Origin: Arenimonas donghaensis DSM 18148 = HO3-R19 | Lineage (GTDB): Bacteria > Pseudomonadota > Gammaproteobacteria > Xanthomonadales > Xanthomonadaceae | DNA: 64,000 nt | NCBI RefSeq assembly: GCF_000743535.1 | Contig: NZ_AVCJ01000012.1 | Coordinates: forward strand, 1 to 64,000 | Direction of reading: 5' to 3' | Part shown: positions 1 to 64,000 of the stretch, piece after piece | Layout: each line of letters starts with the position of its first letter | Position numbering within the stretch: the first letter of the stretch is position 1 | Program-made: the position numbers and the translations under genes | The notes under the pieces: generated by a model | What the model was told of the DNA's origin: nothing | Database searches by the model: none | Seen by the model: only the letters and a program-made list of their open reading frames with translations

Positions 1-1011
1 AGCCGGAGGGGCGGGCGGCGCAGGCGGCGCGGGCGGCGAGAACCACTTCAGCGAGGGTGCCTCGGGCACGGTGACCTGCACGGTGCGCGACTTGCGGTCG
101 CGCAGCAGCTGCACCTGCAGCTTCTCGCCGGCGTCCTGGCCGCGCAGGGCGCGCATGGCGTCGCGGGGTGTCGCCACGTCCTTGCCGCCGATGCGCTGGA
201 TCACGTCGCCGGGTTCGAAGGCTTCAAGGTCCTTGCCGCCGCTGAGCACCAGCACGCCGCGATCGGTGCCGAAATAGCGGCCCAGCTTGGCGTCCACCGA
301 GGCCAGGTTCAGGCCGTTCCAGCGGAAGGCCTGGGCCAGCACGGTTGGCGTGCAGTCGTCGTCGCCGGGCGGGCAGGGCGCGCTGGCCATGCGCGCGATT
401 TCCATCTCGATGCCGGGGTGGATCAGCGGCTGGGCCTGCAGCTCGATCAGTTCGTGCATCGCGTGGGCGCGCTCGGTGTCGTGCTCGAACTTGAACTCCC
501 AGTTTTCGCCGCCGGAGAACATCATCACGCGGGCGGCATCACCCGCGGTCACCGTCGCGCTGGCCGGTTTGCCGTCGCGCTGGTAGCCCAGGCGGACCTT
601 CTGGTCCATCTTCAGGGCGCCCAGCAACTCGCGGGCCTGGTCGATGGCGGCGTCGCCCTTGGCGCTGATGGCCTTGCCGTCGATGCTCAGCAGCTGGTCA
701 CCGCTGCGCAGGCCGGCTTTCGCTGCGGGCCCTTCGGGGGTGACGGCGGCGATGCGCACGCCCGGTTCGCCGGGCTCCGCGCTCATGACGATGCCGAGCC
801 GGGCGCGCTTTCCTTCGCTGCGCAGGCGTTCGACGTCCACGACGCGGACCTGGTGGGCTTCGCGACTGAGTTCGGCCACGCGCTTGGCGGCTTCGGCAAG
901 TTCGGCGCGGGCGCGTTCAAGTTCGGTGGCGGCCTTGGCTTCGGGCGTGGCGGCCTGGGCCCCGGCGGCAAGCGCCGCGGCGACGAACAGGGACAGCATG
1001 CGGATCTTCAT
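1..1011 (-). CDS. PDZ-domain periplasmic protein (partial, C-terminus off the window)
   Basis: The start at 1011 gives a signal peptide of about 20 residues (MKIRMLSLFVAAALA...) and 337 codons are visible before the left edge cuts the gene. After the signal come an Ala/Glu-rich helical, probably coiled-coil stretch (about residues 25-60), a clear PDZ domain at about 68-160 (GPAAKAGLRSGDQLLSIDG) and a weaker second PDZ at about 235-325 (EPGDVIQRIGGKDV). The visible end is proline-rich. No trypsin-like protease domain is visible, so it is not an ordinary DegP/HtrA. It lies 23 bp downstream of the anti-sigma-like gene and is probably the third gene of the sigma operon, so an envelope-stress or regulatory role is inferred. 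The exact function is unknown. Confidence 0.8.
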   Translation of the reverse strand, partial: MKIRMLSLFVAAALAAGAQAATPEAKAATELERARAELAEAAKRVAELSREAHQVRVVDVERLRSEGKRARLGIVMSAEPGEPGVRIAAVTPEGPAAKAGLRSGDQLLSIDGKAISAKGDAAIDQARELLGALKMDQKVRLGYQRDGKPASATVTAGDAARVMMFSGGENWEFKFEHDTERAHAMHELIELQAQPLIHPGIEMEIARMASAPCPPGDDDCTPTVLAQAFRWNGLNLASVDAKLGRYFGTDRGVLVLSGGKDLEAFEPGDVIQRIGGKDVATPRDAMRALRGQDAGEKLQVQLLRDRKSRTVQVTVPEAPSLKWFSPPAPPAPPAPPA

Positions 1012-1034
1012 GGCGGGATTCCTCGGTGGTGAAG

Positions 1035-1604
1035 TCAAAACGTGGCGACCAGCGGGCCGTCGAGCTGGCCACCCTGCACAGCGACCCACTGGGCGGTGCC
1101 CTGCAGGCTGGCGTAGTCGCGAAGGGTGGTGACGCGTTCGCGCCAGAGCGCGGTGCGCTCGGATTCGCTGAGCTCGGGCGAGGCCAGGGCGTCGTCCAGG
1201 CGGGCGATGCGATCTTCCAGCTCCAGGCCCAGCAGCAGCGTATTGGCCGAGCCCACTTCGTGGCGGGAGACCGTGGCCAGCAGGGCTTCAAGCTGGGCGG
1301 ACTCGGCCATCAGTTCGTCCAGGTCGCCGGCTTCGGCGGGGACGGCAACCACGGCCGGTGTTTCCTGTGCCGGGGCGGGGTTGCGATCACGCGGCATCGG
1401 CAGCACCAGCGCCAGGGCCAGCACGGCGGCGGCCGCCGCGGCCAGCGCGAAGGGCCAGCGCGGACCGCGTGGCCGCGTACGCACGGCGTCGAATCGTTCG
1501 GCCAGCTGCGGCCAGGCGCTGCGCTCGGGGGCTTCGAGCGGCAAGCGCGCGATGGCCTCGGACAGGCGCAGGCCGGGCAGGGGTTCGCGGATGTCGTCAG
1601 GCAT
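1035..1604 (-). CDS. Single-pass membrane protein, putative anti-sigma factor
   Basis: This 189-residue protein has an N-terminal cytoplasmic segment of about 45 residues, one transmembrane helix at about 48-68 (rich in Ala, Val and Leu) and a periplasmic helical domain. Its ATG overlaps the end of the sigma gene by 8 bp, with AGGAGGTG just upstream, so the two are translationally coupled. That position and topology are those of anti-sigma factors. However, there is no HxxxCxxC zinc motif of the ZAS type. The N-terminal pattern (LP-x-E-x-P-x-x-x-x-WP-x-L-x-x-RF) is also seen in the protein at 28390-28848, which likewise overlaps an ECF sigma gene. Anti-sigma function is inferred from context; the fold is not recognised with certainty. 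Confidence 0.75.
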   Translation of the reverse strand: MPDDIREPLPGLRLSEAIARLPLEAPERSAWPQLAERFDAVRTRPRGPRWPFALAAAAAAVLALALVLPMPRDRNPAPAQETPAVVAVPAEAGDLDELMAESAQLEALLATVSRHEVGSANTLLLGLELEDRIARLDDALASPELSESERTALWRERVTTLRDYASLQGTAQWVAVQGGQLDGPLVATF

Positions 1605-2169
1605 GGGAAGTCACCTCCTGGGTGATGCGGAGCAGGTCGCGCAGGCGGCGGGTGCCGCGCGCAAGCTGGGATTTGGAAAAACTGGCGGTCTTGCCCATCA
1701 GGGCAGCGATCTCGTCGTGGGTGTAACCCTCGGCGTGGTAGAGCCAGATCACGCTGCGAGTGGCTTCGGGCAACTTGCCCAGGGCCTGCGCCAGCAGGGC
1801 CGCGTCGGCGGCCGCGGGCGGCAGCATCACGTCGTGCGCCTCCAGGTCGACCTCGTCGCTGTCCTCGGCGAGGGGCTGCCGGTTCCGCTTTCGCAGCCGC
1901 ATCAGCGCCTCGTTCACCGCGATCTGCCGCAGCCAGCCCCAGAACGGGCAGTCGCCGCGGAATTCACCAATGCGGTCGAACAGCTTGAACATCGTGTCCT
2001 GGAGCACGTCCTGGGCTTCCTCGCGCTGGCCGGTCAGGCGCAACGCCAGGGTGAACACCGGGCGCTCGAAGCGCCGGTATATCTGCTCGAAGGCACTGGC
2101 TTCGCCGCGCTGGGCGCGGTGCACCAGGTGGTCGGGCAGGTCGATGGCGAAGGAGGAGGGTGGGCTCAC
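1597..2169 (-). CDS. ECF-type RNA polymerase sigma factor (RpoE-like group)
   Basis: A 190-residue extracytoplasmic-function sigma factor. Region 2 spans about residues 12-85 (AFEQIYRRFERPVFTLALR, then EEAQDVLQDTMFKLF and the WGWLRQIAVNEAL core-binding/-10 helix). Region 4 spans about 128-182 (LPEATRSVIWLYHAEGYTHDEIAALMG). It redirects RNA polymerase to an envelope-related regulon. I chose a GTG start at 2169 because no in-frame ATG lies between it and the upstream terminator; a TTG 27 bp further up is possible. It overlaps the anti-sigma-like gene by 8 bp. It sits just downstream of a TonB receptor but behind that gene's terminator. Its partner lacks a FecR domain, so this is not a FecI/FecR system. 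Confidence 0.88.
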   Translation of the reverse strand: MSPPSSFAIDLPDHLVHRAQRGEASAFEQIYRRFERPVFTLALRLTGQREEAQDVLQDTMFKLFDRIGEFRGDCPFWGWLRQIAVNEALMRLRKRNRQPLAEDSDEVDLEAHDVMLPPAAADAALLAQALGKLPEATRSVIWLYHAEGYTHDEIAALMGKTASFSKSQLARGTRRLRDLLRITQEVTSHA

Positions 2170-2209
2170 ATCGGTCTTGGATGCGCCGGGAGCCAAAAGC
2201 GTCGCACAT

Positions 2210-2238
2210 AAAAAAGGCCGGGGTTTCCCCCGGCCCTT
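2210..2238 (-). terminator. Rho-independent terminator of the TonB receptor gene
   Basis: Read on the minus strand, this is a 9-bp GC stem (GGGCCGGGG/CCCCGGCC) with a GAAA tetraloop, followed by six T residues. It lies 24 bp beyond the stop of the receptor gene and separates that gene from the sigma operon. Confidence 0.9.
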
Positions 2239-2261
2239 GCGTCCCGTCCCTGGACGTTGGA

Positions 2262-4463
<2,202 letters not shown>

Positions 4464-4525
4464 GGGGCTCTCTTATTGATGTTCGCGGGGCAGGGCCGGG
4501 GCGGGCCGGCTGCGCGAATGGTACT

Positions 4526-4544
4526 GATGTCGAGAATCATTCGC
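4526..4544. promoter_or_regulatory. Candidate Fur box upstream of the TonB receptor
   Basis: The 19-mer GATGTCGAGAATCATTCGC matches the classical Fur consensus at 13 of 19 positions. It lies between the receptor start (4463, minus strand) and qmcA (4616, plus strand). The receptor is the likely regulated gene, because iron uptake receptors are standard Fur targets. Confidence 0.65.
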
Positions 4545-4615
4545 AACAACATTCGCGCGCGGTTCGGCCGGCTTGGCCTTAGACTGCGACCCGGACAATT
4601 CAGGGGAAGGCGGCC

Positions 4616-5581
4616 ATGTTGGAAATCCTGGGCATCATCATCCTGCTCGCCGGCGTCGTACTGCTGTTCAAGGCCGTGCGCATGGTCCCGCAGGGCTTTG
4701 AATGGACGGTCGAACGCTTCGGCAAGTACACCCATTCGATGAGCCCCGGCCTGCACCTGCTGGTCCCGGTCATCCAGAACGTCGGCCGCAAGGTCAACAT
4801 GATGGAACAGGTGCTCGACGTGCCCAGCCAGGACGTCATCACCAAGGACAACGCGGTGGTCAAGGTCGACGGCGTCATCTTTTTCCAGGTGCTCGACGCC
4901 GCCAAGGCCGCCTACGAGGTGTCCAACCTCGAAATCGCCACCATCGCCCTGGTGCAGACCAACATCCGTACCGTCATCGGCTCGATGGACCTGGACGAAT
5001 CGCTGAGCCAGCGCGAAACCATCAACGCCCAGCTGCTCAACGTCGTCGACCAGGCGACCAATCCCTGGGGCATCAAGGTCACCCGCATCGAGATCCGCGA
5101 CATCCAGCCGCCCCGCGACCTGGTCGATGCGATGGCGCGCCAGATGAAGGCCGAGCGCGAGAAGCGCGCCAACATCCTGGAAGCCGAAGGCCACCGGCAG
5201 GCGGAAATCCTGCGCGCCGAAGGCGAGAAGCAGGCCGCGATCCTGGAAGCCGAAGGCGAGCGCGAGGCGGCCTTCCGGGAAGCCGAGGCCCGCGAGCGGC
5301 TGGCCGAAGCCGAAGCCAACGCCACCCGCATGGTTTCCGAGGCGATTTCCGCCGGCAACCTGCAGGCGATCAACTATTTCGTCGCGCAGAAGTACATCGA
5401 GGCGTTCAAGGCCCTGGCCGAAGCGCCCAACCAGAAGTTCGTGCTGATGCCCATGGAAGCCAGCGGTGTGATCGGCTCGCTCGGTGGCATCGCCGAACTG
5501 GCCCGGGTGACGCTGGGCGGCACGCCATCGGGCGAGCCGCCGGCGACGCCCGCGCCGCGCGCCAAGTTCGCCGGGGGCTGA
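4616..5581 (+). CDS. qmcA: SPFH/stomatin-like membrane protein, QmcA family
   Basis: A 321-residue protein with one N-terminal transmembrane helix (about 1-22), an SPFH/band-7 domain (about 22-180, with VPQGFEWTVERFGKY and SPGLHLLVPVI) and a long Ala/Glu-rich coiled coil at about 180-245 built from near-repeats of ILEAEGxRQA. A Gly/Ala/Pro tail follows. Length and layout match QmcA (YbbK) and paraslipins, which form ring-like scaffolds around membrane proteases and lipid microdomains. It is followed after only 3 bp by an NfeD-family gene, the usual partner, so the pair is an operon. Confidence 0.92.
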   Translation: MLEILGIIILLAGVVLLFKAVRMVPQGFEWTVERFGKYTHSMSPGLHLLVPVIQNVGRKVNMMEQVLDVPSQDVITKDNAVVKVDGVIFFQVLDAAKAAYEVSNLEIATIALVQTNIRTVIGSMDLDESLSQRETINAQLLNVVDQATNPWGIKVTRIEIRDIQPPRDLVDAMARQMKAEREKRANILEAEGHRQAEILRAEGEKQAAILEAEGEREAAFREAEARERLAEAEANATRMVSEAISAGNLQAINYFVAQKYIEAFKALAEAPNQKFVLMPMEASGVIGSLGGIAELARVTLGGTPSGEPPATPAPRAKFAGG

Positions 5582-5584
5582 GCC

Positions 5585-6016
5585 ATGCGCATCGAACTGG
5601 TGGTCTGGGCGGGGCTGGCGCTGCTGCTGATCGCGGCCGAGGCCTTGCTGCCCGGCATCTTCCTGCTGTGGCTGGGGTTCGCGGCGGCGGCGATGTTCCT
5701 GCTGCTGCTGGTGGTGGACCTGCCGCTGGTCTGGCAGGCGCTTGCCTTCGTGGTGCTGGGTTTCGTGTCCATCGGTGTCTACATCCGGTTCTTCCGTGGC
5801 CGGGAAAAGCCCAGCGACCAGCCCAACCTCAATCGCCGCGGCGACCAGCTGGTCGGCCAGGTCTTCCATCTCGACCAGGCCATCGTCGATGGCCGCGGCC
5901 GGGTGAAGATCGGCGATGCCTTCTGGCCGGTCGAGGGGCCCGACCTGCCGGTGGGAGCCCGGGTGCGGGTGCTGTCGGCCCACAACATGGCGCTGCAGGT
6001 GCAGGGCGCGGACTGA
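5585..6016 (+). CDS. NfeD-family membrane protein (YbbJ-like)
   Basis: A 143-residue protein with two to three hydrophobic helices in the first 75 residues (ALLLIAAEALLPGIFLLWLG and following) and a soluble C-terminal OB-fold-like domain at about 80-143 (RRGDQLVGQVFHLDQAIVDG, then KIGDAFWPVEG). NfeD proteins of this short class are encoded next to stomatins and help organise membrane protein complexes. The start is 3 bp after the qmcA stop, which indicates translational coupling. E. coli ybbJ-qmcA has the same pairing. Confidence 0.9.
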   Translation: MRIELVVWAGLALLLIAAEALLPGIFLLWLGFAAAAMFLLLLVVDLPLVWQALAFVVLGFVSIGVYIRFFRGREKPSDQPNLNRRGDQLVGQVFHLDQAIVDGRGRVKIGDAFWPVEGPDLPVGARVRVLSAHNMALQVQGAD

Positions 6017-6053
6017 ACGCGCCGCCACCGTCCGGCGGCCCCGCCTTGGCGTT

Positions 6054-6072
6054 GGAAGTGAGAACCATTATC
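6054..6072. promoter_or_regulatory. Candidate Fur box upstream of the ferric ABC importer
   Basis: The 19-mer GGAAGTGAGAACCATTATC matches the Fur consensus at 14 of 19 positions, with its right half nearly perfect. It ends 28 bp before the start of the iron-binding protein gene at 6101, which is where a repressor would block transcription. Confidence 0.75.
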
Positions 6073-6100
6073 ATCTGATGGTCCCCACGAGGAGCCGTCC

Positions 6101-7093
6101 ATGTCCCGCACCGTGATTGCCCTGCTTCTGGCCAGCCTGGCCGCCCCCGCCCTGCAGGCGGCCGAGCTGGTCGTTTATACCGAACGCCGCGAACCGCTGG
6201 TCAAGCCGCTGTTCGAGCGCTACGAAGAAGAAACCGGCACCCGCATCCGCGTGTTGTCCGACGGCGCGCCGGTGCTGATCGAGCGCCTGGCCGCCGAGGG
6301 CGCGAACACCCGCGCCGACATCTTCATGGCCGTCGATGCCGGCAACCTGTGGCAGGCCGCCGAACGCGACCTGCTGGCGCCGACCGACTCCGCAGCGCTC
6401 GCCGCCGCCATCCCGGCCCACCTGCGTGATGCGCAGGGACGCTGGTTCGCGCTGTCGCAGCGGGCCCGCACCATCGTCTATTCGACCGAGCGCGTGCAGC
6501 CCTCGGCGCTGTCCACCTACGAAGCCCTGGCCGCCCCCGAGTGGAAGGGGCGCCTGTGCCTGCGTTCGTCGAAGAAGGTCTACAACCAGTCGCTGGTCGC
6601 GACGATGATCGAGCGCATGGGCGCCGAGCGCACCGAGGACGTCGTGCGCGGCTGGGTCGCCAACCTGGCCACCGCGCCCTTCGCCGACGACACCCTGCTG
6701 GCCAAGGCGATCGCCGCCGGGCAGTGCGACGTCGGCATCATCAACACCTATTACCTCGGTCGCCTGCAGGCCGACGAACCTGGCTTCCCGGTCCAGGTAT
6801 TCTGGGCCAACCAGCACGCCGGCGGTGCGCACGTCAACGTATCCGGCGCCGGCATCGTCGCCGCTTCCAGGAACAAGGGCGCCGCGCGCGACTTCCTGGA
6901 ATGGCTGGCCTCCGACTCGGTGCAGGCGGACTTTGCCAGCGTCAACTACGAGATCCCGGCCCGTGAAGGCGTGAAGCTCGACCCGGTGGTCGCGGCCTGG
7001 GGTCCGTTCAAGCCCGACCCGGTGAACGTCGCCGTGGCCGGCCAGCGCCAGGCCGAAGCCGTGCGCCTGATGGACCGCGCGGGTTGGCGCTGA
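6101..7093 (+). CDS. Fe(3+) ABC transporter periplasmic iron-binding protein (FbpA/FutA family)
   Basis: A 330-residue binding protein with a Sec signal peptide (about residues 1-20, ending LQA-AE) and the FbpA-type start of the mature chain (LVVYTERREPLVKPLFERYE). The adjacent tyrosine pair in INTYYLGRL corresponds to the iron-coordinating tyrosines of this family. It captures ferric iron in the periplasm and delivers it to the permease encoded 4 bp downstream. A GAGGAG ribosome-binding site precedes the ATG. A Fur box at 6054-6072 implies induction by iron starvation. Confidence 0.92.
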   Translation: MSRTVIALLLASLAAPALQAAELVVYTERREPLVKPLFERYEEETGTRIRVLSDGAPVLIERLAAEGANTRADIFMAVDAGNLWQAAERDLLAPTDSAALAAAIPAHLRDAQGRWFALSQRARTIVYSTERVQPSALSTYEALAAPEWKGRLCLRSSKKVYNQSLVATMIERMGAERTEDVVRGWVANLATAPFADDTLLAKAIAAGQCDVGIINTYYLGRLQADEPGFPVQVFWANQHAGGAHVNVSGAGIVAASRNKGAARDFLEWLASDSVQADFASVNYEIPAREGVKLDPVVAAWGPFKPDPVNVAVAGQRQAEAVRLMDRAGWR

Positions 7094-7097
7094 TCCG

Positions 7098-8684
7098 ATG
7101 ACACCCGGCGCGACCGGCGGCCGCGGCGGGTCGCGCCTGCTGGCCTGGCTGCTGGCGGCACCGCTGGTGTTGCCGGCGTTGTGGCTGGCCACGTCGTTCG
7201 CGACCCCGCAGCCGGAGGTCTGGCCACACCTGTTCGACCAGGTGCTGCCGCTGGCCGCCCGCAACACCTTGGGCTTGCTGGTGCTGCTGGCCGTGTTCGC
7301 CATGGTGCTGGGCGTTGGTTTTGCCTGGGCCAGCGCACGCTATGAATGGCCGGGTCGCCGGATCTTCGACTGGGCGCTGGTGCTGCCGCTGGCGCTGCCC
7401 GGCTACGTCGTCGCTTTCGTCTACGTCGGCCTGGCCGACTACGCCGGGCCGCTGCAGTCGGCCTGGCGAGCGCTGGGGCTGCCGGCGTCGGGCTTTCCGG
7501 AACTGCGTAGCGTGCCCGGCGCGGCGGCGGTGCTGGCGCTCGTGCTTTATCCCTATGTCTTCCTGGTCGTGCGCGCGGCCTTCCTGCGCCAGGGCAGCGC
7601 CGCCATGGACGCGGCGCGTTCACTGGGGCACGGTCCCTTCTCGGCGTTCTTCCGCGCCGCGCTGCCGATGGTGCGCCCGGCCTGGGCTGCCGGCTTGTCG
7701 CTGGTCCTGCTCGAAGCGCTGGCCGACTTCGGCGCGGTCAGCATCCTGGGCGTGGATACCTTCAGCACGGCGATCTACAAGACCTGGTTCGGCCTGTACT
7801 CGCTGCCCGCGGCGGCGCAGCTGGCCTGCGGGCTGATCGGCTTGGTGGTGCTGGTGCTGCTGCTCGAGCGCTGGACCCGGGGTCGCGCCCGGCACGCCGG
7901 CAAGCAGCTGCTGCCGCCGGCGCGGCGGCCGCTGCGTGGAGCGCGGGGCTGGGCGGTGACGGCGGCCGCCGCGCTGACGGTCGGCCTCGGATTCGGCGTT
8001 CCGGTGGCGCAGCTGTTGGCCTGGTCCTGGGAAGTGCGCAGCCGCTTGCCCGAGGTGGGCGAAGCCGGCTTGAACACGGTGCTGCTGGCGGCGATGGCGG
8101 CGGCGGTGGTGCTGCTGCTGGCGCTGGTGTTCGCCGTGCTGTCGCGGCGCAGCGATGACGATCGCGGCGTGCGTTCGGCGGCCTTCATCGCCGGCCTGGG
8201 CTACGCGGTGCCAGGTACGGTGCTCGCCGTGGGCGCCATGTGGCTGCTGGTGGCGGCCGAGCGGGCCACGCCCTGGCTGGCGGCACTGGCCTTGAGCTCG
8301 TCGGTGCTGGCGGTGCTGGTGGCGCTGTGCGCGCGCTTTTTCCGGGTCGGCCACGAAACCATCGACGCCGCCTTCCACGCGCTGCGCCCGTCGCTGCTCG
8401 ATTCGGCGCGGCTGCTCGGTGCCTCGCCCTGGCAGCGGCTGCGCTGGGTGGTGCTGCCGCTGCTGCGCCCGGGCCTGGTCGCGGCCGGCCTGCTGGTGCT
8501 GGTCGAAGTGGTGAAGGAACTGCCGGCGACCCTGATGCTGCGTCCCTTCGGCTGGGACACCCTGGCGGTGAAGATCCACGCCTACACCAGCGAAGGCCTG
8601 TGGATGCAGGCGGCGTGGCCGGCGCTGTGGCTGTGCCTGGCCGGGCTGCTGCCGGTGTGGTGGCTGGTCCGCCAGCAGCGGTAA
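7098..8684 (+). CDS. Fe(3+) ABC transporter fused permease (FbpB/SfuB family)
   Basis: A 528-residue inner-membrane permease made of two homologous halves of about six helices each. Each half carries an EAA-type coupling loop: SLGHGPFSAFFRAALPMVRP near residue 175 and LLGASPWQRLRWVVLPLLRP near residue 440. It moves ferric iron released by the binding protein across the inner membrane. It starts 4 bp after that gene. The expected ATP-binding FbpC subunit is not next to it: the next gene downstream is gcvT. The ATPase must come from elsewhere or be shared. Confidence 0.9.
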   Translation: MTPGATGGRGGSRLLAWLLAAPLVLPALWLATSFATPQPEVWPHLFDQVLPLAARNTLGLLVLLAVFAMVLGVGFAWASARYEWPGRRIFDWALVLPLALPGYVVAFVYVGLADYAGPLQSAWRALGLPASGFPELRSVPGAAAVLALVLYPYVFLVVRAAFLRQGSAAMDAARSLGHGPFSAFFRAALPMVRPAWAAGLSLVLLEALADFGAVSILGVDTFSTAIYKTWFGLYSLPAAAQLACGLIGLVVLVLLLERWTRGRARHAGKQLLPPARRPLRGARGWAVTAAAALTVGLGFGVPVAQLLAWSWEVRSRLPEVGEAGLNTVLLAAMAAAVVLLLALVFAVLSRRSDDDRGVRSAAFIAGLGYAVPGTVLAVGAMWLLVAAERATPWLAALALSSSVLAVLVALCARFFRVGHETIDAAFHALRPSLLDSARLLGASPWQRLRWVVLPLLRPGLVAAGLLVLVEVVKELPATLMLRPFGWDTLAVKIHAYTSEGLWMQAAWPALWLCLAGLLPVWWLVRQQR

Positions 8685-8777
8685 TCCTTCCGCATTCGCG
8701 GCAGGATCACCCCCACGATCTGCTGCGCATATCGCGGGCCCCGGCTCATTCCTCCCGATCCCCGCGCTTGCCGGCGC

Positions 8778-8797
8778 GCCCCCTTGACCAAGGGGGC
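8778..8797. other. Perfect hairpin between fbpB-like gene and gcvT
   Basis: An 8-bp perfect stem (GCCCCCTT/AAGGGGGC) with the loop GACC lies 94 bp after the permease stop. The following sequence has only a few scattered T residues, so it is at best a weak intrinsic terminator. It could instead be part of the gcvT leader. No glycine-riboswitch core is recognisable here. Confidence 0.4.
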
Positions 8798-8846
8798 TCT
8801 TCATCCTGCGATAATGTCGGCTTTCCGGTGGGGCAGCGAAAGCCAA

Positions 8847-9938
<1,092 letters not shown>

Positions 9939-10021
9939 TTCCCCCGGCCGGGTGCCATGTCGGCCCGGCCGCGTTTAAACTAGCGGCCACTCCATCCGCC
10001 CCCCCATCCGAGGCCCCGAAC

Positions 10022-10417
10022 ATGAGCGAAATTCCCGGCGACCTGAAGTTCCTCAAGTCCCACGAGTGGGCCCGCGTCGAAGACAACGGGCGCGTCACCG
10101 TCGGCATTTCCGACCATGCCCAGGGCCTGCTCGGCGACCTGGTCTATGTCGAGCTGCCCAACGTCGGCGACACCGTCGAGCAGGGCGGCGCCAGCGCCGT
10201 GGTCGAGTCGGTCAAGGCCGCCTCCGACGTCTACTCGCCGATCGCCGGCACCATCGTCGAGGTCAACTCGGCGCTGTCGGACAAGCCCGAGACCATCAAC
10301 GAAGACGCCTTCGGCGAAGGCTGGATCTTCGTGCTCGAGCCCTCCGAGCCGGAGCAGCTCAAGGAGCTGCTTTCGCCCGACGACTACGCCCAGCTGCTCG
10401 AGGACGATGGCCACTGA
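10022..10417 (+). CDS. gcvH: Glycine cleavage system H protein
   Basis: A 131-residue lipoyl carrier protein of standard length. The lipoylation lysine lies at about residue 65 in [14 protein letters not shown]. It shuttles the aminomethyl intermediate from the P protein to the T protein (gcvT just upstream) and then to the L protein. A strong intrinsic terminator follows 23 bp after the stop. Confidence 0.97.
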
Positions 10418-10440
10418 TTCCGGCCCGACCCGTTGCACCG

Positions 10441-10473
10441 AACACGGCCGCCCCTGGGCGGCCGTTGTTTTTT
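10441..10473 (+). terminator. Rho-independent terminator of gcvH
   Basis: A 9-bp stem (CGGCCGCCC/GGGCGGCCG, two-base loop CT) with further AAC/GTT pairing at the base is followed by a run of six T residues. Confidence 0.93.
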
Positions 10474-10796
10474 CCGGTGCCGGAAGGGTCGCCAGGCGCG
10501 TCGAAAATCCGCGCACTTTTGCTTTTTGCGGTGCGCAATCGCCGATTCCGGACAGGCCGGCGCAAGGTTTTTTTCAGCCGCGGTTCGCGTGCATCCGGAC
10601 GCATGCAGGACCTCTTCCAGGTGCGGTGCATGACGTCGCGCGACGCGGGCGCGATGACAACGGAGGCTTTTTTTACGATGTTTTTTTCAATGCGGGTTTT
10701 CTTACGCGATCGCGGGCACGCTGCCGTCGCCCGGACGAGGGCGTCGGCGTGGCCGTAACCCGGCCGACACCCCTTGAAAATTTTTGTGCAAAGTTG
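10474..10796. other. Non-coding stretch with T-tracts upstream of the candidate RNA promoter
   Basis: No convincing gene is seen on either strand; short open frames here lack ribosome-binding sites and typical codon use. The stretch holds several T-tracts unusual for this GC-rich DNA, at about 10568-10574, 10668-10674, 10681-10687 and 10697-10700. They could bend the DNA or act as an upstream element for the promoter at 10797. Confidence 0.5.
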
Positions 10797-10825
10797 TTGA
10801 CATCCCGAAATCCCCTGATTAGCTT
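10797..10825 (+). promoter_or_regulatory. Sigma-70-type promoter
   Basis: A perfect -35 hexamer TTGACA (10797-10802) and a -10 hexamer TAGCTT (10820-10825) are separated by the ideal 17 bp. AT-rich DNA lies directly upstream. Transcription should begin near 10832, more than 300 bp before the H1-like gene. Confidence 0.7.
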
Positions 10826-10831
10826 TCGCCC

Positions 10832-11020
10832 AGCAGATGTCAACTGCGGAAGCGAGTGATCAGGAACGAGTCGACAACGCGAGCCACGACACCGAACTCC
10901 ACCCAAGAAATCATAAAGGTGGATCAGGGCAAACATCCCTCCGCGATTGTGGATTCGTCCTCAGGCAACACCCCCATTTCCAACGCCCGGACCGGTTGCG
11001 GCCCGGGCGTTTGTTTTTCC
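10832..11020 (+). ncRNA. Candidate small RNA or attenuated leader upstream of the H1-like gene
   Basis: A transcript starting near 10832 would meet a strong terminator at 10980-11020, giving an RNA of about 185 nt. It contains small hairpins, such as TCCACC/GGTGGA around 10900-10925 and GGA-TTCG-TCC around 10952-10961, plus several GGA triplets. The short open frames inside have no Shine-Dalgarno sequence and look non-coding. It may be a free sRNA, or a 5' leader whose terminator controls the downstream histone-like gene. I do not recognise the family. Confidence 0.5.
10980..11020 (+). terminator. Rho-independent terminator or attenuator
   Basis: A GC-rich stem (AACGCCCGG paired with CCCGGGCGTT, with an additional CCGG/CCGG-type inner pairing) is followed by TTGTTTTT. 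It lies 130 bp before the H1-like start and would end the candidate RNA that begins near 10832. Confidence 0.8.
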
Positions 11021-11150
11021 GGCGCCGCCCCGCGCCGGCAAGAATCCGATCGCCCCGGCATGACCGTGGCGGCGGTACGACCCGGGTCCTGACCCGGGGC
11101 GGTGCCTTTGAGACTGGGCAGTCCAAAAGCCAACTGACGAGGAGTTGACC

Positions 11151-11705
11151 ATGGCTACGAAGAAAGCTGCGAAAAAACCGGCCAAAAAGGCCGCGAAAGC
11201 TAAGAAGTCCGTGAAAAAGGCCGCCAAGACCGCCAAGAAGACGGTGAAGAAGGCAGCCAAGAAGGTCGCTCGCAAGCCGGCGAAGAAGAAGGTCGCCAAG
11301 AAGGCTGCGAAGAAGACCGCGCGCAAGCCGGCCAAGAAGGCCGCGAAGAAGAAGGTTGCCAAGAAGTCTGCGAAGAAGAAGGTCGCCAAGAAGGCAGCCA
11401 AGAAGACTGCGCGCAAGCCCGCCAAGAAGGCAGCCAAGAAAAAGGTCGCCAAGAAGAAGGTAGCCAAGAAGGCCGCCAAGAAGAAGGTCGCCAAGAAGGC
11501 TGCCAAGAAGAAGGTAGCCAAGAAGGCTACCCGCAAGCCGGCCAAGAAGAAGGCGGCCAAGAAGGCTGCCAAGAAGCCGGCGGCCAAGAAGAAGGCGGCC
11601 AAGAAGCCGGCGGCCAAGAAGGCTGCGAAGAAGAAAGCGGCGCGCAAGCCCGCTGCCAAGAAGCCGGCACCGATGCCGGCCGCCCCGGTTGCCCCCGCGC
11701 TGTAA
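11151..11705 (+). CDS. Histone H1-like lysine/alanine-rich DNA-binding protein
   Basis: A 184-residue, extremely basic protein made almost entirely of KKAAKK, KKVAKK and RKPAKK repeats and ending in a Pro/Ala tail. This is the composition of eukaryotic H1 tails and of bacterial H1-like proteins such as Chlamydia Hc2 and the AlgP/AlgR3 type. Such proteins bind and compact DNA without sequence specificity. The ATG at 11151 has a GAGGAG ribosome-binding site 8 bp upstream; an in-frame TTG two codons earlier is less likely. Repeats are also visible at DNA level, so length variation by slippage is plausible. It is preceded by a candidate attenuator. Two SET-domain proteins encoded in this window are possible lysine-modifying partners (inference). 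Confidence 0.88.
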
Positions 11706-11791
11706 GGCGCGACGAGCATCCAAACGCGGTAAAGCTGGACTCTCTCCCCGTGTTGCCCAGGCGGGGAGGGAGACTTTCCAAAGGCACGCAG

Positions 11792-11812
11792 ACGCCGGCT
11801 CAAAGCCGGCGT
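11792..11812. terminator. Hairpin between the H1-like gene and the convergent serine hydrolase
   Basis: A perfect 9-bp stem (ACGCCGGCT/AGCCGGCGT) with loop CAA lies 86 bp after the H1-like stop. It is followed by TCGCTTTC, so it is a weak intrinsic terminator for the plus strand. An imperfect CTCTCCCCG/CGGGGAGGGAG hairpin precedes it near 11740-11772. Confidence 0.5.
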
Positions 11813-11843
11813 TCGCTTTCATGGGGTTTGGCCCTGGCGCGGA

Positions 11844-13055
11844 TCAGCGCCGGCGGCGGGCCGGCGGCGTCATCCAGTCGTGGGCGGGCAGCCCCAGGGC
11901 ACGGTCGATGGTGCTGGGCAGCAGGCCGTAGGGCATCGTGCTTTCGCTGTTCCAGAGGATGACCACGCCGACGTCGCGCTCGGGGATGAAGGCCGTCATG
12001 GCCCGGTAACCCTGGACCGCACCGGCGTGGTAGACCATGGTGTGGCCGGCGTAGTCGTAGATGCGCCAGCCCAGCGCATAGTGCGCCTTGCGAAGCCGGT
12101 CGCGTCGCCAGCCGCTGCCGCGGATTTCGCCCGGTGTTTCCACCTGCGGGGTCCGGATCTCCTCGAGCAGTTCCGGCGGCAGCACGTCGGGCCGGTGGCC
12201 CATCTGGGCGATCAGCCACTGCGCCATGTCGCGCGCCGAGGCGTTGACGCCGGCCGCCGGCGGGATGCGGTAGTAGGTTTCCTTCGGCCGCACCGGCACC
12301 CAGGTGCCGCCGCTGCGCACGTGCGGGCGGGCCCAGCTGGGGCTCGACTCCAGGCCGGTGCGTCCGAAGGTGGCACCGTACATGCCCAGCGGCTGGAACA
12401 GGCGTTTCTCGACCTGGGCCGCATAGAAGTCGCCGGTGACCGCGAAGACCATGTCGCCGACCAGGCTGAAGGCGATGTTCTGGTAGGCGTAACACTCGCC
12501 GGGACTGCAGGTGAGCGGCGCTTCGGCCAGCTTGGCGGCCAGCAGCGGGTAGGGCTCGTTGGCTTCGAGGTCGCGGTCGTAGGTGTTGTAGCCCAGGCCG
12601 ACCTGGTGGCTGAGCACCTGCCGCACGCTGATCTGCTGCGCGGCCTGGCCGTCGCGAAGGGTGAAGGTGGGCAGCTGGTTGACGATCGGGCTGTCCCAGT
12701 CCATCGCCCCTTCGCGCACCAGCATGGCGCTCAGGGTCCCGGCGAAGGCTTTCGACAGCGAGGCGACCCGGAACGAGGTATCCACGGTCACCGGCTCGCG
12801 CAGCTTGCTGTCGACGACGCCCCAGGCCTTGAGCGAGACCACTTCGCCGTCGGCCACGATGGCCATGGCCATGCCGGGGATGCGTGCGCGCGCCATCATC
12901 TGTTCGGCGAGGGCTTCGATCTCGCGCGCCTCGTCGTCGAACGCGTTCGCCGCGGCGGCGTCCTGCCCACCCCCTGCGAGGGTGGCGAGGGCGAGCAGCG
13001 GCAGGGCGAGCAGGCGGGAGAGGTGGCTGGCGGGATTGTCTTTCTTGCTTGGCAT
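11844..13055 (-). CDS. Serine hydrolase of the class C beta-lactamase/D,D-peptidase family
   Basis: A 403-residue exported protein with a hydrophobic signal segment at about residues 12-35. It has the three active-site motifs of the beta-lactamase family: SLSK (catalytic Ser and Lys, about residue 107), YQN (about 218) and HAGAVQGY near residue 350 in the KTG position. Family members act as D,D-peptidases, esterases or beta-lactamases; the substrate here cannot be told from sequence. The ATG at 13055 is preferred because the upstream in-frame ATGs would add a charged tail before the signal peptide. It is divergent from lemA. Confidence 0.87.
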   Translation of the reverse strand: MPSKKDNPASHLSRLLALPLLALATLAGGGQDAAAANAFDDEAREIEALAEQMMARARIPGMAMAIVADGEVVSLKAWGVVDSKLREPVTVDTSFRVASLSKAFAGTLSAMLVREGAMDWDSPIVNQLPTFTLRDGQAAQQISVRQVLSHQVGLGYNTYDRDLEANEPYPLLAAKLAEAPLTCSPGECYAYQNIAFSLVGDMVFAVTGDFYAAQVEKRLFQPLGMYGATFGRTGLESSPSWARPHVRSGGTWVPVRPKETYYRIPPAAGVNASARDMAQWLIAQMGHRPDVLPPELLEEIRTPQVETPGEIRGSGWRRDRLRKAHYALGWRIYDYAGHTMVYHAGAVQGYRAMTAFIPERDVGVVILWNSESTMPYGLLPSTIDRALGLPAHDWMTPPARRRR

Positions 13056-13125
13056 GACCGACGTATGCTTGGCGAACGGGCCCATTCTATCGCGGCAGGG
13101 TCCCAACCCGGGGGGAGATTCGAAG

Positions 13126-13713
13126 ATGACTAGCCTGATCGTGCTGTTGGTACTGGCGGCGGTGCTGCTGTTCTGGGGCGTGGGTATCTACAACGGCCTG
13201 GTGACCGCCAGGAATGCCTTCAAGAACGCATTCGCCCAGATCGACGTCCAGCTCACCCGTCGCTACGACCTCATTCCCAACCTGGTCGAGGTCGCCAAGG
13301 GTTACCTCAAGCATGAACGCGAAACCCTGGAAGCCGTGATCCAGGCGCGCGCCGCCGCGGTCAGCGGCCTGGCCGCCGCCAAGGCGCGGCCGGGCGACGA
13401 CGCCGCCATGGCGCAGCTGGGCAGCGCCGAATCGGGCCTGGCCGGTGCGCTCTCGCGACTGATGATGGTGGCCGAAGCCTACCCGGACCTGAAGGCCAAC
13501 CAGAACATGATGCAGCTCACCGAGGAGCTCACCTCCACGGAGAACCGCATCGCGTTCGCGCGCCAGGCCTACAACGACTCGGTCATGGCCTACAACAACA
13601 AGCGCGAGGTGTTCCCCTCGAACATCATCGCCGGCATGTTCAACTTCGCCCACGCCGCCCTGCTCGAGATCACCGAGCCCGAGAAGCGCGAGGCGCCCAA
13701 GGTCAGCTTCTAG
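13126..13713 (+). CDS. lemA: LemA-family membrane protein
   Basis: A 195-residue LemA protein with an N-terminal membrane helix (about 2-22) and the helical LemA core, including YNGLVTARNAFKNAFAQIDV, LTRRYDLIPNLVEVAKGYL and the C-terminal region around FPSNIIAGMF. The ATG at 13126 has a GGGGGAG ribosome-binding site. It is directly followed by a gene for an M48 membrane protease, 2 bp away. LemA and HtpX-type proteases are paired in many bacteria, which suggests joint work in membrane protein quality control. The biochemical role of LemA is not established. Confidence 0.93.
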   Translation: MTSLIVLLVLAAVLLFWGVGIYNGLVTARNAFKNAFAQIDVQLTRRYDLIPNLVEVAKGYLKHERETLEAVIQARAAAVSGLAAAKARPGDDAAMAQLGSAESGLAGALSRLMMVAEAYPDLKANQNMMQLTEELTSTENRIAFARQAYNDSVMAYNNKREVFPSNIIAGMFNFAHAALLEITEPEKREAPKVSF

Positions 13714-13715
13714 GC

Positions 13716-15623
13716 TTGAACTTCTTCGCCCGCCAGGACCTGGCCCGCCGCCGGTCGCGGCGGCTGGTCGTGCTGTTCGTGCTGGCCGTGGCCGCCATCG
13801 TGCTGGCGGTGGACTTCCTGTTCCTGCTGTTTTTCGGCGGCATGGGCACCGCGTCCGACCCCGGTTCGCTGGCGGCCGGCCTGCTGCTGGCGACGCTGCT
13901 GACCCTGGGCATCATCGGCGCCGGTTCCCTGTACCGCCTGGCCAGCCTGCGCCAGGGCGGCGCGGCGGTGGCCACGCAGCTGGGCGGCACGCCGGTGCCG
14001 GAGGACACCCACGACTTCCACTACCGGCGGCTGCGCAACGTGGTCGAGGAGGTCGCCATCGCCTCCGGGGTGCCGGTGCCGGAGATTTTCGTGCTCGAGC
14101 ACGAGGCCGGAATCAACGCCTTCGCCGCCGGTTATGCGCCCAGCGACGCCGCCATCGCGGTGACCCGGGGGGCGCTGGACAAGCTCAACCGCGACGAACT
14201 CCAGGGCGTGATCGCCCATGAGTTCAGCCACGTGCTCAATGGCGACATGCGCCTGAACATCCGGCTGATGGGCGTGCTGTTCGGCATCCTGATCCTGGCC
14301 GTGGTGGGTCGCAAGATCCTGGTGTACGGCCGCGGAGGCCGCAACAAGGACGGCGTGCCGCTGCTGCTGGCGGCGCTGGTGCTGATGGTGGTGGGCTACA
14401 TCGGGCTGTTCTTCGGGCGCCTGATCAAGGCGGGCGTCAGCCGCCAGCGCGAGTACCTCGCCGATGCCTCGGCCGTGCAGTTCACGCGCCAGACGACGGG
14501 ACTCTCCGGCGCGCTCAAGAAGATCGCCGGCCTGCCGGCGGGCTCGAAGCTGGAAAGCGGCGACGCCGAGGAAATCTCGCACATGCTGTTCGGCGACGGC
14601 ATCGGCTTTTCATCCCTGTTCGCCACGCACCCGCCGCTGGTCGAGCGCATCCAGGCGCTCGAGCCTTCCTTCCGGCCGGCCATGGTGGACGACCTGGTGG
14701 CGCGCTGGCAGATGCACCCGCCGTCCGGCCTGGACGAGGACATGGCGATGGGGCTGGCTTCGGAACGACCGCCGCTGCCCGGGCAGCATGCCGAGCTGCT
14801 GGTCGCGCCGCCGGCCGTGGTGGCCCAGGTCGGCACCCCGCAAACCGACGACTACGTGCGCGCCGGCTCCCTGCGCGAGGCCCTGCCGGAAGTGCTGCGA
14901 CAGGCGGCACACGAGCGCGAGGAAGCCGTACCGCTGCTGCTGGGCCTGCTGATGGCATCGCCCGGACCGGTGCGCGAAGCGCAGCAGTTCGAACTGGCCG
15001 CCCGGCATGACGAACGCCTGGCCCGCCAGGCCATGGACTATGCCGACCGGCTCGAGGACCTGCCGCGCATCCTGCACCTGCCGCTGGCGGCGATGGCGAT
15101 GCCGGCCCTGCGACGGCGCCCGCGCCCCGAGCTCGAGCGTTTCATGGACAGTTGCTTCGCGCTGAGCCACGCCGACGGTCGCATCAGCCTGTTCGAATAT
15201 TGCCTGGGCCGGCTGCTGCGGGTGCATGTGCGCGACGCGCTCGATCCCGCCGGTGCCTGGGTGCCTGGCCATCGCCAGCTCTCGCGCTGCGCGCCGCAGG
15301 CCATCACCCTGCTCGCCGTGCTGGCGCAGGCCGGCCACGCCGACACCGCATCGGCCATGCGCGCCTACATGGCCGGCCTGGCGCGGGTGTTCCCGCGACT
15401 GGATGCGCCCTACCGACCGCCGGCCGATCCGCACCGGGCGCTGGACGAGGTCTGGCCGGTGCTGGACGAGGTGAACCCGATCGGCAAGGAGCTGCTGCTC
15501 GAGGGCCTGGTGGCCGCGATCAGCCACGACGGCCACATGAGCGTTTCCGAGGCCGAGCTGCTGCGCGCGGTGTGTGCTTCGCTGCACTGCCCGCTGCCGC
15601 CCATGCTCGAACAGCCGCGCTGA
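13716..15623 (+). CDS. M48-family membrane metalloprotease with long C-terminal extension
   Basis: A 635-residue zinc protease. Two N-terminal transmembrane helices are followed by the catalytic motif HEFSH near residue 169 (GVIAHEFSHVLNGD), more helices, and a candidate third zinc ligand in REYLADASAVQF. HtpX itself is about 290 residues, so more than 300 residues are extra. The tail is mainly helical and has two patches, DGRISLFEYCLGRLL and DGHMSVSEAELLRAV, that look like a TerB-type helical domain (inference). The start is TTG at 13716, supported by the conserved family start NFFARQ and by tight coupling to lemA. Confidence 0.88.
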   Translation: MNFFARQDLARRRSRRLVVLFVLAVAAIVLAVDFLFLLFFGGMGTASDPGSLAAGLLLATLLTLGIIGAGSLYRLASLRQGGAAVATQLGGTPVPEDTHDFHYRRLRNVVEEVAIASGVPVPEIFVLEHEAGINAFAAGYAPSDAAIAVTRGALDKLNRDELQGVIAHEFSHVLNGDMRLNIRLMGVLFGILILAVVGRKILVYGRGGRNKDGVPLLLAALVLMVVGYIGLFFGRLIKAGVSRQREYLADASAVQFTRQTTGLSGALKKIAGLPAGSKLESGDAEEISHMLFGDGIGFSSLFATHPPLVERIQALEPSFRPAMVDDLVARWQMHPPSGLDEDMAMGLASERPPLPGQHAELLVAPPAVVAQVGTPQTDDYVRAGSLREALPEVLRQAAHEREEAVPLLLGLLMASPGPVREAQQFELAARHDERLARQAMDYADRLEDLPRILHLPLAAMAMPALRRRPRPELERFMDSCFALSHADGRISLFEYCLGRLLRVHVRDALDPAGAWVPGHRQLSRCAPQAITLLAVLAQAGHADTASAMRAYMAGLARVFPRLDAPYRPPADPHRALDEVWPVLDEVNPIGKELLLEGLVAAISHDGHMSVSEAELLRAVCASLHCPLPPMLEQPR

Positions 15624-15626
15624 ACC

Positions 15627-17219
15627 CTAGGCCGCGAGGCCCCGGATCAGGTCGGCGGCGCGTTCGGCGATCATCATCGTTGGCGCATTGGTGTTGCCAC
15701 CCACCAGGCGCGGCATCACCGAGGCGTCCACCACGCGCAGGCCGTCGACGCCCTTCACGCGCAGCTTCGGGTCGACGACCGTCATCGGGTCGGCGCCGTG
15801 GCCCATGCGGCAGGTGCCCACCGGGTGGTAGATCGATTCGGCCTTGCGGCGGATGAAGTCGACGATGCCGGCCTCGTCGCGGACGTCGGCGCCGGGGAAG
15901 ATTTCCTCGCCGCGGAACGGCGCGAATGCGGGCTGGGCCAGGATTTCGCGCGATAGCCGCACGGCCTCCACCAGCACCTTCAGGTCGTAACCCTCGGGAT
16001 CGCTGAGGTAAGCCGCCTCGATCAGCGGCTTGTCGGCCGCCGAGGCACTGGCCAGGCGCAGCCGGCCGCGGCTGCGCGGGCGCAGGCCACAGGCGTGCAG
16101 GGTGTAGCCATTGCCGGGCAGGCGGTTGCGGCCATGGTCGTCGAGCTGGGCCGGCACGAAGTGGAACTGCATGTCCGGGCGCTGGTCTTCCGCCAGGCGG
16201 CTGCGCAGGAAACCGCCGGCTTCGGCGATGTTGCTGGCGCCCGGGCCCTTGCGGCCCATCAGGTAGTACTGGAAGGCCACTGCCGCGTCGGACAGGCCGT
16301 CGTAGCTCAGGCCCTGGGTGCAGCGCTGCAGCGTGCAGATGTCGAGGTGGTCGTGCAGGTTGCCGCCGACACCCGGCAGGTCGGCCAGGACGCTGATGCC
16401 CAAGCGACGCAGCTGGTCGGCCGGGCCGATGCCCGAGAGCATCAGCAGCTGCGGCGAGTTGATCGCGCCGCCGCACAGGATGACCTCGCGTGCGGCGCCT
16501 TCGCAGAAGGCGCGGCGCCCGACGCTGTAAACCACGCCGGTGGCGCGACCGGCCTCGAAGCTCACCCGGCTGGCGGTGGCCCCGGTGATCACCCGCAGGT
16601 TCGGCCGGCGCCGGACCGGCGTCAGGTAGGCGGTGGCGCTGGAGCTGCGGACGCCGTCGCGGGTGGTCGTCTGGTACCAGCCGAAACCATCCTGGTCGGG
16701 GCCGTTGAAATCGTCGGTATGCGCGTGCCCGGCCTGGCCGGCGGCCTGCAGGAAGGCGTCCGACAAAGGATTGCGGTGGCGCGGGTCGGAGACGCCCAGG
16801 GGGCCGTCGCCGCCGTGAAGTTCGCTGGCGCCGCGCTGGTTGCCCTCGCTGCGGCGGAAATACGGCAGGGCGTTGTCCCAGTGCCAGCCATCGGCGCCCA
16901 GGGTCGCCCACTCGTCGTAGTCGGCGGCATGGCCGCGGATGTAGCACATGGCGTTGATCGAACTCGAACCGCCCAGCACCTTGCCGCGCGGCCACCACAG
17001 CCCGCGACCGCCCAGCTGGGCCTCCGGCGCGGTGGTGTAGTCCCAGTTCACGCCCTTCTTGCCAACCAGCTTGGCCAGGCCCGCGGGCATGTGGATGAAC
17101 GGATGCCAGTCGCGCGGGCCCGCCTCGAGCAGCAGCACGCGGCAATCCGGGTCCTCGCTGAGCCGGTTCGCCAGGACGCAGCCTGCGGAGCCGGCTCCTA
17201 CGATGATGTAGTCGTACAC
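15627..17219 (-). CDS. GMC-family FAD-dependent oxidoreductase (choline dehydrogenase-like)
   Basis: A 530-residue flavoprotein with the N-terminal Rossmann motif VGAGSAGCVLANRLSED, the LLLEAGP strand, the GMC signature PRGKVLGGSSSINAMCYIRG and the second signature GAINSPQLLMLSGIGP. The catalytic His region is present near the end (SIYHPVGTCRMG, then GNTNAPTMMIAERAADLI). It oxidises an alcohol to an aldehyde or ketone. Choline dehydrogenase is the closest well-known relative, but no betaine genes are nearby, so the substrate is unknown. It converges on the M48 gene with only 3 bp between stops. Confidence 0.9.
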   Translation of the reverse strand: MYDYIIVGAGSAGCVLANRLSEDPDCRVLLLEAGPRDWHPFIHMPAGLAKLVGKKGVNWDYTTAPEAQLGGRGLWWPRGKVLGGSSSINAMCYIRGHAADYDEWATLGADGWHWDNALPYFRRSEGNQRGASELHGGDGPLGVSDPRHRNPLSDAFLQAAGQAGHAHTDDFNGPDQDGFGWYQTTTRDGVRSSSATAYLTPVRRRPNLRVITGATASRVSFEAGRATGVVYSVGRRAFCEGAAREVILCGGAINSPQLLMLSGIGPADQLRRLGISVLADLPGVGGNLHDHLDICTLQRCTQGLSYDGLSDAAVAFQYYLMGRKGPGASNIAEAGGFLRSRLAEDQRPDMQFHFVPAQLDDHGRNRLPGNGYTLHACGLRPRSRGRLRLASASAADKPLIEAAYLSDPEGYDLKVLVEAVRLSREILAQPAFAPFRGEEIFPGADVRDEAGIVDFIRRKAESIYHPVGTCRMGHGADPMTVVDPKLRVKGVDGLRVVDASVMPRLVGGNTNAPTMMIAERAADLIRGLAA

Positions 17220-17384
17220 GCGTTGTGCTTCTTTTCCATGACCTCCCGAGGCTAGGCCCCACGTCTAGAGCAAACACTCGGCCCCGGGGTCCGGTTTCGC
17301 GAACCGTGCGCAGTATCGCTGTACGCGCCGGTGGCGATGCCGGCGCGGGTTGGCTATCGTGCGGCGTCCCACACCGGATGCGCG

Positions 17385-18734
17385 ATGAGCCAGGCCACCC
17401 CACCCGCCGGCCACTTCGACCACCTGCGCGGCGCGCTGCGGGATTCCCCGGCGCTGCTCTGGTCGTTCCTGTATTTCTTCTTCCTGCTCACCGGCTACTA
17501 CGTGCTGAGGCCGGTGCGCGACGCCATGGGCGCGGCCAACGATCCCTCGGCGGTCTTCCCGGTGGCGATGGTGGACTGGTTCGCGGGGCGCGGCCTGGAC
17601 CTGGGCGACTTCCAGGTCCAGCTGCTGTTCACCGGGACCTTCCTGTCCATGCTGGTGCTGCAGCCGGTTTATGGCGCACTGGTCGCGCGCTTTCCGCGGC
17701 GGCTGTTCCTGCCGGTGGTGTACCTGGCCTTCATCGCCTGCCTGCTCGGCTTCCGCTTCGCCTTCGAGGCCGGCATGCCCGGGCGCGGGGGGCTGTTCTT
17801 CATCTTCGTGGCGGTGTTCAACCTGTTCGCGGTGTCGGTGTTCTGGAGCTTCATGGCCGACATCTACACCGATCCCCAGGCCAAGCGCCTGTACGGCTTC
17901 ATCGCCGCCGGCGGCACCCTGGGCGGCCTGCTCGGCCCTGAAATCACTTCGCGCCTGGTCGGCCAGCTGGGCGTGGGCAACATGCTGCTGGTCTCGGCGG
18001 GATTCATGGGGCTGTGCCTGGTCTGCATCCTGCGGCTGGCGCCCTGGGCGCGTGCCCGCGAACAGGCGGCCGGCCTGCGCAGCGGCGACGAAGCCATGGG
18101 TGGCGGCGTTCTCGATGGCCTGCGCCGCATCGCCACCGACCCCTTGCTGCGGGCCTTCGCGGTGCTGATGTTCTTCGGCGTCGGCGTCGGCACGCTGCTC
18201 TACAACGAGCAAAACAGCATCGTCCGGGCCATGACCCTGGGCAACCCGGCGGCGGCGGAAGAAGCCACGGCCTTCTTCTCGATGCTCGACAAGTACGTCA
18301 ACTGGCTGGTGCTGGTGCTGCAGGTGCTGGTGACCCGGGCGGTGCTGGTGCGCTGGGGCGTGGCGCCGCTGCTGATCGGGCCGGCGCTGCTGATCCTGGC
18401 GGGCTTTTGCGTGCTATGGGCTTCGCCGCTGCCGATGCTGGTGGCGGTGGTGCAGGTCGGCACGCGCGCGTCCGAATTCGCCCTGGCCAAACCCGCGCGC
18501 GAAACCATCTACACGCGCGTGGACCGCGAGGCACGCTACAAATCCAAGGCCGCCATCGACACCGTGGTTTACCGGGGCGGCGACCTGGCGTTCGCCTGGC
18601 TGTACAAGCCGCTGTCGGTGTTCGGCTCCAGTGTGGTGTTCGCCTCCGGCACCCTGGTGGCCGGCGGCTTGCTTTACGGGGCTTGGCGCGTGGTGCGCGA
18701 ACAGGCCCGGTTGCCGGACCGCCGGGACGCCTGA
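17385..18734 (+). CDS. MFS-type transporter resembling ADP/ATP (NTP/NDP) translocases
   Basis: A 449-residue membrane protein with about 12 helices. The N-terminal motif FFFLLTGYYVLRPVRDAMG, followed by LLFTGTFLSMLVLQPVYGAL, is the hallmark of an MFS branch related to the TLC/Npt nucleotide translocases of intracellular bacteria. A second charged motif, ARETIYTRVDREARYKSKAA, lies near residue 380. In free-living proteobacteria these proteins are unassigned; nucleotide exchange is only one possibility. The ATG at 17385 was chosen because the first membrane helix follows about 30 residues later. It is divergent from the GMC gene, with 165 bp between them. Confidence 0.8.
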   Translation: MSQATPPAGHFDHLRGALRDSPALLWSFLYFFFLLTGYYVLRPVRDAMGAANDPSAVFPVAMVDWFAGRGLDLGDFQVQLLFTGTFLSMLVLQPVYGALVARFPRRLFLPVVYLAFIACLLGFRFAFEAGMPGRGGLFFIFVAVFNLFAVSVFWSFMADIYTDPQAKRLYGFIAAGGTLGGLLGPEITSRLVGQLGVGNMLLVSAGFMGLCLVCILRLAPWARAREQAAGLRSGDEAMGGGVLDGLRRIATDPLLRAFAVLMFFGVGVGTLLYNEQNSIVRAMTLGNPAAAEEATAFFSMLDKYVNWLVLVLQVLVTRAVLVRWGVAPLLIGPALLILAGFCVLWASPLPMLVAVVQVGTRASEFALAKPARETIYTRVDREARYKSKAAIDTVVYRGGDLAFAWLYKPLSVFGSSVVFASGTLVAGGLLYGAWRVVREQARLPDRRDA

Positions 18735-18815
18735 GCGACCGGCCTTCGCATCCCCGCAACACATGGCGGCGCCGGCGGCGCTAACCTTGGCGCCTGACCA
18801 ACGGGAGCCTGCCGC

Positions 18816-19925
18816 ATGAAAGTCAAAGCCGCCGTCGCGCACAAGGCCGGAGCGCCACTGACGATAGAAACCGTCGACCTCGAGGGCCCGCGCGCCGGCG
18901 AGGTGCTGGTCGAGCTCAAGGCCACCGGCGTTTGCCACACCGACGAATTCACCCTGTCCGGCGCCGATCCCGAGGGCCTGTTCCCCGCGATCCTGGGTCA
19001 TGAAGGCGCCGGTGTCGTGGTGGACGTGGGGCCGGGCGTGAGCACGCTGAAGAAGGGCGACCACGTCATCCCGCTGTACACGCCCGAGTGCCGGCAGTGC
19101 GAGTACTGCCTCAATCCCAAGACCAACCTCTGCCAGGCCATCCGCTCGACCCAGGGCCAGGGCCTGATGCCGGACGGTTCGAGCCGTTTCAGCCTCGACG
19201 GCAAACCGGTCCTGCACTACATGGGTACGTCCACGTTCGCGCAATACACGGTGGTGCCGGAAATCGCACTGGCCAAAATCCGCGAGGACGCCCCCTTCGA
19301 CAAGGTCTGCTACATCGGCTGCGGCGTCACCACCGGCATCGGTGCGGTCATCTTCACCGCCAAGGTCGAGGTCGGCGCCAAGGTCGTGGTGTTCGGCCTG
19401 GGCGGCATCGGCCTGAACGTCATCCAGGGCGCGCGCCTGGCCGGCGCCGACAGGATCGTCGGCGTCGACCTCAACCCCGGCCGCGAAGCCATGGCGCGCA
19501 AGTTCGGCATGACCCACTTCGTCAATCCCAAGGACGTCGAAGGCGACCTCGTCCCTTACCTGGTGTCGCTGACCAAGGGCGGCGCCGACTACACCTTCGA
19601 GTGCATCGGCAACGTCCAGGTGATGCGCCAGGCGCTTGAATGCGCCCACAAGGGCTGGGGCACCAGCGTCATCATCGGCGTGGCGCCCGCCGGCGCCGAG
19701 ATCAGCACGCGGCCCTTCCAGCTGGTCACCGGCCGCAACTGGCGCGGCAGCGCCTTCGGCGGCGCCCGCGGCCGCAGCGACGTACCCAAGATCGTGGACT
19801 GGTACATGGAGGGCAAGATCGACATCGACTCGCTGATCACCCACACGATGCCGCTGGAGAAGATCAACGACGCCTTCGACCTGATGCATCGCGGCGAATC
19901 GATCCGTTCCGTGGTGGTCTACTGA
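18816..19925 (+). CDS. frmA: S-(hydroxymethyl)glutathione dehydrogenase / class III alcohol dehydrogenase
   Basis: A 369-residue zinc-dependent dehydrogenase that oxidises S-hydroxymethylglutathione, the adduct of formaldehyde and glutathione, to S-formylglutathione with NAD. Catalytic zinc ligands lie in GVCHTDEF and GHEGAGVV. The structural zinc site is the four-cysteine cluster [15 protein letters not shown] at about residues 93-107. The NAD-binding motif [13 protein letters not shown] follows. It overlaps the S-formylglutathione hydrolase gene by one base (TGATG), so formaldehyde is converted to formate by a coupled pair. No frmR repressor gene is seen beside it. Confidence 0.95.
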
Positions 19926-20767
19926 TGACGGTGGAGCTGCTGTCCGAGCACGGCTGCTTCGGCGGCGTGCAGGGGTTCTACCGCATGCCGTCCAGGGCCT
20001 GCGGCGGGCCGATGCGCTTCGCGGTGTTCCAGCCGCCGCAGGCGGCGCAGGGCAGGGTGCCGGTGCTTTATTTCCTGGCCGGACTGACCTGCTCCGAGGA
20101 GACGGCGACCATGAAGGCCGGCGCCCAGCGGGTGGCGGCCGAACTGGGACTGATGCTGGTGATGCCCGACACCAGCCCGCGCGACACCGGCATCGACGGC
20201 GCGACCGGCGACTGGGAGTTCGGGGAAGGCGCGGGCTTCTACCTCGACGCCACCCAGGCACCGTGGTCGGCCCGGTTCCGGATGGAAAGCCACGTGGTGC
20301 ACGAGCTCGCGGGCGTGGTGAACGAACACTTCCCGGCCGACCCGGGCCGCTGCGGCATCACCGGACATTCGATGGGTGGCCACGGGGCGCTGGTGCTGGC
20401 ATTGAGGCACCCCCAGCAGTACCGCAGCGTGTCGGCCTTCGCGCCGATCGTGGCGCCGAGCCAGGTGCCCTGGGGTGAAAAGGCCTTCAGCCGCTACCTG
20501 GGCGACCACCACGCGGCCTGGGCCGAGCACGATGCCTGCGAACTGGTGCGTCGCCGTCCCCTGGGCCGCCCGATCCTGGTCGACCAGGGCCTGGACGACA
20601 AGTTCCTGGCGCCGCAGCTGCAGCCGGAGCGTTTCGAGGCTGCCTGCGCCGAAGCCGGCCAGCCGCTGACCCTGCGTCGCCACGCCGGCTACGACCACGG
20701 CTACTACTTCATCGCCAGCTTCATCGAAGACCACCTGCGCCACCACGCCACCCAGCTGGCCCGCTGA
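19925..20767 (+). CDS. frmB: S-formylglutathione hydrolase
   Basis: A 280-residue esterase-D family hydrolase that cleaves S-formylglutathione to formate and glutathione. The nucleophile serine lies in GHSMGGHGAL at about residue 152. Other family motifs are VLYFLAGLTCSEE, MPDTSPRD and the catalytic His region YDHGYYFIASFIEDH near the C-terminus. The start codon ATG overlaps the TGA of frmA. Just beyond the stop begins the 537-bp inverted-repeat element. Confidence 0.95.
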   Translation: MTVELLSEHGCFGGVQGFYRMPSRACGGPMRFAVFQPPQAAQGRVPVLYFLAGLTCSEETATMKAGAQRVAAELGLMLVMPDTSPRDTGIDGATGDWEFGEGAGFYLDATQAPWSARFRMESHVVHELAGVVNEHFPADPGRCGITGHSMGGHGALVLALRHPQQYRSVSAFAPIVAPSQVPWGEKAFSRYLGDHHAAWAEHDACELVRRRPLGRPILVDQGLDDKFLAPQLQPERFEAACAEAGQPLTLRRHAGYDHGYYFIASFIEDHLRHHATQLAR

Positions 20768-20784
20768 GCCGCGCCTTCGGCCCC

Positions 20785-21321
20785 TGTAGGAGCGCCTTCA
20801 GGCGCGAAGCTCTTGTCTTGCCCTTCGGCAAGCAGGACTTGGGGACGTGGTGCATCCGCGGGTGGAGGCAGCGTGCAGTCGCCCTGGCCGACACGCCGCA
20901 AGTACCTCCATGTAGGCTCTTCGTCGACGTCCTTGTCTCCGAAGGTCGGCCAGGGCGACTGCACGCTACCTCCTCGACAATACGCAATGGCCGCCAGGAA
21001 AGCCGGCCGGAAGTCCCCTGGAATCCATGGCTCGCGGCCGCCGTTTGGCGAAGCCGAAGCTATTCGACGCGAAGCGTCGGGCTGGCAACCTGCGGCTCGT
21101 GATGGAGTGGGAGCGTCGTCGTGCACGCTATGTCCTCGACGAAGTGGAGGACATGGATGTCCGTAACGGCCGGCCGTGAGCTGGTCATGGATGACGCTTG
21201 GTCCCGGCCGGGCGGCGAGGACGTAGCGTGCGCGGCGGCGCCTCCGACGAACTTCGCACGGACCAAAGCCCTGCTTGCCGAAGGGCAAGACAAGAGCTTC
21301 GCGCCTGAAGGCGCTCCTACA
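20785..21321. repeat. 537-bp non-coding element with perfect 52-bp inverted ends and nested palindromes
   Basis: The ends (20785-20836 and 21270-21321) are inverted copies of each other, identical over all 52 bases. Each end carries the REP family A core TGTAGGAGCGCCTTCAGGCG and an inner hairpin CTTGCC/GGCAAG. Inside lies a second inverted pair (20864-20892 with 20945-20973, 28 of 29 matching), an ATGTCCTC/GAGGACAT hairpin at 21130-21154, and a looser pair around 21119-21139 and 21219-21236. No gene is visible inside. This fills almost the whole gap between frmB and the DUF4442 gene. It may be a non-autonomous mobile element served by a RAYT-type transposase (inference). Confidence 0.85.
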
Positions 21322-21355
21322 AGAGTGAGGTGTCGCGCAAGCGCAGGAGCAGGGG

Positions 21356-21826
21356 TCAGCGGCGGGGGCTGACCCACATGGTGATGAGGGCGTTGAAGAC
21401 CTTTTCGCCGGCCGGGTCGAAAACGTCCACGTTGACCGGGAAGTCGTAGCCGGATTCGGCCGTCACCAGCGGGACCGTGGGTGTCGCCACGCCGCGCTGG
21501 GTGCCTTCCGCGCGCTTGAGGTATTGCACCGTCATGCCCTTGGGGATCCAGCGCATGCCCTTGGGCAGCGACGCGTCGGTCATCACCCCGGCCACCAGTT
21601 CGGCCAGGTTGCACAGTGCGATCGCGTGCACGGTGCCGATGTGGTTCTGCAGGCGGCGCTTGTGCGGGATGGTTGCTTCACAGCGGCCGTTCTCCAGCAG
21701 CGTGAATCGCGGCGACACGCTGCCGAAATAGGGCGCCTTCATGCAGACGGCCCGGCTGAAAAGCCAGTGGCCTGCCGGCCAGCGGGTGAACTTGCGGTAC
21801 AGGCGCAGCAGGGGCGTGTCGGCCAT
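21356..21826 (-). CDS. DUF4442 hotdog-fold protein (thioesterase-like)
   Basis: A 156-residue protein of the DUF4442 family, related to PaaI/YiiD-type hotdog acyl-CoA thioesterases. Recognisable parts are the N-terminal stretch before SPRFTLLENGRCEATIPHKR and the hotdog core IGTVHAIALCNLAELVAGVM. It probably acts on an acyl-CoA or similar thioester, but catalytic residues are not certain. It lies 25 bp downstream of fadE on the same strand, so it is the third gene of a lipid-degradation operon. The ATG at 21826 is the family start. Confidence 0.85.
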   Translation of the reverse strand: MADTPLLRLYRKFTRWPAGHWLFSRAVCMKAPYFGSVSPRFTLLENGRCEATIPHKRRLQNHIGTVHAIALCNLAELVAGVMTDASLPKGMRWIPKGMTVQYLKRAEGTQRGVATPTVPLVTAESGYDFPVNVDVFDPAGEKVFNALITMWVSPRR

Positions 21827-21851
21827 GGTCGAAACCTTCGGGTGACTGGGA

Positions 21852-24329
21852 TCAGGCGGCGCGGGACTTTTCGCCGGTCGCGGGCTTGTCCATGTGCAGC
21901 GACGCGGCCTGCAGCTCAAACGGGTCGAAGTCGTCCACCATGATCGCGTCCAGGGTCATCACCCGCAGCTCTTCGAGCTGCTTGCGTTCCTGGGCCGTGA
22001 TCCAGCCCTCGGCCACGCCCTCGTCGAGCTGCGACTCGAAGTCGAGCGCTTCGATGTCGCTGTTCTTGAGCGCCTTGAGGAACTTGCGCTCCACCGGCTC
22101 GGCCAGGATCACCTTGGGCAGGTAGCCGTTGATGCGGCCCGCCGGGTTGTTGGCGCAGGGCGTCAGGAACACGCCCTCGGCCAGGCGGTCGCGGGCGTCC
22201 GACGGCGACATCAGCAGCGCCGCGGCGCGGCGGCCCAGGCGATCGCTCGGGGCCTGGGCACGACGGCCCCAGGGGAAGACCAGCATCCACAGCAGCCAGC
22301 CCACCGGGCGGATCGGGAAGTTGCGCAGCGCGCCCGACAGGGCCAGTTCGATCTTGTGCGCCGTGTCGTGGAACGCCCAGGCCAGCAGCGGTTGTTCGGC
22401 GGCGGGACGGCCTTCGTCCTCATAGCGCTTGAGCATGGCGCTGGCGATGTACAGGTGGCTGAGCACGTCGCCCAGGCGGCCCGACAGCTTTTCCTTGAAC
22501 TTGAGCTTGCCGCCCAGCAGCAGCATCGAGGTGTCCGCGACCAGGGCCAGGTTGGCCGAGTAGCGGTTGAGCTTGCGGTAGTAGCGACGGGTGTAGGCGT
22601 CGCCCGGCGCCTTGCCGATGCGCGAACCCACCAGGCCCAGGATCCAGCTGCGCACCGCGTTGGAAATCGCGAAGCCGATGTGGCCGAACAGGTTGGTGTC
22701 GAACTCACGCACCGCCTGCTCGCGGTCGGGCAGCATCGCGGCCTGCATTTCCTTGAGCACCCAGGGGTGGCAGCGGATGGCGCCCTGTCCGAAGATCATC
22801 AGCGAGCGGGTCATGATGTTGGCGCCCTCGACCGTGATCGAGATCGGCGCGGCCTGCCAGCCACGGCCCAGGTAGTTGAGCGGGCCGAGGATCACGCCCT
22901 TGCCGCCGTGGATGTCCATGGCGTCCTGGGCGACCTGGCGGGCCATTTCAGTGGTGTGGTACTTGGCGATCGCCGACGGCACCGCCGGCTTCTCGCCGCG
23001 GTCGACGGCGGCGGCCGTGGACTGCGACAGCGCGCTGCAGGCGTAGGCGTTGCCGGCCAGTCGCGCCAGCGCTTCTTCCACGCCCTCGAAGCGACCGATG
23101 GACAGGCCGAACTGCTTGCGCACGCGGGCATAGGCGCCGGTGACGACGGCGGCGATCTTGGACGCGCCGGAGGAGGTGGAGGGCAGGGTGATCGCCCGGC
23201 CGACGCTCAGGCATTCGACCAGCATGCGCCAGCCGGCGCCGATGTAGTCTTCGCCGCCGATCAGCTGGCTCAGCGGCAGGAACACTTCCTTGCCGCGCAC
23301 CGGGCCGTTCTGGAAGGCGCAGTTGAGCGGGAAGTGGCGGCGGCCGACTTCCAGCCCCGGGGTGTCGCGCGGGACCAGCGCCAGGGTGATGCCGCGGTCG
23401 GATTCCTCGCCCAGCAGCTTGTCCGGGTCGTGCAGGCGGAAGGCCAGGCCGATCACCGACGCCACCGGCGCCAGGGTGATGTAGCGCTTGTCGAAGGTGA
23501 GCTTGACGCCAAGGACCTTGGCGCCGTTCCACTCGCCTTCGCAGACGATGCCGAAATCGGGCAGCGAGGTGGCGTCGGAGCCCGCGAACGGACCGGTCAA
23601 GGCGAAACAGGGCACTTCACGGCCATCGGCGAGGCGCGGCAGGTAGTGGTCCTTCTGTTCCTTGGTGCCGTAGTGCAGCAGCAGCTCGGCCGGGCCCAGC
23701 GAATTGGGCACGCCGACGGTGGAGCTGAGCGTGGCGGAAATCGAGGCCAGCTTCTGGATCACCTTGTGGTGGGCCAGCGCGCTGAAGCCGAGGCCGCCGT
23801 ATTCCTTGGGAATGATCATGCCGAAGAACTTGTTCTTCTTCAGGAACTCCCAGATTTCCGGGGTCAGGTCGGCGTGGACGTGGGTGATCTCCCAGTCGTT
23901 GGTCATCCGGCAGACTTCCTCGACCGGGCCGTCCAGGAAGGCCTGCTCTTCGGCGGTCAGCACCGGCTTGGGCTGGTCCAGCAACTGGTTCCACTTGGGC
24001 ATGCCGGAGAACAGCTCGCCTTCGAAGCCGACGGTACCGGCCTCGAGCGCGGTGCGTTCGGTGTCCGACAGCGGCGGCAGGATCTTGGTGTAGAAGCCCA
24101 GCAGCGGCGCCGTTATCAGCTTCTGCCGCAGCGGCGTGATCAGGAAGGGCAGGGTGCCCAGGGCAAGCAGCACGGCCGCGACGATCGTGGCCGCCACGTT
24201 GGCGCCGGCCAGGCCGACCGCCACCAGCAGCGTGGCCGCGATGGCGGTGAACACCACCAGGCTCAGCCGGTGGTAGGCGACCACCAGGATCGCCAGCAGC
24301 AGGGCGAGGAAGGGGGCGAGGATGCTCAT
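21852..24329 (-). CDS. fadE: Acyl-CoA dehydrogenase (FadE type)
   Basis: An 825-residue FadE-type enzyme, similar in length to E. coli FadE (814). Hydrophobic N-terminal helices (about residues 1-65) anchor it to the membrane. The dehydrogenase core follows, with the FAD-binding stretch CFALTGPFAGSDATS, ADGREVP, the DIHGGKGV segment and a long FadE-specific C-terminal domain. It catalyses the first step of fatty-acid beta-oxidation, forming trans-2-enoyl-CoA. The start at 24329 overlaps the upstream alpha/beta hydrolase gene by 4 bp (ATGA). The operon is divergent from a TetR gene with shared operator repeats. Confidence 0.95.
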   Translation of the reverse strand: MSILAPFLALLLAILVVAYHRLSLVVFTAIAATLLVAVGLAGANVAATIVAAVLLALGTLPFLITPLRQKLITAPLLGFYTKILPPLSDTERTALEAGTVGFEGELFSGMPKWNQLLDQPKPVLTAEEQAFLDGPVEEVCRMTNDWEITHVHADLTPEIWEFLKKNKFFGMIIPKEYGGLGFSALAHHKVIQKLASISATLSSTVGVPNSLGPAELLLHYGTKEQKDHYLPRLADGREVPCFALTGPFAGSDATSLPDFGIVCEGEWNGAKVLGVKLTFDKRYITLAPVASVIGLAFRLHDPDKLLGEESDRGITLALVPRDTPGLEVGRRHFPLNCAFQNGPVRGKEVFLPLSQLIGGEDYIGAGWRMLVECLSVGRAITLPSTSSGASKIAAVVTGAYARVRKQFGLSIGRFEGVEEALARLAGNAYACSALSQSTAAAVDRGEKPAVPSAIAKYHTTEMARQVAQDAMDIHGGKGVILGPLNYLGRGWQAAPISITVEGANIMTRSLMIFGQGAIRCHPWVLKEMQAAMLPDREQAVREFDTNLFGHIGFAISNAVRSWILGLVGSRIGKAPGDAYTRRYYRKLNRYSANLALVADTSMLLLGGKLKFKEKLSGRLGDVLSHLYIASAMLKRYEDEGRPAAEQPLLAWAFHDTAHKIELALSGALRNFPIRPVGWLLWMLVFPWGRRAQAPSDRLGRRAAALLMSPSDARDRLAEGVFLTPCANNPAGRINGYLPKVILAEPVERKFLKALKNSDIEALDFESQLDEGVAEGWITAQERKQLEELRVMTLDAIMVDDFDPFELQAASLHMDKPATGEKSRAA

Positions 24330-25225
24330 CGGGGGTCTCCAAGGGAGGCCGGGTGGGGACCGGCCAGGGTAGTGATGAACTGAAGCAGGGCGTCGGTGAA
24401 GGCGTCGTTGTCGTCGCCGGCGACCATGTGGGTGGCTTCGGGCAGGCGCACATGATGCGCGTGCGGCGCCAGTTCCAGGAAATGCGCGACGGTCTGGTCG
24501 CTGACCAGGTCGCTGCGGCCGCCGCTGACCAGCAGCACCGGCACGTCGAGCTGGCGGCAGGCGTCTTCGATGGCGTCCTGGAGGTCGCCGGTCGAAGGAA
24601 TGAATTCGGCGAGCAGCCGTGGGTCCCAGTGCCAGGCCAGGCGGCCATCGTCGCGCCGCTTGAGCAGGTGGGCCAGCTGGGCCGGCGACTTGCGCTGCCG
24701 GCGATGCGGCAGGTAGGCGGCGATTTCCTCGGCGGCATGCTCGAAGGAGTCGAAGCCGTCCGGGTGGGCGGTCATGAAGCCCAGGATGCGTTCGACGCCG
24801 GACGCTTCCCAGCGCGGCGTGATGTCCACCAGCACCAGCGCCGAGAACACCCGGTGCCGCGACTGCGCCATCAGCCCGGTCAGGCCACCCATCGAGGCGC
24901 CGACGAGCACGGGCCGTGGCCCGAGCGACGCTGCGGCCAACACCACGTCCTCGACGAACTGTTCGCCGCGGTAGGGCAGGTGCGACGGATTGCGGCCCGA
25001 TTCGCCGTGGCCGCGCAGGTCCCAGGCCAGACTGGCGTGGCCGGCCTGCGCCAGGCGGCACTGGGTACCGGACCAGGCCTGGCGGGTCTGGCCAAAACCG
25101 TGGGCCAGCAGCAAGCCGGGTCCGCGGCCCGGGACGTGGCTCGCCTCAAGGCGAACGCCGCCGGCCGCCGCCAGGGAAAGCGGGCGCGTGCCGGGTGAAG
25201 CGACGGCGGCTGCGGAATGAACCAT
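24326..25225 (-). CDS. Alpha/beta hydrolase
   Basis: A 299-residue alpha/beta hydrolase. It has an oxyanion-hole motif LLLAHGFGQTRQAW, the DLRGHGESGR loop and the nucleophile elbow GASMGG at about residue 110, with a C-terminal catalytic His in EATHMVAGDDNDAF. It is likely an esterase or lipase that feeds fatty acids to the coupled fadE gene (4-bp overlap). The start at 25225 is an ATG embedded in the first operator-like repeat at 25221-25239, which would let the TetR protein block initiation. The exact substrate is unknown. Confidence 0.88.
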   Translation of the reverse strand: MVHSAAAVASPGTRPLSLAAAGGVRLEASHVPGRGPGLLLAHGFGQTRQAWSGTQCRLAQAGHASLAWDLRGHGESGRNPSHLPYRGEQFVEDVVLAAASLGPRPVLVGASMGGLTGLMAQSRHRVFSALVLVDITPRWEASGVERILGFMTAHPDGFDSFEHAAEEIAAYLPHRRQRKSPAQLAHLLKRRDDGRLAWHWDPRLLAEFIPSTGDLQDAIEDACRQLDVPVLLVSGGRSDLVSDQTVAHFLELAPHAHHVRLPEATHMVAGDDNDAFTDALLQFITTLAGPHPASLGDPR

Positions 25226-25318
25226 ACGGGCGAGTATGGGCTGCGGTTTGTTCGCCTGTCAATACCAGCCCGTATGGTGCATCATCGCTCCATCCCGTAG
25301 ACTTCGTGACCGTATGGT
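25221..25318. promoter_or_regulatory. Operator region with three CCGTATGGT boxes between hydrolase-fadE and tetR
   Basis: The sequence ACCATACGG occurs at 25221-25229 and its inverse CCGTATGGT at 25270-25278 and 25310-25318. The first box is part of the palindrome CCATAC-6-GTATGG (25222-25239). Over 11 bases, 25221-25231 and 25268-25278 form a perfect inverted repeat. One box covers the start codon of the hydrolase gene and another that of tetR. This pattern fits autoregulation and repression of the lipid operon by the TetR protein. Confidence 0.75.
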
Positions 25319-25898
25319 AACCCCTGTCTCCAAGCTGGAACGCCCGGCGCGCCTGAGCGCCGAGGATTGGGCCCTGGCCGCCCTGGACGTCATCGCCGAA
25401 CAAGGCCTGGCAGCCGTCGCCGTCGAACCCCTGGCGCGCCGGCTCGGCGTCACCAAAGGCAGCTTCTACTGGCATTTCCCTTCACGCGAAGCGCTGCTCA
25501 TCGCGGCGTTGGAGCGCTGGGAAGTCATGGAGCAGGAAACCGTATTCGGCCAGCTCGAGGCCGTGCCCGAGCCGCGCGCACGCCTGAAGGCGCTTTTCCA
25601 GCTCGTGGCGCACGAGCTCAAGCCCCACGTCATCTACAGCGAACTGCTCAAGGCGCTCGACCACCCGGTCGTGCAGCCGGTGCTCAGCCGCGTTTCCCAG
25701 CGCCGCCTGGACTACCTGGCCGCCAGTTTCCGCCAGGCCGGCCTGCCGCGGCTCGACGCGCTCAACCGCGCGCGACTCACCTACGCGGCCTACGTCGGAT
25801 TCCTGCAGCTGTCGCTGCAGCTGGGCCAGCCGCGCCTGCACCACGATGAATTCGAGGCCTACGTCGGCCACGTCATGACGACGCTGATTCCCGACTAG
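25314..25898 (+). CDS. TetR-family transcriptional regulator
   Basis: A 194-residue regulator with the TetR helix-turn-helix at about residues 15-60 (ALDVIAEQGLAAVAVEPLAR, then LGVTKGSFYWHFPSREALL). The variable C-terminal half should bind a small ligand. It is divergent from the hydrolase-fadE-DUF4442 operon and shares with it a set of repeated boxes, so it very likely represses that operon and itself. An acyl-CoA or fatty-acid ligand is inferred from the target genes. The ATG at 25314 lies inside the third box. The first upstream in-frame ATG would place the operators inside the gene and is rejected. Confidence 0.9.
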   Translation: MVTPVSKLERPARLSAEDWALAALDVIAEQGLAAVAVEPLARRLGVTKGSFYWHFPSREALLIAALERWEVMEQETVFGQLEAVPEPRARLKALFQLVAHELKPHVIYSELLKALDHPVVQPVLSRVSQRRLDYLAASFRQAGLPRLDALNRARLTYAAYVGFLQLSLQLGQPRLHHDEFEAYVGHVMTTLIPD

Positions 25899-25945
25899 CC
25901 TTCCCGACTTTCCCTTCACCGGCCCCGACAGGAGCCTTCCCCGAC

Positions 25946-27694
25946 ATGACAAGCAAGCTCGCCAGCCTCAATCAATGGGTCGAATCGGTCGCCCAGCTCA
26001 CCCAAGCCGACGCCGTGCACTGGTGCGATGGTTCCGACGCCGAGAACACCGGCCTGGTCGAACGCATGCTTTCCAACGGCGACCTGCTCAGGCTCAACGA
26101 ACAGACCCATCCCAACTGTTACCTGCATCGCTCCAGCCCGTCGGACGTCGCGCGCGTCGAACACCTGACCTTCGTCTGCACCCAGGATCCCGCCGACGCC
26201 GGCCCGAACAACAACTGGATGGCGCCCGACGAGGCCCATGCGGCGATGGACGCCCTCTACAAGGGCTGCATGCGCGGCCGCACGATGTACGTCATCCCCT
26301 ACTGCATGGGTCCGATCGATTCGCCGCTCTCGCGCTGCGGCGTCGAAATCACCGACAGCCCCTACGTGGTCGCGAACATGCGCCTGATGACCCGCATGGG
26401 CGCCGACGCGCTTGCCCGCATCGAGCGCGAAGGCGCGTTCGTGAAGGGCCTGCACTCGATCGGCGAGCTCGACCCGAACCGGCGTTTCATCATGCATTTC
26501 CCGGAAGAGCTGGCCATCCAGAGCTACGGCTCGGGCTACGGCGGCAACGCGCTGCTGGGCAAGAAGTGCCATGCGCTGCGCATCGCCAGCTACCAGGCGC
26601 GGCAGGAAGGCTGGCTGGCCGAGCACATGCTGATCGTCGGCATCGAGAATCCGCAGGGCGAAACCCACTACATCGCGGCCGCCTTCCCCTCGGCCTGCGG
26701 CAAGACCAACCTGGCGATGCTCATTCCGCCGGAGGGCTACCGCCGCGATGGCTGGAAGGTCTGGACGGTCGGTGACGACATCTGCTGGATGCGCCCGGGC
26801 CAGGACGGCCGCCTGTACGCGATCAATCCCGAGGCCGGTTATTTCGGCGTCGCCCCGGGCACCAGCGAGAAGACCAACGCCAATGCGATGGCCATGCTCA
26901 ACCGCGATGCCATCTTCACCAACGTCGGCGTCACCGCCGACAACCAGCCCTGGTGGGAGGGCATGACCACCGGCGAACCGGCGAAGGACTGGCAGGGTCG
27001 TCCCTACGACAAGGCGGTGTCGCCGGCGGCGCATCCGAACGCGCGTTTCACGGTCAGCGCGAAGCAGTGCCCCAGCTACACCGACCAGGCCGAAGCGCCG
27101 CAGGGCGTGCCGATCAGCGCCATCGTCTTCGGCGGCCGCCGGGCTTCGCTGGTGCCGCTGGTGCTCGAGGCTCGCGACTGGACCCACGGCGTGCTCGTGG
27201 GTGCCTCGATGGCGTCGGAGACCACCGCCGCCGCCACCGGCGCGGTCGGCGTGGTGCGTCGCGATTCGATGGCGATGAAACCCTTCGCCGGCTACAACTT
27301 CGGCGACTACTTCGCGCATTGGCTGTCGTTCGACAAGGAAGGGGCGAAGCTGCCGAAGATCTTCCAGGTCAACTGGTTCCGCAAGGACGCCGCCGGCAAG
27401 TTCATGTGGCCGGGCTTCGGCGACAACATGCGCGTGCTCGAGTGGATGCTCAAGCGCGTCACCGGCCAGGCCCACGCCATCGAGACTCCGGTCGGCAACC
27501 TGCCGCTGCCGGCGGACATCAATACCGACGGCCTGGAGCTCGATGCGTCCACGCTCGAGCAGCTGCTGGCCGTGGACCGCGCCGGCTGGAAGGCGGAAAT
27601 GGAAAGCATCGCCGAGTACCTGGACGAATACGGCGACCGGACCCCGTCGGCGCTCAAGGCCGAACGGGCCAAGATCGCCGCCCAGCTGGCCTGA
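25946..27694 (+). CDS. pckG: Phosphoenolpyruvate carboxykinase (GTP)
   Basis: A 582-residue GTP-dependent PEP carboxykinase that converts oxaloacetate and GTP to PEP, CO2 and GDP at the entry to gluconeogenesis. The kinase-1a/P-loop is AFPSACGKTNLAM at about residues 249-261. The WTVGDDICWMR metal site and the WFRKDAAGKFMWPGFGDN nucleotide region are present. Length and motifs fit the GTP enzyme, not the ATP-type pckA. It follows the tetR gene by 47 bp and ends in a perfect REP hairpin. Proximity to beta-oxidation genes suits growth on fatty acids, when gluconeogenesis is needed. Confidence 0.96.
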   Translation: MTSKLASLNQWVESVAQLTQADAVHWCDGSDAENTGLVERMLSNGDLLRLNEQTHPNCYLHRSSPSDVARVEHLTFVCTQDPADAGPNNNWMAPDEAHAAMDALYKGCMRGRTMYVIPYCMGPIDSPLSRCGVEITDSPYVVANMRLMTRMGADALARIEREGAFVKGLHSIGELDPNRRFIMHFPEELAIQSYGSGYGGNALLGKKCHALRIASYQARQEGWLAEHMLIVGIENPQGETHYIAAAFPSACGKTNLAMLIPPEGYRRDGWKVWTVGDDICWMRPGQDGRLYAINPEAGYFGVAPGTSEKTNANAMAMLNRDAIFTNVGVTADNQPWWEGMTTGEPAKDWQGRPYDKAVSPAAHPNARFTVSAKQCPSYTDQAEAPQGVPISAIVFGGRRASLVPLVLEARDWTHGVLVGASMASETTAAATGAVGVVRRDSMAMKPFAGYNFGDYFAHWLSFDKEGAKLPKIFQVNWFRKDAAGKFMWPGFGDNMRVLEWMLKRVTGQAHAIETPVGNLPLPADINTDGLELDASTLEQLLAVDRAGWKAEMESIAEYLDEYGDRTPSALKAERAKIAAQLA

Positions 27695-27703
27695 ACCACG
27701 ACG

Positions 27704-27760
27704 CCTGTGGGAGGGACTTCAGTCCCGAAGAGCCTTCGGGACTGAAGTCCCTCCCACAGG
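27704..27760. repeat. REP family B palindrome, full hairpin
   Basis: Two perfect 27-bp arms with the three-base loop AGC; the core is GGGAGGGACTTCAGTCCCG. It begins 10 bp after the pckG stop, where its strong stem could protect the 3' end of the message or aid termination. Copies of the same sequence occur near 45421, 47991 and 59302. Confidence 0.92.
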
Positions 27761-27806
27761 GTCCGGTCTGTTAAACCCTTCCGCTCCGGCAGGCATCCCA
27801 GTGGGT

Positions 27807-28397
27807 ATGCTCAGTGCCGCCGTGACCCTTGAAACCGCCGACGCCCCGCGCGCCCCCGACCGCGACGAGGACCATGCCCTGGTCCGCGCCGCCGGCACCG
27901 GCGACGTGGCCGCGTTCGAGCAGCTCTACCGCCGGCACCATCGCCGGATCTTCGCGGTCCTGCGCCGCCTGTGCGGGCACGAGACCCGCGCCGAAGACCT
28001 GCTGCAGGAATCGTTCGTCAAGGCCTGGCAGGCACTGCCGTCCTTTCGCTTCGAAAGCGCCTTCGGTACCTGGCTGCACCGGCTGGCGGTGAACACCGCG
28101 CTGATGGAGCTGCGCAGCCGCCGCGGCAGCGAGGACCAGGAAACCGACGACGCCGCGCTGGAGTGGCAGGGCACGCCCGACAGTGCCGGCCTGCGTACGG
28201 CGCTGGGCCTGGACCTCGAGCGCGCGATCGCGACCTTGCCACCGCGGGCCCGCGCCGTGCTCGTGCTCTACGACGTCGAAGGCTGGAAACACGAAGAGAT
28301 CGCCGACGAACTGGGCATGGCGGTCGGCAGCTCCAAGGCCCAACTACATCGTGCGCGCCAGCTGCTGCGGGCGCGCCTGGGAGAACACCATGACTGA
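27807..28397 (+). CDS. ECF-type RNA polymerase sigma factor (second module)
   Basis: A 196-residue ECF sigma factor. Region 2 lies at about residues 35-105 (AAFEQLYRRHHRRIFAVLRR, then AEDLLQESFVKAWQAL and FGTWLHRLAVNTALMEL). Region 4 lies at about 135-190 (LPPRARAVLVLYDVEGWKHE, then EIADELGMAVGSSKAQLHRA). It overlaps by 8 bp a gene for a single-pass membrane protein, exactly like the sigma gene at 1597-2169. I chose the ATG at 27807; GTG codons at 27801 and 27821 are alternatives, and none has a strong ribosome-binding site. The target genes are unknown, but the following DUF4097 gene may be one. Confidence 0.9.
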   Translation: MLSAAVTLETADAPRAPDRDEDHALVRAAGTGDVAAFEQLYRRHHRRIFAVLRRLCGHETRAEDLLQESFVKAWQALPSFRFESAFGTWLHRLAVNTALMELRSRRGSEDQETDDAALEWQGTPDSAGLRTALGLDLERAIATLPPRARAVLVLYDVEGWKHEEIADELGMAVGSSKAQLHRARQLLRARLGEHHD

Positions 28398-28848
28398 CCA
28401 CGAACTGCGCTGGCAGCTGCGCCAGCTTCCGCGGGACATCGAACCGGCGCGCGACCTGTGGCCGGGCATCTCGGCCCGGCTGCAGGCACCGGTGGTTTCG
28501 CGCCGGCGGCCCTGGCTGGCCGTGCTTTCCCTGGCGGCGTGCCTGTGCCTGGCGGTGGGCCTGGCCGCGATGCTGCGCCCCACGCCGGCCGCCGCGCCCG
28601 ACCTGTCCGCCGAACTGGTGCATCGCGAGGCCGAAGCCATGACCCTGGAGTACCAGGCGGCACTGCTTGAACTGCAGGGCGCGCCGATTCCCGAGCCCCT
28701 GGCGCCCGCCCTGGCCACCCTGGACGACAGCGCCGGTGAAATCCGCGCGGCCCTGGCCGAGCAGCCCGGCTCCGTGCATCTGCTTGACCAGCTCAAGCGC
28801 ACTTATTCCCGGCGGTTGGCCCTGACCCAGCGCGCGGCGCTGGGCTGA
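28390..28848 (+). CDS. Single-pass membrane protein, putative anti-sigma factor (second module)
   Basis: A 152-residue protein. A cytoplasmic stretch of about 40 residues (LRQLPRDIEPARDLWPGISA) is followed by a transmembrane helix at about 44-63 and a helical periplasmic domain. The ATG overlaps the sigma gene by 8 bp. It has no ZAS zinc motif. The LP-E-P-R-WP pattern before the membrane helix and the helical tail ending in LLDQLKRTYSRRLALTQ mirror the protein at 1035-1604, so the two appear to be paralogues. An anti-sigma role is inferred from position and topology only. Confidence 0.78.
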   Translation: MTDHELRWQLRQLPRDIEPARDLWPGISARLQAPVVSRRRPWLAVLSLAACLCLAVGLAAMLRPTPAAAPDLSAELVHREAEAMTLEYQAALLELQGAPIPEPLAPALATLDDSAGEIRAALAEQPGSVHLLDQLKRTYSRRLALTQRAALG

Positions 28849-28881
28849 GCCATCCGGACACATATATATAAGGAGTACGCC

Positions 28882-29790
28882 ATGAACCCGCGCCTGAGTT
28901 TCCTCGCCCTTTCCCTGCTGCTGGCCCTGCCCGTCCTGGCGGCCACCCCGATCGACCAGACCCGCCCGCTGGCCGCGGACGGCAGCCTGCGCATCGAGAA
29001 CCTCAAGGGCGAGGTCGTGGTCCGTACCTGGGACCGGGCGCAGGTCCACGTCACCGGCAGCCTGGGCGAAGGGGTGGAGAAGCTGGAAATCGGCCCGGGC
29101 GGCGACAGCCTGGCGATCGAAGTGAAGTACCCGCGCAACGGCGGGGGCTGGTTCGGCGGCAACAAGTCCGAGCCCAGCCGGATCGAGGTCCGCATGCCCG
29201 CGGGCGCCTCGCTGGTCGTCGACGTGGTCAGCGCGCACGTGGACATCGACGGGCTGGCCGGCAGCCCGAGGCTGGACGTGGACAGCGTCAGTGGCGACGT
29301 GCGGCTGCGCTCCTCCCGGGTCGGCGAGGCCCGTTTCGACCTGGTCAGCGGCGACCTGGAAGGCGAGCTCGACAGCGGCGACATCTCGGTGGACACCGTC
29401 AGTGGCGACGTCCGCCTGTCGGGGCGGAGTGGCGGCGAACTGGGCGTGGACTCGGTTTCCGGCGACGCCGAGCTGCAGTTCGACCGCCTGCGCCGGGCGG
29501 TCATGGACAGCGTCTCGGGCAACCTGTCCCTGCGCACCGCGCTGGCGCCCTCGGGCCGCATCAGCGCCGACACCGTCAGCGGCGGCGTGCAGCTGCGGCT
29601 GCCGGCGGACACGTCGGCCCGGCTTTCGGTGGAAACCTTCAGCGGCGGCATCTCCAGCCCGGTCGGAACGGTCAAAAGGGAGAAATACGGCCCCGGTGCC
29701 TCCCTGGAGGCCCAGCTGGGCGCCGGTGACGGCGAGCTCAAACTGGTCACTTTCTCCGGTGGGGTCAGGCTCTACCTTGAAGATAAGTGA
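28882..29790 (+). CDS. Exported DUF4097 beta-helix-like protein
   Basis: A 302-residue protein with a signal peptide (about residues 1-20, ending VLAA) and a mature part dominated by short beta repeats of the form VDSVSGDVRL, VDTVSGDVRL and MDSVSGNLSL. This is typical of the DUF4097/DUF4098 family, whose repeats form a beta-solenoid-like fold. No enzymatic motif is visible. A TAAGGAG ribosome-binding site precedes the ATG and a strong terminator follows. It is the third gene of a sigma/anti-sigma-like operon, so it may be part of an envelope-sensing module (inference). Confidence 0.85.
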   Translation: MNPRLSFLALSLLLALPVLAATPIDQTRPLAADGSLRIENLKGEVVVRTWDRAQVHVTGSLGEGVEKLEIGPGGDSLAIEVKYPRNGGGWFGGNKSEPSRIEVRMPAGASLVVDVVSAHVDIDGLAGSPRLDVDSVSGDVRLRSSRVGEARFDLVSGDLEGELDSGDISVDTVSGDVRLSGRSGGELGVDSVSGDAELQFDRLRRAVMDSVSGNLSLRTALAPSGRISADTVSGGVQLRLPADTSARLSVETFSGGISSPVGTVKREKYGPGASLEAQLGAGDGELKLVTFSGGVRLYLEDK

Positions 29791-29811
29791 TTGATTCAAC
29801 AGTGCTTACAG

Positions 29812-29843
29812 AACCCGGGGCGGGGGTGCGCCCCGGGTTTTTT
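29812..29843 (+). terminator. Rho-independent terminator after the DUF4097 gene
   Basis: An 11-bp GC-rich stem (AACCCGGGGCG/GCGCCCCGGGTT) with loop GGGGT is followed by six T residues. It separates the sigma module from the TonB receptor gene. Confidence 0.93.
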
Positions 29844-29887
29844 GCATATTGGCACACGGTTTTGTCTATACAGGGCCTTAACCCGGT

Positions 29888-29915
29888 TTGCGGAGCGTAA
29901 AGATTGCGTTATGCT
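29888..29915 (+). promoter_or_regulatory. Possible sigma-70 promoter of the TonB receptor gene
   Basis: TTGCGG (29888-29893) and TATGCT (29910-29915) are 16 bp apart and lie about 100 bp before the receptor start. The stretch from here to 30014 is less GC-rich than its surroundings and would form the 5' untranslated region. Confidence 0.45.
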
Positions 29916-30014
29916 CCGGGAGCCAAGGCGTCCTTCAATGACGAAAGTCGTCTTTAGGCTTTTCGAGTCCCGAACTCTAGAGTCACCATCACTCTGACGT
30001 TGGAGAGAGAGTAA

Positions 30015-32600
30015 ATGTCTAATTTCAATCAGCTGTCCGGCGCGATCCGTTTCGCGCTCCTCGCCGGCGCCGCTTCCACCTTCGCGGCGGTTCCCGCCTT
30101 CGCGCAGGACTCGGAAGACGACGCCGCCACCCTCGAGACCATCGAGGTCACCGGTTCCCGCCTGAAGCGCGCCGAGATCGAAGGCGCCGTTCCGGTCGTC
30201 GTGATCGACCGTGCTGCCATCGACGCCTCGGGTGACGTTTCCGTCGCCGACGTGCTGCGTGACACGACCTTCGCGTCGTTCGGCAACTTCCGTCCGCAGT
30301 CCGGTTCGTCGGCCCAGTCGCTGGCCACCATCGACCTGCGTGGCCTGGGTTCGGGTCGTACCCTCGTGCTGATCGACGGCCGCCGCGCCCCGACCAGCCC
30401 GATGGCTGCCTCCTCGGGCTCCGACCTCAACGCCATCCCGCTGGCTGCCGTTGAGCGCATCGAGATCCTGTCCGACGGCGCCTCCGCCGTGTACGGTTCC
30501 GACGCGATCGGTGGCGTGGTCAACGTCATCACCCGCAAGGACTTCAACGGTGCCGAGCTGCGCTTCGGCGTCGGTTCGACCGAAGTCACCGGCGGCGACC
30601 TGGAAGACAAGTCCGTCGTGTTCGGCTCGTCCTCCGACCGCACCCGCGTGATCGGTGGCGCCTCCAACTCCAAGCGCGGCATGGTCTTCACCCGCGACCA
30701 GATCGGTGGCGACCGTCGCGGCGTTTCGACCTTCGGCAACAACTACTACAACTGGAACACCCAGGCCATTGAAGCCGTTCCGGGCTTCAGCTGCGACGAG
30801 GGCGCGTTCTACTTCCTCGGCAACGGCCTGTGCTCGTTCAACTTCAACTCGGTTGCCGCGAACGAAGCCAAGGTCGACAACACCGCCGTGTTCCTGCGCG
30901 CTGATCACCAGATCAACGACAACTGGACCGTCTACGGTGCCGCCTCGATCACCAAGGTCGAGACCTTCGGTCGTTACGCGCCGGGTCCGGGCGTGCTGAT
31001 CGTCGACGACGGTACCCCGTCCGACATCAACAACGGCGTTGCCTGCGGCGCCGGTGGCTGTGCCCCGGGCACCTCCGACGGCCTGCCGACGTACTACTTC
31101 CACCGCTTCGCCGCGGCCGGCAACCGTGACAACTTCACGGACGCCACCAACGCCGACTACCTGGTGGGCTTCCAGGGCCAGCTGACCGATACCATCGGTA
31201 TCGACTTCGGCCTGCGCCGCACCGACTACAAGTTCCTGGAACTGGGTCGTGGCTACATCGTGACCGACCTGGCCGCCATGGCTGCCAACTCCGGCGCGTA
31301 CAACCTGGCCGATCCGTACGGCACCGATCCGAACGTGCTGGCCGGCATCCAGGCCACCATCAACCGCGAGTCGAGCTGGAAGACCGATGAAATCTACGGC
31401 CTGCTGAGCTTCGACCTGTTCGAGATGGGCGGTGGTACCTCCAACGGCGTGTTCGGCGCCGAGTACCGCGAAGACACCTTCGTCGACCAGTACGACTCCC
31501 TGTCCGAAGCCACCAACCAGTACGGCGGCCCGGCGATCATCGGCTCGGCCGGTAACTCGTCGGCCGGTGGTCGCGACGCCAAGGCCGTGTACTTCGAGTG
31601 GCTGCTGCCGTTCACCAGCACCTTCGACATCACCCTGGCCGGCCGTTGGGACAGCTACAGCGACTACGGCAGCGACTTCTCGCCGAAGGTTGCCATGCGC
31701 TGGCAGCCGATCGAGACCCTGACCTTCCGTGGTTCCTACGGCCAGGGCTTCCGCGCCCCGGGCCTGGACATCCTGACCCAGAAGACCACCTTCTCGGCGG
31801 AGCCGGTCAACGATCCGCAGTCCTGTGCCGCCCTCGGCCAGCCGACCAACTGCCAGCTGCAGGTTGACACCTTCTTCCAGGCCAACCCGGACCTGGCGTC
31901 GGAAAACTCGACCCAGTTCAGCGTCGGCCTGGTGTGGGATCCGCTTGAGTGGCTCGACTTCTCCATCGACTACTACGACATCGAAGTCGAAGACTCGATC
32001 TCGCAGATCGGTGCGCAGGACGTCATCAACTCCGACCTGGATCCGGCCACCTACGGTCCGATCCCGCCGGGCCTGAGCATCACCCGTCGTGCGAACGGCT
32101 CCATCGACAACATCGTCGGCGGCTACGCCAACCAGGGCACCGTCACCACCAACGGTATCGACTTCCGCGCCAACACCCGCTTCGACATGGGTGGCTGGGG
32201 CGAAATGCGCAACCGTCTGACCGTCTCGCACATCGAAAGCTACGAGGTCGATGACCAGCGCGGTTCGGTGACTGAGTTCGCGGGTCGCTTCGGCACCCCG
32301 GATCTGCGCGCCACCCTGCAGAACAACTGGACCTTCGGTGACTTCACCGCGGCCTGGAACGTCAACTACATCGACGGCCAGACCAACAACACCACCGTTG
32401 CTTCGACCATTGGCGGCTACGCCACCAATGACGTGCAGCTGTCGTGGAAGGCCCCGTGGAACGGCACCGTGTCCATCGGCGCGACCAACATCGGCGATCG
32501 TTACCCGCCGCTGAAGGCGTACGACGGCCGTCCGTTCAACTTCTACCTGTACGACGCGTACGGTCGCACCACCTACTTCCGCTACACCCAGACCTTCTGA
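30015..32600 (+). CDS. TonB-dependent outer-membrane receptor (large Xanthomonad type)
   Basis: An 861-residue receptor. The signal peptide ends at about residue 30 (AFAQD), followed by the plug domain (about 50-170, with TIEVTGSRLKRAEIEG, LRGLGSGRTLVLIDGRR and SDAIGGVVNVITRKDF) and a barrel ending with YFRYTQTF, whose terminal Phe is the Bam signal. This subclass is abundant in Xanthomonadaceae and tends to import carbohydrates, peptides or unknown nutrients; the substrate cannot be assigned. Preferred codons such as CGT and GGT are more frequent than in its neighbours, and a strong ribosome-binding site (GGAGAGAGAG) and double terminator frame it. All this suggests very high expression. Confidence 0.93.
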   Translation: MSNFNQLSGAIRFALLAGAASTFAAVPAFAQDSEDDAATLETIEVTGSRLKRAEIEGAVPVVVIDRAAIDASGDVSVADVLRDTTFASFGNFRPQSGSSAQSLATIDLRGLGSGRTLVLIDGRRAPTSPMAASSGSDLNAIPLAAVERIEILSDGASAVYGSDAIGGVVNVITRKDFNGAELRFGVGSTEVTGGDLEDKSVVFGSSSDRTRVIGGASNSKRGMVFTRDQIGGDRRGVSTFGNNYYNWNTQAIEAVPGFSCDEGAFYFLGNGLCSFNFNSVAANEAKVDNTAVFLRADHQINDNWTVYGAASITKVETFGRYAPGPGVLIVDDGTPSDINNGVACGAGGCAPGTSDGLPTYYFHRFAAAGNRDNFTDATNADYLVGFQGQLTDTIGIDFGLRRTDYKFLELGRGYIVTDLAAMAANSGAYNLADPYGTDPNVLAGIQATINRESSWKTDEIYGLLSFDLFEMGGGTSNGVFGAEYREDTFVDQYDSLSEATNQYGGPAIIGSAGNSSAGGRDAKAVYFEWLLPFTSTFDITLAGRWDSYSDYGSDFSPKVAMRWQPIETLTFRGSYGQGFRAPGLDILTQKTTFSAEPVNDPQSCAALGQPTNCQLQVDTFFQANPDLASENSTQFSVGLVWDPLEWLDFSIDYYDIEVEDSISQIGAQDVINSDLDPATYGPIPPGLSITRRANGSIDNIVGGYANQGTVTTNGIDFRANTRFDMGGWGEMRNRLTVSHIESYEVDDQRGSVTEFAGRFGTPDLRATLQNNWTFGDFTAAWNVNYIDGQTNNTTVASTIGGYATNDVQLSWKAPWNGTVSIGATNIGDRYPPLKAYDGRPFNFYLYDAYGRTTYFRYTQTF

Positions 32601-32622
32601 TTTGGGTTTAAACGGTTGATTC

Positions 32623-32654
32623 GAAGGGCCCCGGTAACGGGGCCCTTCTTTTTT
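32623..32654 (+). terminator. First of two tandem Rho-independent terminators
   Basis: An 11-bp stem (GAAGGGCCCCG/CGGGGCCCTTC) with a short GTAA loop is followed by six T residues, 22 bp after the receptor stop. Confidence 0.94.
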
Positions 32655-32662
32655 GCGCGACA

Positions 32663-32689
32663 GCCCCGGTAACGGGGCCCTTCTTTTTT
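32663..32689 (+). terminator. Second tandem terminator, near-copy of the first
   Basis: GCCCCGGTAACGGGGC repeats the first hairpin almost exactly, followed by CCTTC and six T residues. The duplication should make read-through from the receptor gene very rare. Confidence 0.9.
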
Positions 32690-32715
32690 CCCGGACCGCC
32701 CCCGACAATGGCGGC

Positions 32716-33705
32716 ATGGATTTCCCCGGAAACACGCCTGCCGACACGGCCGCCCGGCGCGCCGCCTGGACCGCCTATTGGGCGACCGGGGGGCTGCATT
32801 CCTGCGTCGGCAGCTTCGACGGCAACTACAGCGGCGCCATCGGCGCCTTCTGGCGGGACGTTTTTGACCGCCTGCCCGGCGGGCCCCTGCGCGCGCTCGA
32901 CCTGGCCACCGGCAATGGCGCCCTGCCGCGCTTGCTGTGGGAGCACCGCAAGCAGGTGCCTGGATTGGAAGTGGACGCCGTGGACCTGGCACAGCTGGCT
33001 CCGGGCTGGCTCGACCCCAGCCAGCATGCCGGCCTGCGATTCCACGCTGGCGTAGCGATGGAGAACCTGCCGTTTCCGGACGCCTGCTTCGACCTGGTGG
33101 GCAGCCAGTACGGATTCGAATATGCCCTGCGCGATGCGGCCCTGGCCGAGGCACTTCGCGTGCTCAAGCCCGGCGGGCGACTGGCCCTGGTGATGCACCA
33201 CGCCGACTCGGTGCTGGTGCGGGTGGGCCGGAGCGAGCTGCGGAACCAGGCGATCGTGCTGGCCCCGGAGGGACTGCTGCCGGCCACCGCGGCGGTGCTG
33301 CCCTGGATCGCCAAGGCCCGGGCCGGCATCGACCCCAGCGGCGAGCCCGGCGCGCTCGAGGCGCGCAACGCCTACAACCGGGCGATCCAGGCCCTGGCCA
33401 CCGACATCGCCGGCTCCCCGGCGCCCGATCTGTTGGTCGAGGCCCGCGCCTGGGTCAACCAACTGTTGGCGGGCACCGGGGCCGACCCGGGACCGTCGCT
33501 GGAGAAACTATCGGCTTACCGCGACGGCCTGGTGGCAGCCGGTTTGCGTACCGGCGAACTGATCGAACATGCCCTGGGCGCGGAGCAGCTGCAGTCGCTG
33601 GTCCAGGCGATCCAGGCTGCAAGGCCGGCTGCCCGCGTTGAGGTGGAGACCCTGCAGCAAGCCCAGGGCGTGTTGGGCTGGGGCCTGCGCCTGGAGCCGG
33701 CCTGA
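32716..33705 (+). CDS. Class I SAM-dependent methyltransferase
   Basis: A 329-residue protein with a Rossmann-type SAM-binding core. Motif I is ALDLATGNGALPRLL at about residue 57, an acidic residue ends the next strand (VDAVDLAQL), and VLKPGGRLALVMHH is the usual post-core strand. A helical C-terminal extension of about 130 residues has no recognised family. The methyl acceptor is unknown. The ATG at 32716 lies just behind the tandem terminators, so the gene must have its own promoter. It converges on the TPR-sulfotransferase gene with a 7-bp gap. Confidence 0.85.
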   Translation: MDFPGNTPADTAARRAAWTAYWATGGLHSCVGSFDGNYSGAIGAFWRDVFDRLPGGPLRALDLATGNGALPRLLWEHRKQVPGLEVDAVDLAQLAPGWLDPSQHAGLRFHAGVAMENLPFPDACFDLVGSQYGFEYALRDAALAEALRVLKPGGRLALVMHHADSVLVRVGRSELRNQAIVLAPEGLLPATAAVLPWIAKARAGIDPSGEPGALEARNAYNRAIQALATDIAGSPAPDLLVEARAWVNQLLAGTGADPGPSLEKLSAYRDGLVAAGLRTGELIEHALGAEQLQSLVQAIQAARPAARVEVETLQQAQGVLGWGLRLEPA

Positions 33706-33712
33706 GCGGGGC

Positions 33713-35407
33713 TCAGGCGTCCCCGGGCGCGTCGCCGAGCACGTCCAGCAGCGGACCCAGTTCCGACGCATAGTGCCGCCAGCGCCCGATCGAGCGCGTG
33801 TGCACCGGCTGGCGCACCTGCCAGCGGCTCGGCGTCTGTACCCCGCGCTCGCTGCGATGGAAATCCAGGCAGGCCGGGTCCCAGTCCAGGCCCAGGAAGT
33901 CGAGCGCCCGGCGCGCCTGGGCCTCGGTGTCGGCGGCGACCTCTTCATAGTGAACTTCCAGGATCGGCAGCGACAGCACGGACTGCCAGTGACGCATCAT
34001 CCGGGACTGCAGCCGCACCAGGTGGCCGATGCCGTCCAGGCGCGTGGCCAGGCGCTCGGCCAGGGCGAAGTTCTCGCCATAAATGGAAATCGCGACATCG
34101 CGCGGGTCACGCCGGCACCAGATGACCCGCGCCTTGGGAAACATCAGCGCGACCAGGCCAAGCAGGTAGTAATTCATCGGGTATTTGTCGATGACCCGCG
34201 CGGTGTCCGCCGGTGCCTGCCGAAGGGCCGCCGCCAGGTAGCGCTGCGCGGCAGCGGGAACCGACTCGAGGGTGATGTCCTCGAGGATATGCGGCCACTG
34301 CTGCGGCCGGCCGCGACGCGAGGGCAGGGCGCGGGCGATCAGGGAGACATCCGGCAGTTCGCCGGCGCCATGCACCCGCGGGTGCGCGGCCAGCATCTGC
34401 TCGAGCAGGGTCGTGCCGCTGCGGGGCATGCCGACGATGAACACCGGGCGCTCGTCGGGGTTGCCTGTTCCGGCGGCCCGCTCGAAGAGCGCACGGTCGA
34501 ACACGGCCAGGCTGGCGTCCACGCGACGGGCGAGGTCTTCGACGTCCGGCTCTCCCTGCGCCCGCCGGCGGGCGGCGTTGGCCGCATGCCAGGCCTGCAT
34601 GGCTTGCGGGTAATCGCCGCGACCGTCGTAGACCTTGCCCAGCTCGTAGCCGACCAGGGCGCGTTCGTCGTCGGGCCGCGCGGGGTCGGCCAGGACCGCC
34701 TGCGCTTCGGCGATCCGCGGCTCGGGGGCCTGGCCGCGGCGCAGGCCGAGCAGCCCGGCCAACGGAAACGCCCAGCCCGGCCGCAGCGACAGCGCACGTT
34801 CGTAGGCGGTTTCGGCGCCGTCCCGGCGTCCGCAGATTTCCTCGGCCTGGGCGAAGGCCATCCAGAGCTCGGCCGACGCCGGTTCGCGCTCAAGCGCCTT
34901 CGCGTACAGCGCGCTGGCGGCTTCGGCCTGGTCGAGCCTTGCCAGGACCTCGCCCAGTTTGAGTTCGATGGCCGGGTCGCCGGGCCGGTTCGCCGCCAGC
35001 GCCCGCCACAGGGGCAGGGCGTCAGCGGGGTCGCCGATGTCGAACTCCAGTTGCGCCAGGCGTTCAAGCACCCGGATGTTGCCGGGATCCAGGCCATGGG
35101 CGCGCCGCAGGGGCGCCAGGGCCTCGGCCGCCCGACCGGCGCGAGCCAGGGTGAGGCCGATGAAGTGCCAGCCTTCGGCGAAATCGGGCTGGAGCTCGAC
35201 GCTGGCCTGGAAGTGGTCCAGGGCTTCGGTGGCCCGGCCGACGTGCGCCAGCAGGCAGCCGGTTTCAAAACGCAGCGCCGACGAGCCAGGCACCAGTTCG
35301 CAGGCGCGCTGCATGTGCCGTATCGCCAGGTCGCCGCGGCCAGCGCGCAGGGCGGCGTGGGCCTGCTGCTTTTCCTGGTCGGCGACGGCGGTGGCGGAAG
35401 GCTTCAT
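33713..35407 (-). CDS. TPR-repeat sulfotransferase
   Basis: A 564-residue protein in two parts. Residues about 1-300 are tetratricopeptide repeats (for example LERLAQLEFDIGDPADALPL and LWMAFAQAEEICGRRDGAET). Residues about 320-564 are a sulfotransferase domain with the 5'-phosphosulfate loop VGMPRSGTTLLEQML and the 3'-phosphate site WCRRDPRDVAISIY. The domain resembles tyrosylprotein sulfotransferases, which transfer sulfate from PAPS to proteins; TPRs would bind a protein partner. It is divergent from a 2OG-Fe(II) oxygenase, with 93 bp between starts. The acceptor is unknown. Confidence 0.9.
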   Translation of the reverse strand: MKPSATAVADQEKQQAHAALRAGRGDLAIRHMQRACELVPGSSALRFETGCLLAHVGRATEALDHFQASVELQPDFAEGWHFIGLTLARAGRAAEALAPLRRAHGLDPGNIRVLERLAQLEFDIGDPADALPLWRALAANRPGDPAIELKLGEVLARLDQAEAASALYAKALEREPASAELWMAFAQAEEICGRRDGAETAYERALSLRPGWAFPLAGLLGLRRGQAPEPRIAEAQAVLADPARPDDERALVGYELGKVYDGRGDYPQAMQAWHAANAARRRAQGEPDVEDLARRVDASLAVFDRALFERAAGTGNPDERPVFIVGMPRSGTTLLEQMLAAHPRVHGAGELPDVSLIARALPSRRGRPQQWPHILEDITLESVPAAAQRYLAAALRQAPADTARVIDKYPMNYYLLGLVALMFPKARVIWCRRDPRDVAISIYGENFALAERLATRLDGIGHLVRLQSRMMRHWQSVLSLPILEVHYEEVAADTEAQARRALDFLGLDWDPACLDFHRSERGVQTPSRWQVRQPVHTRSIGRWRHYASELGPLLDVLGDAPGDA

Positions 35408-35500
35408 GCAGGACGGGCGGCTCTCGGGGCGGTCAGTCTAACCGCCCGGCGCTTGTCGTCGCGGCTTAGAATGGCCCATGACCCCGCCGTCGCGACGCCC

Positions 35501-36193
35501 ATGATCAGCAACGAGCTAGACATCAGCCCCTACCGCCAGCGCCTGGCCCAGACCGGCCGGGTGCAGATCCCCGGGTTCCTGCAGGCCGACGCTGCGCAGC
35601 GCCTTGCCGACTGCCTGCGCCGCGAGGTGCCCTGGACGACGGCCGAGCGCGGCCAGCCCGATTCGCCGCCCTGGACCGGCGACAGCGCCCGCCAGCGCAC
35701 GCCCGAGGCCTATCGCCGCGCCGCCGCCGGCTTCCATTTCGTCTACGACCGCTACCTGATGGTCGAAGCCATGCGCGAAGGCCGCGATCCGCAGCTGCTG
35801 CTGCACGCGGTGCTGGCGTTCTTCAACAGCCCGCCCTACCTGGAATTCATCCGCGAACTCACCGGCGACACCTCGCTGGCGATGGTGGGTGCCCAGGCCA
35901 CCCGCTACCTGCCGGGACAGTTCCTGCGCGTGCACGACGACCGCCACGAGGAAGAGGCGCGGCGTTATGCCTACGTGCTCAACCTCTCGCGCAACTGGGA
36001 GGTGGACTGGGGCGGGCTGCTGCACTTCGTCGACGAAGACGGCAAGCACCTGGACGCGATGCTGCCGCGCTTCAATTCGCTGAGCCTGTTCAAGGTGCCG
36101 GCGAAGCACTTCGTCGGCGTGGTCGCGCCCTGGGCGCAGGAGCCCCGGCTGGCGATCACCGGCTGGTGGCATGCGCCGCCGGCGACCCCGTAA
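35501..36193 (+). CDS. 2-oxoglutarate/Fe(II)-dependent oxygenase (prolyl-hydroxylase-like)
   Basis: A 230-residue double-stranded beta-helix oxygenase. The iron-binding HxD motif lies in FLRVHDDRHEEE at about residue 148. A distal His is in AKHFVGVVAPW and the 2OG-binding Arg in RLAITGWWH. Together with GGLLHFVDEDG this matches the Tpa1/OFD1-like prolyl hydroxylases, so it probably hydroxylates a protein side chain. The start is uncertain: ATG 35501 gives the family-like N-terminus, while ATG 35471 would add ten residues. It is divergent from the TPR-sulfotransferase gene. Confidence 0.85.
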   Translation: MISNELDISPYRQRLAQTGRVQIPGFLQADAAQRLADCLRREVPWTTAERGQPDSPPWTGDSARQRTPEAYRRAAAGFHFVYDRYLMVEAMREGRDPQLLLHAVLAFFNSPPYLEFIRELTGDTSLAMVGAQATRYLPGQFLRVHDDRHEEEARRYAYVLNLSRNWEVDWGGLLHFVDEDGKHLDAMLPRFNSLSLFKVPAKHFVGVVAPWAQEPRLAITGWWHAPPATP

Positions 36194-36220
36194 GGATCGC
36201 CCGCGGGCGCCGCCGGCGCC

Positions 36221-37699
36221 TCAGCAGCAGCCGTGGTCGCCGAACTGGGCGTTGCCGGCCTGGGCCGCGACGCCGCGCGTGAGGCCCTTTTCGCCGGCGA
36301 CATAATGCTCCGCGATCACCTTGGCCACGGCCGACGTGACCCGCTTGCCGGTCGGGATGTGCAGGAACTCGTTCGGACCGTGCGCGTTCGAATGCGGGCC
36401 CAGCACGCCGGTGATCATGAACTGCGCGCCGGGGAACTTCTCGCCCAGCATGCCCATGAAAGGAATGGTGCCGCCTTCGCCCATGTACATGGCCGGAGCG
36501 CCGAAGTATTCCTGGCTGGCCTGGTCGATGGCGTGCTCGAGCCACGGCGCCAGGGCCGGTGCGTTCCAGCCGGTGCTGGCTTTTTCCAGCTCCACTTCCA
36601 CCTTGCAGCCGTTGGGCGGATTGGCTTCGAGCACGCGGCGCAGCACTTCACCGGCGCGCTTGGGTTCGAGCGTGGGCGGCAGGCGCAGGCTCAGCTTCAC
36701 CGCGGTGTGCGGACGCAGCACGTTGCCGGCGCTCGACAGCGAGGGCATGCCGTCGACGCCGGTGACCGACAGCGCCGGGCGCCAGGTGCGGTTGAGGACC
36801 AGTTCGGTGAGGTCGGCGTTCATCGGCGTCATGCCGGGCAGGAACGGGAACTTGTCCCAGATTTCGGTGCCCAGCACTTCCGAGGCGCGCTGCGCCTGCC
36901 GGCGGCGCTCGTCGGGGATGTCGACGAACAGGTCTTCGACCACGATCTTGCCGGTGGCTTCGTCTTCCAGGCGCGACAGCAGCTGGCGAAGGATGCGGAA
37001 GCTCGAGGGCACAATGCCGCTGGCGTCGCCGCTGTGCACGCCTTCGCTGAGCACGCTGACCTTGAGGTTGCCGCCGGCCAGGCCGCGCAGCGAGGTGGTG
37101 CACCAGAGCTGGTCGTAGTTGGCGCAGCCCGAATCCAGGCAGACCACCAGCGAGGGCCGGCCGATGCGGTCGGCCAGGTGGTCAACGTAATGGGGCAGGT
37201 CGTAGCTGCCTGATTCTTCGCAGGCCTCGATGAGGATGACGCAGCGGGCGTGCGGCAGGCCCTGTTCCTGGAGCACGCGGATGGCGGTGAGCGAGCCGTA
37301 GAGCGCGTAGCCGTCGTCGGCGCCGCCGCGGCCATAGAGCTTGTCGCCCTTGAGCACCGGCTTCCAGGGGCCGAGGTCGTCGGCCCAGCCGGTCATTTCC
37401 GGCTGCTTGTCGAGATGGCCGTAGAGCAGCACGCAGTCGTCGCCCTGGCCCGGCACTTCGATGTAGATGAGCGGGGTGCGGCCTTCGAGCTCCACCACTT
37501 CCACGCTCATGCCCTTGATCGGCTGCGCCCTGGCCCAGCCGGCGAGCAGCTTGACGGCATCGTCCATGTAGCCGTTCTCGCGCCACTGCGCGTCGAACAT
37601 CGGCGACTTGTTGGGGATGCGGATGTACTCGACCAGCTGGGGGACGATGTCGCCGTCCCAGGTATCGGCGACGAAGCGTTCGGTCTTGGCGGTGTCCAT
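36221..37699 (-). CDS. M20-family zinc metallopeptidase (dipeptidase-like)
   Basis: A 492-residue peptidase of the M20/carnosinase-like group. Zinc ligands and catalytic residues are visible in order: YGHLDKQPEM (His and catalytic Asp), YGRGGADDGYA (bridging Asp), EACEESGS (catalytic Glu), CLDSGCAN (Asp) and HGPNEFLHIPTGKR (final His). A dimerisation or lid domain with the GVHSG motif lies between. It hydrolyses di- or short peptides in the cytoplasm; no signal peptide is present. It converges on the oxygenase gene (28 bp). Confidence 0.92.
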   Translation of the reverse strand: MDTAKTERFVADTWDGDIVPQLVEYIRIPNKSPMFDAQWRENGYMDDAVKLLAGWARAQPIKGMSVEVVELEGRTPLIYIEVPGQGDDCVLLYGHLDKQPEMTGWADDLGPWKPVLKGDKLYGRGGADDGYALYGSLTAIRVLQEQGLPHARCVILIEACEESGSYDLPHYVDHLADRIGRPSLVVCLDSGCANYDQLWCTTSLRGLAGGNLKVSVLSEGVHSGDASGIVPSSFRILRQLLSRLEDEATGKIVVEDLFVDIPDERRRQAQRASEVLGTEIWDKFPFLPGMTPMNADLTELVLNRTWRPALSVTGVDGMPSLSSAGNVLRPHTAVKLSLRLPPTLEPKRAGEVLRRVLEANPPNGCKVEVELEKASTGWNAPALAPWLEHAIDQASQEYFGAPAMYMGEGGTIPFMGMLGEKFPGAQFMITGVLGPHSNAHGPNEFLHIPTGKRVTSAVAKVIAEHYVAGEKGLTRGVAAQAGNAQFGDHGCC

Positions 37700-37903
37700 G
37701 GGGTTCCTTGTTGCGGCCGGGCAGTGATTTTAACGCTTTCCCGGGTAGGGCCGCAGGCGGGGTAGGAAGCCGCCGACACCCGCCGGCGGCATGTCCCGAA
37801 CCCGCCCGGGGCGGAATGGCGATGGGCCCGGCCCCGGCCGGTGCGCAGACTTTGCCTGCCGTCGCCAGTCCGGCGCGGCGCCAGCCCAAACCAAGGAACC
37901 GCC

Positions 37904-38215
37904 ATGAACAAGACCCTTTCACTGCTGTCCCCGCTGCTGCTGTGCGCCTTGCTTTCCGGTGGCGCGTTGGCCGCCGAAAAGGTGGACATCAACAACGCCG
38001 ATGCCGCCACCCTCGATCGCGTGCTCGACGGCGTCGGGCCCAGCAAGGCCGAGGCCATCGTCAGCCATCGCAACAAGCACGGCGCCTTTCGCAGCGCCGA
38101 GGAACTGGTCGAGGTCAAGGGCATCGGCCTGGCCCTGGTGGAAGCCAATCGCGACCGCATCGAGGTCGGCGCCGGCGCGGCCCGGGCGCCGGCCCCCGCG
38201 GCCGCCTCCGACTGA
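37904..38215 (+). CDS. ComEA-like exported helix-hairpin-helix protein
   Basis: A 103-residue protein with a signal peptide (about residues 1-24, ending ALAAE) and a tandem helix-hairpin-helix domain: VDINNADAATLDRVLDGVG and AEELVEVKGIGLALVEAN. This is the DNA-binding module of ComEA, which holds incoming DNA in the periplasm during natural transformation. Short soluble forms like this one are common in gammaproteobacteria. An Ala/Pro tail follows. Other competence genes are not nearby. A terminator follows at 38242. Confidence 0.9.
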   Translation: MNKTLSLLSPLLLCALLSGGALAAEKVDINNADAATLDRVLDGVGPSKAEAIVSHRNKHGAFRSAEELVEVKGIGLALVEANRDRIEVGAGAARAPAPAAASD

Positions 38216-38241
38216 ACCCGCATCCCCGCGTGGACCCCCTT

Positions 38242-38267
38242 GGCCCGGCCCGTGCCGGGCCCTTTTT
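38242..38267 (+). terminator. Rho-independent terminator after the comEA-like gene
   Basis: An 8-bp GC stem (GGCCCGGC/GCCGGGCC) with a CCGT loop is followed by C and five T residues. It ends 16 bp before the RAYT start codon. Confidence 0.9.
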
Positions 38268-38282
38268 ACCCTGGAGCCCGCC

Positions 38283-38783
38283 ATGCCTCCTTCGCTGCCG
38301 GTGCACGACCGGCCCGCCGCCGGCTTCCGTCGCGTCCGCCTGGAACGACGTTCGGTCCCGGGACAGACCTACCTGTTGTCGGTCGCCACCCTGTACCGAC
38401 GGCCGGTATTCACCGACGACGACGCCGCGCGTGCCGTTTGCCGGGTGCACACCGCGCAGTGGCCGTGGCGGGACAGCGCGGTCCTGGCCTGGGTGCTGAT
38501 GCCCGACCATTGGCAGGGGCTGGTCACCCTTGGCGAGCGCGACAGCCTGTCGACGCTGGTGGGCCGCTTCAAATCGCTTACCTCACGTGCGGTCGAGGAC
38601 AGGCACCGGGTCAATGGCTGGCTGTGGGCCAAGGGTTTCACCGACCGGGTGCTGGGCAAGGCCGAGCCGGCCATGGACGCTGCCCGGCACCTGGTGGGCC
38701 TGCCGCTGCGCGCCGGCCTGGTCCGGCGGCTGGGTGACTACGCCTACTGGAATACCGCCTGGCTCGACGGCACCGAGCCCTGA
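38283..38783 (+). CDS. REP-associated tyrosine transposase (RAYT, Y1/IS200-like), altered HUH motif
   Basis: A 166-residue protein of the Y1 transposase (TnpA-REP) family. The family landmarks are GQTYLLSVATLYRRPVF at the N-terminus, WVLMPDHWQGLVTL in the middle, a helix around FKSLTSRAVE, the segment GLPLRAGLVRRLGDY, and YAYWNTAWL at the end. The expected His-x-His metal motif reads HWQ, with Gln replacing the second His. RAYTs nick single-stranded REP DNA and are thought to spread REP palindromes, which are plentiful here. The change may reduce or abolish activity, or be tolerated. No IS ends flank it. Confidence 0.85.
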   Translation: MPPSLPVHDRPAAGFRRVRLERRSVPGQTYLLSVATLYRRPVFTDDDAARAVCRVHTAQWPWRDSAVLAWVLMPDHWQGLVTLGERDSLSTLVGRFKSLTSRAVEDRHRVNGWLWAKGFTDRVLGKAEPAMDAARHLVGLPLRAGLVRRLGDYAYWNTAWLDGTEP

Positions 38784-38807
38784 ACCGGCTGCGATAGACT
38801 GCGGGGC

Positions 38808-39272
38808 ATGATCCTGCCGCCTTACCGCATCGATGCCTCGTCCATCCCGGGTGCCGGCAAGGGCCTGTTCCTGCAGGCGCCGGTGGCGCGGGGCCGGGTG
38901 GTGGTCGCACCCGACGACATCCGCGGCACCTGGGCCTGGCGCGAGATCCGCGAGCGACCAGATGCCGAAGCCGCGATGGCGGCCAGCGTGCGCTGGTTCG
39001 AAGACCAGTGCACGGTCAGCCTGGACTGGCCGGACGAGTGTTACGTCAACCACAGCTTCGAACCCAATGGCCTGTGGCACCTGGGCTTCATCTTCGCCGC
39101 GCGCGACCTGGCGGCGGGCGAGGAACTGACGGTGGACTACCGGCACCTGCTGCCCGAAGGCGAGGCCGAGGTGTTCCGCGATGCCGGAACCGGGCGCGAA
39201 ATCGTCGGCTACTCCTGGGCCGAGTCCCTGGCCTTGTCCAGTCGCGCCCTGGTGGCGCTGCAGGCTGGCTGA
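38808..39272 (+). CDS. SET-domain protein (putative lysine methyltransferase)
   Basis: A 154-residue stand-alone SET domain. Its landmarks are IPGAGKGLFLQAPVARGRVV at the start (compare the GxG motif of SET proteins), YVNHSFEPN as the NHS motif near residue 82, and GEELTVDYRHL as the catalytic-tyrosine motif near residue 104. There is no cysteine-rich post-SET segment, unlike the SET protein at 47500. SET enzymes transfer methyl from SAM to protein lysines. Its TGA overlaps the ATG of the hutD-like gene by one base. The substrate is unknown. Confidence 0.87.
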   Translation: MILPPYRIDASSIPGAGKGLFLQAPVARGRVVVAPDDIRGTWAWREIRERPDAEAAMAASVRWFEDQCTVSLDWPDECYVNHSFEPNGLWHLGFIFAARDLAAGEELTVDYRHLLPEGEAEVFRDAGTGREIVGYSWAESLALSSRALVALQAG

Positions 39273-39865
39273 TGCGGCTCCTGCACCTGCCCGCGCATGA
39301 ATACCGCCGCGAACGCTGGCGCAACGAGCGCGGCTGGACCCGCGAGATCCATCGCCATCCGGAGGGCAGCACCGACTGGGTCTGGCGGGCGTCGATCGCG
39401 GAAATCGACCAGGACGCGCCGTTCTCGGCGTTCCCGGGCTTCGACCGCGAACTGGTGCTGATGGCCGGCGAGGGCATGCACCTGCACTTCGAAGACGGGG
39501 ATTCGACGACGCTGCTGCCGCCGCACGACAAGATCCGCTTCGCCGGCGAACGCCCCCTGCGCGCCGAGCTGATCGCCGGTCCGACGCATGACTTCAACCT
39601 GATCTGGCGCCGCGAAGCCCTGGAGGCAACGGTGCTTCACCGGCCACTGGTGGGACCGATGGTGTTTTTCGGCGAAGCGGGCACGACCTGGCTCGTGCAC
39701 CTGCTGCGCGGCCAGGCCTGGTTCAAGGACCTGGCGCGGCCGCTGCGGCTTGAGCGTTCCGACAGCGTGCTGCTGCTCCCCGACGACGAGGGTCCCTCGC
39801 GCCTGATCCTGGACGGCGGCGGCGAGCTCCTTCTCGCCAAACTACAGTCCCGCCCCGCCCTGTAG
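39272..39865 (+). CDS. HutD/Ves-family cupin-like protein
   Basis: A 197-residue protein of the HutD (DUF886) family, a bicupin fold without known activity. It has the N-terminal block WRNERGWTREIHRHPEG, then FSAFPGFDRELVLMAGEGM and FNLIWRREALEATVL. In pseudomonads hutD is linked to histidine utilisation; no hut genes are present here, so that role is not implied. The start codon overlaps the SET gene stop (TGATG). The stop codon TAG (39863-39865) lies inside a REP family A copy, so the repeat forms the end of this gene. Confidence 0.87.
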   Translation: MRLLHLPAHEYRRERWRNERGWTREIHRHPEGSTDWVWRASIAEIDQDAPFSAFPGFDRELVLMAGEGMHLHFEDGDSTTLLPPHDKIRFAGERPLRAELIAGPTHDFNLIWRREALEATVLHRPLVGPMVFFGEAGTTWLVHLLRGQAWFKDLARPLRLERSDSVLLLPDDEGPSRLILDGGGELLLAKLQSRPAL

Positions 39866-39887
39866 GAGCGCCTTCAGGCGCGAAGCT
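39861..39887. repeat. REP family A copy at the end of the hutD-like gene
   Basis: The first 27 bases of the long 20785-20836 arm are present without change, beginning with TGTAGGAGCGCCTTCAGGCG. The TAG at bases 3-5 serves as stop codon of the hutD-like gene. A half copy of family B follows at 39899-39924. Confidence 0.88.
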
Positions 39888-40234
39888 CCTTTCCCACCCC
39901 TGTGGGAGGGACTTCAGTCCCGATGCTCCTGCGATTTCCTTTGGCCAAGTAGAGCGCCGGTCCGCGTTGTCCAAGCTGCCTCCTTCCGCTTTCGACCCGA
40001 ACCAGGCATCAGGTTGGTGCCAAGTCACGCCGGGTTCGGTCCCATGGCTTTCATGAGACATTTTCTCGTGGCGGTTGGTCCTAAGCTGCCCTCAAATGAT
40101 CGAATTGCCAATCCAAGAGTGGCATGGACGCTGGATGGATAGCTGGACGGCAACCTCCGAGCATGCGGTACATGGGTTCCACTTAGAACTGAGCTTAGAT
40201 TCCTAAAATTCGTCGACTCCAAGAGGAGCAAGGC
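39866..40234. other. Non-coding, lower-GC stretch before the membrane gene
   Basis: Apart from the REP copies at its left end, no gene is supported on either strand. Base composition falls clearly below that of the surroundings from about 39930 onward, and continues so through the next gene. This suggests foreign DNA or an old insertion. Confidence 0.6.
39899..39924. repeat. REP family B half copy
   Basis: Contains GTGGGAGGGACTTCAGTCCC, the left arm of the family B hairpin, but no right arm. Confidence 0.8.
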
Positions 40235-40966
40235 ATGGCAGATCAACAAGCTACTGCGCAGAATCAAGGTGCAGTCATAGGCGGCTGGGTGTGCATCGCG
40301 CTCGGCACAGCACTAATGGTCTGGACGTTACTTTCTTTCCTTCTGTACTTGCCACTTTTCCTCGCGGCATTCGTTCTTGGCATTGTTGCGATCGCTCAGC
40401 GCCGACTAGGCAACGGAATATCCATCCTCCTGCTTTCGGTCGCTATTCCGCTCGTTCTTGGCATTGGGCTCGGTGCGTATCGAACGCAGCAAGCAATGGA
40501 GGGGGTTAGCAAGACTGAAGCGGATCGACCGGCTTCCGAATCTGCCCCCGCAACGGAGGAGCAGGAGTTCGCTCCTCCTCCCGGCCCAACCCCTGAAGAA
40601 CAGTACATCGCCGAGAGTATTGAGCTTTATGATTTCCAGGCAAAGTACATGGATTCGGTGCTCGACGGTCGAGTGCCCGGCGTGAGTTTCAAGATGAAGA
40701 ATAATGGTGATCGAACGTTAGATCGTGTCGAGATTGTCGTTCTTTTCAAAGATGCAACAGGCTCAGTGATTGCCGAGGAGGACTATTCCCCGATCTTTGT
40801 CTCGGAATACAACCTGTCCGGGGACAACAAGCCGCTAAAGCCCGGTTACATCTGGCAGCTAGAGCGGGGCAGGTTCTATGCAGCGAAGTCAGTGCCCTCA
40901 GAATGGAAGGAGGGCGCTGCTGAGATCAAGATCGTCGATATTCGCTTTCGGGATGAGCGCCGGTGA
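40235..40966 (+). CDS. Lower-GC membrane protein with FxLYD-like C-terminal domain
   Basis: A 243-residue protein of unknown function. Two transmembrane helices lie at about residues 17-55 (LLSFLLYLPLFLAAFVLGIV) and 60-80, followed by an acidic, proline-rich linker (EEQEFAPPPGPTPEEQ) and an outside domain at about 140-240. The part GVSFKMKNNGDRTLDRVEIV, then VLFKDATGSVI, matches the FxLYD pattern, a small beta domain common in surface proteins. Codon use is visibly poorer in G+C than in all neighbours. The gene lies between oppositely oriented REP A copies (39861 and 41124). AAGAGGAG is the ribosome-binding site. Horizontal gain is likely. Confidence 0.78.
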   Translation: MADQQATAQNQGAVIGGWVCIALGTALMVWTLLSFLLYLPLFLAAFVLGIVAIAQRRLGNGISILLLSVAIPLVLGIGLGAYRTQQAMEGVSKTEADRPASESAPATEEQEFAPPPGPTPEEQYIAESIELYDFQAKYMDSVLDGRVPGVSFKMKNNGDRTLDRVEIVVLFKDATGSVIAEEDYSPIFVSEYNLSGDNKPLKPGYIWQLERGRFYAAKSVPSEWKEGAAEIKIVDIRFRDERR

Positions 40967-41034
40967 TCTCTCGTTTGTGGACCCCAGGTGTGTGTTCAAT
41001 GCGGCGTCACGTGGCGATTCATACTTGATGCCAA

Positions 41035-41058
41035 TTCCGCTTCTGGCCGGAAGCGGAA
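41035..41058. other. Hairpin downstream of the membrane gene
   Basis: TTCCGCTTC and GAAGCGGAA form a perfect 9-bp stem with loop TGGCCG, 69 bp after the stop. No T-run follows, so termination is doubtful. Confidence 0.4.
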
Positions 41059-41123
41059 GGCGATGCCTCTACCTGCGACTTGACCACGTGCTGGGTTGCT
41101 TGCGTTATGGGCGAGGGCAAAGA

Positions 41124-41148
41124 TTCGCGCCTGAAGGCGCTCCTACAG
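41124..41148. repeat. REP family A copy in inverted orientation
   Basis: TTCGCGCCTGAAGGCGCTCC plus TACAG is the inverse of the copy at 39861. A degenerate family B fragment (GGAGTCCCGCCCACAGG) follows near 41172-41188. Confidence 0.85.
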
Positions 41149-41197
41149 GTGGGGTAGGGGTTTTGGGGGTGGAGTCCCGCCCACAGGGTGGCAGGGG

Positions 41198-41512
41198 TCA
41201 GCGGTCGTCGCGGGTCCAGACGGCGCCGCCTTCGAGCTTCACCGGGAAGCGGGGCACCGGCGAATAGGCGGGCGGGCACAGGGCCTCGCCGGTGCGCAGG
41301 TCGAAGCGGGCGCCATGCAGGGTGCATTCGACCTGGCCGCCGTCGATGGCGCCGGCGCTGAGTTCGAAGTCTTCATGCGTGCACTTGTCTTCGACGGCGT
41401 AGAACTCACCGTCGAGGTTGACCACCAGGATCGGCGTGTCGCCGTCCCAGGCCACGGCGGATTCGCCGGGCAGGAGTTCGGACGTGGCGCAGACGCGGAC
41501 CCAATCGTTCAC
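41198..41512 (-). CDS. Rieske [2Fe-2S] ferredoxin, non-haem type, last gene of the SUF operon
   Basis: A 104-residue soluble Rieske protein. Cluster ligands are the Cys and His of CTHEDF at about residue 44 and those of CTLHGARFD at about 63. It is of the bphF/nirD-like ferredoxin type used as electron carrier for oxygenases, and no membrane anchor is present. It overlaps the GNAT gene by 4 bp (ATGA) and ends the sufR-B-C-D-S cluster, where it might serve as electron donor or as a cluster acceptor (inference). Confidence 0.88.
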   Translation of the reverse strand: MNDWVRVCATSELLPGESAVAWDGDTPILVVNLDGEFYAVEDKCTHEDFELSAGAIDGGQVECTLHGARFDLRTGEALCPPAYSPVPRFPVKLEGGAVWTRDDR

Positions 41513-42078
41513 AGCGTTTTCTCCAGGACTTCAAAACGAAGGTCGTCCCGCCGCGGCAGGCCGAAGCGCTCGTCGCCGTAGGGGAACGGCTTCTTGATGC
41601 CGGTGCGGCGGTAGCCGCGGCGTTCGTACCAGGCGATGAGCTCCTCGCGCAGGTCGATCACCGTCATGCGCATCACCGCCATGCCGAACTCGTCGCGGGC
41701 GATGCGCTCGGCCTCGGCCAGCACCCGGCCGCCGATGCCGCCGCCCTGCAAGCCCGGCCGCACCGAGAACATGCCGAAATACCCGGCGCCGCCCTCGACG
41801 GCCACGTGTGCGCAGGCGAGCAGCTCGCCGGTGCGCTCGGCCAGCAGCATTCGGCTCTGCGGACGGCCGATCTGCGCGAGCACGTCGTCGGCCCCGGTAC
41901 GGCGACCGTCGAGCAGGTCGGCTTCGGTGGTCCAGCCGACGCGGCTGGCGTCACCGCGGTAGGCGGATTCGACCAGGGCCACGATCGCGGCGGCGTCGGC
42001 CGGCGTCGCGGCACGGAAGGCCAGGGCGGGTGGCGGGGACACACCGCCTTCGGCGGCGTCAGTGGCTTGGCTATTCAT
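41509..42078 (-). CDS. GNAT-family N-acetyltransferase
   Basis: A 189-residue acetyltransferase. The acetyl-CoA pyrophosphate-binding motif is VRPGLQGGGIGGRVLAEAER at about residue 108, with the preceding strand GYFGMFSV and the C-terminal AWYERRGYRRTG block typical of GNATs. The acceptor substrate is unknown. Its position between sufS and the Rieske gene, with 24 bp to sufS and a 4-bp overlap with the next gene, makes it part of the SUF operon, but no iron-sulfur role is known for this family. Confidence 0.87.
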   Translation of the reverse strand: MNSQATDAAEGGVSPPPALAFRAATPADAAAIVALVESAYRGDASRVGWTTEADLLDGRRTGADDVLAQIGRPQSRMLLAERTGELLACAHVAVEGGAGYFGMFSVRPGLQGGGIGGRVLAEAERIARDEFGMAVMRMTVIDLREELIAWYERRGYRRTGIKKPFPYGDERFGLPRRDDLRFEVLEKTL

Positions 42079-42102
42079 GTCGGCTCGCCGGGCAGGTGGG
42101 GC

Positions 42103-43332
42103 TCAGAGCAGCAGCTTGCGGACCTTTTCGATGCCGGCCGCGAGCTTCTCGATTTCAACGTGGGTGTTGTAGAAGGCCAGCGAGGCGCGGCAGGTGGCCG
42201 GCACGCCGAAGTGGGCCATCAGCGGGTGGGCGCAGTGGTGGCCCGAACGCACCGCGATGCCCTCGAGGTCGAGCAGGGTGGCCAGGTCGTGGGCGTGGGC
42301 GCCTTCGACCAGGAAGCTGATGACCGCGGCCTTGCCCGGCGCGGTGCCGAAGATGCGCAGGCCGGGAATGGCCGACAGCCGCTCGGTGGCAACGGCCAGC
42401 AGCGCCTGTTCCCGCGCCTCGATTTCGGCCATGCCGATCTCCGCGAGGTAGTCGGCGGCCGCGCCGAGGCCGACGACGCCGGCGATGTTCGGGGTGCCGG
42501 CCTCGAACTTGTGCGGCGGCTCGTTGTAGACCGTGCCCTCGAAGCTGACTTCCTTGATCATCTCGCCGCCGCCGAGGAACGGCGGCATCTCGCGCAGGTG
42601 CTGGCGGCGTGCCCAGAGCCCGCCGGTGCCGGTGGGGCCGAGCATCTTGTGGCCGGTGAAGGCGTAGAAGTCGCAGCCCAGCACCGGGATGTCGACCGAG
42701 CGGTGCGGCAGCGCCTGCGAGCCGTCGATCACGGTGACGACGCCCAGCTTGCGCGCCATGCGGCAGATGTCGGCCACCGGGTTCACCGTGCCCAGCACGT
42801 TCGAGACGTGGGTGAAGGCCAGCAGCTTCACGTCGCCGGTGAGCTTGCTGCGCAGGTCGTCGAGGTCGAGCGCGCCGTCCGGGGTGATGTCGACCACGCG
42901 GATCTTCGCGCCCGTACGCTCGCAGACCAGCTGCCAGGGCACGATGTTGGCGTGGTGCTCCATGCGCGTGAGCAGGATGACGTCGCCCGGCCCCAGTCGC
43001 GGCAGGGCCCAGCTGTAGGCGACCAGGTTGATGCCGAAGGTCGTGCCGGACGTCAGCACCAGTTCGTCCGGCGGAACATTGACGAAACCCGCCAGGCGTC
43101 GGCGCGCCCCTTCGTAGGCCTCCGTGGCCTCGCTACCCAGCGCATGCACGGCGCGCGAGACATTGGCGTTGTGTTCGCGGTAGAACTCGTCCATCGCCCG
43201 GATGACCGGCTGCGGCTTCTGCGAGGTGTTGGCCGAATCCAGGTAGACCAGCGGCTTGCCGTGCACCTGGCGGGTGAGCACCGGGAAGTCGGCGCGCAGG
43301 CGCAGCCAGTCGGGGCGGCCGGCGGCGGTCAT
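42103..43332 (-). CDS. sufS: SUF system cysteine desulfurase
   Basis: A 409-residue class V, PLP-dependent cysteine desulfurase that releases sulfur from cysteine for cluster assembly. The Schiff-base lysine lies in FTGHKMLGPTGTGGLW at about residue 226. The catalytic cysteine is on the group II loop RSGHHCAHPLMAHFG at about 364. Length and loop type fit SufS rather than IscS. No sufE is seen in the window. The start overlaps sufD by 4 bp. Confidence 0.96.
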   Translation of the reverse strand: MTAAGRPDWLRLRADFPVLTRQVHGKPLVYLDSANTSQKPQPVIRAMDEFYREHNANVSRAVHALGSEATEAYEGARRRLAGFVNVPPDELVLTSGTTFGINLVAYSWALPRLGPGDVILLTRMEHHANIVPWQLVCERTGAKIRVVDITPDGALDLDDLRSKLTGDVKLLAFTHVSNVLGTVNPVADICRMARKLGVVTVIDGSQALPHRSVDIPVLGCDFYAFTGHKMLGPTGTGGLWARRQHLREMPPFLGGGEMIKEVSFEGTVYNEPPHKFEAGTPNIAGVVGLGAAADYLAEIGMAEIEAREQALLAVATERLSAIPGLRIFGTAPGKAAVISFLVEGAHAHDLATLLDLEGIAVRSGHHCAHPLMAHFGVPATCRASLAFYNTHVEIEKLAAGIEKVRKLLL

Positions 43333-44630
43333 TCCGGGCTGCCTTCGTGGCCGAGCCGGCGGGCCATCGTGTCGCCCAGCGACTTCGCCAGCTCGCCGGC
43401 GTCCAGCACGCCCAGGGCTTCGCGCAGGAAGGCCTGCATCAGCAACACCCGCGCCTGGGCCGCGGGCAGGCCGCGGCTGCGCAGGTAGAACAGCGCGGTT
43501 TCGTCCAGGCGGCCGACGGTGGCGCCGTGCGCGGCCTTGACCTCGTCGGCGTTGATCACCAGCACGGGCTGGCTGTCGATTTCAGCCGAGTCTGAGAGCA
43601 GCAGGTTCTTGTTCGACAGCTCGGCCTCGCTGCCGTCGGCGCCGGCCTGGATCTGGATGCCGCCGTGGAAAACCACGCGGCCGCGCTGGTCGGCCAGGCC
43701 GCGCCAGGGCAGTTCGCAGCGGGTGTTGGTGGCCTGGTGGCGGATGCCCAGACGGGTGTCGACATGGCGGCGGCCGTCGGCGAGCAGCACGCCACCGGCG
43801 TGCAGCGCGGCGCCGTCGCCCTGCAGGTCGACGTTGAATTCGTGCCGGGACAGCGCGGCGCCCAGTTCGAGGTCGACGCGCCGGTATTCGGTCGCCGACG
43901 CCAGCACGGCGTCGGTGCGGCTGAGCAGGCTGGCGCCGCCGTCTTCGTCCTGCAGGCGGGCGTGGCGCAGGCGGGCGCCGGCGGCCAGGTGCACGTGGCT
44001 GAGGTGGTTGACCAGGTTCCGGTGCGCGCCGGCCCCGAGGTGGTGTTCGACCAGGGTGAGCGAGGCGCCCTTGCGCAGCTCCACCAGGTGGCGCAGGTGC
44101 GCGGCCTGGTCGCTGTCGCCGGGGGCGCCGACGAAGACCAGGTGCAGCGGCGCCGTCACCATGACGTCGGCGTGCACGCGCAGCAGCATGCCTTCGGTGG
44201 CGAGCGCGGCGTTGAAGCGGGCGAAGGGTTCGTCGGCACGGTCGAAGCGCCGGCCCAGCACCGACACCGCGCGCGGGTCGTCGCCGGCCAGGGCCTGCGA
44301 GAGCGGGCGCAGCTCGACGCCGTCAGGCAGTGCGTCGAGCTGGCTCGCGCCAGCGTCGAAACGACCGTTGACGAAGACCAGTCGCGGCGCCGGGATATGG
44401 GCAAGCAGCGCCGGGTCGAGGTCCACGGCGGCCGCGTCGTGGGCGAAGCCACGGGCCGAGAGCGCGCGCAGCGAGGTGTATTTCCAGGCTTCGACGCGGG
44501 CGCCGGGCAGGCCGTCGGCCAGCACCGCGGCCATCGCGGCGCGGCGGGCCTCACCCAGGCCCTGCGCGTCCACCAGTGCGGGCGGCAGCGCCTCGAAGCT
44601 TTCGCGGAAGGTGTCGACCAGCGTGCTCAT
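43329..44630 (-). CDS. sufD: Fe-S cluster assembly scaffold component SufD
   Basis: A 433-residue SufD. Its right-handed beta-helix core includes VEHHLGAGAHRNLVNHLSHV, and the conserved C-terminal section includes INADEVKAAHGATVGRLDE, ALFYLRSRGL and ARVLLMQAFLREAL. It pairs with SufB in the SufBC2D complex, which builds and hands over clusters using SufC ATP hydrolysis. Overlaps of 4 bp with both sufC and sufS point to tight translational coupling. Confidence 0.95.
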   Translation of the reverse strand: MSTLVDTFRESFEALPPALVDAQGLGEARRAAMAAVLADGLPGARVEAWKYTSLRALSARGFAHDAAAVDLDPALLAHIPAPRLVFVNGRFDAGASQLDALPDGVELRPLSQALAGDDPRAVSVLGRRFDRADEPFARFNAALATEGMLLRVHADVMVTAPLHLVFVGAPGDSDQAAHLRHLVELRKGASLTLVEHHLGAGAHRNLVNHLSHVHLAAGARLRHARLQDEDGGASLLSRTDAVLASATEYRRVDLELGAALSRHEFNVDLQGDGAALHAGGVLLADGRRHVDTRLGIRHQATNTRCELPWRGLADQRGRVVFHGGIQIQAGADGSEAELSNKNLLLSDSAEIDSQPVLVINADEVKAAHGATVGRLDETALFYLRSRGLPAAQARVLLMQAFLREALGVLDAGELAKSLGDTMARRLGHEGSPE

Positions 44631-45397
44631 GGCGTGGCGGTCGCCTGCGGCGCGATCCGGTCCTTCACCCAGGCGTAGCCGTGGGCTTCGAGCTCGAGCG
44701 CCAGTTCCGGGCCGCCGGATTCGACGATGCGGCCATCGGCCAGTACGTGCACGACGTCGGGCTTGATGTAGTCGAGCAGGCGCTGGTAGTGGGTGATGAC
44801 CAGGAAGGCGCGCTCGGGCGAGCGCATCAGGTTGACGCCGTCGGCCACGGCCTTGAGCGCGTCGATGTCCAGGCCGGAGTCGGTTTCGTCCAGGATCGCC
44901 AGCTTCGGTTCGAGCAGGGCCAGCTGGAAGATTTCGTTGCGCTTCTTCTCGCCGCCGCTGAAGCCTTCGTTGACGCCGCGGTGCAGCAGCTCGTCCTTGA
45001 GGTCGAGCACCGACAGCTTCTCGCGCACGCGCTTGAGGAACTGCATCGAGTCGAGTTCGCCCTCGCCGCGCGCCTTGCGCTGGGCGTTGAGCGCGGTGCG
45101 CAGGAAATAGGTGTTGTTCACGCCGGGGATTTCCACCGGGTACTGGAAGGCCAGGAAGACGCCGGCGGCGGCCCGCTCCTCGGGCTCGAGCGCCAGCAGG
45201 TCGCGGCCCTCGAGTTCGATCGAACCCTGCGTGACCTCGTAACCCTCGCGGCCGGCCAGGACGTTGCCCAGCGTGGACTTGCCGGCGCCGTTGGGGCCCA
45301 TGATGGCGTGCACCTGGCCAGGGGCCAGTTCAAGGCTGAGGCCCTTGAGGATTTCCTTGCCGCCGATGCTTACGTGGAGGTTGTGGATCTTGAGCAT
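44627..45397 (-). CDS. sufC: Fe-S cluster assembly ATPase SufC
   Basis: A 256-residue ABC-type ATPase. Walker A is GPNGAGKSTLGN at about residue 36, the signature motif is FSGGEKKRNEI at about 146 and Walker B is LAILDETDSGLD at about 168. It powers the SufBC2D scaffold. It overlaps sufD by 4 bp, while 94 bp holding a REP hairpin separate it from sufB. Confidence 0.97.
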   Translation of the reverse strand: MLKIHNLHVSIGGKEILKGLSLELAPGQVHAIMGPNGAGKSTLGNVLAGREGYEVTQGSIELEGRDLLALEPEERAAAGVFLAFQYPVEIPGVNNTYFLRTALNAQRKARGEGELDSMQFLKRVREKLSVLDLKDELLHRGVNEGFSGGEKKRNEIFQLALLEPKLAILDETDSGLDIDALKAVADGVNLMRSPERAFLVITHYQRLLDYIKPDVVHVLADGRIVESGGPELALELEAHGYAWVKDRIAPQATATP

Positions 45398-45420
45398 TTC
45401 AGTTTCCAGGTTTCTGTTCT

Positions 45421-45484
45421 TGTGGGAGGGACTTCAGTCCCGAAGTTTTTCGCGAAGAGCTTCGGGACTGAAGTCCCTCCTACA
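45421..45484. repeat. REP family B hairpin inside the suf operon, between sufB and sufC
   Basis: Two 25-bp arms (45421-45445 and 45460-45484) with one mismatch and a 14-base loop. In the transcript it would form a strong stem between the sufB stop and the sufC start, which could cut read-through or stabilise the sufB part. Confidence 0.9.
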
Positions 45485-45491
45485 GGGGGGG

Positions 45492-46934
<1,443 letters not shown>

Positions 46935-46935
46935 G

Positions 46936-47385
46936 TCAGCCTCCTGCCGGGGCCAGGCGAAGTGGAATGGCCTTGCGCGCCGGCGGGGCCGGCAGCATCT
47001 GGGCCAGGGTGATGCCGCCAAGCGCCTCGGCGATGACGTCATTGATGCGGCGCCAGTGGCTCTGGACGCCGCAGTGGGGTTCGTGTTCGCAGCTCGAGTG
47101 CTCGCCGGAACATTCGGTCATGCCCAGGGGGCCTTCGATGGCCTCGACCACCGCGATCAGCGGGATGTCGGCGGCCGGGCGCGCCAGGCGGTAGCCACCG
47201 CTTGCGCCGCGAAAACTTTCCACCAGCCCGGCGTGGGCCAGCGGCTTGAGCACCTTGGCCACCGTCGGGGGCTCGAGGTGCGCCAGCTCAGCCAGTTCGG
47301 CCGAGGAATGCACGCGCTCCGGCGCCCGGGCCAGGGCGACCAGGATGACGGTGGCGTAGTCGGTTAGCTTGGTGACGCGAAGCAT
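46936..47385 (-). CDS. sufR: Rrf2/IscR-family regulator of the SUF operon
   Basis: A 149-residue Rrf2-type regulator. An N-terminal winged helix covers about residues 1-75 ([20 protein letters not shown], then [20 protein letters not shown] and GGYRLARP). Three cysteines that could hold an iron-sulfur cluster lie in [15 protein letters not shown] at about residues 97-111. Proteins of this type sense cluster supply and control suf genes; this form heads many gammaproteobacterial SUF operons. The symbol is used for the role; it is not homologous to the cyanobacterial SufR. A palindrome over its -10 region is a likely operator. Confidence 0.9.
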
Positions 47386-47411
47386 GGGCGTCGGCCTGGC
47401 GGTGTAATCAG

Positions 47412-47435
47412 GACCGAAATTGTACTCTTTTGGTC
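47412..47435. promoter_or_regulatory. Candidate operator/promoter of the suf operon
   Basis: GACCGAAA (47412-47419) and TTTTGGTC (47428-47435) form an inverted repeat matching at 7 of 8 positions with an 8-bp spacer. Read on the minus strand it overlaps TACAAT (47419-47424), a good -10 hexamer, 27-50 bp before the sufR start. It is well placed for autorepression. Confidence 0.5.
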
Positions 47436-47499
47436 CCGGGCTGGGAACCGGGGCGGGGTTCGGGGACAATGCGGGCCCCGAAAGTGCCAGGACCACCGC

Positions 47500-47979
47500 A
47501 TGCCCAAGAAGATCGAAGCCCGCCGTTCGGAAATCCACGGCAACGGCGTCTTCGCCACGGCCGCCATCGCCAAGGGCGAGCGGATCGTGCGTTACAAGGG
47601 CCTGCTGCGCACCCACGACGAGGCCGACGAGTTTTATGCCGAGGTCCCGGACGACGGCCATACTTTCCTGTTCACGCTCAACGACAAATACGTGATCGAC
47701 GCCAATGTCGAGGGCAACGTCGCCCGCTGGATCAACCACAGCTGCGACCCCAACTGCGAAGCGGTCTACGAGGAAAGCGCCAGCGGCAAGAAGCGCAAGG
47801 ACCGGATCTACATCGAGGCCATGCGCGACATCGCCCCGGGCGAGGAGCTGGCCTACAACTACGGCATCACCCTGGTCGAGGCCCACACCGCCAAGCAGAA
47901 GGCCATCTGGGCCTGTCGCTGCGGTTCGCCCAAGTGCACGGGCACCATGCTCCAGCCCAAGAAAAAGAAGAAAGCCTGA
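47500..47979 (+). CDS. SET-domain protein with post-SET zinc motif (putative protein lysine methyltransferase)
   Basis: A 159-residue protein with a complete SET domain: RRSEIHGNGVFATAAIAKGE (GxG loop), WINHSCDPNCEA (NHSC motif, about residues 78-88) and GEELAYNYGITL (catalytic Tyr). A post-SET segment, WACRCGSPKCTGTML, has the CxC-x4-C cysteines that, with the NHSC cysteine, bind zinc in eukaryotic histone methyltransferases. The tail is KKKKKA. It should transfer methyl groups from SAM to a protein lysine. Its substrate is unknown; the H1-like protein in this window and ribosomal proteins are candidates (inference). It is divergent from sufR. Confidence 0.9.
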   Translation: MPKKIEARRSEIHGNGVFATAAIAKGERIVRYKGLLRTHDEADEFYAEVPDDGHTFLFTLNDKYVIDANVEGNVARWINHSCDPNCEAVYEESASGKKRKDRIYIEAMRDIAPGEELAYNYGITLVEAHTAKQKAIWACRCGSPKCTGTMLQPKKKKKA

Positions 47980-47990
47980 CCGCTGCAGCC

Positions 47991-48048
47991 CCTGTGGGAG
48001 GGACTTCAGTCCCGAAAGCCGTTCGGGACTGAAGTCCCTCCCACGGGG
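47991..48048. repeat. REP family B palindrome, full hairpin
   Basis: Arms of about 26 bases around a five-base loop, with the core GGGAGGGACTTCAGTCCCG. It starts 12 bp after the SET gene stop. Confidence 0.9.
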
Positions 48049-48117
48049 GTTACTTACGGCCCTCACGCCCCGCTGGCCGATTACGCCAGCATGCCGCGTC
48101 ACGTCTCCGGTCCTGCA

Positions 48118-50349
48118 ATGAACCCTTTACGCCTCCCCTTGGGGCTGGCCCTGGCCGTCGCCAGCCTGCCCGCCGCCGCCATCACCGTTGACGGGCGCAT
48201 CGACCCGGCCGAATGGGCGCAGGCGCGCCACATCACCGACTTCGTCCGCGTCCAGCCCATCGACCGCGCCGAGCCGGCGCTGCGCACCGAGGCATGGCTG
48301 CTGGCCACGCCGCAGGGCCTGGCCGTCGCCTTCCGCGCCGAGCAGCCGCCGGGTGTGCCGCGCACCACCCAGCGCACCCGTCGCGACCAGGGCGGCGCCC
48401 TGGACCGGGTGAACCTGATGGTGGACTTCGACGGCGACGGCCGCACCGGCTACGACTTCATGGTGACGGTGGCCGGCGGCATCAGCGACGAGGTCATCAC
48501 CAGCGAACGCAACTTCAACACCGACTGGGACGGGCACTGGCACCGCGCGGTGCAGCAGGACGAACAGGGCTGGTCGGTGGAGATGCTGGTGCCCTGGCAC
48601 GTGGCGCCCATGGCGCGGCCCGAAGGCGGCGAACGCACCCTGGGCATCTATCTCGACCGCGTGGTCGGCAGTACCGGCGAACGTTACGGCTGGCCCTTCA
48701 TCAGCTACCAGAACCCGAGTTTCCTGTCCGCCTTCCACAAGGTGCAGGTGCCGCACTACGAACAGTCGCTGCTGGCGGTGACACCCTACGTGGTCGGCGT
48801 GCACGACGCCGTCGGCGGCGGCAGCGACTTCGATGCCGGCGCCGACATCTTCTGGAAGCCCAACGGCCAGTTCCAGCTGTCGGCGACGATCAATCCCGAC
48901 TTCGGCCAGGTCGAAAGCGACGACCTGGTGGTCAACTTCGGCGCGGTTGAAACCTTCTTCGGCGACAAGCGGCCGTTCTTCACCGAGAACCAGGGCCTGT
49001 TCGACGTGCCTTTCGGCGCCGGCAACAGCCGCCTGCTCTACACACGACGCATCGGCGGGCGGGCGGACGACGGCAGTGGTTCGGGCGACGTCACCGCCGC
49101 GGTCAAACTCAACGGCAGCCTGGGCCAGGTGCGCTACGGCGTCCTGGCCGCGGCCGAGGGCGACGAGGCGGGTCGCGACTTCTTCGCGCTGCGTGCCACC
49201 CGCGACTTCGGCGCCCAGGACCTGGGCACCATGCTCACGCACGTCGACCGGCCTTTCCTGGACCGGACTGCCACGGTCTATTCGGTCGACCACCTGTGGA
49301 CGCCGACCCCAGCCTGGGTGGTGCGCACCCAGGCCGTGGCCTCGTCGGTGGACCAGTCCGGGGAGCGCAGCGACGACTTTGGCTGGCAGCTGCGCGCAGA
49401 CCAGGCGCTGGGGGACGGCTGGCGCCAGCAGTTCTACGTCCTGCACCTGGGCGACGAGCTGCAGCTCAACGATATCGGCTACCTCGATCGCAACAACTTC
49501 AATTACCTGCGCTACGAACTGGCGCGCCGCCGCAGCGACTTCGCGCCGGGCTCGCGCTATGCGTCCTGGGAAACCCGCTGGGCGGTGTCGAACCGCCGCA
49601 ACGGGCAGGGCACGGTGATCGCCGAGGCCGCGGCGATCAATCGTTATGCCGAGCGCCGCGACGGCGGCAGCGAGTTCTGGGATGTGTCGGCCTGGTCCAG
49701 CGGCCACGACGACCTGATCACCCGCGGCAACGGCGTCGTCCGTATGCCCGAAAAGCTCTACCTGTTCTGGGAACGCTCGCGCCCGCGCCGCGGCCCCTGG
49801 GCGTTCTACGGTTCGGCGCGCGCCGCCGGCGAAGGCCTGGACGGTGCCAGCGTCATGGGGCTGCAGCTGACGGTCCAGCCGACCCTGCACCTGAGCGACA
49901 GCCTGTCGCTGCAGGGCAACCTGGCGCTGCAGCACAACCCGGACTGGCTGCTGTGGCGCGGCGGCACCCGGCTGGGCAGTTTCCGGGCCGATACGGTGCG
50001 CGCCGGCCTGAACCTGCAGTGGCAGCTGGGACACCGGCAGGAGCTGCGGGTGAAGCTGGAGTCGATCGCACTCGATGCCCGGCTGCGCCAGGCTTGGCAG
50101 GTGGGGCCGGGCGGGCAGCCGGTGCCGACGAGCGACCCGATTCCGGACTTCAGCCTGGCCAACCTGGGCTTCCAGATCCGCTACCGCTACGAACTCGCGC
50201 CGCTGTCGGACCTGTACGTGGTCTATGGCCGGGGCGGGGCGCTGCTCGAGGAGGGCAGCCGGTCGCTGGCCGACCTGCTGGGCGACGCCACCAGCCTGCG
50301 TGATGCCGAGCAGCTGCTCATCAAGCTCAGCTACCGGTTCGCCAACTGA
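48118..50349 (+). CDS. DUF5916 protein: CBM9-like domain plus predicted outer-membrane barrel
   Basis: A 743-residue exported protein. The signal peptide ends near residue 20 (LPAAA). Residues about 22-210 form a family 9 carbohydrate-binding-like domain (ITVDGRIDPAEWAQARHITD, then VNLMVDFDGDGRTGYDFMV). The rest is the DUF5916 region with many amphipathic strands (FGAVETFFGDKRPFFTENQG is a family hallmark) and ends in LIKLSYRFAN, as expected for a barrel. It probably sits in the outer membrane and contacts sugars or peptides; the function is not established. The ATG at 48118 is chosen for the signal peptide. Confidence 0.87.
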   Translation: MNPLRLPLGLALAVASLPAAAITVDGRIDPAEWAQARHITDFVRVQPIDRAEPALRTEAWLLATPQGLAVAFRAEQPPGVPRTTQRTRRDQGGALDRVNLMVDFDGDGRTGYDFMVTVAGGISDEVITSERNFNTDWDGHWHRAVQQDEQGWSVEMLVPWHVAPMARPEGGERTLGIYLDRVVGSTGERYGWPFISYQNPSFLSAFHKVQVPHYEQSLLAVTPYVVGVHDAVGGGSDFDAGADIFWKPNGQFQLSATINPDFGQVESDDLVVNFGAVETFFGDKRPFFTENQGLFDVPFGAGNSRLLYTRRIGGRADDGSGSGDVTAAVKLNGSLGQVRYGVLAAAEGDEAGRDFFALRATRDFGAQDLGTMLTHVDRPFLDRTATVYSVDHLWTPTPAWVVRTQAVASSVDQSGERSDDFGWQLRADQALGDGWRQQFYVLHLGDELQLNDIGYLDRNNFNYLRYELARRRSDFAPGSRYASWETRWAVSNRRNGQGTVIAEAAAINRYAERRDGGSEFWDVSAWSSGHDDLITRGNGVVRMPEKLYLFWERSRPRRGPWAFYGSARAAGEGLDGASVMGLQLTVQPTLHLSDSLSLQGNLALQHNPDWLLWRGGTRLGSFRADTVRAGLNLQWQLGHRQELRVKLESIALDARLRQAWQVGPGGQPVPTSDPIPDFSLANLGFQIRYRYELAPLSDLYVVYGRGGALLEEGSRSLADLLGDATSLRDAEQLLIKLSYRFAN

Positions 50350-50363
50350 GGTGGCCTTCCTCG

Positions 50364-50409
50364 TTCGGGACTGAAGTCCCTTCCACAGGGACTGAGGTCC
50401 CTCCCACAG
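50364..50409. repeat. Two tandem REP family B half copies
   Basis: Two successive right arms, GGGACTGAAGTCCCTTCCAC and GGGACTGAGGTCCCTCCCAC, lie 15 bp after the DUF5916 stop. No matching left arm is present. The rest of the gap to 50495 shows nothing recognisable. Confidence 0.8.
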
Positions 50410-50495
50410 GGACTGCCTCGGGACCGGGCGGGAGTGATGCCTGGCTGAATGGCCCTGCCACACGGCTTGCGGGCCCGCCCTGATCTAGGTCTAAT

Positions 50496-50515
50496 GTTTC
50501 AGAAATTTCTGAAAC
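50496..50515. promoter_or_regulatory. Perfect 20-bp palindrome, operator of the regulator-cydAB operon
   Basis: GTTTCAGAAATTTCTGAAAC is a perfect palindrome ending 13 bp before the GTG start of the GbsR-like gene. It is AT-rich in a GC-rich setting. Its length suits a dimeric winged-helix repressor. Confidence 0.8.
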
Positions 50516-50528
50516 CTGAGGCATCGCC

Positions 50529-51112
50529 GTGGACCTTCCCCCGCTCAGCCAGGCTTTCGTGCTGCATTTTGGTGAAATGGGCAGCCGTTGGGGCATCAAC
50601 CGGACCGTGGGGCAGATCTACGCCGTGCTGTTCATCTCGGCCCGGCCGCTGACCGCCGACGAGATCACCGACCGCCTGGGCGTCAGCCGTTCGAACGTCA
50701 GCATGGGCCTCAAGGAGCTCTCCTCCTGGCGCCTGGTGCGCCTGAGCCACCAGCCCGGCGATCGCCGCGACTTCTACACCGCGCCCGAGGACGTCTGGGC
50801 GATCTTCAAGACCCTGGCCGAGGAGCGCCAGCGGCGCGAAGTCGACCCGACGCTGTCGATGCTGCGCGACGCCTTGCTCGAAACCCCGGATTCGCCCGAG
50901 GAGCGGCACGCCCAGGCACGCATGCGCGAGATGCACGACCTGATCGAGCAGCTGACCGACTGGTTCGCCGAGGTGCGCAAGCTGTCCCCGGCCACCCTCG
51001 AGAAGTTGATGGCCCTGGGCACCACCGCCACCAAGTTGCTGGACATGAAGGAGCGCCTGCTGGGCGGACCGGCCCCGGCACCACCGGACGCGGCCGCCGG
51101 GGAGACGCGCTG

Positions 51113-51113
<1 letters not shown>
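50529..51113 (+). CDS. GbsR/MarR-type transcriptional regulator of cydAB
   Basis: A 194-residue winged-helix regulator of the GbsR type. The DNA-binding domain covers about residues 25-95 (INRTVGQIYAVLFISARPLT, LGVSRSNVSMGLKELSSWRL and HQPGDRRDFYTAPEDV), followed by helical dimerisation parts. The start is GTG at 50529, 13 bp behind a perfect palindrome. Its TGA overlaps the cydA ATG by one base, so regulator and oxidase are one operon and autoregulation is likely. The signal is unknown; oxygen, nitric oxide or respiratory state are plausible. Confidence 0.87.
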
Positions 51114-52471
<1,358 letters not shown>

Positions 52472-52480
52472 GGAGGCTCC

Positions 52481-53473
52481 ATGGATGCCTGGCTGCCGCT
52501 GATCTTCATGGGCCTGATGGCCCTGGCCATGCTGGTCTACGTGGTGCTCGACGGCTACGACCTGGGCGTGGGCCTGCTGGTGCCTTTCGCCGACGGTCCG
52601 GGCAAGGACCGCATGGTCGCCTCCATCGGCCCGTTCTGGGACGCCAACGAAACCTGGCTGGTGCTGGGCGTCGGGCTGCTGCTGGTCGCCTTCCCGGTGG
52701 CACACGGCGTCATCCTGGGCGCGCTGTACCTGCCGGTGCTGGTGATGCTGCTGGGCCTGATCCTGCGCGGCGTCGCCTTTGATTTCCGCGCCAAGGCGCA
52801 CGACGAACACCGGGCGCTGTGGAACGCCGCCTTCAGCGTCGGCTCGCTGGCGGCGGCGCTGGCGCAGGGTTACATGGTCGGGCGCTACGTGCTGGGCTTC
52901 GAACCGGGCGCGGTGCCGATGCTGTTCGCCGCCTTCATCGCGCTGTGCCTGGCGGCGGGTTATGCGTTGCTGGGCGCGACCTGGCTGCTGATGAAGATGC
53001 AGGGGCCGCTGATCCGGCAGGCGGCCGGCTGGGGCTGGTGGGCGCTGTGGCTGACCGGGCTGGGCATCGCCGCGGTGTCGGTGGCGACGCCCTTCGTATC
53101 GCCGCGCATCTTCGAGAAGTGGTTCGCGCTGCCCAACTTCTTCCTGCTGATGCCGGTGCCGCTGCTGACGGCCGGCCTGTTCGCGATCTGCGAGAGCCAC
53201 CTGCGCCGCATCCGGCGTGGCGGCAAGGGCCGCGACTGGGTGCCGTTCGCGGCGGCGATCGGCATGTTCGTGCTGGCCTTCGGCGGCCTCGCCTACAGCG
53301 TCTATCCCTACCTGGTGATCGACCAGATCGTGTTCTGGGACGCGGCCGCCGCGCCGGGTTCACTCAAGATCATCCTGGCCGGCGCGCTGGTGACGCTGCC
53401 GATGATCATCGGCTACACGGTGTTCGCCTACCGGGTGTTCTGGGGCCGGGACACCGAACTGAGCTACGAGTGA
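52481..53473 (+). CDS. cydB: Cytochrome bd-type ubiquinol oxidase subunit II
   Basis: A 330-residue subunit with eight predicted helices and the family N-terminus (VVLDGYDLGVGLLVPF, then IGPFWDANETWLVLG). It stabilises the oxidase and the haem pocket of subunit I. An AGGAGG ribosome-binding site precedes the ATG. No small CydX-like reading frame with a ribosome-binding site was found after it; the next gene is on the other strand. Confidence 0.94.
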   Translation: MDAWLPLIFMGLMALAMLVYVVLDGYDLGVGLLVPFADGPGKDRMVASIGPFWDANETWLVLGVGLLLVAFPVAHGVILGALYLPVLVMLLGLILRGVAFDFRAKAHDEHRALWNAAFSVGSLAAALAQGYMVGRYVLGFEPGAVPMLFAAFIALCLAAGYALLGATWLLMKMQGPLIRQAAGWGWWALWLTGLGIAAVSVATPFVSPRIFEKWFALPNFFLLMPVPLLTAGLFAICESHLRRIRRGGKGRDWVPFAAAIGMFVLAFGGLAYSVYPYLVIDQIVFWDAAAAPGSLKIILAGALVTLPMIIGYTVFAYRVFWGRDTELSYE

Positions 53474-53483
53474 CCCGGGCCGG

Positions 53484-53996
53484 TCAGCGGCAGCTCGACA
53501 GCCTGGTGGCCGCGGCGTAGTTGCTGGCGCGGCAGTTCCATTCCAGGCTGCCGTCGGCGCGCACGGTCGGCGTGAGCCGGATGACGCCGCTGCGCGCCAC
53601 GTGCGGCTTGACCAGGATCGCCACCTGGCCGAAGGGCTGCACGGTGATGCTGGCCACGGGGCCGCCGGCATGGTCGTCGGGGATGCCCAGGCCCAGCTGG
53701 GCCAGGTTGCGCGGCCAGGTGCCCTGGGCGGCATAAAACGCGTCCACGGCTTCCTGGATCGGGCGTGCGCGCTCGATCGCGTCGGCGGCCTGGGCCTGGT
53801 CCGGCGACAGTGGCCCGGGACCCAGTGGCGTGGTTTCCATCGGCATCGGAGCGGGCCGGTTTGCCGGCGCGGCCTTCACCGGGACCTGCGGCTCGAGGTC
53901 TGGCAGCGTGGCGTAGTGCACCGACACCCGGTAGGCCACCAGGGCCAGCAGGACGCTCAGTACCAGCGCGACGTAGAGGGGCGCAACGCGTTTCAT
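53484..53996 (-). CDS. Membrane-anchored protein with type IV pilin-like C-terminal domain
   Basis: A 170-residue protein with one N-terminal helix (about 5-25, VAPLYVALVLSVLLALVAYR), a proline-rich linker and a C-terminal domain. There, VDAFYAAQGTWPRNLAQLGL, followed by GVIRLTP, SLEWNCRAS and a final SSCR, resembles the globular head of type IV pilins, including a Cys pair as for the disulfide loop. The prepilin peptidase site (Gly-Phe) is missing, so it is not a normal pilin subunit. ATG 53996 is preferred over the GTG four codons earlier. Its function is unknown. It converges on cydB (10 bp). Confidence 0.75.
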   Translation of the reverse strand: MKRVAPLYVALVLSVLLALVAYRVSVHYATLPDLEPQVPVKAAPANRPAPMPMETTPLGPGPLSPDQAQAADAIERARPIQEAVDAFYAAQGTWPRNLAQLGLGIPDDHAGGPVASITVQPFGQVAILVKPHVARSGVIRLTPTVRADGSLEWNCRASNYAAATRLSSCR

Positions 53997-54048
53997 CCGT
54001 GCCTTCACCGGCGCGGCCGACGTGGCCGCGCCAGCAGTCTAACCGGCA

Positions 54049-56085
54049 TCAGTCGTCGTCGTGTCGAGGCCGGTAGGCCTCCACCAGCTGCTTTTGCACG
54101 GCACCGGGCACGGGCTCGTAGTGGCTGAACTCGAGCTCGTAGCGGCCGCGGCCGGCGGTGGCGCCCTTGAGTTCGGTGGCGTAGTCGCCCAGTTCCGACA
54201 GCGGCACCTGCGCCTTGACCAGCATTTCGCCGCCGCGACCGGCGTCGGTGCCGTGGATGCGCGCGCGCTTGCCGGCGAGCTGGCCGGTGATGTCGCCCAT
54301 GTGTTCCTCGGGCACCGCCACCACCAGGTCGACGATGGGCTCGAGCACCTGCGGCCGCGCCTTGAGGATCGCGTCCAGGAAGGCCTTCTTGCCGGCCGCG
54401 ACGAAGGCGACTTCCTTGGAGTCGACGCTGTGATACTTGCCGTCGTACACGGTCACGCGCACGTCCTGCAGCTGGTAGCCGGCGATGGCGCCGCCGTCGA
54501 GCACCTGGCGCACGCCCTTTTCCACGGCCGGGATGAACTGGCCGGGGATGGTGCCGCCCTTCACCGCATCGACGAACTCGAAGCCCTTGCCGCGCTCGAG
54601 CGGTTCGATGCGCAGGAAAACCTCGCCGAACTGGCCGGCGCCGCCGGTCTGTTTCTTGTGCCGGTAGTGGCCCTCGGCCTGGGCGCCGATGGTCTCGCGG
54701 TAGGCGATGCGCGGGGGATGCGTGGCCACGTCGACGCCGTAGCGCTCGCGGATGCGTTCGAGCATCACCCGCAGGTGCAGTTCGCCCAGTCCGCGGATGA
54801 CGGTTTCGTTGAGTTCGGTGTTGTGCTCGACCAGGAAACCCGGGTCCTCCTCGGCCAGCTTGTGCAGGGTCGTGGCGAGCTTCTGCTCCTGGCCGCGGGT
54901 GGCGGCTTCGATGGCCAGCCCGAACATCGGCTTCGGGAAATCCAGCGGCTTGAGCCGGATGTCGTCCTCGTCGTGGCTGTCGTGCAAGACGGCATCGAAG
55001 TGGATATCGTCCACCTTGGCCACCGCGGCGATGTCGCCGGGCAGGGCCTGGTCGACCTCGACGTGGTCCTTGCCCTGCAGCTTGAAAAGATGCCCCACCT
55101 TGAACGGCTTGCGGCCATCGTCGATGAACAGCTGGCTGTCCCTGCGCACCGTGCCCTGGAACACCCGGAACACGCTCAGTTTCCCGACGAAGGGGTCGTT
55201 GACGATCTTGAACACGTCGGCGACCACGTGGGCGTCGGGGTCGGGCTGGGCCGCGAAGGGCTGGCCGTTCTTCTCGAACGGCGGCGGGTTGCCTTCCATC
55301 GGATTGGGAAAAAGTTTCTCCGCCAGGTCCAGCAGCTCGGTCACCCCGACGCCGTTGCGCGCCGACACGAAGCACACCGGCACCAGGTGGCCCTCGCGCA
55401 GGCACTGTTCGAAGGCGTCGTGCAGCGCCTGCCCGGACAGGCCTTCCTCGCCGTCTTCCAGGTAGCGCTCCATCACTTGTTCGTTGATCTCCACCACCTG
55501 GTCGACGATGCGCTGGTGGGCATCGGCCACCGGGCCCAGGTCGGAGTCGCCTTCGGGATTGAAGAAACAGTCGACCACCCGCGTGCCCTTGTCGGCGGGC
55601 AGGTTGATCGGCAGGCATTCGGGGCCGAAGGCGTCGCGCAGTTCCTCGAGCAACACCGGCAGGTGGCCGGGGTCGACGTCGATCTTGTTGACCACCAGCA
55701 CCCGGCACAGGTTGCGGGCCCGGGCGTACTCCATCATCCGGCGGGTGCCGTATTCGACGCCGGTGGCGGCGTTGACCACCACGGCCACCGTTTCCACCGC
55801 CGAGAACGCCGACAGGCTGGGTCCGCGGAAGTCGGGATAGCCCGGGGTGTCGATCAGGTTGACGTGGATGCCGGCGTGGTCGGTGCTGGCGATGGCGGTG
55901 TTGAGCGAATGACCGCGGGCCTTTTCCATCGGATCGAAGTCCGACACCGTGCTGCCGCGTTCCAGGCTGCCTGCTGCGGGAATCGCGCCGCCGGCAAACA
56001 GCAGGGCTTCGAACAGGGTGGTCTTGCCGGCGCCGGAGTGGCCTGCCAGGGCCACGTTGCGGATTTGCGCTGTGCTGTACGACAT
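54049..56085 (-). CDS. Elongation factor G-like GTPase (EF-G2 type)
   Basis: A 678-residue translational GTPase with EF-G architecture. In the G domain, G1 is GHSGAGKTTL at about residue 17, G3 is DTPGYPDF, and G4 is NKID; domains II-V follow (QTGGAGQFGEVFLRIEPLER in domain IV; GYQLQDVRVTVYDGKYHSVD). The G1 motif reads GHSGAGKT rather than the AHIDAGKT of canonical EF-G, as in the EF-G2 paralogues of several bacteria. Canonical fusA is normally within the str operon, absent here. The role of EF-G2 is not settled. GGGAGGAA precedes the ATG. Confidence 0.92.
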   Translation of the reverse strand: MSYSTAQIRNVALAGHSGAGKTTLFEALLFAGGAIPAAGSLERGSTVSDFDPMEKARGHSLNTAIASTDHAGIHVNLIDTPGYPDFRGPSLSAFSAVETVAVVVNAATGVEYGTRRMMEYARARNLCRVLVVNKIDVDPGHLPVLLEELRDAFGPECLPINLPADKGTRVVDCFFNPEGDSDLGPVADAHQRIVDQVVEINEQVMERYLEDGEEGLSGQALHDAFEQCLREGHLVPVCFVSARNGVGVTELLDLAEKLFPNPMEGNPPPFEKNGQPFAAQPDPDAHVVADVFKIVNDPFVGKLSVFRVFQGTVRRDSQLFIDDGRKPFKVGHLFKLQGKDHVEVDQALPGDIAAVAKVDDIHFDAVLHDSHDEDDIRLKPLDFPKPMFGLAIEAATRGQEQKLATTLHKLAEEDPGFLVEHNTELNETVIRGLGELHLRVMLERIRERYGVDVATHPPRIAYRETIGAQAEGHYRHKKQTGGAGQFGEVFLRIEPLERGKGFEFVDAVKGGTIPGQFIPAVEKGVRQVLDGGAIAGYQLQDVRVTVYDGKYHSVDSKEVAFVAAGKKAFLDAILKARPQVLEPIVDLVVAVPEEHMGDITGQLAGKRARIHGTDAGRGGEMLVKAQVPLSELGDYATELKGATAGRGRYELEFSHYEPVPGAVQKQLVEAYRPRHDDD

Positions 56086-56238
56086 GAGGCCGTTCCTCCC
56101 GAGGGTGGGTGGTTGGGCCGTCATGGTCGGCGGCGCGATGGCGCTGCCTTTTCGGTCGTCGAACGCGACCGCGCGTCGGTCATGGCGGACGCCCGGCCGG
56201 GGCCGGGGCGACTAGCCTCCTACTCCCGCCGGCCCGGG

Positions 56239-58098
56239 TCAACCGGCGGCGCGGGCCGCCCGGTCGACGGTGGCCTGGATGGCCGCCAGGCGCGGTTCGA
56301 TGTCGGCGGCGTGCTTGCGCCACTTGTCCGGGGCCGGCGTCGTGAGTGTGTAGCGGGACAGCGGCAGGACGCCGCCCAGGTCGCGGTCCCAGCCCCAGCC
56401 GGCCCAGGCGCCCAGCCGTTCCACGGTGCCCTGCGGGTCGGCCAGGAAGCGGTCGTGGTCGATGCCCGTCCAGTCGGCGCCGTCCAGGGCCTGGAGGTCG
56501 TCGAGCAACAGGCGGGTGGCGGTTTCCCATTGCCCGGTGACGACGTCGGCCAGCGGCTTGCCCGACAGCTCGCGCCAGCCGGGCACCAGCAGGAACGACC
56601 AGGGCAGGCCCTGCCAGCCGGGCAGGTTGGGGTACATGACGAAGCGCCCGGACTGCCAGCCTTCGATCATGCTGGCCAGCACCTGGCGCGGGTCGCGGTG
56701 CAGGTAGATGAAGCGGGCGTCCGGGAACACCTTGCGCAGGAAGGGAATGCGCAGGGCGTTTTTCGGGGTTTTTTCCAGCAGGCGCACCGCGGCCTTCCCG
56801 GGCGAGTGGCCGTTACGGTCGCGCAGCGCGTCGAAGAAGCGCTGGCGCAGCTGCGCGACCACCTCCGGCGACGCGTCGTCGGCGAGCAGCCGGTTCGAAT
56901 CATGGCCGCGCTGCGACGGCGCCAGGCCGGGTACGCCTTCGATGAGGCTGTGGCTCTCGTTGCCGATGCTGAATACGCCCGGCGCCTTGACCAGGGTCTC
57001 GAACATGAGCGTGGAACCCGAACGCGGCGGGCTGACGATGAACACCGGGCGTTCGAAGCTCGCCGCCGTTGCCTCGCGCCTGACGACGGCCGGCGCCGCT
57101 GCGCCGGGCAGCGCCGGCGCGTCGCCGTGCACGTCCTTGCGCGCGACCTGCATCGCGCTGCCCTGGTCGCCCAGGGCCACGCCGAAGACGTACATGTCGA
57201 GCATGTACATCAGCCCGACTTCGTTGCGCAGGCCGATTTCGCCGGCGCCGCGGGCCAGGGCGTCGGCCCGGCCCTGTTCCAGCAGTTCGCGGTAGCGCGG
57301 CCAGCCGGCGCTGGTTTCCCCGAACGCCGACCACAGCGCATGCCAGCGCCGCGAGAAGTCGACCAGGCCCTGCTGGACCACGGCCAGGCGCGGGTGCGGC
57401 ACGGCTTCGCCGAGCAGGAAGACGAAATGTTCGCGGATCTCCCAGGGCGTCATCACCACCGGCAGGTTGACGTTTTCGAAGTCGATGGCGACGTCGCCCT
57501 TGCCGGCCAGCGGCACCGGCCGCGGCTGCCAGCCCGGAATGCTGCGCCCGGCGGGACGGCCGCGCGCGATCAGGTCCCAGAGCCCGGCGCCGCCGACGGT
57601 GTCGGCGACCAGGTGGATGCGGGTGCTGGCATTGCCGTTGAGCACGCGGTGCCGCGACCAGGTGTCGAAGATCCAGCACTCGCCGGCCTTCATGTTGGTT
57701 TCGCTGCCACCGACCTGGAAGCGTACGTCCGGCGTCGTGGTCACCGGCACGTGCACGCGCATGCGTTCGCGCCAGTAGTAGTTGGTGTCCACGTGTTCGG
57801 TGACTTCGGCCTGGCCCGACAGGCGCATCAGCCGCGACCGGCCCCAGGTGGCGCCCAGCGCCGACAGCACTTCCTTCACCCGCGGCAGGCTTTCGAGCGC
57901 CGGGGTGGGGCGCATGTCGCCGGCCAGGTCGTCGTTGTCCGGGTCGCCACCAGTGGCGACCAGGGTAAGGGCGCTGTTGCCGGGCAGCTTGTTCGGATGC
58001 GGTCGCCAGTGCGATTCGTCGACCTGGGCGATTTCACTGGCCAGGGCCTCGGCGTCGAAGGACACCGGCAGCTGGAGGAAGGGGACCTGGAGTTTCAT
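56239..58098 (-). CDS. Fusion of aspartyl/asparaginyl beta-hydroxylase and sulfotransferase
   Basis: A 619-residue two-domain protein. Residues about 1-190 are an aspartyl/asparaginyl beta-hydroxylase (2OG/Fe(II)) domain: the HxD motif in EVTEHVDTNYYW, MRVHVPVTTTPDVRF, AGECWIFDTWSRHRVLN with the distal His, and RIHLVADTVG with the 2OG-binding Arg. After a helical link, residues about 345-600 are a sulfotransferase domain with the PAPS loop FIVSPPRSGSTLMFETL and the 3'-phosphate site YLHRDPRQVLAS. Both active sites look intact. The fusion predicts that hydroxylation and sulfation act on one pathway or substrate. No signal peptide is seen. The gene is divergent from the osmC-like gene. Confidence 0.88.
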   Translation of the reverse strand: MKLQVPFLQLPVSFDAEALASEIAQVDESHWRPHPNKLPGNSALTLVATGGDPDNDDLAGDMRPTPALESLPRVKEVLSALGATWGRSRLMRLSGQAEVTEHVDTNYYWRERMRVHVPVTTTPDVRFQVGGSETNMKAGECWIFDTWSRHRVLNGNASTRIHLVADTVGGAGLWDLIARGRPAGRSIPGWQPRPVPLAGKGDVAIDFENVNLPVVMTPWEIREHFVFLLGEAVPHPRLAVVQQGLVDFSRRWHALWSAFGETSAGWPRYRELLEQGRADALARGAGEIGLRNEVGLMYMLDMYVFGVALGDQGSAMQVARKDVHGDAPALPGAAAPAVVRREATAASFERPVFIVSPPRSGSTLMFETLVKAPGVFSIGNESHSLIEGVPGLAPSQRGHDSNRLLADDASPEVVAQLRQRFFDALRDRNGHSPGKAAVRLLEKTPKNALRIPFLRKVFPDARFIYLHRDPRQVLASMIEGWQSGRFVMYPNLPGWQGLPWSFLLVPGWRELSGKPLADVVTGQWETATRLLLDDLQALDGADWTGIDHDRFLADPQGTVERLGAWAGWGWDRDLGGVLPLSRYTLTTPAPDKWRKHAADIEPRLAAIQATVDRAARAAG

Positions 58099-58207
58099 GT
58101 CGCGCCCATGGTACCGGGCGTGCGACGGGGCAGCCAATGCCGCCGCGGCGGGCCGGCGTACACTGGCGGTTCCGGCCGCGACGCGGCCCACGGACAGGAG
58201 AATCAGC

Positions 58208-58636
58208 ATGGGATTCAAGCGCCACGCCACCGCCCACTGGGAAGGCAACCTCGAGACCGGCCAGGGCCGGATGAGCACGCCGCAGAGCGGCCTGTTCGAC
58301 GGCACCCGGTACTCGTTCAAGACCCGCTTCGGTGACGAAAAGGGTTCGAACCCGGAGGAACTGCTGGCCGCCGCCCACGCCGGCTGCTACTCGATGGCCC
58401 TGAGCTTCATCCTGCAGAACGCCGGCCACACCGCCGAGCGCATCGACACCCGTGCCGACGTGCAGATGGAAATGTCCCCGGGTCCGCATGCCACCGGCGT
58501 GCACCTGACGGTGTCGGCCAAGGTGCCGGGCATTTCCGCCGAGGAGTTCGCCGGGTTTGCCGAAAACGCCAAGGAAAACTGCGTGATCTCCAAGGCCCTG
58601 GGCATCCCGGTGACCATGGACGCCACGTTTGGCTGA
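58208..58636 (+). CDS. OsmC-family peroxiredoxin-like protein
   Basis: A 142-residue OsmC-type thiol peroxidase that reduces organic hydroperoxides as a cytoplasmic dimer. The two active cysteines are in AAAHAGCYSMALSF at about residue 60 and AKENCVISKAL at about 125. The start has a CAGGAGAA ribosome-binding site. Its end overlaps the following hydrolase gene by 8 bp, so the two are translationally coupled. Confidence 0.93.
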   Translation: MGFKRHATAHWEGNLETGQGRMSTPQSGLFDGTRYSFKTRFGDEKGSNPEELLAAAHAGCYSMALSFILQNAGHTAERIDTRADVQMEMSPGPHATGVHLTVSAKVPGISAEEFAGFAENAKENCVISKALGIPVTMDATFG

Positions 58637-59336
58637 GCCGCTGCGCGGCGCGGTGTTCGTGCACGGCGCCGGTGCCGGTGGCTGGGAGTGGGGGGCGTGG
58701 GCACGCGTGTTCGAGGCCGCGGGCCTTTGCGTCGCGGCGCCCGACCTGCGTGCCGGCCCCGACGGACTCGCGGCGACCTCCCTGGCCGATTACTCGGCGC
58801 AGGTGGCCGGCTGGCTGGGCGCGGTGCCGCGGCCACGGCTGCTGGCCGGCGCCAGCCTGGGCGGGCTGCTGGCGGCGATGAATGCCGGTGCCGCCGACGC
58901 CCTGGTGCTGTTCAACCCGATGCCACCCGCGGGGCTGCCGGATGCGCCCCGGCGGCCGGCCATCGTGCCCTGGCGCCGCGGTGCTTCGCTGGCGGGAACC
59001 CGCCGCGCGCTACCGGATGCCGATGACGCTGCGGCGCTGTTCGCTTTCCGGCGTTGGCGCGACGAGTCCGGTGCCGCGCTCGACCAGGCCCAGGCCGGCG
59101 TCGCGGTGCCGCGGCCCGGCGTGCCCGTGCTGGTGATCGCATCCGAGCACGACGACGACGTGCCGCCGGCTGCTTCCCTGGCGCTCGCGCACGACTGGAA
59201 GGCCACGGCGTGGCGGCTGCCGGGCAGCCATGCTGGCCCGCTGCTGGGTCGCGACGCGGCGTGCCTGGCGGGCCGGGTCCTGGACTGGGCCTGCGCCTGC
59301 GGCAGGGACTTCAGTCCCGAAACCGTTCGGGACTGA
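58629..59336 (+). CDS. Alpha/beta hydrolase with REP-encoded C-terminal tail
   Basis: A 235-residue small alpha/beta hydrolase. VFVHGAGAGGWEWGAWARVF gives the oxyanion region, AGASLGGLLAAMNAG the nucleophile elbow at about residue 77, ASEHDDDVP the acid and PGSHAGPLLG the His. The start is TTG at 58629, overlapping osmC by 8 bp; a GTG nine codons later is an alternative. The last eleven residues (GRDFSPETVRD from residue 225) and the stop are encoded by a REP family B palindrome, so the original C-terminus has been replaced or extended by the repeat. The substrate is unknown. Confidence 0.8.
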   Translation: MAEPLRGAVFVHGAGAGGWEWGAWARVFEAAGLCVAAPDLRAGPDGLAATSLADYSAQVAGWLGAVPRPRLLAGASLGGLLAAMNAGAADALVLFNPMPPAGLPDAPRRPAIVPWRRGASLAGTRRALPDADDAAALFAFRRWRDESGAALDQAQAGVAVPRPGVPVLVIASEHDDDVPPAASLALAHDWKATAWRLPGSHAGPLLGRDAACLAGRVLDWACACGRDFSPETVRD

Positions 59337-59348
59337 AGTCCCTCCCGC
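59302..59348. repeat. REP family B palindrome overlapping the hydrolase 3' end
   Basis: Arms around 59302-59321 and 59326-59348 with a four-base loop; the core GGGACTTCAGTCCC matches the other copies. It is translated as the end of the upstream hydrolase, with TGA 59334-59336 in the right arm. Confidence 0.88.
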
Positions 59349-59395
59349 GAAAAGCGATATCGTGCTGCGTGCCCGTTTCCGGAGGAGTGCTGCCG

Positions 59396-61051
59396 ATGCG
59401 TCCGTTTTCGCTGTTGATCCCCTTGGCCGCCGCCTGCGGCCTGGCCCATGCCCAGGACGCGACCCTGCTGGTCGCCAGCCGCATCCATACCGGCGATCCG
59501 GACCAGCCGGTGGTGGAAGCGATCGCCTGGGATGCCAGCGGCCGGGTGCTGGCGGCGGGCACGGCGAAGGAGCTCGCGCTTCGATTCCCCGATGCCGGGC
59601 GCCATGACGCCGGCGACGCCACCGTGGTGCCGGGCCTGGTCGATGCCCATGCGCACCTGATGAACCTCGGTTACGCGCTGCTTAGCGCCGACCTCGTCGA
59701 CGCGGCCAGCAAGGAGGAGGTGATCGCCAGGCTGCAGGCCTTCGAAGCCACGTTGCCCGAAGGTGCCTGGTTGCTGGGCCGGGGCTGGGACCAGAACGAC
59801 TGGCCGGGCAAGGCCTTCCCCACCGCGGCGGACCTCGATGCCGCCTTCCCGGACCGTCCGGTCTGGCTCGAGCGCATCGACGGCCACGCCGGCTGGGCCA
59901 ACAGCGCCGCCCTGCGCGCGGTGGACAAGGACCTGTCGGGCACCTGGCAGCCCGAAGGCGGACGCATCCTGCGCGACGATGCGGGCCAGGCCACCGGCGT
60001 GTTCATCGATACCGCGGCGCGGCTGGTGGACGCGGTCATGCCGCGACCCGACGATGCCCTGCGCGCCGAGGCGCTGGCGCGTGCGCTCGAAGCCGCGGTC
60101 GCCCACGGCCTGACCGGCGTGCACGACATGGGCGTGTCCCTGGACGACCTGCGCCTGATGCGCCGCTTCGCCGACGCCGGCAGGCTGCCGCTGCGCATCA
60201 GCGCCTACGCCAACGGCGATGCCGCGGCGCTGGACGTGCTCTGCGCCATGGGCCCCTACGAACACGGCTCGGGCCGCCTGGCCATGCGCGGCGTGAAGTT
60301 CTACGTCGACGGTGCGCTGGGCAGCCGCGGCGCCGCCCTCATCGAGGACTACAGCGACGAACCGGGCCATCGCGGCCTCCTGGTCACCGAACCGGCGGCT
60401 TATGCCGCGGGCGTGGCCAAGGCGCGCGACTGCGGCATCCAGCCGGCCAGCCACGCCATCGGTGACCGCGGCAACCGCATCGTGCTCGACACCTACGCCG
60501 CGGCGCTGGGCGACCGGGCCGGTGGCGACCATCGCTGGCGGGTCGAACACGCCCAGGTCGTGCACCGCGACGACCTGCCGCGCTTCGCCAGCCTGAAAGT
60601 CATCGCATCCATGCAGCCCACGCATGCCACCTCCGACATGCCCTGGGCCGAAGCCCGCATCGGGCGCGAGCGTCTTTATGGCGCCTACGCCTGGCAGCGC
60701 CTGCACGCGCTCGGCGTGCCGCTGGCCCTGGGCTCGGACTTCCCGGTGGAATCGGTGGATCCGCGCCTGGGCCTGTATTCGGCCGTGACCCGCGCCGACC
60801 GCGAGGGCGAACCGTCCGGTGGCTGGCTACCCGACCAGAGGCTGTCGCCGGATCAGGCGCTGGCCGGCTTCACCGCCGGCGCCGCGTTCGCGTCCTTCGA
60901 CGACGCCGACATTGGTCGCCTGGCGCCGGGCTTCCGCGCCGATTTCGTCGTGCTCGACGCCGACCCGCTGGCGGTCGATGCGGCGCGCCTGCCCGAAATG
61001 AAAGTGATCTCGACCTGGGTCGACGGCAAACCCGTCTTCACCGCCGACTGA
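59396..61051 (+). CDS. Exported amidohydrolase (YtcJ-like)
   Basis: A 551-residue metal-dependent hydrolase of the amidohydrolase superfamily, YtcJ-like branch. The signal peptide covers about residues 1-19 (CGLAHAQD). Metal-binding motifs in order are DAHAHLMNLG at about residue 84, the GVKFYVDGALGSRGA block, SHAIGDRGN, EHAQVVHRDD and LGSDFPVES. It probably hydrolyses an amide or related C-N bond of an unknown compound in the periplasm. A GGAGGAG ribosome-binding site precedes the ATG. A REP hairpin follows it. Confidence 0.9.
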   Translation: MRPFSLLIPLAAACGLAHAQDATLLVASRIHTGDPDQPVVEAIAWDASGRVLAAGTAKELALRFPDAGRHDAGDATVVPGLVDAHAHLMNLGYALLSADLVDAASKEEVIARLQAFEATLPEGAWLLGRGWDQNDWPGKAFPTAADLDAAFPDRPVWLERIDGHAGWANSAALRAVDKDLSGTWQPEGGRILRDDAGQATGVFIDTAARLVDAVMPRPDDALRAEALARALEAAVAHGLTGVHDMGVSLDDLRLMRRFADAGRLPLRISAYANGDAAALDVLCAMGPYEHGSGRLAMRGVKFYVDGALGSRGAALIEDYSDEPGHRGLLVTEPAAYAAGVAKARDCGIQPASHAIGDRGNRIVLDTYAAALGDRAGGDHRWRVEHAQVVHRDDLPRFASLKVIASMQPTHATSDMPWAEARIGRERLYGAYAWQRLHALGVPLALGSDFPVESVDPRLGLYSAVTRADREGEPSGGWLPDQRLSPDQALAGFTAGAAFASFDDADIGRLAPGFRADFVVLDADPLAVDAARLPEMKVISTWVDGKPVFTAD

Positions 61052-61062
61052 CCCGGCAGCGT

Positions 61063-61145
61063 CCTGTAGGAGCGGCTTCAGCCGCGAATCTTTTGACTTT
61101 GCCCTTGGCAAAGAACGACTTCGCGGCTGAAGCCGCTCCTACAGG
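61063..61145. repeat. REP family A variant, full inverted pair
   Basis: Perfect 26-bp arms (61063-61088 and 61120-61145) with core TGTAGGAGCGGCTTCAGCCG, differing from the 20785 type by swapped G and C in the central stem. The 31-base middle includes an inner hairpin CTTTGCC/GGCAAAG, like the inner hairpin of the long element at 20785. Confidence 0.92.
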
Positions 61146-61184
61146 TGTGCGCGAACAGTCGAAGTCGCCGCGCACTGGGGTGGG

Positions 61185-62057
61185 TCACCAGTCGAGGTCG
61201 CCGCGCACGACGGTCTGCACCTGGCCGCCCGACCAGACCTCGCCTTCGGCGTCGACCTGCAGGTAGAGGCGGGCGTCGTGGCCGACTTCGCGGCCCTGGC
61301 TGACCACGTAGGCGCCATCGGCGCGGGGCAGGGCGCCGGCCTCGTGCAGCCAGGCGGCCAGCGTGGCGTTGGCGGCACCGGACGCGGCGTCTTCCACCTG
61401 CGCCGGCTGGCCGACGAAAGCGCGAACGGCCAGGTCGTGCTCGCCGCCGGTGCAGCGGGCGAAGACGCACAGGCCCATGGCTTCGGTGTCGGCGGCCAGC
61501 GCGGCGATGTCCGCCCAGGGTGGCGTCAGCGCCCGCAGCGTGGCTTCGTCGCGCAGTTCGGCCAGCCACCAGCGGCGGCCGCCGTCCATCAATACCGGCG
61601 GCAGGCGGCCCAGAGCCATGCCCGACAGCGCCGGCGCCAGCCGCGGGTCGTCGGCGCGACCTGTTTCGAGCACCCGGGCGCGCGGCGCACGCACCGCCAG
61701 CCGGCGCTCGCGGCCCTGGCCATGCACGCGGATGGGCAGTAGGCCGACGGCGCATTCCTGCACCAGCACGCCCTCGCGCGGCGTCGCCAGGCCGGCGTCG
61801 AGCACCGCATGGGCGCTGCCGATGCTGGGGTGGCCGGCGAACGGCACTTCGCGGCGCGGGCTGAAGATGCGCAGGCGATAGCTGGCTTCCGGCGTCGAAG
61901 GCGGCAGCACGAAGGTGGTTTCCGGCAGCCGGGTCCAGCGCGCGATGGCCTGCATCGCCGATTCGTCGAGTGTTTCGGCAGCCAGGACCACGGCCAGCGG
62001 GTTGCCGTCGCCCGGCCGGGACGCGAAGACGTCGAGTTGTACGAAGGGATGGCGCAT
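61185..62057 (-). CDS. PhzF-family isomerase/epimerase
   Basis: A 290-residue PhzF-like protein with the two-fold diaminopimelate-epimerase-type fold. Motifs are DVFASRPGDGNPLAVVL, the catalytic Glu in RLPETTFVLPP at about residue 47, FAGHPSIGSAHAV at about 73 and EDAASGAANATLAAWL at about 225. PhzF itself isomerises a phenazine precursor; no phenazine genes are near, so the substrate is unknown. It is divergent from lysAC and converges on the amidohydrolase across the REP. Confidence 0.9.
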   Translation of the reverse strand: MRHPFVQLDVFASRPGDGNPLAVVLAAETLDESAMQAIARWTRLPETTFVLPPSTPEASYRLRIFSPRREVPFAGHPSIGSAHAVLDAGLATPREGVLVQECAVGLLPIRVHGQGRERRLAVRAPRARVLETGRADDPRLAPALSGMALGRLPPVLMDGGRRWWLAELRDEATLRALTPPWADIAALAADTEAMGLCVFARCTGGEHDLAVRAFVGQPAQVEDAASGAANATLAAWLHEAGALPRADGAYVVSQGREVGHDARLYLQVDAEGEVWSGGQVQTVVRGDLDW

Positions 62058-62186
62058 CGGGGGCTTCCTGCCCGTCAAAGTCGCGAAGATTAGCAGCCAA
62101 GGACTGAATCCGGCTTCCACGCCCTTGGTTTACACTCGACGGGCCGGCGTCCCGCGCGCAGGCATCCCCCGCCAAGAACCCTGACC

Positions 62187-64000
62187 ATGACTCCTGCCGC
62201 GCCCGCCGCCGGTGCCGTCGCACCGGATTGGATCATCCTCAAGTTCGGAGGCACTTCGGTGTCCCGACGCCATCGCTGGGACACCATCGGTGCGCTGATG
62301 AAACGGCGCGCGTCCGAAGAGGGCGCGAAGGTGCTGGTGGTGGTCTCGGCCGTGTCGGGCGTCACCAACGAACTGCAGGCCGTCTGCGACGGCCATGCCG
62401 ATGCCGACGGCACCCGCATGCGCCTCCAGGCGCTGGTTGAGCGCCACCGCGATTTTTGCCGCGATGAGCTAGGTCTCGACCCGGACGCCGTGCTGGCCGA
62501 ACGCCTGGCCGCGCTGGCGGCCCTGGCCATCGACCCACGCCGCGCCACCGGCGAGCTGGCCTGGCAGGCCGACGTACTGGGCCAGGGCGAACTCCTGTCC
62601 TCGACCCTGGGCGTGGCCTACCTGCGCGGCCAGGGCCTGGACGTGGGCTGGACCGATTCGCGCGACTGGCTGTCCGCGCGCGCCTTGCCCAACCAGAACG
62701 ACTGGGCGCGCCGGCTTTCGGCGTCCTGCGATTTCGAAAGCGATGCCGCGCTGCGCGCACGTTTCGACGCCGCGGGTCCGGCGCTGCGCATCGCTCAGGG
62801 GTTCATCGCACGCGCCGAAGATGGCGGCACCGCCATCCTGGGCCGCGGCGGCTCCGATACCTCGGCCGCCTACCTCGGCGCCTTGCTCAAGGCGCGACGG
62901 GTGGAAATCTGGACCGACGTGCCGGGCATGTTCAGCGCCAATCCGCGCCAGGTGCCCGACGCGCGCCTGCTGTCCCGGCTCGACTACGCCGAAGCCCAGG
63001 AGATCGCCACCACCGGCGCCAAGGTGCTGCATCCGCGCTGCATCCATCCCTGCCGGGAAGCCCGCGTGCCGCTGTGGATCCGCGACACCAGCCGGCCGGA
63101 CATGCCCGGCACGGTGATCGACGCCTCGGCGGCCACGGTGCCGGGCGTCAAGGCGATCAGCTCGCGCCGCGGCATCGTGCTGGTGTCGATGGAAACCATC
63201 GGCATGTGGCAGCAGGTCGGCTTCCTGTCGGAAGTATTCGAGCGGTTCAAGGCGCACGGCCTGTCGGTGGACCTGATCGGTTCCTCGGAAGCCAACGTCA
63301 CCGTCTCGCTCGACCCCAGCGACAACCTGGTCAACACCAACGTGCTCGACGCCCTGTGCGCCGACCTGTCGCAGGTCTGCCGGGTGAAGGTGATCGCGCC
63401 CTGCGCCGCGGTCACCCTGGTCGGGCGCGGCATGCGTTCGCTGCTGCACAAGCTGTCCGACGTCTGGGCCGAGTTCGGCCGCGAGCGCGTGCACCTGATT
63501 TCCCAGTCCTCGAACGACCTCAACCTGACCTTCGTGCTCGACGAGGACCTGGACGAGGACATGCTGCCGCGCCTGCACGCGCTGCTGGCGCAGTGCGGCG
63601 CCATGCCAATGACCGAAACCGCGGTGTTCGGCCCGAGCTGGCGCAGCCTGGACAAGCCCGCCGCCAGCCGGCCCGCGCCCTGGTGGCAACGCCTGCGTGC
63701 GCGCGTGCTCGACGTCGCCGCCGCCGGCACGCCGCGCTACGCCTACCACCTGCCGACGGTGCGCCACCGCGCCCGCGAGTTGATGGACGTGGCGGCGGTC
63801 GACCGGCGCTTGTTCGCGCTCAAGGCCAATCCGCATCCCGACATCCTGCGCACGCTTGAAGCCGAGGGCTTCGGCTTCGAGTGCGTATCGCAGGGCGAGC
63901 TCGACCACCTGTTCGCCGTGCTGCCCGCGTTGGCGCCCGACCGCGTGCTGTTCACGCCCAGTTTCGCGCCGCGCCGCGAGTTCGAGGCGGCGCTGGCGCG
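62187..64000 (+). CDS. lysAC: Bifunctional aspartate kinase / diaminopimelate decarboxylase (partial, C-terminus off the window)
   Basis: 604 codons are visible; the gene runs off the right edge. Residues about 1-320 are aspartate kinase (ILKFGGTSVSRRHRWD, GRGGSDTSAAYLGAL), followed by ACT regulatory domains (about 330-480, with GFLSEVFERFKAHGLSVDLI). From about 510 an alanine-racemase-like barrel begins, with the PLP-binding lysine in FALKANPHPDILRTL. It would catalyse the first step of the aspartate pathway and the last step of lysine synthesis in one chain, a fusion known from Xanthomonadaceae. Lysine feedback through the ACT domains is expected. Start ATG 62187. Confidence 0.95.
   Translation, partial: MTPAAPAAGAVAPDWIILKFGGTSVSRRHRWDTIGALMKRRASEEGAKVLVVVSAVSGVTNELQAVCDGHADADGTRMRLQALVERHRDFCRDELGLDPDAVLAERLAALAALAIDPRRATGELAWQADVLGQGELLSSTLGVAYLRGQGLDVGWTDSRDWLSARALPNQNDWARRLSASCDFESDAALRARFDAAGPALRIAQGFIARAEDGGTAILGRGGSDTSAAYLGALLKARRVEIWTDVPGMFSANPRQVPDARLLSRLDYAEAQEIATTGAKVLHPRCIHPCREARVPLWIRDTSRPDMPGTVIDASAATVPGVKAISSRRGIVLVSMETIGMWQQVGFLSEVFERFKAHGLSVDLIGSSEANVTVSLDPSDNLVNTNVLDALCADLSQVCRVKVIAPCAAVTLVGRGMRSLLHKLSDVWAEFGRERVHLISQSSNDLNLTFVLDEDLDEDMLPRLHALLAQCGAMPMTETAVFGPSWRSLDKPAASRPAPWWQRLRARVLDVAAAGTPRYAYHLPTVRHRARELMDVAAVDRRLFALKANPHPDILRTLEAEGFGFECVSQGELDHLFAVLPALAPDRVLFTPSFAPRREFEAALA

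Follow-up and report, generated by a model that had tools for sequence, protein, structure and literature searches.

The window, by which we mean the whole stretch of 64,000 nucleotides analysed here, carries on its minus strand a gene running from an ATG at 58098 to a stop codon ending at 56239, with an ORF translation of 619 aa. As the initial annotation had claimed, its single frame joins two enzyme domains. PF05118 (Asp_Arg_Hydrox) matches residues 62-167 with E 7.3e-15 and 55.6 bits against a cut-off of 22.6, and PF13469 (Sulfotransfer_3) matches residues 351-571 with E 2.1e-25 and 90.7 bits against a cut-off of 27; with these E-values chance is excluded for both. The protein begins with an Fe(II)/2OG domain of the Asp/Asn-hydroxylase type, continues with a helical segment and a disordered linker, and ends with a PAPS sulfotransferase. 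Below, HYD denotes the hydroxylase subfamily of this fusion, ST its sulfotransferase subfamily and HYD-ST the fusion itself, and L and G numbers are handles for loci and genomes. The gene is flanked by an EF-G-like gene on one side (54049-56124, minus strand) and, near 58.2 kb on the other, by a divergent OsmC-like gene, and stands alone between these two, which were named by eye. The protein has no long hydrophobic stretch and is therefore probably cytosolic. The features are listed below, the last two being possible partners only.

56239..58098, minus strand: whole HYD-ST gene, 619 aa; highest 19-residue mean hydropathy 1.05
57514..58098, minus strand: Fe(II)/2OG oxygenase domain, residues 1-195 (PF05118, AlphaFold2, Foldseek)
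57787..57795, minus strand: H102-x-D104, predicted iron ligands, 66/66 in alignment A2
57649..57651, minus strand: H150, predicted distal iron ligand, 66/66 in alignment A2
57619..57621, minus strand: R160, predicted 2OG-binding Arg, 66/66 in alignment A2
57133..57513, minus strand: helical segment, residues 196-322 (AlphaFold2 model; stand-alone HYD lengths)
57064..57132, minus strand: linker, residues 323-345 (low model confidence; gap-rich in alignment)
56242..57063, minus strand: PAPS sulfotransferase domain, residues 346-619 (PF13469; profile matches to CurM ST and TPST1)
57010..57030, minus strand: PPRSGST, residues 357-363, predicted 5'-phosphosulfate-binding loop; R359 and S362 66/66
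56956..56958, minus strand: E381, 66/66; paired by HMMER with the second Glu of the TPST1 GEET
56671..56697, minus strand: R468...S476, predicted 3'-phosphate-binding segment; R468 and S476 66/66
30015..32600, plus strand: TonB-dependent receptor (PF00593/PF07715), possible partner by analogy with relatives
33713..35407, minus strand: TPR-sulfotransferase (PF13469, E 9.9e-45, plus TPRs), possible partner

HxD, the distal His, the 2OG-binding Arg, PPRSGST and HRDPRQV (residues 467-473) are all found as first annotated, and the expectation that active residues would be kept across orthologues holds in all 66 aligned fusions. Alignment A2 consists of the window protein and 65 relatives, drawn from 70 candidates of 590-670 aa containing no X and thinned at 92% identity, and it leaves out called fusions of other lengths. 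Invariant in all its sequences are H102, D104, R114, H116, H150, R160, R359, S362, E381, H383, K443, R468, S476 and K592. The Glu of GEET that pairs with E381 has a catalytic role in TPST1. The predicted 2OG-binding Arg lies ten residues after the distal His, like R168 after H158 in cis-P3H according to PMC9968057.

Among the fetched loci, the iron triad is kept in 119 of 123 HYD proteins, and the four exceptions are HYD-DUF4915 fusions without ST. A fifth such fusion (L129 in G128) retains the triad, and lone HYDs are intact; a rule that HYD decays wherever ST is missing was therefore rejected, as judged without six further long-frame cases (G133, G138, G156, G194, G198 and G251). The scored residues are kept in 105 of 107 ST proteins, 12 of these with one small loop change. 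In a congener (L029, G003) HYD-ST is broken up like a pseudogene, its ST being a fragment, and in G306 an open-frame ST (L144:6980-7837) has decayed at the positions of S362, T363, E381, S476, K592 and W593 while the adjoining HYD is intact. Compared with the congeners L003, L004 and L006, dN/dS is 0.22, 0.22 and 0.49 for the hydroxylase domain and 0.30, 0.29 and 0.43 for the sulfotransferase, indicating purifying selection on both halves.

Predicted structure and closest solved relatives

The full-length AlphaFold2 model (66 sequences) has a mean pLDDT of 90.9 and a pTM of 0.58, with residues 325-343 below 50; two domains are predicted confidently, their relative orientation without confidence. 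Given this pTM and the disordered linker, the model lends no support to a common channel between the two pockets. Residues 1-321 modelled alone (43 sequences) reach pLDDT 94.1 and pTM 0.90. Stand-alone HYD proteins are 284-375 aa long, so that the helical segment belongs with the hydroxylase.

For the hydroxylase part, the top Foldseek match is L-proline cis-4-hydroxylase (4p7w, E 2.9e-10), followed by a nucleoside-antibiotic hydroxylase (7v4o), proline 3-hydroxylase and AspH (5apa, E 4.3e-7). In a viral structure library, phage and giant-virus PF05118-type proteins are the top matches. Profile A2 against solved proteins gives the CurM ST (1.5e-13), TPST1 (7.4e-12), cis-P4H (2.3e-10), TPST2 (3.5e-9) and others, with AspH unmatched at E 0.01. 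The name Asp/Asn beta-hydroxylase, given by the initial annotation, thus stands as far as the PF05118 match goes, but it is the name of the Pfam family only and the closest solved relative is L-proline cis-4-hydroxylase. AspH, which hydroxylates Asp/Asn in EGF-like domains, shares with HYD-ST the PF05118 membership and the core fold. It has an iron site of two His, whereas HYD-ST has an acidic iron ligand in addition, and Pfam finds no TPR domain in HYD-ST.

In L-proline cis-4-hydroxylase, HxD...H and the following Arg align with those of HYD-ST, and it is the top solved match of the hydroxylase by both profile and fold. As this enzyme acts on free proline, HYD might hydroxylate proline or another free amino acid, with ST sulfating the product. 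However, at position 107 of HYD-ST, where cis-P4H has Glu, 63 of the 66 sequences have Tyr and the other 3 His, and in a cis-P3H model (PMC9968057) an acidic residue at this place, three positions past the iron Asp (E112), binds the substrate amino group. Superposition on the shorter Foldseek targets gives ~3 Angstrom, and on 4p7w over the full length an rmsd of 15, so that the helical segment is probably placed differently. The hydroxylase of HYD-ST is joined to a sulfotransferase, unlike 4p7w. We consider a free amino acid as substrate very unlikely.

For the sulfotransferase, the best profile match is the CurM domain (4gbm), which acts on an aliphatic hydroxyl. CurM is a member of a polyketide pathway, whereas no such genes were seen near HYD-ST among the 27 proteins scanned with Pfam in all. 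TPST1 and TPST2 share the PAPS loops and the aligned Glu (Foldseek 3ap3, E 5.3e-8), but at 19-20% identity, and HYD-ST differs in being bacterial, fused and probably cytosolic. Since the nearest solved relatives include both CurM and the tyrosine enzymes TPST1/2, the sequence does not name the sulfate acceptor. Overall, HYD-ST is a novel pairing of already known enzyme families.

Spread of the fusion and coupling of HYD with ST

In a single scan, genome contigs yielded 339 relatives, and all 80 kept of these match across both domains; they span Arenimonas, Pseudoxanthomonas, Luteimonas, Rhodanobacter, Dyella, Rudaea, Dokdonella and Caulobacterales. In the window's genus the presence is patchy, with full-length fusions in 7 of 27 genomes, a lone HYD in G005, G016, G017 and G025, and HYD and ST at two contig ends in G019. 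In a sample of the phylum, 7 of 398 genomes match at E 1e-40, the window's own included, and the family therefore appears to be narrow. Pfam confirms a HYD-ST-DUF4915 protein of three domains in two genomes (L040, L030), and L147 and L148 look alike by BLAST. DUF4915/TIGR03032 is joined to HYD-ST or to HYD alone in L040, L030, L041, L129, L134, L160 and L161, and in L116 (157-3041) HYD and HYD-ST genes lie in tandem with a 4-base overlap.

Among 299 genomes of the order searched at E 1e-25, HYD is found in 54, ST in 41, both in 31 and neither in 235 (Fisher p 3.7e-19). All 34 ST copies in HYD genomes have HYD directly upstream on the same strand, with match ends 1-210 nt apart, and in seven both-bearing genomes (G028, G031, G117, G176, G226, G301 and G306) the two are separate genes. 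In the HYD tree of 67 rows, which leaves out the short row L035 and in which rows above 72% identity with the same label were thinned, the label 'fused' needs 10 changes, 7 of them forced by starred branches, a count that may be one or two too high if L029, which is broken, and L039, at a contig end, carry the wrong label. Among the ten genomes having ST without HYD, another PF05118 gene lies directly upstream of ST in three (G071, G118 and G142). Some PF05118 gene is present in all ten, a figure of little weight since 202 of the 299 genomes have one.

Every ST copy in the both-bearing genomes being directly downstream of HYD, and the active residues being invariant, the view that HYD and ST serve one shared pathway is well supported by these comparisons. 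The claim that the fusion joins steps of one process is thereby supported, the switching between fused and separate genes and the other PF05118 genes beside ST pointing the same way. An operon accident kept by inheritance, with enzymes having no common substrate, would fit the occurrence of each enzyme alone; yet the pair switches between fused and separate states with adjacency kept, and both halves are under purifying selection, and we think such an accident very unlikely.

HYD is found without this ST in 23 of its 54 genomes, and ST without HYD in 10 of 41. The HYD-only relatives, together with the decayed ST adjoining an intact HYD in G306, show at the level of gene content that the coupling is not obligatory, and the frequent retention of HYD without ST suggests that hydroxylation is useful on its own. 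The interpretation first proposed is partly supported: the idea of one shared process holds up, and these cases speak against a strict two-step enzyme. The strict form, in which ST would sulfate the very hydroxyl that HYD has placed on a peptide side chain, overlaps with our main proposal, and we judge it possible, if on the unlikely side. It would agree with the coupling and fixed order of HYD and ST, with the different-subfamily PF05118 enzyme beside ST in three genomes, and with CurM as the best-scoring solved relative. However, TPST1 scores nearly as well as CurM, making Tyr an equally fair acceptor, the AlphaFold2 model fixes no domain orientation, and the lone HYDs (10 of the 23 genomes having long frames like the four DUF4915 fusions examined), the STs without subfamily HYD and the decayed ST of G306 also count against it.

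Gene neighbours and the search for a substrate

Neighbours of the fusion were counted in the 76 of 80 loci with the target gene called; the gene caller missed the target in the other 4, and of 60 further loci there were 12 in which it tagged no target; these were checked by tblastn. Pfam was run on 27 proteins and NCBIfam on 11, and other gene names come from BLAST to a few probes, from a home-made receptor profile or by eye. Of the slots up to 3 genes away from the fusion, 33 of 395 hold a TPR-sulfotransferase (TPR-ST), as against 6 of 478 slots at a distance of 4-10 genes (p 4.7e-7), and the enrichment persists after dereplication to 25 loci (8/134 vs 0/161, p 0.0016). For TonB-dependent receptors the enrichment is weak (20/395 vs 10/478 slots, p 0.024) and is no longer significant after dereplication (4/134 vs 1/161, p 0.18). 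At a distance of up to four genes, TPR-sulfotransferases are present at 22 of the 76 loci, receptors at 20, thiC-like genes at 22 and pyrophosphatase-like genes at 21, some loci having several; the last two kinds were named by eye, and they mean that much of the context is an ordinary housekeeping location.

Around lone HYDs, as sampled in the order, receptors are found more consistently than around the fusion. In the 13 HYD-only genomes other than those with long frames, a receptor lies within three genes in 10 (the exceptions being G128, G298 and G305), against an expected proximity of ~5% by our rough estimate (346 Plug matches in ~47 Mb of 12 HYD-bearing genomes). Six of the ten have the order wHTH regulator, AraC regulator, receptor, HYD, with regulators Pfam-checked in L046 only, and in the window's genus no receptor was found near the lone HYD at L031, L032 and L034. 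The receptor tree needs 9 label changes, 8 of them forced, and an association inherited as one block was rejected. The label is, however, no more clustered than in shuffles (143/500), so that the tree neither proves nor excludes functional pairing.

In G667, an alphaproteobacterium-like genome of the same phylum as the window and of another class, a TonB-dependent receptor, a Sulfotransfer_2 gene, a second PF05118 gene, a TPR-ST and HYD follow in a row on one strand (L205:8805-15796). In all seven ST-only genomes of family f7 a short PF05118 gene adjoins a receptor (a receptor fragment at the contig end in L209), and in five of them a TPR-sulfotransferase lies on its other flank. At four f7 loci (L145, L146, L138 and L140) HYD and/or ST follows secF at the end of a tgt-yajC-secD-secF run, Pfam-confirmed in L145 and named by eye in the others; among the other f7 loci, as far as checked, not all have secF. 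All f7 cases come from a single family, and so do the secF cases, which means few independent events. The partner hydroxylase in L064 carries a TPR domain by Pfam. Near f7 receptor/hydroxylase/TPR-ST groups, three proteins alike by eye, perhaps beta-propellers, are found (L038:6916-7800, L208:2302-4854 and L210:10801-11283), the first of them having no Pfam or NCBIfam match.

In the window itself the nearest receptor is 24 kb from HYD-ST, and it clusters (100/100) with those Pseudoxanthomonas receptors that lie three genes away from HYD-ST (L048/L055). Positions 30015-36193 hold this receptor, a methyltransferase-like gene named by eye, the TPR-sulfotransferase on the minus strand and, at 35501-36193, a 2OG-Fe(II) oxygenase (PF13661). 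Receptor, sulfotransferase and oxygenase thus come together a second time, at 20 kb from HYD-ST. Two of the three TPR-sulfotransferases in the genome are beside or near a receptor, and an APS kinase is present, so that PAPS can be made. Elsewhere in the window, 10961-11719 is a low-complexity frame, maybe the antisense of a Lys/Ala-rich repeat.

The initial annotation had suggested a secreted peptide as the substrate, by comparison with RaxST, which sulfates a tyrosine of RaxX in Xanthomonas. The likeness would lie in a bacterial sulfotransferase from the same order; we know of no hydroxylase in the Rax system, and no small precursor ORF was identified near HYD-ST. When the 838 short intergenic ORFs lying up to 2 kb from HYD were compared, no family extended beyond 4 loci, which counts against the RaxX analogy, although a fast-evolving precursor could escape such a search. 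A conserved hydrophobic ORF of ~53 aa is seen near HYD-ST in Pseudoxanthomonas-type loci (L026/L068, L049 and L057).

The recurrence of receptor genes beside hydroxylases is also what one would see if the pair tailored a small molecule or ribosomal peptide (a siderophore, a lasso peptide or other) whose synthesis takes place elsewhere in the cell, and the nearby receptors imported the product, and CurM, the best solved ST relative, comes from a polyketide pathway. A gene-cluster table in PMC10040529 lists for Pontixanthobacter lasso B2 (1738), sulfotransferase (1741), aspartyl beta-hydroxylase (1742), a second sulfotransferase (1744), PqqD (1746) and asparagine synthase (1747), and the near-consecutive numbers suggest adjacency in a lasso-peptide-like gene run. 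Sulfotransferases and an aspartyl beta-hydroxylase under neighbouring numbers were found nowhere else in the literature consulted. However, lasso B2 (PF13471) has 0 matches in the window's own genome and passes the cut-off in 8 of the 22 genomes searched out of the 31 with the pair, the sole case on the pair's contig being ~79 kb away (G255); lasso-peptide tailoring as a general role was rejected on these counts. With no precursor family above 4 loci and no peptide- or polyketide-assembly genes among the Pfam-scanned neighbours, we regard the tailoring of such a product as rather unlikely.

Proposed role

Our tentative preference, held with less than even confidence and resting on sequence comparison, is that HYD-ST would be a cytosolic bifunctional enzyme, in which an Fe(II)/2OG hydroxylase (HxD...H) and a PAPS sulfotransferase, joined by a flexible linker, hydroxylate and sulfate one exported or receptor-linked polypeptide. 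Both activities would belong to a single pathway and share their substrate, most likely a polypeptide tied to the outer membrane. This could be a TonB-dependent receptor itself or a protein or peptide that such a receptor handles, and its modification in the cytosol would precede export. The receptor and Sec neighbours in some relatives and the TPR domains on partner enzymes hint at a protein handled at the envelope. As TPR-sulfotransferases, second PF05118 hydroxylases and receptors recur near the pair in relatives, the enzyme is probably one of a set of such modifiers. Against the proposal count the isolated position of the window gene, with its nearest receptor 24 kb off, the weak receptor enrichment around the fusion, and the lone HYDs of the window's genus that have no receptor close by.

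Within this proposal the two steps may be placed differently. One option, by analogy with plant peptides, is that a Tyr is sulfated and another residue of the same chain hydroxylated; tyrosine sulfation and proline hydroxylation are named as the common modifications of plant peptides in PMC11253845. The most specific version, in which TonB-dependent receptors or exported envelope proteins would be hydroxylated and sulfated in the cytosol before export, the sulfate being placed on the new hydroxyl by the fused enzyme together with TPR-sulfotransferase partners, seems to us quite improbable as a whole. A search of the full-text literature by title and abstract, with subscription papers and preprints outside its scope, returned no description of a HYD-ST fusion or of combined hydroxylation-sulfation.

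If both steps do act on one chain, the modification would be a combined hydroxylation-sulfation. The fused gene encodes a single protein with two confidently predicted domains, which makes the role of bacterial sulfotransferases and PF05118 oxygenases near outer-membrane receptors directly testable, and knowledge of its substrate would also illuminate DUF4915/TIGR03032, the third domain of unknown function in some relatives.
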